Shown here one piece after another: positions 1 to 34,098 of a stretch of DNA of 34,098 nt. Under the pieces are notes generated by a model that did no database searches, was not told where the DNA came from, and worked only from the letters and a program-made list of their open reading frames with translations. Position 1 is the stretch's first letter. The number at the start of each line of letters is the position of its first letter. The translations under genes and the position numbers were made by a program. This DNA is from Frankiaceae bacterium (GTDB taxonomy: Bacteria > Actinomycetota > Actinomycetes > JAFAQI01), in NCBI GenBank assembly GCA_025929365.1, contig JAICMG010000015.1:1-34098 (forward strand). The letters are read 5' to 3'.

Positions 1-185
1 ATCCGGCGCCGACCGGACACCTGCACGCGCAATGCGCGAGCTGCGGTCGCGTCGTCGATCTCCCGCCGGATGTGCTCGGTGACACGGCGCAACGGGTGCG
101 GAAGATCAGCGGCTTCCAGCTCGACGCCAGTCACGTCGCGCTTTCGGGCTACTGCAAGACCTGCGCCGCCTCACTCGGTTTGTGA
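1..185 (+). CDS. Fur-family metal-responsive repressor, C-terminal part
   Basis: The reading frame starting at base 3 is open from the window edge to a TGA at 183-185 and gives about 60 residues. It shows the Fur-family dimerisation/metal-binding half: a GHLHAQCASCGRVVDLP stretch with an H-x-C-x2-C arrangement, and a closing GYCKTC motif. These paired CxxC motifs form the structural zinc site in Fur, Zur and PerR proteins. Family members bind operator DNA through an N-terminal winged helix, which lies outside the window, and regulate iron or zinc uptake or peroxide defence. Which metal this one senses cannot be told from the fragment. The stop codon lies inside the left arm of a long hairpin (176-227), so termination is built into the end of the gene. 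It converges on the small gene at 229-555. Confidence 0.85.
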   Translation, partial: PAPTGHLHAQCASCGRVVDLPPDVLGDTAQRVRKISGFQLDASHVALSGYCKTCAASLGL

Positions 186-227
186 ACTGCTGGCCGGACC
201 CTGGACCGGACAGCGGTTCACAAACCG
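176..227. terminator. Long inverted repeat, probable bidirectional terminator
   Basis: Arms at 176-192 and 211-227 pair over 17 positions with one mismatch (a G-U wobble in one transcript direction). The outer 12 bp, CGGTTTGTGAAC / GTTCACAAACCG, are perfect. The loop is 18 nt. The hairpin covers the Fur stop codon and ends one base before the stop of the opposite-strand gene at 229. There is no T-tract, which is common for actinobacterial terminators. It would serve both converging genes. Confidence 0.75.
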
Positions 228-228
228 T

Positions 229-555
229 TCAGCGGCCGACGGCCTTCTCCAGCTGTGCCTTGGTCATCGACGAGCGGCCCTCGATGCCCTTGCGCTTGGC
301 CTCGGCGTAGAGCTGCTCCTTGGTGCGCCCTCCGGCGCCCTTGTGGGAGCGCAGCCCGCCGCGCCGCCCGGACGAGAGGTCCTGGGTCGACGTGCGACTT
401 GCCTGCTTGGCCTCGCCCGCCCGTGCCCGCTCCTTGTTGACCGTTCGCGCCGCGATCTCCTCGGCGGTGTCCTCCGTCTCGCCGCGCTGCTCGAGGCCTT
501 CCTTGATGTGCTCGTACTGGCGCTCCCGCTTGCGGGACCACGCGCGGATGGGCAT
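229..555 (-). CDS. Small Lys/Arg-rich protein with Rho-N/SAP-like C-terminus
   Basis: A protein of 108 residues with many charged residues. Residues 8-50 contain a helical KRERQYEHIKEGL and AEEIAARTVNKERARAGE pattern. From memory this is typical of a short actinobacterial family often labelled plasmid stabilisation protein, a label without functional proof. Residues 76-107 form a Rho-N/SAP/HeH-like helix-extended-helix motif: TKEQLYAEAKRKGIEGRSSM followed by TKAQLEKAV. Such motifs usually bind nucleic acid. The same motif ends Ku, encoded divergently 158 bp away. The ATG is supported by GGAGGA at 565-570, 9 nt upstream. I infer a DNA-associated role, possibly linked to end joining; the function is unknown. 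Confidence 0.8.
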   Translation of the reverse strand: MPIRAWSRKRERQYEHIKEGLEQRGETEDTAEEIAARTVNKERARAGEAKQASRTSTQDLSSGRRGGLRSHKGAGGRTKEQLYAEAKRKGIEGRSSMTKAQLEKAVGR

Positions 556-713
556 CGGGTTCGCTCCTCCTGGAGGTCGAGGGAAGTGGGTACGGCCTAC
601 CCGTCCCCTTTTGGGGGTATTCGCGGACTTAGCCGCCGGTTGCGTGCTGCCGATGGGTAGGAGAGGCTTGTGACAGGAGCCGCTTCGTGCGGCGTGTGAG
701 CAAGGAGTAGTCG

Positions 714-1727
714 ATGCCGCGCGCGTTGTGGTCCGGGGTGCTGACCTTCGGGCTCGTGAACGTTCCCGTCGGGCTGTTCAGCGCGACCAGCGAGAAGTCG
801 ATTCGCTTCAACCAGCTCAACAAGGCCACCGGCAACCGGGTGCGCTATCGGAAGGTCGACGAGGCCACCGGTGACGAGGTGCCGACCAGCGAGATCGTCA
901 GCGGCTACGACACCGGGGACGACGAGTACGTGATGGTCGAGCGCGAGGAGCTCGCCTCCGTCGCGCCCGGTCGCTCGGAGCTCATGGAGATCAGCGACTT
1001 CGTCGACCTCGCCGACATCGATCCGATCTTCTATCGGCAGACCTACTACCTCGCGCCGCGTGGAAAGGGCGCCGACCGCGCCTACGCGCTGCTTCGCCGC
1101 GCCATGATCGACACCGGCAAGGCCGGCGTGGCGACGATGGTCATGCGTGATCGCGAGCACCTCGTCGTACTCCGTCCGTCGGGCAAGGCACTTGTGGTCG
1201 AGTCGCTGTATTTCGCCGATGAGATCCGCGCCGCCGAGGACGTGCTGGGTGACCTGCCGGACGACAGCGCCTTCGCAGACCGTGAGCTGAAGATCGCCGA
1301 GCAGCTCATCGACTCCCTCGCCGTCGAGTGGGAGCCCGAGCGCTACCACGACACCTACCGGGAGCGGGTCCAGGAGCTCATCGAGTCGAAGCGCGAAGGC
1401 CGCAAGGTCGTCACCGCGAAGAAGGCCCCACGCACCAACGTCATCGACCTGATGGCTGCCCTCGAGGAATCCATCGCGGCCCGCGGCGGGCGTGGCGCAA
1501 AGGGGGAGCGGTCCGGCAAGGGGACGAAGGACGCGAAAAAGGAGGTCTCCAGTGGCGAGGCCGCCGCCGCGGATGGCGTCCCCGCGGAGTACGCCGAGAT
1601 GTCCAAGGCCGAGCTCCTCAAGCTCGCCGCGCGTGCCGACGTCAAGGGTCGCTCGTCGATGAGCAAGGACGAGCTCGCGGCGGCAGTCGCGGCAGCCCCG
1701 AAGCCGCGACGCTCCAAGGCGTCCTAG
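714..1727 (+). CDS. ku: Ku protein, non-homologous end joining
   Basis: A protein of 337 residues opening with MPRALWSGVLTFGLVNVPV, the characteristic start of bacterial Ku. Bacterial Ku homodimers thread onto double-strand break ends and recruit LigD. The core beta-barrel/bridge region covers about residues 1-255 and includes TYYLAPRGKG (110-119). After it comes a Lys/Gly-rich linker (258-280) and a C-terminal extension with a Rho-N/SAP-like motif at about 294-325 containing KGRSSMSKDEL. Extended lysine-rich tails of Ku bind DNA or LigD in other actinobacteria. AAGGAG precedes the ATG by about 7 nt. The gene converges on the LigD polymerase gene, and their stops share CTAG at 1724-1727. Family assignment is secure; the role of the tail is inferred. 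Confidence 0.95.
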   Translation: MPRALWSGVLTFGLVNVPVGLFSATSEKSIRFNQLNKATGNRVRYRKVDEATGDEVPTSEIVSGYDTGDDEYVMVEREELASVAPGRSELMEISDFVDLADIDPIFYRQTYYLAPRGKGADRAYALLRRAMIDTGKAGVATMVMRDREHLVVLRPSGKALVVESLYFADEIRAAEDVLGDLPDDSAFADRELKIAEQLIDSLAVEWEPERYHDTYRERVQELIESKREGRKVVTAKKAPRTNVIDLMAALEESIAARGGRGAKGERSGKGTKDAKKEVSSGEAAAADGVPAEYAEMSKAELLKLAARADVKGRSSMSKDELAAAVAAAPKPRRSKAS

Positions 1728-2656
1728 CGCTTCTTCGCGCTCTTGGCCGGCTTCGCGGCGAGCAGCGGCGCGAAGAGGTCGCCGTGCTTGTCGAGTCGCT
1801 CGATGACCTCACCGGCAAGGAACCTCAGCGTCGACGGGTCGTCCTGTTTCGCGCAGTCCGCGACCTCGTCCCACGTCACCGGCGTGGACGCCGTCGGCTG
1901 CGGCGTCGCGCGGAGCGAGTAGACGGCAACCGTGGTCTTCGCCGGATGGTTCTGGCTCCAGTCGATGAGGACCTTGCCGTTTCGTCGTGCCTTCTCCTGT
2001 GTGCTCACCACGTGCTCGGGGTGGGACTCCTCGAGCTCTTGCGCCAGCCCGAAGACCTCGTCCCTGATGTCGTCCCATGTCGCGCCCGGCATCGGTGCGT
2101 AGACCTGAAGGCCCTTCGACCCGCTGGTCTTGGCGACCGCATGGTCACCGGCGGTGAGCTTGTCGCGAGCCAGCAGCGCGATGCGGCAGCACTCGACGAT
2201 CGTCGTGCCGGGACCCGGGTCGAGGTCGATCACGAGGTGGTCGGGGTTCGTGGGCGGCGTCTGCTTGCCCTCGCGGTGCCACAGCGGCACGTGTAGCTCC
2301 AGCGCGGCGAGGTTGGCGGCCCACAACAAGCTCGGCCGGTCGCCGATGAGGGGATAGTCGATCGAGTCGCGTCCACCGCGACCGGAACGCGAGGACACCT
2401 TCATCGACTGCATCCACTCGGGTGCGTGCCGCGGCAGCTGCTTTTCGAAGAAGGTCTCGCCGCTGACGCCGTCGGGGAAGCGGCGAAACGTCACGGGGCG
2501 CTTCACCAGGTGCGGCACCATCGCGTCCGCGACCTTGGCGTAGTAGTCGAGGACCTCCGCCTTCGTGAAGTGAGCATCCGGGTAGAGCACCTTGTCGAGG
2601 TTCGACAACATGAGGGTGCGCCCGTCGATCTCGGCCGCGACCTTCTGGCTACTCAC
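1724..2656 (-). CDS. ligD: LigD-type polymerase/primase (stand-alone POL domain)
   Basis: A protein of 310 residues starting at GTG 2654-2656 and overlapping the end of the upstream ligase gene by 8 bases (GTGAGTAG). It matches the archaeo-eukaryotic primase-like polymerase domain of LigD, which fills gaps and adds nucleotides at broken ends during end joining. Visible motifs are LSNLDKVLYPDAHFTKAEV near the N-terminus, RPVTFRRFPDGVSGETFFEK, the metal-binding VIDLDPG, the nucleotide-contacting TSGSKGLQVY (many relatives have His where this has Gln), and VLIDWSQN. The tail is basic (AKSAKKR). There is no phosphoesterase or ligase domain in this chain, unlike the fused mycobacterial LigD. The tight overlap suggests translational coupling with the ligase. 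Confidence 0.93.
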   Translation of the reverse strand: MSSQKVAAEIDGRTLMLSNLDKVLYPDAHFTKAEVLDYYAKVADAMVPHLVKRPVTFRRFPDGVSGETFFEKQLPRHAPEWMQSMKVSSRSGRGGRDSIDYPLIGDRPSLLWAANLAALELHVPLWHREGKQTPPTNPDHLVIDLDPGPGTTIVECCRIALLARDKLTAGDHAVAKTSGSKGLQVYAPMPGATWDDIRDEVFGLAQELEESHPEHVVSTQEKARRNGKVLIDWSQNHPAKTTVAVYSLRATPQPTASTPVTWDEVADCAKQDDPSTLRFLAGEVIERLDKHGDLFAPLLAAKPAKSAKKR

Positions 2657-3611
2657 GGCGGATGTCCTTCGGTGCTTTGTCGGGACGTACGCCGCGCCAG
2701 CTCGGATGACGCAGGCGACCGTCGCCGGTCCACTCGCCGAACTGCACCTCGCCGACGATCTCAGGCCGCACATAGTGCGCGTTCCGTCGGTCCTTTGCAT
2801 CGATCGGCCCGTTGAACGGCGAGCCGTCGACGGCCAGCTTTCCCAACAGCTTGTAGAGCCGGGCACGCGTGCGCTCGTCGAAGCCGGTGCCGACCTTGCC
2901 CGCGTAGGCGAGCCCGTCACCTTCCGGAAGGCCGAGCAGCAGCGCGCCGAACGTGTCCGAGAGCCTTCCTTGCCCGGGCAGCCAGCCGCCGATCACCACC
3001 TCCTGCGTGCGCATCGCCTTGACCTTGATCCAGTCGGTGCTGCGCGCACCCGGCCGGTACGCCGAGGCGCGGCGCTTCGCGACGACACCCTCGAGACCGT
3101 TGCTGCTGGCCGCCTGGAACACGTCGGCACCCGACACGTCGCGGTAGGCCTGGCTCGTCACCACCCCGTCAACATCGAGGTCGAGGGTTTCGAGCTGGGC
3201 TCGCCGCTCGTCGTACGTCTGCGTGAACAGGTCCTTGCCGTCGAGGTGAAGGAGGTCGAAGACGATGTAGGACGCAGCAACCTCGCCGGCGCGCCTGGCG
3301 ATCATGGCCACGTTGGTGAGGTTGAGCCGCTGCTGGAGCAGACCGAAACGCGGTACGCCGGATGGGTCGAGCGCGACGAGCTCGCCGTCGAGCGTGAGCG
3401 CCCTGCCCGCGCAGGACTGCCGCAGCGCGGCGAGCTCGGGAAACATCGGTGTGAGGTCCTGGTTGTTGCGGCTTCGTGCCTCGAGCTCGCCGTTGCCGTC
3501 CAGGCGCGTGATGGCGCGGATGCCGTCCCACTTCGGCTCGTAGGCCCACCCGTCGTCGGAGGAGGGGAGCGTGCCGGCAGTCGCGAGCATCGGGGCGACC
3601 GGCGGCGGCAT
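2649..3611 (-). CDS. ATP-dependent DNA ligase (LigD-type ligase domain)
   Basis: A protein of 320 residues from ATG 3609-3611; GTG codons at 3629 and 3623 are possible alternative starts. It seals nicks with ATP. Motif I is EPKWDGIRAI, with the probable AMP-accepting lysine at residue 27. DGELVALDPSGVPRFG, FDLLHLDGKDL and LEGVVAKRRASAY match the later nucleotidyltransferase motifs, and WIKVKAMRTQEVVIGG leads into the OB-fold. The C-terminal GEVQFGEWTGDGRLRHPSWRG is typical of LigD/LigC ligases. It is the first gene of a two-gene unit with the polymerase, the reverse of the POL-then-ligase order in fused LigD. The divergent small gene at 3673 limits how far upstream the start can lie. Confidence 0.92.
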   Translation of the reverse strand: MPPPVAPMLATAGTLPSSDDGWAYEPKWDGIRAITRLDGNGELEARSRNNQDLTPMFPELAALRQSCAGRALTLDGELVALDPSGVPRFGLLQQRLNLTNVAMIARRAGEVAASYIVFDLLHLDGKDLFTQTYDERRAQLETLDLDVDGVVTSQAYRDVSGADVFQAASSNGLEGVVAKRRASAYRPGARSTDWIKVKAMRTQEVVIGGWLPGQGRLSDTFGALLLGLPEGDGLAYAGKVGTGFDERTRARLYKLLGKLAVDGSPFNGPIDAKDRRNAHYVRPEIVGEVQFGEWTGDGRLRHPSWRGVRPDKAPKDIRRE

Positions 3612-3672
3612 CCGCCTCGACACAGGCACATCCCCGACGTTAGAGGACGACCTGCTCGGGTACCCGTCAAGA

Positions 3673-3957
3673 ATGCCAACGACCGCGCGGCCGAGCACGG
3701 GGGGCACAAAAGCCGGGGGAGAGTGGGAGCGGATACGAGGCCGCCTCGCCTCGCACTTCCCGGAGCTGAGCGAGGACGACATCGTTGCCGAGCTCGTCCA
3801 CGCTCACGATTCCGTCGACTACGTCGGGATGCCCGAGGAGGAGCGCCTCGAGCTCATCGAGTTCATGGCGCGGTACGGCCTGCTCGTGCGTGCCGGGCGC
3901 GTCTCGCCCAGTGACCGGCTCGACCCGGAGCGCCACGCCAGTCCGAGGCGCCGCTAG
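3673..3957 (+). CDS. Small protein of unknown function
   Basis: A protein of 94 residues from ATG 3673; an in-frame earlier start at 3571 would overlap the ligase gene. Residues 17-72 look like a compact helical bundle: WERIRGRLASHFPELSEDDI, then VAELVHAHDSVDYVG and EERLELIEFMARYGLLVRAG. The pattern is distantly reminiscent of short actinobacterial three-helix dimerisation proteins, but I do not recognise a family with confidence. The tail is Arg-rich (SPRRR). It is divergent from the end-joining ligase and converges on the DinB-like gene, with both stops on one CTAG (3954-3957). No function can be assigned. Confidence 0.65.
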   Translation: MPTTARPSTGGTKAGGEWERIRGRLASHFPELSEDDIVAELVHAHDSVDYVGMPEEERLELIEFMARYGLLVRAGRVSPSDRLDPERHASPRRR

Positions 3958-4463
3958 CGGTCTTCCAGCAGGCCGCGGATGAACGCGGCCTGACCCACGT
4001 GCTGCAGGTCATCGGAGACGACGCTGACGAGGCGCACGCCGAGCGTGACCGGCGGGTCCCACCGCTCGTCGACGACCCGCTCGAGGTCGTTGTCACTGGT
4101 CGTCGTGAGGAACTCCAGCGTCCGGTCGTGCACTGCGTCGTGGTAACCGGTGAGCAGCTCAGCCGAGGCCGGCTGGACCGCTGCCACGTCGACGGCGCTC
4201 TGGCCGAAGCCGGTGGCGTCGGGGTCGAACGGCAGGGCGTACCTCTCGGCCCAGCCCCCTTCATGCCACACCTGCTTGTGGCCTGCGACGCCGGCGATGT
4301 GGTCGTCCTGGATGCGGCTCAGGTGCCAGATCAGCCAGCCGATGGTGTTCGCCTCGGGCTGGACGCGGGCCGCCAGCTCGGAGGAGCCCAGCCCGTCCAG
4401 GACCTTGTGCACCTCCTCCTGAACCCGGTTGAACGCGTCAGTGAGCAGCTCGCCGGTCGTCAT
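3954..4463 (-). CDS. DinB-like / DUF664 metalloprotein
   Basis: A protein of 169 residues with the four-helix-bundle pattern of the DinB/YfiT superfamily. Candidate metal ligands are His47 in GWLIWHLSRIQDDHI, a Asp/His near 54-55, and His155 in SDDLQHVGQAAFIRGLLE. Actinobacterial relatives include mycothiol-dependent transferases and isomerases, and a thiol-transferase role is possible here but not shown. The length is normal for the family. The ATG lies 53 bp from the divergent CBS-domain gene. The stop overlaps that of the small upstream gene. Confidence 0.85.
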   Translation of the reverse strand: MTTGELLTDAFNRVQEEVHKVLDGLGSSELAARVQPEANTIGWLIWHLSRIQDDHIAGVAGHKQVWHEGGWAERYALPFDPDATGFGQSAVDVAAVQPASAELLTGYHDAVHDRTLEFLTTTSDNDLERVVDERWDPPVTLGVRLVSVVSDDLQHVGQAAFIRGLLEDR

Positions 4464-4516
4464 GAACGAGGTTCTACCCGGGTGTCGAAGGCCTGACGCC
4501 GGGGCATGAACCCGGC

Positions 4517-4927
4517 GTGACGCTTGCCCGGGAGCTGATGACTCCTGCCGACCCGATCAGTGACGACGCGACAGTCGCCGAGGCCGCGCGTCATCTCGCG
4601 GCCTCCGCGGCGGGCGTTGCGCCCGTGTGCGACTCGGACGGCCGGTTGCTGGGCATCGTGACCGACCGAGACCTGGTGGTCGAGGTGGCCGCGGCGGGCA
4701 AGCTGTCGAGCGAGACACGACTGATCGATCTCGTGCGCGGCGAGGTGGTCTCCGTCAGCGTGGACGACAACATCGAGCAGGTCGCGGCAACCATGCGCGA
4801 CTACCGCACCCCGCGCGTGCCCGTCCTCGACGGCGATCGCGTGGTCGGGATGCTCAGCCGCAGCGACATCGTCCGCCAGATTCCCGATGCCCTGGTCGGC
4901 GCGGCCGGCGAGGAAGGGCGCCGCTAG
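4517..4927 (+). CDS. CBS-domain pair protein
   Basis: A protein of 136 residues from GTG 4517, consisting almost only of two CBS motifs. The first covers about residues 7-60 (MTPADPISDDATVAEAARHL ... GRLLGIVTDRDLV). The second covers about 68-125 (VVSVSVDDNIEQVAATMRDY ... VPVLDGDRVVGMLSRSDIVR). Paired CBS motifs bind adenine nucleotides and usually regulate a partner protein. Stand-alone CBS pairs are common in actinobacteria and often stress- or dormancy-linked. It converges on the REC-GGDEF-EAL gene with overlapping stops (CTAG, 4924-4927). The partner is unknown. Confidence 0.9.
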   Translation: MTLARELMTPADPISDDATVAEAARHLAASAAGVAPVCDSDGRLLGIVTDRDLVVEVAAAGKLSSETRLIDLVRGEVVSVSVDDNIEQVAATMRDYRTPRVPVLDGDRVVGMLSRSDIVRQIPDALVGAAGEEGRR

Positions 4928-6693
4928 ATCGAGCGGTAGCGAGGCCGGTGCGCCTCACGGTGTTCGTCGACTGCTGCCTCGAACCCCTCGATCGGTGCCG
5001 GGCGAGCCCATCGGTACCCCTGGCCGAGGTCACATCCGAGCCCCGCCAGGATGTCGCACTGCCGGTTGGTCTCGACGCCCGTGGCAATCGTGCGCATCCC
5101 CAAGTCGTGCGCGATGTCGATCAGCGCGCCCACGATGGTGGTTGCCGCCAGGCCGTGCCCGAGGTCCGCGATCAGCGAGTGGTGGATCTTCAGGTAGCCG
5201 ATGTCGAGGCCCCGGAGCCGCCGCAGCGCCGGGATGTCGCCGGTGAACTCGTCGATCGCCACCGAGACGCCCAGCTTGTGCAGGGCCTCCACCGGCTCCC
5301 TCACTCGCTCCGGATCGTGGGAGAGGTCCGCGACATCGAGCACGAGCCGCGATGCCGGCAGGCCGCTCGCGATCAGCGCCGACGACACGATGTTGTGGCA
5401 GTCCTGGTGTCGAAGCGTGCGGCCGGAGATGTTGACGGTGATCGCCAGGTCGTCGACAGCCGCCGCTGCGGTGCACGCGGCGGCGATCGCCCAACGGTCG
5501 AGCTCGACCACCAGGCCCTTGGTCTCCGCGATGTCGACGAACTCCGCAGGTTCGAGCAGACCGTGCTGGGGATGCGGCCACCGCGCGAGCGCCTCGATCC
5601 CTCGCCAGTCGCCGTCGACGAGGTCGACCAACGGCTGGAAGTACAGCTTGAAGTCACCACGGTTGAGCGCATGCCCGAGCTCGACGCGCAACCGCGACCG
5701 AAGCTCGCTCGCCGAGCGCATCGACGGGTCGAAGATCTCGTAGCGGTTCTTGCCGAGTGCCTTCGCGGCGTACATGGCCGCGTCCGCTTCGGCGAGCAGC
5801 TCGTCGGCCGTCACGTCTCGCCCGGAGACCATCGTCATGCCGACGCTGAGATGTACGACGACCTCTTCGTCGTTGCCCAGCCGGATCGGCGTGCTCACCT
5901 CTGCGTAGAGCCGGTCGATCACATCGAGCGCGCCGGGCAGCTGGGTGTCCTCGAGCAGAAGCGCGAACTCGTCGCCGCCGAAGCGCGCCACCGTGTCCGC
6001 CGGGCGGACACAGTCCCGTAGCCGTTGACCGATGACGCGCAGCAGGTCATCGCCGGCGCCGTGGCCGTAGCTGTCGTTCACGTCCTTGAAGTCGTCGAGG
6101 TCGAAGAAGCACACCACCAGCTCGCCGCGCCCGCGCCGTTCGAGGGCGTGCTGCGCCCGGTCGCTGAACAATGCCCGGTTCGCCAGCCCCGTCAAGGTGT
6201 CGTGGGACGCCTGGCGCCGGAGCTCGTCCTCCAGCTTGATGCGCAGTTCCTCGGCGGCAGCGCGTTCCCTAACCCGCTGCTCGCTGCGTGCCACTCCCGC
6301 CTCCACCGACTCGACGAGGTCGTCGACGGGGACCGGTTTGGTCAGGTACTGGTCGATGTGCCCGACGGCGGCGATCGCGGAGTCGAGGGATGCGTAGCCG
6401 GTCAGCAGGATGAGGGAGACGTCCGGATCCATCGTCCGGATCGCGGAGCACAGGTCGAGACCCGACATGTCGGGCAGCCGCTGGTCACACACCACGACCG
6501 CGGGATGCAGCTCGCGCTCGCGGACGATCGCGGCGCCCGCGCTCGTCACACCGACCGCGGTGAGGCCACGCGTGGTGAAGATCTCGACAAGCGTGCCGGC
6601 CATCGTCGAGTCATCGTCGACGACAAGCACCTGCACGGCACCAGGCTCGGTGCCGGCAGTCGGCGGCGGGTCCACCGCCGTCGCGTCGCTCAC
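4924..6693 (-). CDS. Receiver-GGDEF-EAL cyclic di-GMP signalling protein
   Basis: A protein of 589 residues from a GTG start preceded by GAGAGAGGG. The receiver domain (about 20-135) has acidic residues Asp26-Asp28, phospho-acceptor Asp70, Thr98 and Lys119. The GGDEF domain (about 160-320) has an intact GGDEF at 239-243 and an RxxD inhibitory site at 230-233 with the canonical five-residue spacing, so diguanylate cyclase activity with product inhibition is likely. The EAL domain (about 330-575) keeps EAL at 367-369 and Lys502. Other catalytic positions are altered: LDVADL in place of LEITES, DEFTGD in place of DDFGTG, KIHHS in place of KIDRS and TGVET in place of EGVET. Phosphodiesterase activity is therefore doubtful and a binding role is possible. 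There is no transmembrane segment. It is divergent from a kinase/receiver operon that may phosphorylate it. Confidence 0.93.
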   Translation of the reverse strand: MSDATAVDPPPTAGTEPGAVQVLVVDDDSTMAGTLVEIFTTRGLTAVGVTSAGAAIVRERELHPAVVVCDQRLPDMSGLDLCSAIRTMDPDVSLILLTGYASLDSAIAAVGHIDQYLTKPVPVDDLVESVEAGVARSEQRVRERAAAEELRIKLEDELRRQASHDTLTGLANRALFSDRAQHALERRGRGELVVCFFDLDDFKDVNDSYGHGAGDDLLRVIGQRLRDCVRPADTVARFGGDEFALLLEDTQLPGALDVIDRLYAEVSTPIRLGNDEEVVVHLSVGMTMVSGRDVTADELLAEADAAMYAAKALGKNRYEIFDPSMRSASELRSRLRVELGHALNRGDFKLYFQPLVDLVDGDWRGIEALARWPHPQHGLLEPAEFVDIAETKGLVVELDRWAIAAACTAAAAVDDLAITVNISGRTLRHQDCHNIVSSALIASGLPASRLVLDVADLSHDPERVREPVEALHKLGVSVAIDEFTGDIPALRRLRGLDIGYLKIHHSLIADLGHGLAATTIVGALIDIAHDLGMRTIATGVETNRQCDILAGLGCDLGQGYRWARPAPIEGFEAAVDEHREAHRPRYRSI

Positions 6694-6787
6694 TATGTCC
6701 CTCTCTCACCGCTCGTCCGAAATAATGACGTGTCAACGCATGGCGCGGCTACCACCCAGGGTGGAAGCCCGCCGAGGGAGGGCCACG

Positions 6788-8428
6788 ATGGCGAGTTCCC
6801 GCACGTCGCGCTTGCGGTGGCCCGCCGTCGCCGTCGTCCTCATCCTGCTTGGACTAACGATCGTGTCGACGATCGGGTCCCACCGCGCCAACCAGGTCCA
6901 GGAGCAACGCCTCCTGCGTGAGCGTGCGGCCGAAGTCGCGGGGATCCTCACCAACGCCTTCTCCAGCCTGCAGACCCAGGTCTCGACAATTGCGGCAGAA
7001 ACGGCCCTGAACGGCGCAGACCCGCGCTCCTTCCTTGCCGCATCAAAAGCTCTCGCCCCCGCGACCGGCGGCTTCAAGACCGGGCTGGCGCGGGTAGGTG
7101 GGGCGTCGGGTAGGCCCCATTTCATCGCGGGAACCGGGTCAATCGCGGGGACGCCGCAACCGGTCGTCTCCGCACTGTTGCAGCGTGCACTGGCCGTGTC
7201 TCCCCAGGGGGTGACCTCCGCGGTCCTCACGTCCGGAAGCGTCAAGGCCCTGGGCATGGCCCAATCGATCGGGCAGCGCGGCCTCGTCGTCTATGAGCAG
7301 TTCCCCCTCGACCTGGCTTCCTTCACCCGTGCGTCGGCCCGCACGCAGCAGTTCCGCGAGCTGCGGGTGGCCCTGTATGCGGGCAGGAGACGCGCCCCGG
7401 GTGACCTGCTGCTGACGACGAACGGATCGACGCCGCCGACCGGTTCCGTCGTCACCGCTCGCGCGCCGTTCGGCGCGGACACCTGGCTGGTCGTCGTGCA
7501 AGCGACGGTGCCGCTCACCGGCACTTTCGCGCAGCAGGCGTACTGGGTCGTCCTGCTGATCGGCCTCGTGCTCACGACGCTGGTCGGCTTCGTCCTCGTG
7601 ACGGTGCTCCGCCGTCGCGACTACGCGATGGCGCTCGTCGCGGAGCGCACCGAGGCGTTGGAGGACTCGATGCGCGAGCTCGAGCACACGCAGGAGCAGC
7701 TCGTGCGAAGCGAGCGTCTCGCCGCGATCGGTGAGCTCGCCTCGGTCGTGGGCCATGAGCTGCGCAACCCGCTCGGTGTCATTACCAACGCGCACTACCT
7801 GCTGCGCACGGTGCTGCAGCGCAAGGACGCCGATCCTGACGTCGAGCGGCATCTGAGCACCGCCGAGCGCGAGGTCGGCGCCGCGACGCTGATCGTCGGA
7901 GACCTGCTCGACTACGCCCGCGCGCGCGAGCCGGTCACCTCGGCGGTGGACGTGGTCGACCTGATCACCGAGATCCAGTCGATCCTGCCCCCTCCCCCTG
8001 GAGTGACGGTGAGCCGGGAGGACGAGCCCGGGCTGCCCGCGGTGCGAGCTGACCGCGATCAGCTCCGGCAGGTGCTCTTGAACGTCCTGTCCAACGCCTA
8101 CGAGGCCGTGCAGGCGAGCGCAGCCGGTTCGACGGGGCCAAATGGCGCATCCGTGACGATCCGGACGGCGTCTGCGGATGCCAAGGTCAGCATTTCCGTT
8201 GCCGATACCGGAATCGGCATGGATGACGAGACTCGCGCGCAGATGTTCGAGCCGTTCTTCACGCGCAAGACGCGGGGGACTGGCCTCGGGCTCGCCGTGA
8301 CGCGCCGCATCGTCGACAGCCATGGCGGCGTTATCCATATCGACAGTGCTCCTGGTCGCGGGACGACGTTCCGAATGGACTTCCCCGCGGCAGAGGTCGA
8401 GGCTGTGGAAGGGGGTGTAGTGCAGTGA
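6788..8428 (+). CDS. Membrane sensor histidine kinase
   Basis: A protein of 546 residues. ATG 6788 was chosen because AGGGAGG at 6775-6781 sits 6 nt upstream and the protein then opens directly with a membrane helix (about 11-30). An extracytoplasmic sensor region (about 31-250) has no domain I recognise. A second membrane helix (about 252-275) is followed by a coiled coil (280-312) and no clear HAMP. The dimerisation helix carries the phospho-acceptor His323 in GHELRNPLGVI. The ATPase domain has the N box NVLSNAYEAV, DTGIGMDDE, FEPFFTRK and TGLGLAVTRRI. It autophosphorylates on His323 and should hand the phosphate to the receiver that overlaps its stop codon by 4 bases. The stimulus is unknown. 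Confidence 0.93.
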   Translation: MASSRTSRLRWPAVAVVLILLGLTIVSTIGSHRANQVQEQRLLRERAAEVAGILTNAFSSLQTQVSTIAAETALNGADPRSFLAASKALAPATGGFKTGLARVGGASGRPHFIAGTGSIAGTPQPVVSALLQRALAVSPQGVTSAVLTSGSVKALGMAQSIGQRGLVVYEQFPLDLASFTRASARTQQFRELRVALYAGRRRAPGDLLLTTNGSTPPTGSVVTARAPFGADTWLVVVQATVPLTGTFAQQAYWVVLLIGLVLTTLVGFVLVTVLRRRDYAMALVAERTEALEDSMRELEHTQEQLVRSERLAAIGELASVVGHELRNPLGVITNAHYLLRTVLQRKDADPDVERHLSTAEREVGAATLIVGDLLDYARAREPVTSAVDVVDLITEIQSILPPPPGVTVSREDEPGLPAVRADRDQLRQVLLNVLSNAYEAVQASAAGSTGPNGASVTIRTASADAKVSISVADTGIGMDDETRAQMFEPFFTRKTRGTGLGLAVTRRIVDSHGGVIHIDSAPGRGTTFRMDFPAAEVEAVEGGVVQ

Positions 8429-8781
8429 GCGCGTCGGTCCTCGTTGTCGACGACGAGACAGGCATGCGAGAAACACTGGTCGACATCCTCGAGGAGGCCG
8501 GCTATGAGGTGACCCCGGCTGAAGACGGCGCGGAGGCCCTCGAGATGGCGCGCACTCACCGGTACGACGTCATCGTCATGGACATCCGGATGCCGATGCT
8601 CACCGGCGTCGAGGTGCTCGCGTCGTTGCAGCACCCGCCGCCTCAGGTGGTGCTGATGACAGGCTTTGCCCTCGAGGAGCAGCTCGAGGAGGCGCGCGCC
8701 CACCACGCCTTTGCCATCATGCAAAAGCCGTTTCAGGTGCCCTACCTGCTGCGAGTCGTCGCAGACGCCGTCGCCGTGTGA
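8425..8781 (+). CDS. Single-domain response regulator (CheY/Spo0F-like)
   Basis: A protein of 118 residues starting at GTG 8425, inside the stop of the kinase gene (GTGA overlap), so the two are probably translationally coupled. It is a complete receiver with Asp9/Asp10, phospho-acceptor Asp53 in VIVMDIRMPM, Thr79 and Lys101 in MQKPF. There is no DNA-binding or enzymatic output domain. It must act by protein-protein contact or as a phosphorelay intermediate. The nearby receiver-GGDEF-EAL protein is an obvious candidate downstream element, by inference from proximity only. Convergent with the protease gene, 6 bp apart. Confidence 0.93.
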   Translation: MSASVLVVDDETGMRETLVDILEEAGYEVTPAEDGAEALEMARTHRYDVIVMDIRMPMLTGVEVLASLQHPPPQVVLMTGFALEEQLEEARAHHAFAIMQKPFQVPYLLRVVADAVAV

Positions 8782-8787
8782 GCCCGG

Positions 8788-10173
8788 CTAGCGCGCGACG
8801 TACATCCCGTCCACGGTGACCGGCCCGTCGCCGAGGCACACGAAGCGGAACCGTCGGTTGCCCTCGGAGGCGCCGGCGTAGAACCGGAACCGCTTGATGC
8901 CCGCGTGGCTCGAGCGGAGGTTGATGACACGGATCTGCCTTCCGAACAGCACCACGCCCAGCTTGCCGTAGGACGGTCCGGTGCGCGCGACGAGCGTGTA
9001 GGTCTTGCCGGTGCCTGCCACCGTCGCGCGCGCGTGGCGATGTGACGTTTGCGCAAGGGAACCTGCGATGTCACTGCCGCCGTTGTGGCGCTGCCAGCCC
9101 TTCGAGAAGATGAAGTTCTCGTCATCGATCGGCACCACCACTGTGGCGGTCTTCGACGGCGAGGCGGTGCCCGCGATGTCGTGCGCCGTCACGGTCAACA
9201 CGTACGTCGAGCCCGGGATCGCCCGGAACGGGTAGGAGCCGGTTGCAGGCGCATTCCGGTCGAAGTAGACGGGCGCCGACTGGCCCGCCCGCGTGATCTC
9301 GACGGTTGCTTGGTGAACATCCAAACCGCCTGAGGAGGCAGAGCCGCTCCACGTGGCTGACATGTCGAGCGAGCCCGACGAGCTGTGCGGGTGCGTCAGC
9401 GACATTGCGGCGGTGGCGGTCGGCACGGCGATCGGGCTGAGTGCCGCCGAGACGATCTTCGGCCACAACGGTGCGCCGAGGCCGGTGACGGTGTCGTAGC
9501 CGGTGCCGGCGGTGACGGACGGGTCGTGGTCCGCGTCGCTCGCAGCACCGTTGCTGCCGATGGTGATGTCGCGGAACGAGCCGTTGTTGTGCGCGTACGA
9601 CTCGTACAACGCGCTGTGAACGTCGCCGATTCCGGTGGTGACGGCGTGCGACGCGAGCGCGTTCGTGAACAGCGCGGCCGACACCGGCGCAGCCAGGCTG
9701 GTGCCACCGAAGACCAGATTTCCGGATCCGGCGTCCGCGTTGTCGGTGGGATCGCTCGTGTAGATCGGGAACCCCGTGTTCGGGTCGGCATCCGCGCTGA
9801 TGTCGGGCACCAGGCGCTTGGTCGCTTGCGAGAACGGTGCCGTCTGGATCGCGCCCTGGTAGGCAGGCTTGTTGAAGCCGGCGAACAGGACGTTGCCCGA
9901 GATTCCGCCGCCGCTTCCGCCGTGGCCGTCGCAGGTGCTGGAGTCGGCGCAACTCCACGCAGTCTCGTTCCAGTTGGAGCCGTTGTTGGCGGCGCTGCTG
10001 CCGACCGGCGTCAACGTCGTGCCGCCGACCCCGACGACCTCCGGGGACGAGGCCGGGTAGTCGACGTTCTGGCCACCGGTGCTGCACTGGTCGTAGATCC
10101 CGTCGTCACCGGTCGCGGCGAAGACGGTCACCCCAGCGGCGAGCAGCGAAGTCAGAACCGGCTCAGTCGCTGA
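8788..10173 (-). CDS. S53 (sedolisin/kumamolisin) protease, C-terminal part, out of frame with its N-terminus
   Basis: This frame is open from just after a TGA (10174-10176) to a TAG at 8788; its first usual start is GTG 10131. It contains the catalytic half of an S53 serine carboxyl peptidase. ATGDDG holds the oxyanion Asp (residue 9 from GTG). FGGTSLAAP holds the nucleophile Ser145. GTGYDTVTGLGAP belongs to the calcium-binding end of the fold. Beyond residue about 225 come an Ig-like segment and a final beta-rich domain (WQRHNGGSDIAG ... VTVDGMYVAR) of the kind appended to secreted actinobacterial proteins. The prodomain and Glu/Asp residues are in the gene at 10163-11158, one frame away. 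On its own this piece lacks a signal peptide and half of its active site. Confidence 0.85.
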   Translation of the reverse strand, partial: SATEPVLTSLLAAGVTVFAATGDDGIYDQCSTGGQNVDYPASSPEVVGVGGTTLTPVGSSAANNGSNWNETAWSCADSSTCDGHGGSGGGISGNVLFAGFNKPAYQGAIQTAPFSQATKRLVPDISADADPNTGFPIYTSDPTDNADAGSGNLVFGGTSLAAPVSAALFTNALASHAVTTGIGDVHSALYESYAHNNGSFRDITIGSNGAASDADHDPSVTAGTGYDTVTGLGAPLWPKIVSAALSPIAVPTATAAMSLTHPHSSSGSLDMSATWSGSASSGGLDVHQATVEITRAGQSAPVYFDRNAPATGSYPFRAIPGSTYVLTVTAHDIAGTASPSKTATVVVPIDDENFIFSKGWQRHNGGSDIAGSLAQTSHRHARATVAGTGKTYTLVARTGPSYGKLGVVLFGRQIRVINLRSSHAGIKRFRFYAGASEGNRRFRFVCLGDGPVTVDGMYVAR

Positions 10174-11158
10174 TCAGGTCGTGTCCGGCGTCGGCCTCGC
10201 AGTTCCCCCACGACGTCGAGAGGGCGACGATGTGCGGGTCGCCACCGTGGTAGGCATTGCTGTCCTGGGTGACGTCGTCGAGGACTTGCGACAGCGCATC
10301 GAAGTACCCGGCGCCGGTGTTGGGCGCGAAGTACGGCCGCTGGTGGGCGTATGGATCGGTCGACAGGATCGCCTCCTGGTCGAGATCCACCTCGTCGTCG
10401 CCGTCGGGCGTCGAGGTCGGCGTCGGCACCGCGGCCTGGTCGACCGGCACGAGCGTGAGGTCGTTGGCGGCGCTGTACCTCGGGACTCCGTACCCTGCGC
10501 TGCTCGCCCAGGTCGCGAGATCGTTCGGGGCCCAGCTTGCGAACTGGACGGTGGCGATCGTCAGCGTCGCGTTCGGGTCCGAGCCGCTGTAGGGCTGCTG
10601 GTTGCTCGCGGTCAGATCCGCAGAGGTGTAGGCGTTGCGGAAGTCGGGACCGTGCAGCACGCCGCGGCTGACCCTGTTGTGGAACATGGCCGGTCCGGTC
10701 GCAGTGGCGAACGCCGCCGTCGCGATGCCGTGCAGAGACGCGGGAAGCGATGGGTAGGGGCCGGTCGCGGCACGTCGCTGTGCCGGCGTCGCGTGCGCGC
10801 GCATCGAGGCGTGAGTGCCGAAGGTCGCAGCGACCGCGGCGGCTGAGCCCGTTGCCGACACCGACCACGCCGTGTCGCGGGTGACCGTGAAGCCGGCGTC
10901 GCGCAGCGCGCGCGCGGCGGCGGCGTGCTGCGCCGCGCCGGGCAGCAGGTGACGCAGCGCGCGCACGCGCTGAGCGTGAGTCAGGCCCCGGCTGGCGGCA
11001 AGCTCCTGCAGGCCGGCCCGGTCCGGGGCCTTCAGGAACACAGTGACCCCCGTGGTGGCGGTTGCCGCCGCGGCGGGGACGGCTGCCCCGCCGACCCATG
11101 CGATCGCGCCCAGGCACAACACGACAGGCAGGCAGGACGAAGCGACGCGTCGCAACAT
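10163..11158 (-). CDS. S53 protease, signal peptide, prodomain and N-terminal catalytic part
   Basis: A piece of 331 residues from ATG 11156-11158. A signal peptide spans about 1-31 (basic MLRR, hydrophobic core, AAA cleavage region). The prokumamolisin activation domain covers about 35-165 (TVFLKAPDRAGLQELAASRG ... GSAAAVAATFGTH). The start of the S53 catalytic domain follows, with the Glu256-x3-Asp260 pair in EVDLDQE matching the Glu-Asp of the family triad. The frame stops at TGA 10163-10165 just after STSWGNCE, where S53 enzymes continue to the oxyanion Asp and Ser. That continuation exists in the next frame, so the gene is interrupted by one extra base (or a two-base loss) within 10163-10173. 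Family members are secreted acid proteases. No strong ribosome binding site is seen. Confidence 0.85.
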   Translation of the reverse strand: MLRRVASSCLPVVLCLGAIAWVGGAAVPAAAATATTGVTVFLKAPDRAGLQELAASRGLTHAQRVRALRHLLPGAAQHAAAARALRDAGFTVTRDTAWSVSATGSAAAVAATFGTHASMRAHATPAQRRAATGPYPSLPASLHGIATAAFATATGPAMFHNRVSRGVLHGPDFRNAYTSADLTASNQQPYSGSDPNATLTIATVQFASWAPNDLATWASSAGYGVPRYSAANDLTLVPVDQAAVPTPTSTPDGDDEVDLDQEAILSTDPYAHQRPYFAPNTGAGYFDALSQVLDDVTQDSNAYHGGDPHIVALSTSWGNCEADAGHDLISD

Positions 11159-11282
11159 GTGAGTGGTCCCCGGCTTCTCTCGCGGCCTTCTCGTTTTTCG
11201 CGCGCTGCGCGACCCCCATAAGGCCATCGGCAATCCCGCCCAGGATATGAACCCCCAAGAGGACGGGACCGAGACGCTCCAG

Positions 11283-11319
11283 CGCACACGACGAAGCGGT
11301 GTGCGAGCTCAGCAGCTCG
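11283..11319 (-). terminator. Tandem hairpins between glycosyltransferase and protease genes
   Basis: Two adjoining inverted repeats lie 50-86 nt beyond the stop of the glycosyltransferase gene (11369). One is CGCACAC / GTGTGCG (11283-11289 and 11299-11305, loop 9). The other is CGAGCT / AGCTCG (11304-11309 and 11314-11319, loop 4). They share two bases, so they are partly alternative structures. They probably terminate transcription before the protease gene; no T-tract is present. The rest of 11159-11368 shows no clear promoter to me. Confidence 0.45.
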
Positions 11320-11368
11320 AGCAAAGGGAGGTGGGTCCGAGGCGTGGGTGAAGAAGTCCTGGTCCTGG

Positions 11369-13240
11369 TCAGGCCGCGCCTGGCGAGGGCTCCAGGCGCA
11401 TGTCGCGGCCCTCCCGGACGAGCTCCCAGCCGATCGTTCGGGCGGGTGTCCCGCCGGGCGGCCCGAAGCGCACCCACAGCCGCCAGTGCGAGCCGCCCGG
11501 GAGCCGGTGCGGCAGCTTGGCCCGGAACGTCGAGCCGCTCGGTTGCACGTCGACCATGGCGGCGATCCGAACGCTCGGTGACTCCGCGTCCGAGGGCTCC
11601 AGGATGAGCGTCGCCTCGAGCTGGTTCGCCGCTCCACGCAGTGCCGGGATGGTGAGGCTGAGGCGCCGACGCCGCAGCTGCGGAGCGGCCGCGTTGTCCA
11701 GCAGGTCCACGAGAGGGTGGGACCACTCCGCGACGTCGAGGGCAAGCATCGGAGCGGGATAGGTCCAGTACGGCTGGATCACCCGTGGACCCGCGCCGGT
11801 CTCGATCACCCACGCGTCGACCGGGTCGGGGTCGGCGCCCCCCGCGGGGCGTAGCGCGGCGCCGCGGGTCAACCCGCCCACCATTGTCCGCAGGCGCAGG
11901 TCCCACAACCCCGCATCGAGTGGTGTCCCGCCCTGCAGGGCGGCCGGGTCGATCGCGACCTCGCCGACGACCTCGATCTCTCCGCTCGCCGTGATCGACA
12001 TCGACAGCCCCTCGGTCGTCGACCAGACCTGTGAGTCGGTGCGCGACACGGTCGCGCAGTCGAGATCCACGGTGGCGAGGTCGGCTGCGGTGACGCGGCG
12101 GTCAGCTGGGTCGACACTCGGCGCGGCAGCGATGGGCACCAGCCAGTCCTCGCCGTCGGCCTCCAGCTGAAGCGGAGCGTCCCCCGCGTAAAGGACGGCA
12201 TCGAGCTCGACGTGGAGCTTGCCGTCGCGCCAGCTCGCCGCGTAGCACGTGGCGTGCAGCCGCACCGACTCCAGCCAGGTGGCGTAGGTCGTGAGCAGCG
12301 TGATCGCGCCGTCCAGCATGAGGCGTGACTGGGTCCGGATGAAGAACGGCAGGCCCTCGCGCACCGCTGGCTCGAACCGCTTCGTCGCGAGGTCGCGCAC
12401 GCAGTCGAGAACCTCACGCCGATAGCGCTCGTCGTAGTCGCGCATCGCGCTGCCGCGCAACCGACCGAGCATCTCGTTTCGGTAGAACCGGCGTTGGATC
12501 GGGATGCGCAGGTCCGGCTGCTCGATCGATTCGTCGATCACGTCGAGGACGTGTGACAGGTCACGGAAGTACTCCTGCGGAACCATCTCGACATCGCCGA
12601 GGTTGCGGCCCGCGACGCGGCGGCGCCGGTAGAAGTAGCAGGCTAGATCGCCCACAACCGCGACCGACTTGGCCTTCGTGTAGACCTGCATGCTGAAGTG
12701 CTCGTCCTCGACGTGTCGTGGGCCTTCGGCGAAGCGGATGCCGTTGTCGATGATCAGCCGGCGCCGAATCATCTTGTGCGGTGTCAGCGTCTCGACGAGG
12801 GGGTAGTCGTGGATCGTTCGGCCCGTTACGGTCTGCCGGAACACCGGCTGGTGCAGACCGCGAAAGTCACTCGTCAGCTTGCCCACGACGACATCGGCGT
12901 CTGACTCCCTCGCGATCGCGAGCAAACGCTCGAGTGCGCGAGGGTGCAGGGAGTCGTCGCTGTCCACGAACTGCACGTAGTCGCCGCCGGCCTGCTCGAC
13001 TCCGATGTTGCGTGGACGGCCCGGCCATCCGGTCGCGTCGATCCGATGGAGACGAATCAGGCCGGGCCAGCGCTCGACGTATCTCGCCACCCGCCGGTCA
13101 CTGCCGTCTGTGCTGCCGTCGTCGACGAGGATGACCTCGAACTGATCGTGCGGAAGCGTCTGCGCGACGAGTGAGTCCAGGCACTCGTCGATGTTCGCGC
13201 CAGGGTTGAAGAACGGCACGACGACACTGACATCGACCAT
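11369..13240 (-). CDS. Family 2 glycosyltransferase, TarS-like, with C-terminal accessory modules
   Basis: A protein of 623 residues from ATG 13238-13240; in-frame starts further out would overlap the divergent gene. The GT-A catalytic domain covers about 1-230: VSVVVPFFNPG, VDDGSTDGSD (nucleotide-sugar binding), QFVDSDDSL with the metal-binding Asp93-x-Asp95, and HVEDEHF at 177-182, where the acidic pair resembles the catalytic-base region of TarS/TarP wall teichoic acid glycosyltransferases. Residues 230-340 look like the helical linker of that group. The remainder (about 345-623) is beta-rich and probably binds glycan or oligomerises. The acceptor is unknown; a cell-wall polymer is the best inference. 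Tail motif W446...GLTR recurs in the divergent neighbour. Confidence 0.87.
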   Translation of the reverse strand: MVDVSVVVPFFNPGANIDECLDSLVAQTLPHDQFEVILVDDGSTDGSDRRVARYVERWPGLIRLHRIDATGWPGRPRNIGVEQAGGDYVQFVDSDDSLHPRALERLLAIARESDADVVVGKLTSDFRGLHQPVFRQTVTGRTIHDYPLVETLTPHKMIRRRLIIDNGIRFAEGPRHVEDEHFSMQVYTKAKSVAVVGDLACYFYRRRRVAGRNLGDVEMVPQEYFRDLSHVLDVIDESIEQPDLRIPIQRRFYRNEMLGRLRGSAMRDYDERYRREVLDCVRDLATKRFEPAVREGLPFFIRTQSRLMLDGAITLLTTYATWLESVRLHATCYAASWRDGKLHVELDAVLYAGDAPLQLEADGEDWLVPIAAAPSVDPADRRVTAADLATVDLDCATVSRTDSQVWSTTEGLSMSITASGEIEVVGEVAIDPAALQGGTPLDAGLWDLRLRTMVGGLTRGAALRPAGGADPDPVDAWVIETGAGPRVIQPYWTYPAPMLALDVAEWSHPLVDLLDNAAAPQLRRRRLSLTIPALRGAANQLEATLILEPSDAESPSVRIAAMVDVQPSGSTFRAKLPHRLPGGSHWRLWVRFGPPGGTPARTIGWELVREGRDMRLEPSPGAA

Positions 13241-13294
13241 TTCCGCTGACCTTAGTGCCCCCAGGCTTTCGCGCCTGTCATCTAGTGTCCGGAT

Positions 13295-14191
13295 ATGAGC
13301 GAGTTGTCGCCGCTTTCGGTAGCCGACGCTAGCGCGTGGCTGGACGAGCTGCGGGAGGGAGCAAGCGGCATCGAGAAGTCGGCGCTCGCGAATGCGCACG
13401 ACCTGTTGCGAGCAGTGAGCGGCACGACGGACGAAGAACCCATGGCGCTGCTCGAGTCCGCTGCGGCGTACGCAAGTGGTGCCGACGCGACGGTCGTCGA
13501 GTCACTCGCGCCCCGGATCCGGGTCGCGATGCGGCTGCTGCGCGCAGGCGCGCTTTCGGCGGCATGGGTTGTCGTCGTCGACAACGCGACCGGTTTCGTG
13601 TCGCGCGACTTCCGGGCATCGACGTCGTCGGGCGCCGAACGTACCGAGTGGCCGCTTCCGCTGCTGACTGCGCTAGAACCCCCGCACGTCTTCGCCGATC
13701 TTCCTGGGTTCCGTGATCCGCGCTACGCCGTGGCCGATGAGCTGTACGAGATCGGTGCCGGGATGAAGCTGCGCTGTCACGTTGATGAGGTCGCTGCCGG
13801 CCGCCACCCCGTCCTGTCCGGGTGGGCGGCGCTCGACGTGCTGACCACCGATCCGGAGGAAGAAGTGGCGATCGTGGCCACGCAGGAAGGACGCGACGTG
13901 CGGTGGCCCGGTGTGCGGCAGCGCCGCGCCGACCTTGTCGGCGGCAATCGCGACACCATTCGGCGGCGGGCGTGGGCGGGCTGGACGGCGGAGTGTCGGC
14001 CCGGCGAGCTCGGCGAGGGCGCCGGGAAGTGGTCGCTGTCGGTCGAGGTGACCCACCGTGGCCTGACGCGACGCGCTCGCATCGGGAAGTCGGTGGGAGA
14101 GCTCGCGGCATGCGCGGTAGGCCGGCAGCTCAGCGACCGCCCGGTCACGCGCTTGCTGGCTGGTCCGGGCGGATGGGCGATCGGCAGCTAG
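13295..14191 (+). CDS. Protein of unknown function paired with the glycosyltransferase
   Basis: A protein of 298 residues from ATG 13295, 54 bp from the divergent glycosyltransferase start. The first 80 residues are predicted helical. The middle and C-terminal parts alternate short hydrophobic strands (SAAWVVVVDNATGFVSRDF, SGWAALDVLTTDPEEEVAIV, GKWSLSVEVTHRGLTRRARIG). There is no signal peptide or membrane helix. I do not recognise the family. The segment W246 to GLTR (256-259) matches, with identical spacing, a segment of the glycosyltransferase's beta-rich tail (W446 to 456-459), so the two may share an accessory carbohydrate-related fold. It converges on the amidase gene with stops overlapping on CTAG (14188-14191). 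Confidence 0.75.
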   Translation: MSELSPLSVADASAWLDELREGASGIEKSALANAHDLLRAVSGTTDEEPMALLESAAAYASGADATVVESLAPRIRVAMRLLRAGALSAAWVVVVDNATGFVSRDFRASTSSGAERTEWPLPLLTALEPPHVFADLPGFRDPRYAVADELYEIGAGMKLRCHVDEVAAGRHPVLSGWAALDVLTTDPEEEVAIVATQEGRDVRWPGVRQRRADLVGGNRDTIRRRAWAGWTAECRPGELGEGAGKWSLSVEVTHRGLTRRARIGKSVGELAACAVGRQLSDRPVTRLLAGPGGWAIGS

Positions 14192-14949
14192 TGCGCCTTG
14201 CTGAGATAGCGGATAACGGCCGACGTGAACGCGGCCGCGACGCGCCGCTGGAAGTGCCGTGAGGTGAGCAGCCTCGCGTCGTGCGCGTTGCGCATGTTGC
14301 CGCACTCGACGAGCACCTTGGGTTGGGTCGCGAGGTTCAGCCCGGCCAGGTCGTTGCGGTGCGCGATGCCCTTCCGCCCGTCGTAGGTGCTGGTCGGCAT
14401 GGAGGTCATCGCGAGCAGCTCATGACGCACGATGCGCCCGAGTACCGCTGACGGACCGACGATCCGCCGGTTCACCTTGTCCTTGACCGGCTCGAGGATG
14501 GCAAAACCTCGGCCCGAGGCAGGGCCGCCGTCGGCGTGGATGTCGATCGCGACGGCCGAGTGCGCGTTGTCGAGGATGCGGGCGCGGCGATCGACGCACG
14601 GGCCGATGCCGTGGTTGTCGTGCCGTGTCATGACGACCTTCGCGCCTTCGCGTCGCAGATCCGCGGCAAGGAAGGTGGCGACCCGCCACGTGAACCTCGG
14701 CTCGGTGTAGCCGCCGTTGGTCTGCGTACCCGTCGTGTCGCACGCCTCCTTCTCGCGGCCGTTCCAGACCTGGTGGTCGAGGTAGGCGGGATCGGTGTAG
14801 TTACGGCCGTTGTGGCCCGGGTCGATCCCGATCACCAGGCCGGCGAGCGGCCCGCTCCGTACTGTCTCGGCGACACCGTGTGCACCGACCGGGTCGGCGG
14901 TACAGCCGGCGGCCAGCAGCGCCGTCACGGCGGCGAGGTAGCGGAGCAC
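14188..14949 (-). CDS. N-acetylmuramoyl-L-alanine amidase (Amidase_3), lipoprotein
   Basis: A protein of 253 residues from GTG 14947-14949, chosen because it gives a compact lipoprotein signal: LRYLAAVTALLAAGC with the lipobox cysteine at residue 16. An ATG at 15022-15024 would add 25 residues, giving an unusually long leader, and a possible promoter lies immediately upstream of it. The domain matches zinc-dependent Amidase_3, which cuts the bond between MurNAc and the stem peptide. Zinc ligands are His46 (GIDPGHNG), Glu83 and His138 (IDIHADGG); the catalytic Glu215 is in KVLVECGNM. The protein should be anchored outside the cytoplasmic membrane. An NGREKEACDTTGTQT insertion is visible near residues 63-77. 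Its neighbours suggest envelope remodelling. Confidence 0.9.
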   Translation of the reverse strand: MLRYLAAVTALLAAGCTADPVGAHGVAETVRSGPLAGLVIGIDPGHNGRNYTDPAYLDHQVWNGREKEACDTTGTQTNGGYTEPRFTWRVATFLAADLRREGAKVVMTRHDNHGIGPCVDRRARILDNAHSAVAIDIHADGGPASGRGFAILEPVKDKVNRRIVGPSAVLGRIVRHELLAMTSMPTSTYDGRKGIAHRNDLAGLNLATQPKVLVECGNMRNAHDARLLTSRHFQRRVAAAFTSAVIRYLSKAH

Positions 14950-15067
14950 AGCATCTGTTCTACCCGGCGGAAGAAGCGACGCCCGGCCTAGTGGGGGGGT
15001 GTACCGGGCCGGACGCCGCTTCATCGAGTCTATCTTGCGCTAGGGCGATAGTTTCAATAGGTAAGCA

Positions 15068-15108
15068 GACAGCCGCCGCGCGACCCGGTGGTCGACGCGG
15101 CGGCTGTC
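15068..15108 (-). terminator. GC-rich perfect hairpin terminator
   Basis: A perfect 13-bp inverted repeat, GACAGCCGCCGCG (15068-15080) and CGCGGCGGCTGTC (15096-15108), with a 15-nt loop. It begins 24 nt beyond the stop of the histone-like gene and lies before the amidase gene on the same strand. There is no U-tract, as is usual in high-GC actinobacteria. It probably ends the histone-like transcript. Confidence 0.8.
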
Positions 15109-15131
15109 GGGGCTCGCCTGGGAACGAAGGG

Positions 15132-15449
15132 TCAGCGCTTGCGCGCGGGCGCCCTCTTGGCGGTCTTGCGCGCGGGTGCGCGCTTCGCGGTCTTCTTTGC
15201 AGCGGTCTTGCGAGCCGGCGCCTTCTTGGCGGTCTTCTTTGCAGCGGTCTTGCGAGCCGGCGCCTTCTTGGCCGCCTTCTTCGCGGTCTTCTTTGCAGCG
15301 GTCTTGCGAACCGCCTTCTTCGCTGTCTTCTTAGCGGCGGTCTTGCGGGCCGGTGCGCGCTTCGCTGCCTTCTTGGCAGTCGTCTTGCGCGCGGTGGTCT
15401 TCTTGGCCGCCGACTTGCGTGCGGTCTTCTTCGCAGCTACACGTGCCAC
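15132..15449 (-). CDS. Histone H1-like Lys/Ala/Arg-repeat DNA-binding protein
   Basis: A protein of 105 residues from GTG 15447-15449 made entirely of AAKKTAKKAPARKT-type repeats; no acidic residue and no globular domain is visible. Such tails resemble eukaryotic histone H1 C-termini and the tails of actinobacterial HupB/HupS, but there is no HU domain here. It should bind DNA non-specifically and compact the nucleoid. The DNA contains a 42-bp coding repeat (15196-15237, repeated with 35 identical bases at 15238-15272 and a partial third copy from about 15292), so copy number may vary between strains. A GC-rich hairpin follows the gene, and a 14-bp palindrome lies in its upstream region. Confidence 0.85.
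   Translation of the reverse strand: MARVAAKKTARKSAAKKTTARKTTAKKAAKRAPARKTAAKKTAKKAVRKTAAKKTAKKAAKKAPARKTAAKKTAKKAPARKTAAKKTAKRAPARKTAKRAPARKR
15196..15279. repeat. 42-bp tandem coding repeat in the histone-like gene
   Basis: The unit starting at 15196 (TTTGCAGCGGTCTTGCGAGC and on) recurs at 15238 with 35 consecutive identical bases before diverging at 15273. A shorter copy begins near 15292. The unit is 14 codons, so changes in copy number keep the frame. Confidence 0.8.
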
Positions 15450-15501
15450 GTGAGCCCCCTAGCTCGGTGGTGAGGACTGTTCCGCGATAACTCTGACACC
15501 T

Positions 15502-15515
15502 ATTGCGCGCGCAAT
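15502..15515. promoter_or_regulatory. 14-bp perfect palindrome upstream of the histone-like gene
   Basis: ATTGCGCGCGCAAT is a perfect palindrome 53 bp upstream of the GTG start of the histone-like gene, in the 232-bp gap 15450-15681. That gap is clearly less GC-rich than the surroundings and also holds two GTTTCAT copies. Read toward the gene, a TTGCGC within the palindrome could act as a -35 element and the following TTAT as part of a -10. This is an operator or promoter candidate only. Confidence 0.35.
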
Positions 15516-15681
15516 TCCATTACCACGCGTTGTTAGGACTCGCGTGTCGCGGACGCGTTTCATCACGAGTTGTTGTTGCGAGACGTTTCATGTGTCGTGC
15601 GCGCGATCAGTTTCCACTGTGTTTGCAACGACTTCTGAACCGCTCTCGATTCACGCATTGCGTTGCGTGGTGCTGAATGCG

Positions 15682-16548
15682 CTACCAGCTGCGGTTGAAA
15701 ACTCCGCGGCCGAACAACCCGTCTGAAGGACTCGGTGACGGCGATTTCTGCGTTGTCGACGTCGATTGACGTGACTGCGGCACCTGTTGCGTGCGTGACG
15801 GTGGCGGTGCCGTCGTCGGCTTTGCGTGCTGTGTCGACGCCGGTGTCGGTGCATCGTGGTTCGAGATTGCGTGCTTGGAATGTTGGTGCGCGTGATGGGT
15901 CAACAAGTCGGCGATCTCGCGAGACGCCGCAAGTGCAAGCTGCGTGCCTGGAACCTTGCTGCTTTCGAGCACGTGCTGTTCGAGGGTCAGCAACTGCTGC
16001 ACAACGTGGAGCTGTGCCGGGTTGTTGGTCGACGTCGCGATCATCTGTGTGAGCTGCTGATGCAACGCGTCGGCAACCGCAAGGACTTGTGCGGCGCGCG
16101 GATGATGCTTCACGACGTGCTCGAGTCGCTGCAGAGTTGACGAGGCCGATGCGTGTTGCACGACTGCGTGCCGGTGAGCGCTGTCGGCGGGGTGATGGCT
16201 GACGGCACCGCTGAGCGCTGCCGCCGCGGTCATCGCCACCGCGCCGACGAGCGGGACGGCCGGAAGAGCGATCAGCGCCCGACGACGACGGCTGCGACGC
16301 CGAACCTCGGGCTGAGCGGTCAGCGGCGGCCGTTCACGGTCGGCAACGAGGCCGAGCTCGGCGGAAGTGGCGGCAAGGATGTCGCTGGCGATGTCCGGGT
16401 GGTCGTCTTCGAGCGCACCGGCTGCCGTGGACAGGTCGATCGCGAGCGTGGTCCGAACCTCGCGCACGGCGCCGAGCAGGTCGATGATCGCCTGGTCGTC
16501 CGCGCGACGCCCCCTCACTCGGCCGCCTGATCGGCGTCCTCTGCTCAC
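15682..16548 (-). CDS. Single-pass membrane protein with His- and Ser/Pro-rich tail, unknown function
   Basis: A protein of 288 residues from GTG 16546-16548. The GTG three bases further upstream is also possible, but the first has better spacing to GAGGGGG. Residues 1-70 are an Arg-rich start followed by acidic helices (DDQAIIDLLGAVREVRTTL, LEDDHPDIASDILAATSAEL). Next come RRRSRRRR and one membrane helix (about 92-116). The outer part has a helical bundle (about 138-218) and a low-complexity tail rich in His, Ser, Thr, Gln and Pro. The layout of a cytoplasmic helical segment, one membrane helix and an outer domain recalls anti-sigma factors, and the helical bundle vaguely recalls DUF5667 proteins, but neither is established. 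No sigma factor is adjacent. Codon GC falls towards the 3' end. Confidence 0.7.
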   Translation of the reverse strand: MSRGRRSGGRVRGRRADDQAIIDLLGAVREVRTTLAIDLSTAAGALEDDHPDIASDILAATSAELGLVADRERPPLTAQPEVRRRSRRRRALIALPAVPLVGAVAMTAAAALSGAVSHHPADSAHRHAVVQHASASSTLQRLEHVVKHHPRAAQVLAVADALHQQLTQMIATSTNNPAQLHVVQQLLTLEQHVLESSKVPGTQLALAASREIADLLTHHAHQHSKHAISNHDAPTPASTQHAKPTTAPPPSRTQQVPQSRQSTSTTQKSPSPSPSDGLFGRGVFNRSW

Positions 16549-16594
16549 CACGCCCCCTCTTTCGCCGCCGCTGCGGGCCTTCCTGCGTCTCCTA

Positions 16595-16658
16595 CCCAGC
16601 CGGTGGACGCCGACGCGGGCCTCGGGGGCAGCTGTGCGGCCGGCCTTCACCGGCTGGG
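16595..16658. promoter_or_regulatory. Widely spaced 11-bp inverted repeat in a divergent intergenic region
   Basis: CCCAGCCGGTG (16595-16605) and CACCGGCTGGG (16648-16658) are perfect inverse copies 42 nt apart. They lie between the membrane-protein gene (start 16548, minus) and the F420:NADP reductase gene (start 16697, plus). They could be two half-operators for a looping regulator or the base of a long leader hairpin. No promoter boxes are convincing. Confidence 0.35.
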
Positions 16659-16683
16659 ACGATCTCCTTCGCCGACCGACTGA

Positions 16684-16691
16684 AGGAAGAG
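16684..16691 (+). promoter_or_regulatory. Ribosome binding site fixing a TTG start
   Basis: AGGAAGAG at 16684-16691 lies 5 nt before TTG 16697. It decides the start of the F420:NADP reductase, since the frame stays open far upstream through the divergent membrane-protein gene. Confidence 0.6.
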
Positions 16692-16696
16692 ATCCG

Positions 16697-17380
16697 TTGA
16701 CAACGACGCCGAGCGCACCCGCCGACCTCACGCTGGCCTTCCTCGGCGGGACCGGCGACCAAGGGCGCGGGTTGGCCCGCCGCTTCGCGATCGCCGGCCA
16801 CCCGGTGATCTTGGGTTCCCGCCAGGCTGAGCGCGCCGAGCAGGTGGCGGCTGAGCTGGCTGCGAGCGTGCCGAACCCGTCACTCGTCTCGGGCATGGAC
16901 AACCAGGCCGCGGCGGCGTCCGCTGATGTTGTGGTGGTCGCCGTGCCCTGGGAGGGACATGAGGCGCTGGTGAGTGCGCTCGCGCCCGCCCTCACCGGGA
17001 AGGTGGTCGTCGACTGCGTCAACCCGATGGGCTTCGACAGCTTGGGTGCGTTCGCGCTCGAGGTGCCCGAGGGAAGCGCGGCCCAACAGGCCGAGCAGCT
17101 GCTGCCGGACAGCACCGTTGTGGCGGCCTTCCACCACGTCAGCGCCATGTTGCTGCTGGACCCGGAGGTCGACCGCATCGAGACCGACGTGCTGGTCCTC
17201 GGTGACGATCGCGAAGGAACCGACCTGGTGCAGGCGCTCGTCGACCGCATCGAGGGGATGCGAGGCATCTATGGCGGGCGCTTGCGCAACGCCGGTCAGG
17301 TCGAGGCGCTCACGGCGAACCTGGTGTCGATCAACCGCCGCTACAAGGCCCATGCGGGCCTTCGGGTGACAGATGTGTAG
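16697..17380 (+). CDS. npdG: F420-dependent NADP reductase
   Basis: A protein of 227 residues from TTG 16697. It transfers hydride between coenzyme F420 and NADP. The N-terminal Rossmann fold has LAFLGGTGDQGRGLARRF (GGTGDQG at 17-23) and then LGSRQAERA, where Ser-Arg contacts the NADP 2'-phosphate. VVVVAVPWEGHEALV and KVVVDCVNPMGF follow, as in archaeal Fno and actinobacterial homologues. Length is normal for the family. In actinobacteria the usual direction is supply of reduced F420 from NADPH for F420-dependent reductases. No F420 biosynthesis gene is present in the window. It converges on panB, 9 bp apart. Confidence 0.9.
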   Translation: MTTTPSAPADLTLAFLGGTGDQGRGLARRFAIAGHPVILGSRQAERAEQVAAELAASVPNPSLVSGMDNQAAAASADVVVVAVPWEGHEALVSALAPALTGKVVVDCVNPMGFDSLGAFALEVPEGSAAQQAEQLLPDSTVVAAFHHVSAMLLLDPEVDRIETDVLVLGDDREGTDLVQALVDRIEGMRGIYGGRLRNAGQVEALTANLVSINRRYKAHAGLRVTDV

Positions 17381-17389
17381 AGGTCGTGG

Positions 17390-18229
17390 CTACTCGAAGG
17401 AGTGCTCGGGGCCGGGGTAGATCCCATCCGCGACCTCGCGGGCGTACGTGCTTGCTGCCTCGGTGATGACGGAGCGAAGGTCGGCGTAGCGCTTGACGAA
17501 GCGTGGCGCCGGACCGTTGTTGAGACCCACCATGTCGGTCCACACCATCACCTGCGCGTCGCAGTCGGGGCCCGCACCGATGCCGATCGTGGGGATGGTC
17601 AGCTCCTTCGTGATCTGCGCGGCGACGTCCGCGGGAACCATCTCGAGCACCACGGCGAACGCCCCCGCCGCCTCGAGCGCAACCGCGTCGTCGATCACCC
17701 GCGCCGCGGACTCGCCGCGCCCTTGCACCTTGTAGCCGCCGAGCGCGTGCTCGCTCTGCGGGGTGAACCCGACGTGCGCGACGACCGGTATGCCGGCGTC
17801 GACGATCGCCCGGACCTGTGCCGCGACTTGCTGACCGCCTTCGAGCTTGACGGCTTGCGCGCCGCCTTCCTTCATGAAGCGAATCGCGGTCTGCAGTGCC
17901 TGTTCGGGACTCACCTGGTAGGAGCCGAACGGCATGTCGGCGATCACCAGGGCGTTACGCGTGGAGCGCACCACTGCACGCACCAGCGGCATCAGCTCGT
18001 CGACCGTCACGGGCAGCGTCGTGTCGAATCCGAACACGTTGTTGGCCGCCGAGTCACCGACCAGCAGGGCCGGGATGCCGACCTCGTCGAAGATCGCCGC
18101 CGAGTGCATGTCGTAGGCGGTGAGCATCGCCCACTTCTCGCCGCGCTGCTTCATCGCCTGCAGGTGATGGGTGCGGACGCGGCGCACGGTGCGCGGACTG
18201 CCGTACGGAGAGATTCCGCTGTCTGTCAT
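17390..18229 (-). CDS. panB: 3-methyl-2-oxobutanoate hydroxymethyltransferase (ketopantoate hydroxymethyltransferase)
   Basis: A protein of 279 residues from ATG 18227-18229; AGGAGG (18236-18241) sits 6 nt upstream and decides this start over longer frames. It transfers a hydroxymethyl group from methylene-tetrahydrofolate to 2-oxoisovalerate, the first committed step of pantothenate and CoA synthesis. Visible motifs are [32 protein letters not shown] and [10 protein letters not shown] (metal-binding Asp residues), [13 protein letters not shown] and the C-terminal [11 protein letters not shown]. Length fits the TIM-barrel family. A 19-bp palindrome lies in its upstream region. nadE precedes it on the same strand, 115 bp away. 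Confidence 0.95.
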
Positions 18230-18255
18230 GGAGAGCCTCCTCGCCTCGAGGCTCA

Positions 18256-18274
18256 TGTGTTCGGAATGAACACA
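18256..18274. promoter_or_regulatory. 19-bp palindrome upstream of panB, candidate operator
   Basis: TGTGTTCGGAATGAACACA has perfect 7-bp arms around 5 bases. It lies 26 bp upstream of the panB ATG, near where a promoter start is expected. In form it resembles GntR- or TetR-type operators. The binding protein is not in the window. Confidence 0.45.
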
Positions 18275-18344
18275 GCGGAGTCCCCGGACTACGCCTTCAA
18301 TGGTGGCACAGGAGCCGCGGAACGCAACCGAACAAGATTCGCCG

Positions 18345-20123
18345 TCACGACGGCTCACGCCAGCGGTTGGTGATCGGGAGCCTGCGGTCCCGCCCGAAGC
18401 CTTTCGGCGTGATCTTCGGGCCAGGTGGGTACTGCCGCCGCTTGTACTCGGCGAGGTCGACGAGCCGTACGACGCGGTCGACGAGCTCGGCGGGATGGCC
18501 CAGCTCGATCAGCTCCTCGCGGCCGAGGTCCTGCTCGACGTAGGCGTCGAGGACGGCGTCGAGCATCAGGTAGTCCGGCAGCCGGTCACTGTCGAGCTGG
18601 CCGGGCGCAAGCTCGGCGGAGGGCGGTTTGTCGAGGATCTCGACCGGAATCGGCTCCGGCTCGCCGGCCGAACGCGCCGAGTCGTTGCGCCACCGGGCAA
18701 GCTGCCACACGAGCGTTTTCGGGACGTCCTTGATCGGCGCGAAACCCCCGGCACTGTCGCCGTACAGCGTCGAGAAGCCGGTCGCGAGCTCGCTTTTGTT
18801 CCCGGTCGTGAGGACGAGGTGGCCGACCTCGTTCGAGAACGCCATCAGCGCGGTGCCACGGACCCGCGCTTGCAGGTTCTCCTCCGCCAGGCCGTGCAGC
18901 CCACCCGTCTCGGTCCCACGGAACGCCGCCTCGTATGCATCGACCATTGCGGCGATCGGAAGCACGTTCCAGTGCAGACCGAGACGTCGAGCGAGCTCTT
19001 CGGCATCAGCGACGCTGCCGTCGCTCGAGTAGCGGCTCGGCATTCCCACCACATGCACGGCATCCGCGCCGAGCGCATCGCACGCGATGGTTGCGACGAG
19101 GGCGGAGTCGATTCCGCCGGACAACCCGATGATGACCGAGCCGAAGTCGTTCTTGCGTACGTAGTCGCGCGTGCCGAGGACGAGCGCGGCCCAGATCTCC
19201 TCGCACTCATCGAGTGCCGGCGTGACGCGCGTGGCGATCTGGTCGTGGCTCGCGTCCGGTGCACCCGCGACCACGACGCGCTGCACCGTCATCGATGTGC
19301 CGTCTTGTGCATCGATCGGGCCCGTGATGTCAGCGCTCGCGGCGGGGAGATCGAGATCGGCGAGCAGGAGATCGGGGGAGAAGCGCGCGGCGCGTGCGAT
19401 CATCTCGCCATCGGCATCGACGATCAGTGAGTCCCCGTCGAAGACGAGCTCGTCCTGCCCGCCGACCAGGTTGACGTAGGCCAGCGTCGCGCCTGCTTCT
19501 CGCGCTCGCCGGCGCGCGAGGTCGAGGCGTACGTCGTCCTTGTTGCGCTCGTACGGCGAGCCGTTGATGCACAGCACGAGTCCGGCTCGCGTCGCGCGCG
19601 CGACGGCGATCGGACCGCCCTCCTGCCAGAGGTCTTCACAGATCGTGATCGCGATGTCGATGTCGCCGAAGCGGATGACCGGGAAGGTGTCGCCGGGAAC
19701 GAAGTAACGGAACTCGTCGAAGACTCCGTAGTTGGGCAGATGGTGCTTCGCGTACGTAGCGAGCACCTCGCCGCGATGGATGAAGGCGGCTGCGTTCTGC
19801 GGTTCCCCGGCCGGCCGGCCGACCCGAGATGTCGCATCCGGGCAGCGGTCGAGGTAGCCGACCACAACCGCGACCTCACCGAGCGCCTCGGCGGCCAGGC
19901 GGCCGGCCAGTCGCTGCAGCGCGGTCCGGGACGCCGCGACGAACGAGCGGCGCAACACGAGGTCCTCAGGCGGGTAGCCGGTGAGTGCCATCTCCGGGAA
20001 GACGGCGAGGGAGGCACCCTGCGCCGCCGCGAGGCGGGTCTGCTCGACGATGACCTCGGCGTTGCCGTCCAGGTCGCCCACCGTCAGATCGACCTGCGCG
20101 AGGGCGATCCGCAGCCTCGGCAT
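18345..20123 (-). CDS. nadE: Glutamine-dependent NAD+ synthetase
   Basis: A protein of 592 residues from ATG 20121-20123. It makes NAD+ from nicotinic acid adenine dinucleotide, ATP and glutamine. The N-terminal nitrilase-fold glutaminase (about 1-275) has the Glu44 ([11 protein letters not shown]), Lys126 (YAKHHLPN) and Cys162 (ITICEDLW) triad. The C-terminal synthetase (about 300-592) has the PP-loop SGGIDSA at 335-341 and [19 protein letters not shown], with a closing [20 protein letters not shown]. Both halves look intact. It shares this size with the short form of bacterial glutamine-dependent NadE, shorter than the roughly 680-residue mycobacterial enzyme. It is divergent from glnA2 across 112 bp and precedes panB. 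Confidence 0.95.
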
Positions 20124-20150
20124 GCCTGAATTCTAAGGCGGCGGCGGTAG

Positions 20151-20172
20151 CCGCCCTTCCTTGAAAGGGCGG
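20151..20172. promoter_or_regulatory. Inverted repeat between nadE and glnA2
   Basis: CCGCCCTT (20151-20158) and AAGGGCGG (20165-20172) form a perfect 8-bp stem with a 6-nt loop in the 112-bp divergent gap. Because it precedes both genes, an operator or leader structure is likelier than a terminator. No T-tract is seen on either strand. Confidence 0.35.
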
Positions 20173-20235
20173 TGGGTGGGGTGGAGGACGTCGTTGTGTG
20201 ATCTGGATGTAACGCGTGGGATTTAGGGTGGCGGC

Positions 20236-21576
20236 GTGGACAGGCAGCAAGAGTTCGTGCTCCGCACCATTGAGGAGCGCGACATCCGGTTCGTGCGGCT
20301 GTGGTTCACCGATGTGCTCGGCTTCCTCAAGTCGGTCGCGGTCGCACCGGCCGAGCTCGAGGGCGCGTTCGCCGAGGGAATCGGGTTCGACGGTTCGGCG
20401 ATCGAGGGCTTCGCCCGCGTGCACGAGTCGGACATGCTCGCCCGTCCGGATCCGGCCACGTTCCAGGTGCTGCCGTGGCGCGAGGAGCAGCCAGGGACGG
20501 CGCGGATGTTCTGCGACATCCTCATGCCCGACGGGTCTCCGTCCTACGTCGATCCGCGTCACGTGCTGCGCCGCTCGATGCAGCGGGCGGCCGACCTCGG
20601 CTTCACGTTCTACGTGCACCCCGAGGTGGAGTTCTTCCTTCTGCGCAGCCGGCCGACGGACGGTGAGCTGTTGCCACCGCCGATCGACTCGGGTGGGTAC
20701 TTCGACCAGACGCCGCACGACCTCGGTCACGACTTCCGGCGGCAGGCGATCACGATGCTCGAGCGCATGGGCATCAGCGTCGAGTTCAGCCACCACGAGG
20801 TGGCGCCCGGCCAGCAGGAGATCGATCTTCGCTATGCCGACGCGCTCACGACGGCCGACAACCTGATGACGATGCGACTGGTGGTCAAGGAGGTCGCGCT
20901 CTCGCAGGGCGTGTATGCCTCCTTCATGCCGAAGCCGTTCAGTGAGCAGCCCGGCTCCGCGATGCACACGCACCTGTCGTTGTTCGAGGGCGATCGCAAT
21001 GCGTTCCACGACGCGAGTGACCCGCTGTCACTGTCGAAGGTCGGCAAGGCCTTCGTCGCCGGGCTGCTCACGCACGCCGCGGAGTTCACGGCGATCACGA
21101 ACCAGTGGGTCAACTCCTACAAGCGGCTCTGGGGCGGCGGTGAGGCGCCGGCGTACGTCTGCTGGGGGCGCAACAACCGCTCAGCGTTGGTGCGCATCCC
21201 GATGTACAAGCCGCAGAAGGGCAACTCGACGCGGATCGAGATCCGCTCACCGGACTCCGCGTGCAACCCCTACCTCACCTACGCGGTGCTGCTTGCCGCC
21301 GGCTTGAAAGGTGTGGAGGAGGGTTACGAGCTTCCCGACGGCGCCGAGGACGACGTGTGGGCGCTGACCGACGCCGAGCGACGCGCTATGGGGATCCCGC
21401 CGCTGCCGGGGTCGTTGTCCGACGCCATCAAGGTGATGGAGAGCTCCGAGCTGATGGCGCAGACGCTCGGCGAGGGCGTCTTCGACTACTTCCTGCGCAA
21501 CAAGCGCGCGGAGTGGGAGGACTACCGGCGCCAGGTCACGCCGTTCGAGCTGTCGCGCTACCTTCCCGTTCTCTAG
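20236..21576 (+). CDS. glnA2: Glutamine synthetase type I, GlnA2-like
   Basis: A protein of 446 residues from GTG 20236, the size I recall for mycobacterial GlnA2. Motifs of ATP-dependent glutamine synthetases are present: FDGSAIEGFARVHESDML, HPEVEFFLL, APGQQEIDLRY, PGSAMHTHLSLF and NNRSALVRIP. The C-terminus (GYELPDGAEDDVWALTDAER ... LRNKRAEWEDYRRQVTPFEL) matches GlnA2 rather than GlnA1. The NLYDLPPEE-type adenylylation loop of GlnA1 is absent. Some actinobacterial GlnA2-like enzymes have diverged toward gamma-glutamylation of other amines. The next gene starts on the last base of its stop, and glnE follows, so it heads an operon. Confidence 0.93.
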   Translation: MDRQQEFVLRTIEERDIRFVRLWFTDVLGFLKSVAVAPAELEGAFAEGIGFDGSAIEGFARVHESDMLARPDPATFQVLPWREEQPGTARMFCDILMPDGSPSYVDPRHVLRRSMQRAADLGFTFYVHPEVEFFLLRSRPTDGELLPPPIDSGGYFDQTPHDLGHDFRRQAITMLERMGISVEFSHHEVAPGQQEIDLRYADALTTADNLMTMRLVVKEVALSQGVYASFMPKPFSEQPGSAMHTHLSLFEGDRNAFHDASDPLSLSKVGKAFVAGLLTHAAEFTAITNQWVNSYKRLWGGGEAPAYVCWGRNNRSALVRIPMYKPQKGNSTRIEIRSPDSACNPYLTYAVLLAAGLKGVEEGYELPDGAEDDVWALTDAERRAMGIPPLPGSLSDAIKVMESSELMAQTLGEGVFDYFLRNKRAEWEDYRRQVTPFELSRYLPVL

Positions 21577-22247
21577 TGCCGCACGCGATCGTCGTCCAGC
21601 ACGCCGAGGTGGAGGGTGTGGGCCGCTTCGCGCAGTGGATGCCCGGTTTCGGGCTCGAGCTGCACGTGCTCCGTCCGTACGCCGGCGACGCGTTGCCGTC
21701 CGCCGTCGACGCTGACGCACTCATCGTGATGGGCGGCCCGATGGGTGCCGACGACGACGCTCACGTTCCGTGGCTCGCCGCGACGAAGGCATTGCTCGTC
21801 GATGCCGTCGAGCACGGCGTTGCGACGCTAGGTGTCTGTCTGGGCGCGCAGCTGCTCGCGGTCGCAACCGGCGGCAAGGTGGAGCGCGGCACGGCCGGCC
21901 CGGAGCTCGGTCTCGGCACGGTGAATGTCGCCGTCACCGACTCGTTGTTGGAGGCCGGACCGATCAAAGCCGTCCAGTGGCACTACGACACGGTGACCGA
22001 GCTGCCGCCTATGGCGACGCTGCTGGCGTCGAGTGCCGCATACCCGGTGCAGGCGTTCCGGGTCGGTGACGCGGCCTGGGGGCTGCAGTTCCACATCGAG
22101 GCGACGCCGGAGCTGGTCACCGAATGGGCGCGCGCCGAGCGGCTCGATCCCGATGAGCTCGTCGCGCCGGTTGCCGCTGCCGACGGCGTCATCGCGCTGA
22201 CCGGCCGCGAGATCACGAAACGGTTCGTCGGGATCGTCGCGGCCTGA
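21576..22247 (+). CDS. Class I glutamine amidotransferase
   Basis: A protein of 223 residues from GTG 21576-21578, overlapping the glnA2 stop by one base. It has the class I (Triad) amidotransferase fold: VMGGPMGADDD, nucleophile Cys88 in LGVCLGAQLLA, and His173/Glu175 in LQFHIEATPEL. It is a stand-alone GuaA-N-terminus-like protein, the kind annotated simply as type 1 glutamine amidotransferase. Related proteins include gamma-glutamyl hydrolases of the PuuD group, which have a different core, so substrate is not settled. Its place between glnA2 and glnE suggests it either hydrolyses glutamine or a gamma-glutamylated product made by GlnA2. That is inference from context. Confidence 0.88.
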   Translation: MPHAIVVQHAEVEGVGRFAQWMPGFGLELHVLRPYAGDALPSAVDADALIVMGGPMGADDDAHVPWLAATKALLVDAVEHGVATLGVCLGAQLLAVATGGKVERGTAGPELGLGTVNVAVTDSLLEAGPIKAVQWHYDTVTELPPMATLLASSAAYPVQAFRVGDAAWGLQFHIEATPELVTEWARAERLDPDELVAPVAAADGVIALTGREITKRFVGIVAA

Positions 22248-22267
22248 AGTCGTAGCGTTGCCTCACT

Positions 22268-25192
22268 GTGAGGCAACCGGACCGGATCGCGAGCGTCAGC
22301 GGCCGGCTCGCCAGGTTCGGCTTCGCCGATCCGGACGCTGCTGAGCGGCGGCTGCTCGAGCTCGGCTTTGCCGATCATGGCGGCGTCATCGAGGAGCTCG
22401 GGCAGGTCGCCGATCCCGACCTCGCCCTCGCGGCGCTCGAGCGGATCGCGGCCGCCGGCCATCGAGACGAGCTGCTCGCCCAGGTCTCGGCGTACCCCGG
22501 GCTGCGCCGGCGCCTGTTTGCGGTCTTGGGCGCCAGCGCCGCGCTCGGGGACTGGCTCGTGCGCCATCCGCAGCAATGGCGCCAGCTCGTCGACGACGAC
22601 GCGGCCGCGGCAAGACCGACCCGTTTCGGGTTGCAGGCTGCGCTGTTGCGTGAGATCGAAGGGCGTAGCGGTCGTGAGGCGTACGACGCACTGCGCATCG
22701 GCTACCGCACCGCGCTGCTCGGCCTGGTCGCGCGCGATCTCTGCGCGGACCTCGCGGTGGACGACGTTGCCGCCGAGCTCGCCGACCTCGCGGAAGCCAC
22801 GCTGGGTGCTGCGCTGCGGGTCGCGGAGCATGAACATCCCGACGCGTCGGCTCGGCTTGCGGTCATCGCGATGGGCAAGTGCGGCGGTCGCGAGCTCAAC
22901 TACGTCAGCGACGTCGATGTGGTGTTCGTCGCCGAGCCCGGTGACGCCGCGCCTGCTGCGACCACGCTCGCTGCCGCGATGATGCGCGCTTGCTCCGAGA
23001 CCACAGCCGAAGGGTCGATCTGGCCGGTCGATGCGGCGCTGCGGCCCGAGGGCAGGTCCGGTCCACTCGTGCGCACGGTGGCGAGCCACGTCGGCTACTA
23101 CGAACGCTGGGCGAACACCTGGGAGTTCCAGGCGCTGCTCAAGGCGCGGCCGGTGGCGGGCGACGCGGCACTCGGCGCGCAGTATGTCGCGTCGGTCGCG
23201 CCGATGGTGTGGTCAGCCGCCGGCCGGCCCAGCTTCGTCGAAGACGTGCAGGCGATGCGCCGCCGGGTCGTCGGGTCGTTGCCGGCTGCGGAGGCGTCAC
23301 GTCAGGTGAAGCTGGGACCGGGCGGGCTGCGTGACGTCGAGTTCGCGGTGCAGCTGTTGCAGCTCGTGCACGGTCGCGGTGACGAGGCGCTGCGCAGCCC
23401 GACCACGCTGGTCGCGCTGGCCGCACTCGCCGAAGGCGGCTATGTGGGTCGCGACGACGCGGCTTCGCTGGCGGCGGCCTACCGGTTCTTGCGGACGGTG
23501 GAGCATCGGCTCCAGCTGCAACACCTTCGGCGCACGCATCTGCTGCCGGCGGACGAGGCAGGCTTGCGATGGTTGTCGCGGTCGATTGGTCATCGTGACC
23601 TCGCGACCTGGCAGGCCGAGTACGACGGGCATGTCCGCGAGGTGCGGCGGATCCACGAGAAGCTCTTCTACCGTCCGTTGCTCAATGCGGTCGCGCGGCT
23701 GCCGAGCGAGGACACGAGGCTCACCCCCGAAGCGGCGGCGGCTCGGCTCGAGGCGCTCGGCTTCGCCGACCCCTCGGCCGCGCTGCGTCACATCGAGGCG
23801 TTGACGTCGGGGGTGAGCCGCAACGCCGCGATCCTTCGGGCGCTCCTCCCCGCGATGCTCGGCTGGTTCGCCGACGCGGCGGATCCGGACGCCGGTCTGC
23901 TGTCCTTCCGCCAGGTGAGCGATGCGCTCGGCAGCACGCCGTGGTACCTGCGAGTGCTTCGAGATGAGGGGGCAACGGCGGAGCGGCTCGCCCGGCTGCT
24001 CGCGACCAGCCGGTTCGTCGCCGACCTGTTGGGACGTGCGCCCGAGACGGTGGCGGTTCTCGCCGACGACGACGAGCTGCTGCCCCGGCCACCGGAAGCG
24101 CTGCGGGGCGAGCTGCTGGCCAGCGTGCGGCGCAACGACGACGGTGAGATTGCGGTCGCGGCGGTCCGCGCGCTTCGGCGCAAGGAGCTGCTGCGCATCG
24201 CCTGCGGTGACCTGCTCGGCCTGATCGATGTCGGCGGCGTCGGCCGGGCGCTGACGGATGTCTCGGCGGCGACGCTGGCGGCTGCGTTGGAGGCGGCGGA
24301 GCACAAGGTGCGAGCGGAGCTCGGCGCGGCGCTGCCGGTACGGCTCGCGGTGATCGGCTTGGGTCGCCTCGGCGGTCTCGAGCAGGGGTACGGCAGCGAC
24401 GCCGACGTGCTCTTCGTCTACGAGCCGCTCGCCGAGGACGGTCCGGAGTGCACCTCCGCGGCGCACGAGGTGGCGCAGGAGCTGCGACGACTGCTCGCGA
24501 TGCCGGCGCCGGACCCGCCGCTCGTCGTGGACGCCGACTTGCGCCCCGAAGGCAGGCAGGGCCCGCTGGTGCGCAGCCTCGCGTCGTACGCCGAGTACTA
24601 CGAGCGCTGGTCCTCACCCTGGGAGATGCAGGCGCTGTTGCGCGCGCATCCCATGGCGGGTGATGCCGACCTGGCGCTGCGCTTCGTCGCATTGATCGAT
24701 CCGCTGCGCTACCCGGTGGGCGGGATCGGCGCGGGGGACGTGCGAGAGATCCGCAGGCTCAAGGCCCGCATGGAGGCCGAGCGGCTGCCGCGAGGAGTCG
24801 ATCCGTCGGCGCATCTGAAGCTCGGCCGTGGCGGCTTGTCGGACGTCGAGTGGGCGGTGCAGCTGCTGCAGCTGCGTCACGGGGCTGAGGTGCCCGGCTT
24901 GCGGACCACCGCGACGCTCGACGCGCTGCATGCCGCCGTTGCCGCGGACCTAATGTCGGCTGACGACGCGCGTGCCCTGCAGGATGCGTGGGTGATCGCG
25001 ACCCGGGTGCGCAACGCCATCGTGCTGGCTCGCGGCCGTGCATCCGACGTGATGCCTTCGGACGCGCGCACGCTCGCAGCGGTGGCGCGCGCGATGGGCT
25101 ACGCCGCGGGCCACAGCGGCGACCTGATCGAGGACTACCGGCGGGCGACCCGGCGAGCCCGCTTGGTGCACGAGCGGGTGTTCGCCTCGTGA
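22268..25192 (+). CDS. glnE: Bifunctional glutamine synthetase adenylyltransferase/deadenylase
   Basis: A protein of 974 residues from GTG 22268, full length for the actinobacterial enzyme. It attaches AMP to a tyrosine of glutamine synthetase and removes it by phosphorolysis. Two nucleotidyltransferase domains are visible. The N-terminal deadenylase has MGKCGGRELNYVSDVDVVFV (Asp215, Asp217). The C-terminal adenylyltransferase has GLGRLGGLEQGYGSDADVLF (Asp711, Asp713). Each is followed by an RPEGRSGPLVR/RPEGRQGPLVR element and a KLGPGGLRDVEFAVQLLQ/KLGRGGLSDVEWAVQLLQ element, showing an internal duplication. The helical linker between them carries the regulatory region. Its classic target, GlnA1, is not in the window. 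It overlaps the next gene by 4 bases. Confidence 0.96.
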   Translation: MRQPDRIASVSGRLARFGFADPDAAERRLLELGFADHGGVIEELGQVADPDLALAALERIAAAGHRDELLAQVSAYPGLRRRLFAVLGASAALGDWLVRHPQQWRQLVDDDAAAARPTRFGLQAALLREIEGRSGREAYDALRIGYRTALLGLVARDLCADLAVDDVAAELADLAEATLGAALRVAEHEHPDASARLAVIAMGKCGGRELNYVSDVDVVFVAEPGDAAPAATTLAAAMMRACSETTAEGSIWPVDAALRPEGRSGPLVRTVASHVGYYERWANTWEFQALLKARPVAGDAALGAQYVASVAPMVWSAAGRPSFVEDVQAMRRRVVGSLPAAEASRQVKLGPGGLRDVEFAVQLLQLVHGRGDEALRSPTTLVALAALAEGGYVGRDDAASLAAAYRFLRTVEHRLQLQHLRRTHLLPADEAGLRWLSRSIGHRDLATWQAEYDGHVREVRRIHEKLFYRPLLNAVARLPSEDTRLTPEAAAARLEALGFADPSAALRHIEALTSGVSRNAAILRALLPAMLGWFADAADPDAGLLSFRQVSDALGSTPWYLRVLRDEGATAERLARLLATSRFVADLLGRAPETVAVLADDDELLPRPPEALRGELLASVRRNDDGEIAVAAVRALRRKELLRIACGDLLGLIDVGGVGRALTDVSAATLAAALEAAEHKVRAELGAALPVRLAVIGLGRLGGLEQGYGSDADVLFVYEPLAEDGPECTSAAHEVAQELRRLLAMPAPDPPLVVDADLRPEGRQGPLVRSLASYAEYYERWSSPWEMQALLRAHPMAGDADLALRFVALIDPLRYPVGGIGAGDVREIRRLKARMEAERLPRGVDPSAHLKLGRGGLSDVEWAVQLLQLRHGAEVPGLRTTATLDALHAAVAADLMSADDARALQDAWVIATRVRNAIVLARGRASDVMPSDARTLAAVARAMGYAAGHSGDLIEDYRRATRRARLVHERVFAS

Positions 25193-26778
25193 GCTCTTCT
25201 TCGGCCGGCGGGCCGTCTTCGCAGGTGCGCCTCAGATGGGGTCCTCCGCTCCTCGCCGCTGTCATCGTCGGTGGGTTGTACGTGCTGCTTGCTCCGCACA
25301 CGGCGGACCTGGCTGCGCAGACGGCCCGGTCCCAGGTCTACCGGCGCAGCGGTTACGTGCCGTACTGGACGGGCTGGTACGCCGGCACACCGATGGCGGG
25401 CTACAGCCTCGTCACGCCGCCGTTCCTCGGTCTGCTCGGCCCGGTCTGGCTCGGTGCCGTCACCGTTGTCGGGTCCGCGGTCGTCGCGGTGCCGCTGCTC
25501 GCGCGCTGCCGGCGGCCGTGCCTCGGTGCGATCGCGGTGGTCGTCTCCGGTGGCTTCGATGTGTTCTCGGGACGGACCACCTTCGCGTTCGGCGTCGTGG
25601 TCGCTCTCGCAGCGATGCTCGCCGTGGAGCGCCGCCGGCGGTGGCTGGCATTCGCGGTCGCGTTGCTGGCCGCGGTCACCAGCCCGGTCGCCGGGGTGTT
25701 GCTTGCCGTCGTCGCTGCCGCGACGGTCCTCGCCGGTCCGCGGCGGCGGATCGCGGGGTTCGCGGTGATCATCGGTGTCGCCGTCGGTCTCGTCGTGATC
25801 GCGTTGCTGGCCGGTGGATCGCGCAATGGCTACGAGCCCTTCACTCGCACGTCGTTGCTGCTGTCGATCGGCACCACGCTCGTGGTGATGCTCAGTCCGG
25901 TGGGCCGCCGGCTACGCGTGATCGGGTGGCTGACGCTGTGGCTGCTCGTCGGCTGCTTCCTCGTTCATTCGCCGATCGGTGCGAACGCGACGCGGATCGC
26001 GGTGCTCGGCGCGGCACCCGCGATGGTCGCGGTCGCGCGGTGGCCGCGGTTCGTGCTCGTCCCGTCCGTCGTCGTCGCGGGCCTTCTTGCCGATGGCCAG
26101 CTCGTCAACGACATGAGCGCGGCGGGCGGCGCCGTGGCAACCCGCGGCTTTGTCGCGCCGCTGAAGCAGGAGCTCCTCGAGCAACCCGAGATCTACCAGT
26201 ACCGGGTCGAGGTCGTCGCGCCGAAGACGCACTGGCCGCTGACGTACCTGCTGCCCGAGATCGCTGTCGCGCGAGGGTGGGAGCGGCAGACCGACGAGGC
26301 GCGCAACCGGATCTTCTACGGACGCTCGCCGCTCACGGCGGCGGCGTACCGCCGCTTCCTCGACCGCAACGCCGTCGGCTACGTCGCGGTGCCGATGCAC
26401 TCCGCCCTCGACTACGGGTCCTCGCGGGAGGGTGTGCTGATCCGCCGCGGTCTGCCGTATCTGCGGCCGATGTGGGCCAACTCCCGCTGGCGGCTCTACG
26501 CCGTGGCGAGCCCGGCTCCGCTGGTCGAGAAGCTGTCCCCGCCAAGTCCGACCGCTTCGCTCCCGCCGCGGGTGCCCCAGGCGCGCGTGCTGGCGGCCGA
26601 CGACACGGGTTTCACGTTCGACGTCTTCTCGGCGGGTCGCTACCTGGTGCGGCTGACGTGGTCGCCGTACCTCGTCGCGAACGGCGCACGCGTCAGCCGC
26701 GCGCCGTACAACCAGGTGTGGGTGACGGTGCCGTCGGCAGGGCACTACCGCCTGCGAGCGGTGTGGCGCTGGCCGTGA
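25189..26778 (+). CDS. Polytopic membrane protein of unknown function
   Basis: A protein of 529 residues from GTG 25189, inside the glnE stop (GTGA overlap). A first membrane helix lies at about 20-36, and eight or more further helices extend to about residue 310. A soluble C-terminal region of about 210 residues follows, ending in beta-strand-rich sequence. The loop after helix 1 (QVYRRSGYVPYWTGWYAGTP) has the aromatic and charged composition seen in GT-C type glycosyltransferases and related integral membrane proteins. I see no defined catalytic motif, so a GT-C-like role is only a guess. Coupling to glnE is striking but may be an accident of operon packing. Converges on the PAP2 gene, 3 bp apart. 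Confidence 0.8.
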   Translation: MSSSSAGGPSSQVRLRWGPPLLAAVIVGGLYVLLAPHTADLAAQTARSQVYRRSGYVPYWTGWYAGTPMAGYSLVTPPFLGLLGPVWLGAVTVVGSAVVAVPLLARCRRPCLGAIAVVVSGGFDVFSGRTTFAFGVVVALAAMLAVERRRRWLAFAVALLAAVTSPVAGVLLAVVAAATVLAGPRRRIAGFAVIIGVAVGLVVIALLAGGSRNGYEPFTRTSLLLSIGTTLVVMLSPVGRRLRVIGWLTLWLLVGCFLVHSPIGANATRIAVLGAAPAMVAVARWPRFVLVPSVVVAGLLADGQLVNDMSAAGGAVATRGFVAPLKQELLEQPEIYQYRVEVVAPKTHWPLTYLLPEIAVARGWERQTDEARNRIFYGRSPLTAAAYRRFLDRNAVGYVAVPMHSALDYGSSREGVLIRRGLPYLRPMWANSRWRLYAVASPAPLVEKLSPPSPTASLPPRVPQARVLAADDTGFTFDVFSAGRYLVRLTWSPYLVANGARVSRAPYNQVWVTVPSAGHYRLRAVWRWP

Positions 26779-26781
26779 CCG

Positions 26782-27591
26782 CTATGCGGCCGCGAGCTCG
26801 GGTTCGGCCGTCAGAGGCGCGGTGATCGGGGTGCGGCTGTAGGCGTGGCGTCCCGAGAGCAGGCGCTCGACGGCGACTCCCACGCCGAGCGCGATGACGC
26901 CACCTACCGCGTCGAGCACGAAGTGGTTGGCGGTGCCGAGCACGACGAAGAGCGTGAAGATCGGGTACATGGCGCCGAGGACGCGCACCCACCGCCGCTT
27001 GGCGAGTGTGACGATCGCGATCGCGCACCACAGGGCCCACCCGATGTGCAGCGACGGCATCGCGGCGAACTGGTTGGCGTCCTTCGCGACGTCCGCTGAC
27101 GCGACAGAGCCCCAGGTGTGGAACTTCACGACCGTGTCGACGAAACCGGGGAGCATGCGCGGGGGCGCGAGCGAGATGAACCAGAACCCGACGAGCGCGG
27201 TCAGGTTCGTGACGATGAGCACGGATCGGATCGAGCGGTAGCGCAGCGGATGCCGGACGTAGAGCCAGACGAGCACGCCGATCGTGACCACGAAGTGGAG
27301 CGTGGCGTAGTAGTAGTCGCTGACGTAGGCGAGCCAGGAGTGGCCCGCGACGAGCGAGTTGACCGCGTGCTCGACGTTGATGTGCATCGTCCGCTCGAGC
27401 GACAGGACCGAGCGCGCCCGGTTGAATGCGCCGACCTCATGGCTGGGCACGGAGTTCCGCACGAGGGAGTAGAGGTAGTAGACGATCAGGACGAAGGCGA
27501 CCTCTTGCCACCAACGCGGCGGCCGGATGGCGCGGACCTTCTCGGGGAGCAGGGCGACCGGCCGGCGGGCGCGGGATTCGACCGTAGCCAT
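26782..27591 (-). CDS. PAP2-superfamily membrane phosphatase/transferase
   Basis: A protein of 269 residues from ATG 27589-27591, preceded by GAGGAAGG; a GTG two codons upstream is possible but too close to that site. Five or six membrane helices are visible. PAP2 motifs are AMPSLHIGWALW (His182) and GTANHFVLDAVGG (His223 and Asp227), the arrangement of the Aur1/inositol-phosphoryl transferase branch. Such proteins hydrolyse or transfer phosphate groups on lipids at the membrane surface. The substrate is unknown; phosphatidic acid, prenyl diphosphate or phosphoinositol lipids are options. It lies 76 bp downstream of korB on the same strand and may share its transcript. Confidence 0.88.
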   Translation of the reverse strand: MATVESRARRPVALLPEKVRAIRPPRWWQEVAFVLIVYYLYSLVRNSVPSHEVGAFNRARSVLSLERTMHINVEHAVNSLVAGHSWLAYVSDYYYATLHFVVTIGVLVWLYVRHPLRYRSIRSVLIVTNLTALVGFWFISLAPPRMLPGFVDTVVKFHTWGSVASADVAKDANQFAAMPSLHIGWALWCAIAIVTLAKRRWVRVLGAMYPIFTLFVVLGTANHFVLDAVGGVIALGVGVAVERLLSGRHAYSRTPITAPLTAEPELAAA

Positions 27592-27667
27592 GCTCACCTT
27601 CCTCGTCGACGGGGTCCGGACATTCTGCCAGAACCCGGCGAGGGGATCGGCGTCGATTACCGGCGGC

Positions 27668-28738
27668 TCAGCCCCCGATCGTCCACGTGTCGCCGGAGTT
27701 GAGCAGGGCCGCGAGGTCGCCGTCGCCCTTGGCGGCGCGAGCCTCGGCGACCTGCGCCCGGGCCGCGTCGTCGTACGCCGGGCGCGCCACGGCGCGGAAG
27801 ATGCCGAGCGGGGTCACGCCGGCCTCGACGTTGCCGAGCCGGGAGAGCGCGAAGGCGAGCTCGGGCTCGTCGGCCTGCGGGTCGTGGACGAGCAGCGAGT
27901 CCTCGTTGCCGGCGTCGACGTCGACGACCTCGAGGCGGCCCCGCGGGGAGACCCGGACGCCCTTCGCGCCATCGCGTCCGAACCGCACCTGCTTGCCGGC
28001 TTCGAGGTAGACCGCCCGGTCCTCGCGGCTGTCGGCGTCCTTGATCACGTCCCAGGCGCCGTCGTTGTAGATGTCGCAGTTCTGCAGGATCTCGATGAAT
28101 GCCGCTCCGCGGTGCTCGGCCGCGGCCTGCAGCGTCGCGGTCAGGTGCTTACGATCGGAGTCGACGGTCCGGGCGACGAACGTCGCCTCGGCGCCTAGCG
28201 CGATCGACACCGGGTTGAGCGGGCGGTCCACCGAGCCCATCGGTGAGGACTTGGTGCTCTTGCCGACCTCGGACGTGGGGGAGTACTGGCCCTTGGTCAG
28301 GCCGTAGATGCGGTTGTTGAACAGCAACAGCTTGAGGTTGACGTTGCGGCGTAGCGCGTGCAGCAGGTGGTTGCCACCGATGGACAGGAAGTCGCCGTCC
28401 CCGCCGATGACCCACACCGACAGGTCGGGCCGCGACGTCGCGAGCCCGGTCGCGATCGCCGGTGCGCGGCCGTGGATCGAGTGCATGCCGTAGGTGTCCA
28501 TGTAGTACGGCAGGCGCGCGGCGCACCCGATCCCCGAGATGAACACCGTGTTCTCGCGCTTGATCCCGAGGGTGGGCATGAAGCCCTGGATCGCGGCGAG
28601 GATCGCGTAGTCGCCGCAGCCCGGGCACCAGCGCACCTCCTGGTCGGAGGTGAAGTCCTTGCGCGAGAGCTCCGCGTCGGTGGCGGGAATCAGCTCCAGC
28701 CCGCGACGAGGACCGGGAACGGGAAGGGACACGGTCAT
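27668..28738 (-). CDS. korB: 2-oxoacid:ferredoxin oxidoreductase, beta subunit
   Basis: A protein of 356 residues from ATG 28736-28738, 13 bp after korA. It binds thiamine diphosphate and an iron-sulfur cluster. WCPGCGDY supplies Cys38 and Cys41, GIGCAAR supplies Cys72, and Cys221 (LQNCDIYN) is the likely fourth cluster ligand. The thiamine site is GGDGDFLSIGGNHLLH with FNNRIYGLTKGQ (Asn141/Asn142). With KorA it oxidises 2-oxoglutarate to succinyl-CoA, reducing ferredoxin. In mycobacteria KorAB serves as a CoA-dependent, oxygen-tolerant alternative to the classical dehydrogenase. No ferredoxin gene lies beside it. Substrate preference for 2-oxoglutarate over pyruvate is inferred from family resemblance. 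Confidence 0.94.
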   Translation of the reverse strand: MTVSLPVPGPRRGLELIPATDAELSRKDFTSDQEVRWCPGCGDYAILAAIQGFMPTLGIKRENTVFISGIGCAARLPYYMDTYGMHSIHGRAPAIATGLATSRPDLSVWVIGGDGDFLSIGGNHLLHALRRNVNLKLLLFNNRIYGLTKGQYSPTSEVGKSTKSSPMGSVDRPLNPVSIALGAEATFVARTVDSDRKHLTATLQAAAEHRGAAFIEILQNCDIYNDGAWDVIKDADSREDRAVYLEAGKQVRFGRDGAKGVRVSPRGRLEVVDVDAGNEDSLLVHDPQADEPELAFALSRLGNVEAGVTPLGIFRAVARPAYDDAARAQVAEARAAKGDGDLAALLNSGDTWTIGG

Positions 28739-28751
28739 TTTCGGGGTGTTC

Positions 28752-30608
28752 TCATGAGGAGGCCATTCCGGTGATCGCTTCGAGCAGGTCCTCGCTGCGG
28801 AACGGGAGTCCGCGGACCTGGTTGTAGGAGTGGACGTCGACGAGGAACTTCGCCCGCAGCAGCATCGCCAGCTGGCCGAGGTTCATCTCTGGGAGCAGCA
28901 CCTTGTCGTAGCGGGCAAGCACGTCGCCCGTGTTCGACGGCAGCGGGTTGAGATGGCGAAGGTGGGCGCGGGCGACCTTGAGACCGTTGGCGCGCGCCGA
29001 GCGGACCGCGGCCGCGATGGGGCCGTACGTCGAGCCCCACCCGAGGACGAGGATGTCGGCGTCGCTGGTCGGATCGTCGACCTCCAGCGGCGGGATCGAC
29101 GCCGCGATGCCCTCGATCTTGGCGTGGCGCAGCCTGACCATCTTGTCGTGGTTGGCCGGGTCGTAGGAGATGTCGCCGGTGACGTCTGCCTTCTCGATGC
29201 CGCCGACGCGGTGCTCGAGGCCGGGCGTTCCGGGGATCGCCCAGGGCCGAGCCAGCGTCTCGGGGTCGCGGGCATAGGGCTCGAAGGCGGAGCCGTCGGC
29301 GGCGGGCTTCGCGAAGTTCACCTCGATGGCGGGAAGTGTCGAGACGTCGGGGATCAGCCATGGCTCGCTGCCGTTGGCGAGGTAGGCGTCTGAGAGCAGG
29401 TAGACCGGGGTGCGATAGGTCGTCGCGATGCGCACGGCCTCGATCGCGGCGTCGAAGCAGTCAGCGGGTGACTGCGCGGCGATAATCGGCACCGGAGCCT
29501 CGCCGTGACGGCCGAACATGGCGAGCAGGAGGTCGGTCTGCTCGGTCTTGGTCGGCATGCCGGTTGAGGGCCCGGCGCGCTGGATGTCACAGACCACGAG
29601 CGGCAGCTCGATCATCACGCCGAGGCCGATGGTCTCGGCCTTGAGGTCGACGCCAGGACCGGACGTCGTCGTGACTCCGAGCGCTCCGCCGAACGACGCC
29701 CCGAGTGCGGCGCCGACGCCGGCGATCTCGTCCTCGGCCTGGAAGGTGGTGACACCGAAGTTCTTGTGCTTGGCGAGCTCGTGCAGGATGTCCGAGGCCG
29801 GCGTGATCGGGTAGGAGCCGAGGAACAGCTGCAGGCCGGCCTGCCTCGCGCCGGCGATCAGGCCGTACGCCAGTGCCGTGTTGCCGTGCACCGTGCGGTA
29901 CGTGCCCGGCTTCATCGGGGCCGGGCCGACCTCGTAGCGGACGACGAAACCCTCGGTCGTCTCGCCGTAGTTCCAGCCGGCCTTGAAGGCGGCGATGTTG
30001 GCCGCCGCGAGCTCCGGCTTGGCGGCGAAGCGCCGCTCGATGTACTTGACGGTGCTCTCGGTCGGGCGGCTGTAGAGCCAGGACAGCAGGCCGAGGGCGA
30101 ACATGTTCTTCGCCCGCTCGCCGTCCTTGCGGCCGACATCGTGGCCCTCGACCGACTTCACCGCGAGGGAGGTCAGGTCCAGCGCGTGGACGTCGTACCC
30201 CTCCAGCGAGGAGTCCTCGAGCGGGCTCTCGGCGTACCCGACCTTCTTGAGGTTGCGGGGGGTGAACTCATCGGAGTTGACGATGATCGTGCCGCCGCGG
30301 CGCAGCTGCCCGAGGTTGGCCTTCAGCGCTGCGGGGTTCATCGCGACCAGGACGTCCGCGTGGTCACCTGGGGTGAGCACCGAGTGGTCGCCGAAGTGCA
30401 GCTGGAAGGCACTGACGCCGGGCAGGGTGCCGGCTGGCGCCCGGATCTCGGCGGGAAAGTCGGGGAGGGTCGACAGGTCATTGCCGAACTCGGCGGTCTC
30501 GGAGGTAAACCTGTCGCCGGCGAGCTGCATGCCGTCGCCGGAGTCGCCGGCAAAGCGGATCACCACGTGATTCAGGCGCTCGACGGGGGTCTCTGCGATC
30601 TCGGTCAT
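28752..30608 (-). CDS. korA: 2-oxoacid:ferredoxin oxidoreductase, fused gamma-alpha subunit
   Basis: A protein of 618 residues from ATG 30606-30608. The N-terminal gamma domain (about 12-195) begins VVIRFAGDSGDGMQLAGDRF, followed by FPAEIRAPAGTLPGVSAFQL. The alpha domain starts near 230 with GNTALAYGLIAGARQAGLQL and has FLGSYPITPASDIL, TFQAEDEIAGVGAALGASFG, TTTSGPGVDLKAE and QRAGPSTGMPTKTEQTDLL. The C-terminal domain contains VLGWGSTYGPIAAAV and LPEMNLGQLAMLLRAKFLVD. The gamma-alpha fusion is the layout seen in mycobacterial KorA. It is the first gene of the korAB pair; the upstream dehydrogenase on the same strand is separated by a 116-bp gap containing a hairpin. Confidence 0.94.
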   Translation of the reverse strand: MTEIAETPVERLNHVVIRFAGDSGDGMQLAGDRFTSETAEFGNDLSTLPDFPAEIRAPAGTLPGVSAFQLHFGDHSVLTPGDHADVLVAMNPAALKANLGQLRRGGTIIVNSDEFTPRNLKKVGYAESPLEDSSLEGYDVHALDLTSLAVKSVEGHDVGRKDGERAKNMFALGLLSWLYSRPTESTVKYIERRFAAKPELAAANIAAFKAGWNYGETTEGFVVRYEVGPAPMKPGTYRTVHGNTALAYGLIAGARQAGLQLFLGSYPITPASDILHELAKHKNFGVTTFQAEDEIAGVGAALGASFGGALGVTTTSGPGVDLKAETIGLGVMIELPLVVCDIQRAGPSTGMPTKTEQTDLLLAMFGRHGEAPVPIIAAQSPADCFDAAIEAVRIATTYRTPVYLLSDAYLANGSEPWLIPDVSTLPAIEVNFAKPAADGSAFEPYARDPETLARPWAIPGTPGLEHRVGGIEKADVTGDISYDPANHDKMVRLRHAKIEGIAASIPPLEVDDPTSDADILVLGWGSTYGPIAAAVRSARANGLKVARAHLRHLNPLPSNTGDVLARYDKVLLPEMNLGQLAMLLRAKFLVDVHSYNQVRGLPFRSEDLLEAITGMASS

Positions 30609-30701
30609 CGAGGCGTCACTGCCTGACCGCTCCTCTGCGCTCGCTTGGCCCCTGGTTTGTGGCTAGGTGGCCCTGCGTGTGGATGTTTGGCGGGTGCACA
30701 A

Positions 30702-30718
30702 CCCAGGGTAAACCTGGG
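30702..30718 (-). terminator. Short hairpin after the SDR gene
   Basis: CCCAGG (30702-30707) and CCTGGG (30713-30718) around GTAAA form a 6-bp stem 6 nt past the SDR stop, in the 116-bp gap before korA. It is a plausible weak terminator separating the two transcripts. Confidence 0.45.
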
Positions 30719-30724
30719 GGCCGG

Positions 30725-31591
30725 TTACCGCCCGGTAGGTCGGGCGAGACGCTTGGCGAGCACCTTGGCGAGGCCGTACATCGAGCTCATCACCGCGTCG
30801 AACGCCCGGGCCGGGAGCAGCCAGCGGGTGAAGAGGATCGAGCCGGCCCCCTTGCCCACGGGATAGCGGGTCCGGGGATGGCCGACGGTGGCGGCCTTGA
30901 CGATCTTCTTGGCCACGACGTCGCTGGACGAGGTGACGGCGGGGGACTCGGCGAGGTCCAGGAAGGCGCCGACGTGCTCAGCCTGCTCGGCGTACGCCGA
31001 CCCCGCGGAGGCCTTGCGGAGGTTCTCGGCGGCGATCCCGCTCCACTCGGTTCGGATGCCGGCCGGCTCGATCACCACGACCTTGACGCCGAACGGCCGC
31101 AGCTCCATGCGCATCGAGTCGCTGAGGCCTTCGACCGCGAACTTCGTCGCGTGGTACCACCCGCCGAGCGGCTCGTACATGCGCCCGCCGATGGAGGAGA
31201 TGTTGATGATCCGCCCGCTGCGCTGCTCCCGCATGTGGGGGACGACGAGCTGGCTGAGCCGCGCGAGGCCGAAGACGTTGACCTCGAACTGGTAGCGCGC
31301 CTCGGACATCGCGACGTCCTCGACCGCGCCGTACGACCCGTAGCCGGCGTTGTTGACGAGGACGTCGATCCGTCCGGTGTCGGCGACGATCTGCTTGACG
31401 CCGGCGACCATCGACTTGTCGTCGGTGACGTCCATCTTGAGGACGTGCACCCCGGCGTCGGCGAGCGCTGTCATGCGCTCGACCCGGCGGGCTGCGGCAT
31501 AGACGGTGAAGCCGGCGTTCTTCAGGCGCACGGCGGCCGCCTCGCCGATCCCGGACGATGCGCCCGTGACGAGCGCAGTGCCTCTGCTCAT
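30725..31591 (-). CDS. Short-chain dehydrogenase/reductase
   Basis: A protein of 288 residues from ATG 31589-31591, which puts the nucleotide-binding motif at the usual position. Classical SDR features are GASSGIG at 10-16, MDVTDD, NNAG at 80-83, Ser132/Ser133 in NISSIGGRMYEP, and the catalytic Tyr146-x3-Lys150 (YHATK). ARR after strand 2 (34-36) suggests NADP preference. The C-terminal VKAATVGHPRTRYPVGKGA element is common in SDRs that act on alcohols or ketones of lipid type. The divergent EthA-like monooxygenase starts only 35 bp away, so the two may act on the same alcohol/ketone route: the dehydrogenase makes a ketone and the monooxygenase turns it into an ester. This is inferred from context. 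Confidence 0.92.
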   Translation of the reverse strand: MSRGTALVTGASSGIGEAAAVRLKNAGFTVYAAARRVERMTALADAGVHVLKMDVTDDKSMVAGVKQIVADTGRIDVLVNNAGYGSYGAVEDVAMSEARYQFEVNVFGLARLSQLVVPHMREQRSGRIINISSIGGRMYEPLGGWYHATKFAVEGLSDSMRMELRPFGVKVVVIEPAGIRTEWSGIAAENLRKASAGSAYAEQAEHVGAFLDLAESPAVTSSSDVVAKKIVKAATVGHPRTRYPVGKGAGSILFTRWLLPARAFDAVMSSMYGLAKVLAKRLARPTGR

Positions 31592-31626
31592 GCGGACACA
31601 CGGTGCCACATGGGATCATCGCGGTC

Positions 31627-33111
31627 GTGGCGGACAACCATTTCGACCTGGTGATCGTCGGGGCGGGACTTTCGGGCGTTGGCGTCGCCCACCAGTTCAC
31701 CAAGGCGTTTCCCCGCAAGTCCTACGCCATCTTCGAGCAGCGCGACGAGATGGGCGGCACCTGGAGCCTGTTCAAGTACCCGGGGGTCCGGTCGGACTCC
31801 GACATGCACACGCTCGGGTACCGCTTCAAGCCCTGGACGGCGGCCAAGGCGATCGCCGATGGGCCCGCGATCCTCGACTACGTCCGGGAGACCGCCCGCG
31901 AGGCTGACGTCGATCGCCACATCCGCTACGGCAGGAAGGTCGAGCGAGGGGAGTGGGACAGCGACGCGGCGCTGTGGACCCTCGAAGTGCGGGACCCCAA
32001 GACGGACCAGGTCGAAGAGGTCACCTGTCGCTACTTGTTCAGCTGCGCGGGCTACTACGACTACGACAATCCCTACCGCCCCGACTTCCCGGGCGAGGAG
32101 AGCTTCAAGGGCCCGATCATCCATCCGCAGCACTGGCCCGAGGACCTCGACTACGCCGGCAAGCGGGTCGTCGTGATCGGCAGTGGCGCCACCGCGGTGA
32201 CCTTGGTTCCGGCGATGACGGACCGGGCTGCGCACGTCACGATGCTGCAGCGGTCCCCGACGTACGTCGTGTCGCGGCCGAGTGAGGATGCCCTCGCCAA
32301 CCGGTTGCGCAAGCACCTGCCGCCGATGTGGGCGTACGGCATCGTGCGGTGGAAGAACGTGCTGCTGGTGTTGCTGAGCTTCCAGCTGAGCCGTCGCCGG
32401 CCGCACTGGATCAAGGCCGCGTTACGGAAGGGACTCGAGAAAGAGGAGCTCGGCAAGGACGTCATCGACGCGCACTTCACGCCGTCGTACAACCCGTGGG
32501 ACCAGCGGCTGTGCCTGGTGCCGGACAGCGATCTGTTCGCGGCGATTCGCTCGGGGAAGGCCTCAGTGGTCACCGACCACATCGAGAGGTTCACCGAGAA
32601 GGGGATCCTCCTCAAGTCGGGCGAGGAGCTGCCCGCCGACATCATCGTGACGGCCACCGGGCTCTCGCTCATCCCCTTCGGCGGGATGACGCTCGTCGTC
32701 GACGGCGAGAAGGTCGAGTACTCCGAGCGGATGGCCTACAAGGGCATCATGATCAGCGACGTGCCGAACCTGTTGCTGTTCTTCGGCTACACGAACGCGT
32801 CGTGGACCTTGAAGGTCGATCTCACGTATGCCTATGCCTTCCGGCTGATCAAGCATATCGAGCGCCTCGGGCTGCGCCAGTTCATGCCTCGCTACGACCC
32901 GGCGGTCGAGGAGCAGCCGTTCCTCGACTTCTCGTCGGGATACGTGCTGCGCGCCCTGGACAAGTACCCGAAGCAGGGGGCCACCCAGCCGTGGCGACTG
33001 TCCATGAACTATGCGATCGATGCCTTCATGCTTCGCTTCACCAAGCTTGACGACGGCGTCATGGAGTTCTCGAACCCGGAGCCCGTGAAGAAGCGGTCGG
33101 CTGCTGCATAG
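31627..33111 (+). CDS. EthA-like Baeyer-Villiger flavin monooxygenase
   Basis: A protein of 494 residues from GTG 31627; an ATG at 31603 is an alternative adding eight residues. It inserts oxygen next to a ketone using FAD, NADPH and O2. Visible motifs are the FAD site GAGLSG (12-17), EQRDEMGGTWSLFKYPGVRSD with a neighbouring SDMHTLGYRF, the Baeyer-Villiger fingerprint FKGPIIHPQHWP (160-171), the NADPH site GSGATA (185-190), and TATGLSLIPFGGM. Long runs are shared with mycobacterial EthA (YNPWDQRLCLVP, GYTNASWTLK, SGYVLRALD), the enzyme that activates ethionamide. The gene is divergent from an SDR rather than an EthR-type TetR regulator. The natural substrate is unknown. Confidence 0.94.
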   Translation: MADNHFDLVIVGAGLSGVGVAHQFTKAFPRKSYAIFEQRDEMGGTWSLFKYPGVRSDSDMHTLGYRFKPWTAAKAIADGPAILDYVRETAREADVDRHIRYGRKVERGEWDSDAALWTLEVRDPKTDQVEEVTCRYLFSCAGYYDYDNPYRPDFPGEESFKGPIIHPQHWPEDLDYAGKRVVVIGSGATAVTLVPAMTDRAAHVTMLQRSPTYVVSRPSEDALANRLRKHLPPMWAYGIVRWKNVLLVLLSFQLSRRRPHWIKAALRKGLEKEELGKDVIDAHFTPSYNPWDQRLCLVPDSDLFAAIRSGKASVVTDHIERFTEKGILLKSGEELPADIIVTATGLSLIPFGGMTLVVDGEKVEYSERMAYKGIMISDVPNLLLFFGYTNASWTLKVDLTYAYAFRLIKHIERLGLRQFMPRYDPAVEEQPFLDFSSGYVLRALDKYPKQGATQPWRLSMNYAIDAFMLRFTKLDDGVMEFSNPEPVKKRSAAA

Positions 33112-33144
33112 CTCAGATCAAGAGCGACGATAAGAGCGCGAAGA

Positions 33145-33426
33145 TCAGAGGGCAGCTCTCGTTTCGTTCGGCTCGGTCTCCCCGCTTACTGCTCGCTTCG
33201 CTCGAGCTGTTCGGCGGGCTAGCGCGAGCCAGCACCCGATTGCGACTCCCGAGAGCGTTGCGGGTGCCCAATGACCCAACAGGGTTGAGGCTGCGACGGC
33301 GCAGCTGAATGCCGTGAGATTCAGGATGACGTCGTACACCGGTGCGACGAAGTTCTTGTTGAGGACGTGTGCGACGGCAATCACCAGGCCGCACGCGAAC
33401 GTCACCGACAGCAGGGCAGCAACCAC
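33145..33426 (-). CDS. Small membrane protein, unknown function
   Basis: A protein of 93 residues from GTG 33424-33426; a longer start would run into the neighbouring gene. Two or three hydrophobic segments are visible: AALLSVTFACGLVIAVAHVL (about 3-22), VILNLTAFSCAVAASTLLGH (about 30-50) and LSGVAIGCWLALA (about 54-70). A charged tail follows (RRTARAKRAVSGETEPNETR). The overall look is that of a small integral membrane protein. There is no recognised family. The DNA is less GC-rich than the genes to the left, and the competing frame on the same strand is Arg-rich without structure. Confidence 0.55.
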   Translation of the reverse strand: MVAALLSVTFACGLVIAVAHVLNKNFVAPVYDVILNLTAFSCAVAASTLLGHWAPATLSGVAIGCWLALARRTARAKRAVSGETEPNETRAAL

Positions 33427-33487
33427 GCAACGAGTCTGCCCATCCGTGCTGAGAAGCGGTTCAGGTGGGCGTACTCGGCGGTTCGAC

Positions 33488-33880
33488 TCACAGCTGCGAG
33501 CTGAACTCGTTTGCGTCGAAGTAGTCACGCCAGGCGGTGATGACTCCATCGTGGACCTCGAAGATGCCCATGAGACGCAGCGCGATGGTCCGTTCGCCGA
33601 GCTTCACGTAGTCGACTCGCTCGGTCATCACGATGGGACCGTCGGCCAGCATGTGGCGGATCTCGACGCTGACCTCCCCGCCCAGCGTCATCTGCTCGGC
33701 GAAGCTCGCGACGATTGCGTCTCGCCCGCGGACGGCTGGGAGTGCACCGTTGTGAAAGACCGCATCGGCGCTGAAGAAGCCGGATAGTGAGGAGGCGTCA
33801 CCGGTTGGCCATGCCTGGATGAACGCAGCCATGAACCGTTTGATCGTTGCGACCGCATCTGACGTGTTCCTCGGGACCAT
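33488..33880 (-). CDS. SnoaL/limonene-epoxide-hydrolase-like protein
   Basis: A protein of 130 residues from ATG 33878-33880, supported by AGGAGG (33887-33892) 6 nt upstream. It has the NTF2-like alpha+beta cone fold pattern. FMAAFIQAWPTGDASSLSGF and FFSADAVFHNGALPAVRGRD form the N-terminal half. MTERVDYVKLG, FEVHDGVITAWRDYFD follow. Arg88-x-Asp90 and Asp119 in WRDYFD correspond to the Arg-Asp-Asp triad of limonene-1,2-epoxide hydrolase, so epoxide hydrolysis on a small lipid or terpene is plausible. Non-enzymatic SnoaL-like folds also keep parts of this pattern. Two genes from the EthA-like monooxygenase, but on the other strand. Confidence 0.85.
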   Translation of the reverse strand: MVPRNTSDAVATIKRFMAAFIQAWPTGDASSLSGFFSADAVFHNGALPAVRGRDAIVASFAEQMTLGGEVSVEIRHMLADGPIVMTERVDYVKLGERTIALRLMGIFEVHDGVITAWRDYFDANEFSSQL

Positions 33881-33943
33881 CCGGTGCCTCCTCGCCTCGG
33901 ACAAGCATGACGCAGACGAGGATGCCTGGCTCGCGGCCCTTGC

Positions 33944-34090
33944 TTGTCCACATCTGTGGATGAGACTTCGGTGGAAATAAAGGCAAACAGCGCTGGACTT
34001 TCACCCGATTCGGACCTCAGCTTCCGCGAATGGTGCGACAAGTACTACGACGAAGCACGGGGCCGCCCCTATGTCACATGCGTGTCGTGA
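33944..34090 (+). CDS. Possible small ORF, low confidence
   Basis: A frame of 48 codons from TTG 33944 to TGA 34088-34090, with alternative GTG starts at 33956 and 33971. The predicted protein ends SFREWCDKYYDEARGRPYVT. Composition (mixed charge, Trp, Tyr and Cys) looks protein-like, but there is no clear ribosome binding site and I recognise no family. The surrounding DNA is AT-richer than the window average. Confidence 0.22.
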   Translation: MSTSVDETSVEIKANSAGLSPDSDLSFREWCDKYYDEARGRPYVTCVS

Positions 34091-34098
34091 TTCGCCAC

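Follow-up and report, generated by a model that had tools for sequence, protein, structure and literature searches.

A C-terminal tail module shared by a bacterial Ku and the small protein encoded divergently beside it

What does it mean when a bacterial Ku and the small basic protein encoded next to it end in similar tails? The question is raised by a stretch of 34,098 nucleotides of DNA from a Frankiaceae bacterium (contig JAICMG010000015.1), here called the window. The likeness could reflect descent of one tail from the other, a joint role of the two proteins at DNA breaks, or the use of a module that is common to many proteins. At a probability of roughly 70%, we read the small protein as a general-stress protein, probably one that binds nucleic acid, which lies in a stress/repair neighborhood and is not a duplicate of the Ku tail.

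The gene pair and its tails

The small gene and ku are divergent, with a gap of 158 bp between them. The features on which the argument depends are as follows.

229..555, minus strand: small gene, an ORF for a basic protein of 108 residues (pI about 10.4)
232..327, minus strand: HEH/Rho_N-like tail of the small protein, residues 77-108 (A1 tail profile 70.8 bits, Rho_N 17.1 bits)
714..1727, plus strand: Ku, 337 residues (TIGR02772 309 bits, PF02735 171 bits)
1599..1694, plus strand: HEH/Rho_N-like tail of Ku, residues 296-327 (A1 tail profile 59.9 bits, Rho_N 19.4 bits)
1727..2680, minus strand: LigD primase-polymerase stretch, an NHEJ partner given for context (PF21686 270 bits; position 2680 is not a start codon)
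2649..3782, minus strand: ATP-dependent DNA ligase of the LigD type, an NHEJ partner given for context (PF01068 and PF04679)

The A1 tail profile was built with both window tails included. The TIGR02772 score of Ku lies well above the curated cut-off of 150 bits and identifies it as a bacterial Ku. The polymerase and ligase of LigD are two separate ORFs in the window, and neither of them gave a match to a phosphoesterase domain.

The first-pass annotation had proposed that the two proteins share a C-terminal motif, and this is borne out: the 32-residue tails align without gaps and are identical at 13 of 32 positions, although the residue numbers given at first were one or two off. The BLOSUM62 score of the pair is 54, which is above every one of 20,000 shuffles (mean -11.5, s.d. 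10.4, maximum 37), and the match is therefore not due to chance. It had also been said that the match is far closer than that between random Rho-N motifs. This holds when the comparison is with the genome's single canonical Rho_N hit, a frame of 566 amino acids on contig C178 which, judging from its length, we take to be Rho and which the A1 profile did not pick up; it fails against other tails of the GRSxM kind, among which the pair scores below average. Both window tails fall below the gathering cut-off of 24.9 bits for Pfam Rho_N (PF07498), a cut-off that some other tails of the collected set pass. The two tails thus resemble Rho_N/SAP/HEH domains in their predicted fold type and in their weak Rho_N matches, but differ as a GRSxM-K-x-x-L subfamily. 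From these alignments, homology between the tail of the small protein and that of Ku is supported, as is their separation from the canonical Rho_N hit of the genome.

A Ku protein with such a tail is not new, since Aravind and Koonin, as cited in PMC5124664 and PMC11936186, predicted an HEH/SAP end on a Streptomyces Ku in 2001. PMC5124664 describes nucleic-acid binding by the SAP domain as an assumption and adds that the domain could change how KuB binds. The window Ku resembles KuB of Streptomyces (SCO0601) in having a Ku core, a basic linker and an HEH/SAP-like end of about 35 residues; its own HEH module follows a basic stretch (residues from 251 on, pI 9.7). It differs in belonging to another lineage and in being divergently paired with a small HEH gene. 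S. coelicolor is the sole prokaryotic exception according to PMC11936186; the present analysis turned up HEH-tailed Ku, a minority of all Ku, across several phylum families.

Nor is the tail confined to these two proteins. In the window's own genome the A1 profile finds three tails, the third on a protein of about 90-115 amino acids on contig C184 (L005, 1480-1827, minus strand) that belongs to a basic family of about 90 residues (KQVxAAKRNVKKAQ...) seen in several families of the phylum. Across 149 phylum genomes the profile matched 89 times at E<=1e-6, in 50 of the genomes; 22 of these matches were left out of the fetched regions, and the 40 regions that were fetched were read together with the loci already in hand. 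The tails so read were 22 of the small family, 11 of Ku and 42 of other proteins, namely 13 ChaB, 6 of the DUF7218 type, 11 of the basic family of about 90 residues and 12 others, among which are hemerythrin-type proteins (one confirmed) and a DUF4383 protein. Pfam confirms the ChaB identity in 13 of 13 cases and the DUF7218 type in the 2 of 2 that were scanned, the remaining labels coming from reading the sequences; the N-terminal part of the 90-residue family gave no Pfam match of its own in the two members scanned, and the rest were likewise labeled by reading. The tail is therefore a promiscuous HEH module, carried by many otherwise unrelated actinobacterial proteins.

ChaB (PF06150) and DUF7218 (PF23855) proteins end in the same kind of HEH tail as the window pair, and both were considered as homologs of the small protein. 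The N-terminal parts of ChaB and the small protein do not match (hhalign probability 0.3%), so that ChaB was rejected, and DUF7218 gave at most a hint (26.5%). Among the 13 genomes of the order, no ChaB match was found.

Candidate stress promoters and the association with Ku

The gap between the two genes contains the following candidate promoter elements.

597..622, minus strand: SigB-type promoter-like element of the small gene, GNNT-N16-GGGTAG, with the hexamer (-10) starting 47 nt from the ATG
638..660, plus strand: possible SigB-type element upstream of Ku, GGTT-N13-GGGTAG, with the hexamer (-10) starting 59 nt from the ATG; weak, from a single sequence

SigB-type promoters of S. coelicolor include GGGTAT, GGGTAC and GGGTAG with GTTT or GNNT on the 5' side (PMC8346170), and the same arrangement (GTTT/GNNT, spacer, GGGTA) is found upstream of the window's small gene, where it sits in a 14-bp block, GGACGGGTAGGCCG, that is identical in the genus mate. 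The signal extends to the family: GGGTA[CGT] occurs upstream of the small gene in 40 of 81 regions, the window included, while dinucleotide shuffles gave a mean of 5.9 and a maximum of 13, and random windows of the same loci contain it in 3.7% of cases. The hexamer is absent from the other 41 regions. When G-N-TT-N12-16 was required to precede it, 13 of 81 regions still matched (shuffle mean 0.1). A first scan with a stricter two-box pattern had found 8 of 80 (0.44 expected) and, with a variant, 3 of 80 (0.34 expected). A sigma factor of the SigB/F/G type scores over the cut-off in all 13 genomes of the order.

Other HEH-tailed families share this signature in part. The hexamer precedes 9 of 29 of their genes (1.03 expected) and is missing from 20, a count that excludes one of 30 proteins for want of an anchor and in which the start codon is uncertain for some; under stricter anchors the figure had been 8 of 20 (1.67 expected). 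By family the figures are 2/13 for ChaB, 4/6 for the DUF7218 type and 3/10 for the 90-residue family, so ChaB alone contributes little to the signal. A shared stress promoter of Ku was also considered, and here there is a weak excess at best. Of 40 regions upstream of Ku, 5 have the hexamer, the window's being one of them, against 3.3 from single-base shuffles or about 1.3 from random windows (3.2%; P 0.009 against the latter), in a set that was not random, 30 of its members being the best-scoring of the phylum sample and one of these 30 lacking a start. The Ku-side element of the window is not kept in the genus mate, where no GGGTA[CGT] lies within 150 nt of ku.

How closely, then, is the small gene tied to Ku? 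In the order sample of 13 genomes, the small gene is present in 12 and Ku in 11, and the window genome and its genus mate are the only two in which they adjoin, with about 190 bp separating the matches. Among 53 genomes holding both genes, drawn from the order, phylum and class samples and with 35 of the 53 pairs on separate contigs, the genes are direct neighbors in 2, both within the genus; they are adjacent in none of the 51 others, the nearest of which has them 1.7 kb apart (G052). A search from the side of the small protein agrees: in the flanks fetched around the best 80 of 514 relatives, kept from named genomes (at most 5 kb, with 59 of 80 loci at full length), Ku was found twice, both times in Kribbella, and LigD was not found. 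There is thus no conserved tight pairing of the small gene with ku or ligD.

A looser association is seen. Ku is present in 22 of 22 phylum genomes that encode a full-length small protein and in 54 of 127 others (Fisher P 9e-8, uncorrected for ancestry), a comparison that left out nine genomes whose small-protein matches were all weak or partial, with a best E of 1e-15 or worse; with these included, Ku is present in 30 of 31. In the class sample, which shares some genomes with the phylum sample, the counts are 32 of 34 and 68 of 94 (Fisher P 0.008, uncorrected for ancestry). Genome size and shared ancestry may be the cause of this co-occurrence. The two genes also lie near each other more often than random placement predicts: outside the genus, 9 of 51 genomes have them no more than 40 kb apart (1.6 expected, P 2e-5, the nine including the same-genus pairs G170/G189 and G129/G049), 4 of 51 no more than 10 kb apart (0.42 expected) and 1 of 51 no more than 2 kb apart (0.1 expected, P 0.09). 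The early hunch of a link with Ku therefore keeps some weight, as co-occurrence and as linkage within 40 kb, but tight adjacency was seen only in the genus.

Lying between Ku and the small gene in one of the linked genomes, G170, are ORFs for a SigB/F/G sigma factor (L157 11884-12747; 248 bits on TIGR02980, cut-off 234) and for a topoisomerase IB (L157 10855-11880), both on the minus strand. ORFs resembling both occur in L158, and one resembling the sigma factor in L160.

The association could be taken to mean that the small protein is an accessory NHEJ factor, acting with Ku and LigD at breaks, with the shared tail loading both proteins onto the same DNA or partner. The co-occurrence, the linkage within 40 kb and the LigD parts that adjoin Ku in the window all point in this direction. 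Against it, two genomes with the small gene have no Ku that could be found (G003 and G010, 91% and 86% complete), and Ku frequently lacks the tail where the small gene is present: of nine small-positive order genomes with a complete Ku end, five have the tail on Ku and four lack it. With tight adjacency seen only in the genus and the stress hexamer rare upstream of Ku, we consider such a role unlikely. Within the order as a whole, the 11 Ku ends comprise 5 with an HEH tail, 5 that are Lys-rich without one and 1 cut by a contig end. Two forms of Ku are discernible in this one order, an MRSIWKG type with a Lys/Ala-rich tail (L086, L088-L091) and an MARA[LM]W/MPRALW type with an HEH tail (L001, L092-L095).

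Kinship of the tails and identity of the small family

The first-pass annotation raised the possibility that the small gene arose by duplication of the Ku tail, or that Ku acquired its tail from the small family, and it asked for a phylogeny of the motif and a count of adjacent genes. True homology of the tails and the adjacency in the genus fit such a history, but the kinship of the tails does not. Other Ku tails resemble the window Ku tail most (mean identity 62%), followed by tails of other proteins (47%), and only then by those of the small family (42%). Its neighbor's tail ranks 58th of 74 in a search with the Ku tail, and in the reverse search Ku ranks 67th of 74. In a tail tree, which took 74 of the 75 tails over 32 columns and is poorly resolved, all 11 Ku tails and 9 others fall on one side, and all 21 small-family tails and 33 others on the opposite side (SH-aLRT 92, not starred); the two window tails are thus on different sides with other families between them, at weak support. 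Furthermore, conservation of the small family, tail included, reaches distant phylum members and some records labeled Chloroflexi, far beyond the genus in which the genes were seen to adjoin. The Ku tail and the small-protein tail have no special kinship to each other; ranking and tree together argue that each is a copy of a common module and not of the other, and duplication in either direction is highly improbable.

The small protein is otherwise an ordinary member of an actinobacterial family annotated as "plasmid stabilization protein", which the class sample contains in 34 of 128 genomes and the phylum sample in 22 of 149. It is 67-81% identical to 25 aligned relatives, with 40 invariant columns in the 26 sequences, and it has the invariant motifs of the family (KRERQY-HI, AARTVNK-RA, RGG, GRS-M-K). 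An AlphaFold2 model (mean pLDDT 74.9, pTM 0.41) predicts a helical hairpin (residues 8-23 and 28-45), linker segments of low confidence (52-58 and 60-73) and two tail helices (79-89 and 99-107). The tail blocks of residues 81-108 reach a mean pLDDT of 82-90, so that, for the small protein, the two-helix arrangement of HEH/SAP domains is predicted. A PDB fold search with the model gave no match at E below 1, the last of its 26 rows being the RNA-binding domain of Rho, aligned over 32 columns at E 9.7. Searched against PDB sequences, the tail profile had a Rho as its best match (E 8e-4), and the whole small protein had no match up to E 1. PHROGs gave weak matches to the tail. No paper on the family was found in the open PMC subset.

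Two copies of the small protein turned up in unexpected records. One, 75% identical (L028, 5001-5324), is in a record labeled Aquabacterium, a betaproteobacterium, and would represent transfer or contamination. The other, 62% identical, is in MT835479.1 (10296-10610), an unannotated "Bacteriophage sp." record from human fecal samples that may be a bacterial contig.

The idea behind the database name, that the protein is a plasmid stabilizer or part of a toxin-antitoxin system, is scarcely credible: the name appears in 10 of 21 matching plasmid records (the rest have no feature or annotation), but those 21 are all that match among 72,556 at E<=1e-5, 10 of them are over one megabase, the gene is on the main contig in the single-contig genomes G035, G170 and G207, neither Pfam nor NCBIfam gave a toxin or antitoxin match beyond a chance-level RepA (E 0.83), and no conserved partner was found, since among ORFs of at least 90 amino acids no family besides the small gene and a frame overlapping it occurs in more than 8 of 80 loci. 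The name is thus without support in this analysis. As a neighbor, a kinase-like family, so labeled by reading, recurs in 8 of those loci, topoisomerase IB recurs in 7, with Pfam confirmation for one of them, and one more family recurs in 6.

A general-stress reading of the pair

The preferred reading, that of a general-stress protein with a module used by many others, can be put together as follows. The tail would be a putative nucleic-acid-binding HEH (helix-extension-helix, SAP/Rho_N-like) module. Among the proteins that carry it, several are small and seem to be under stress control; it is also present on a minority of Ku proteins. The small protein, with its predicted helical hairpin, flexible basic linker (RRGGLRS) and HEH tail, would be expressed from a SigB-type promoter and would probably coat or bridge DNA (or RNA) under stress, in the manner of a minor nucleoid protein. 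On Ku, at the end of the flexible C-terminal arm, the tail probably adds DNA affinity; any help to NHEJ is an inference. The two genes share one intergenic region in this genus, and they may adjoin because both sit in stress/repair neighborhoods of some genomes. What deserves to be retained is that the small family, and some other HEH-tailed proteins with it, show a stress-promoter signature, and that the small family is loosely associated with Ku.

A bolder extension, which we offer tentatively and regard as rather doubtful, is that these proteins form an HEH-tail regulon. The small family, ChaB, DUF7218, the 90-residue family, hemerythrins and, in some lineages, Ku would each have acquired the same module. 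Switched on to a considerable extent by SigB-type sigma factors, they would come together on a single target (compacted DNA or RNA) during desiccation or osmotic stress and so prepare the chromosome for end joining.

The general-stress reading suggests a testable role for a widespread and probably misnamed protein family. The analysis also shows that the tail of some bacterial Ku proteins belongs to a module that small proteins bearing stress promoters have too. If the shared target is real, general stress would be linked to end joining in actinobacteria.
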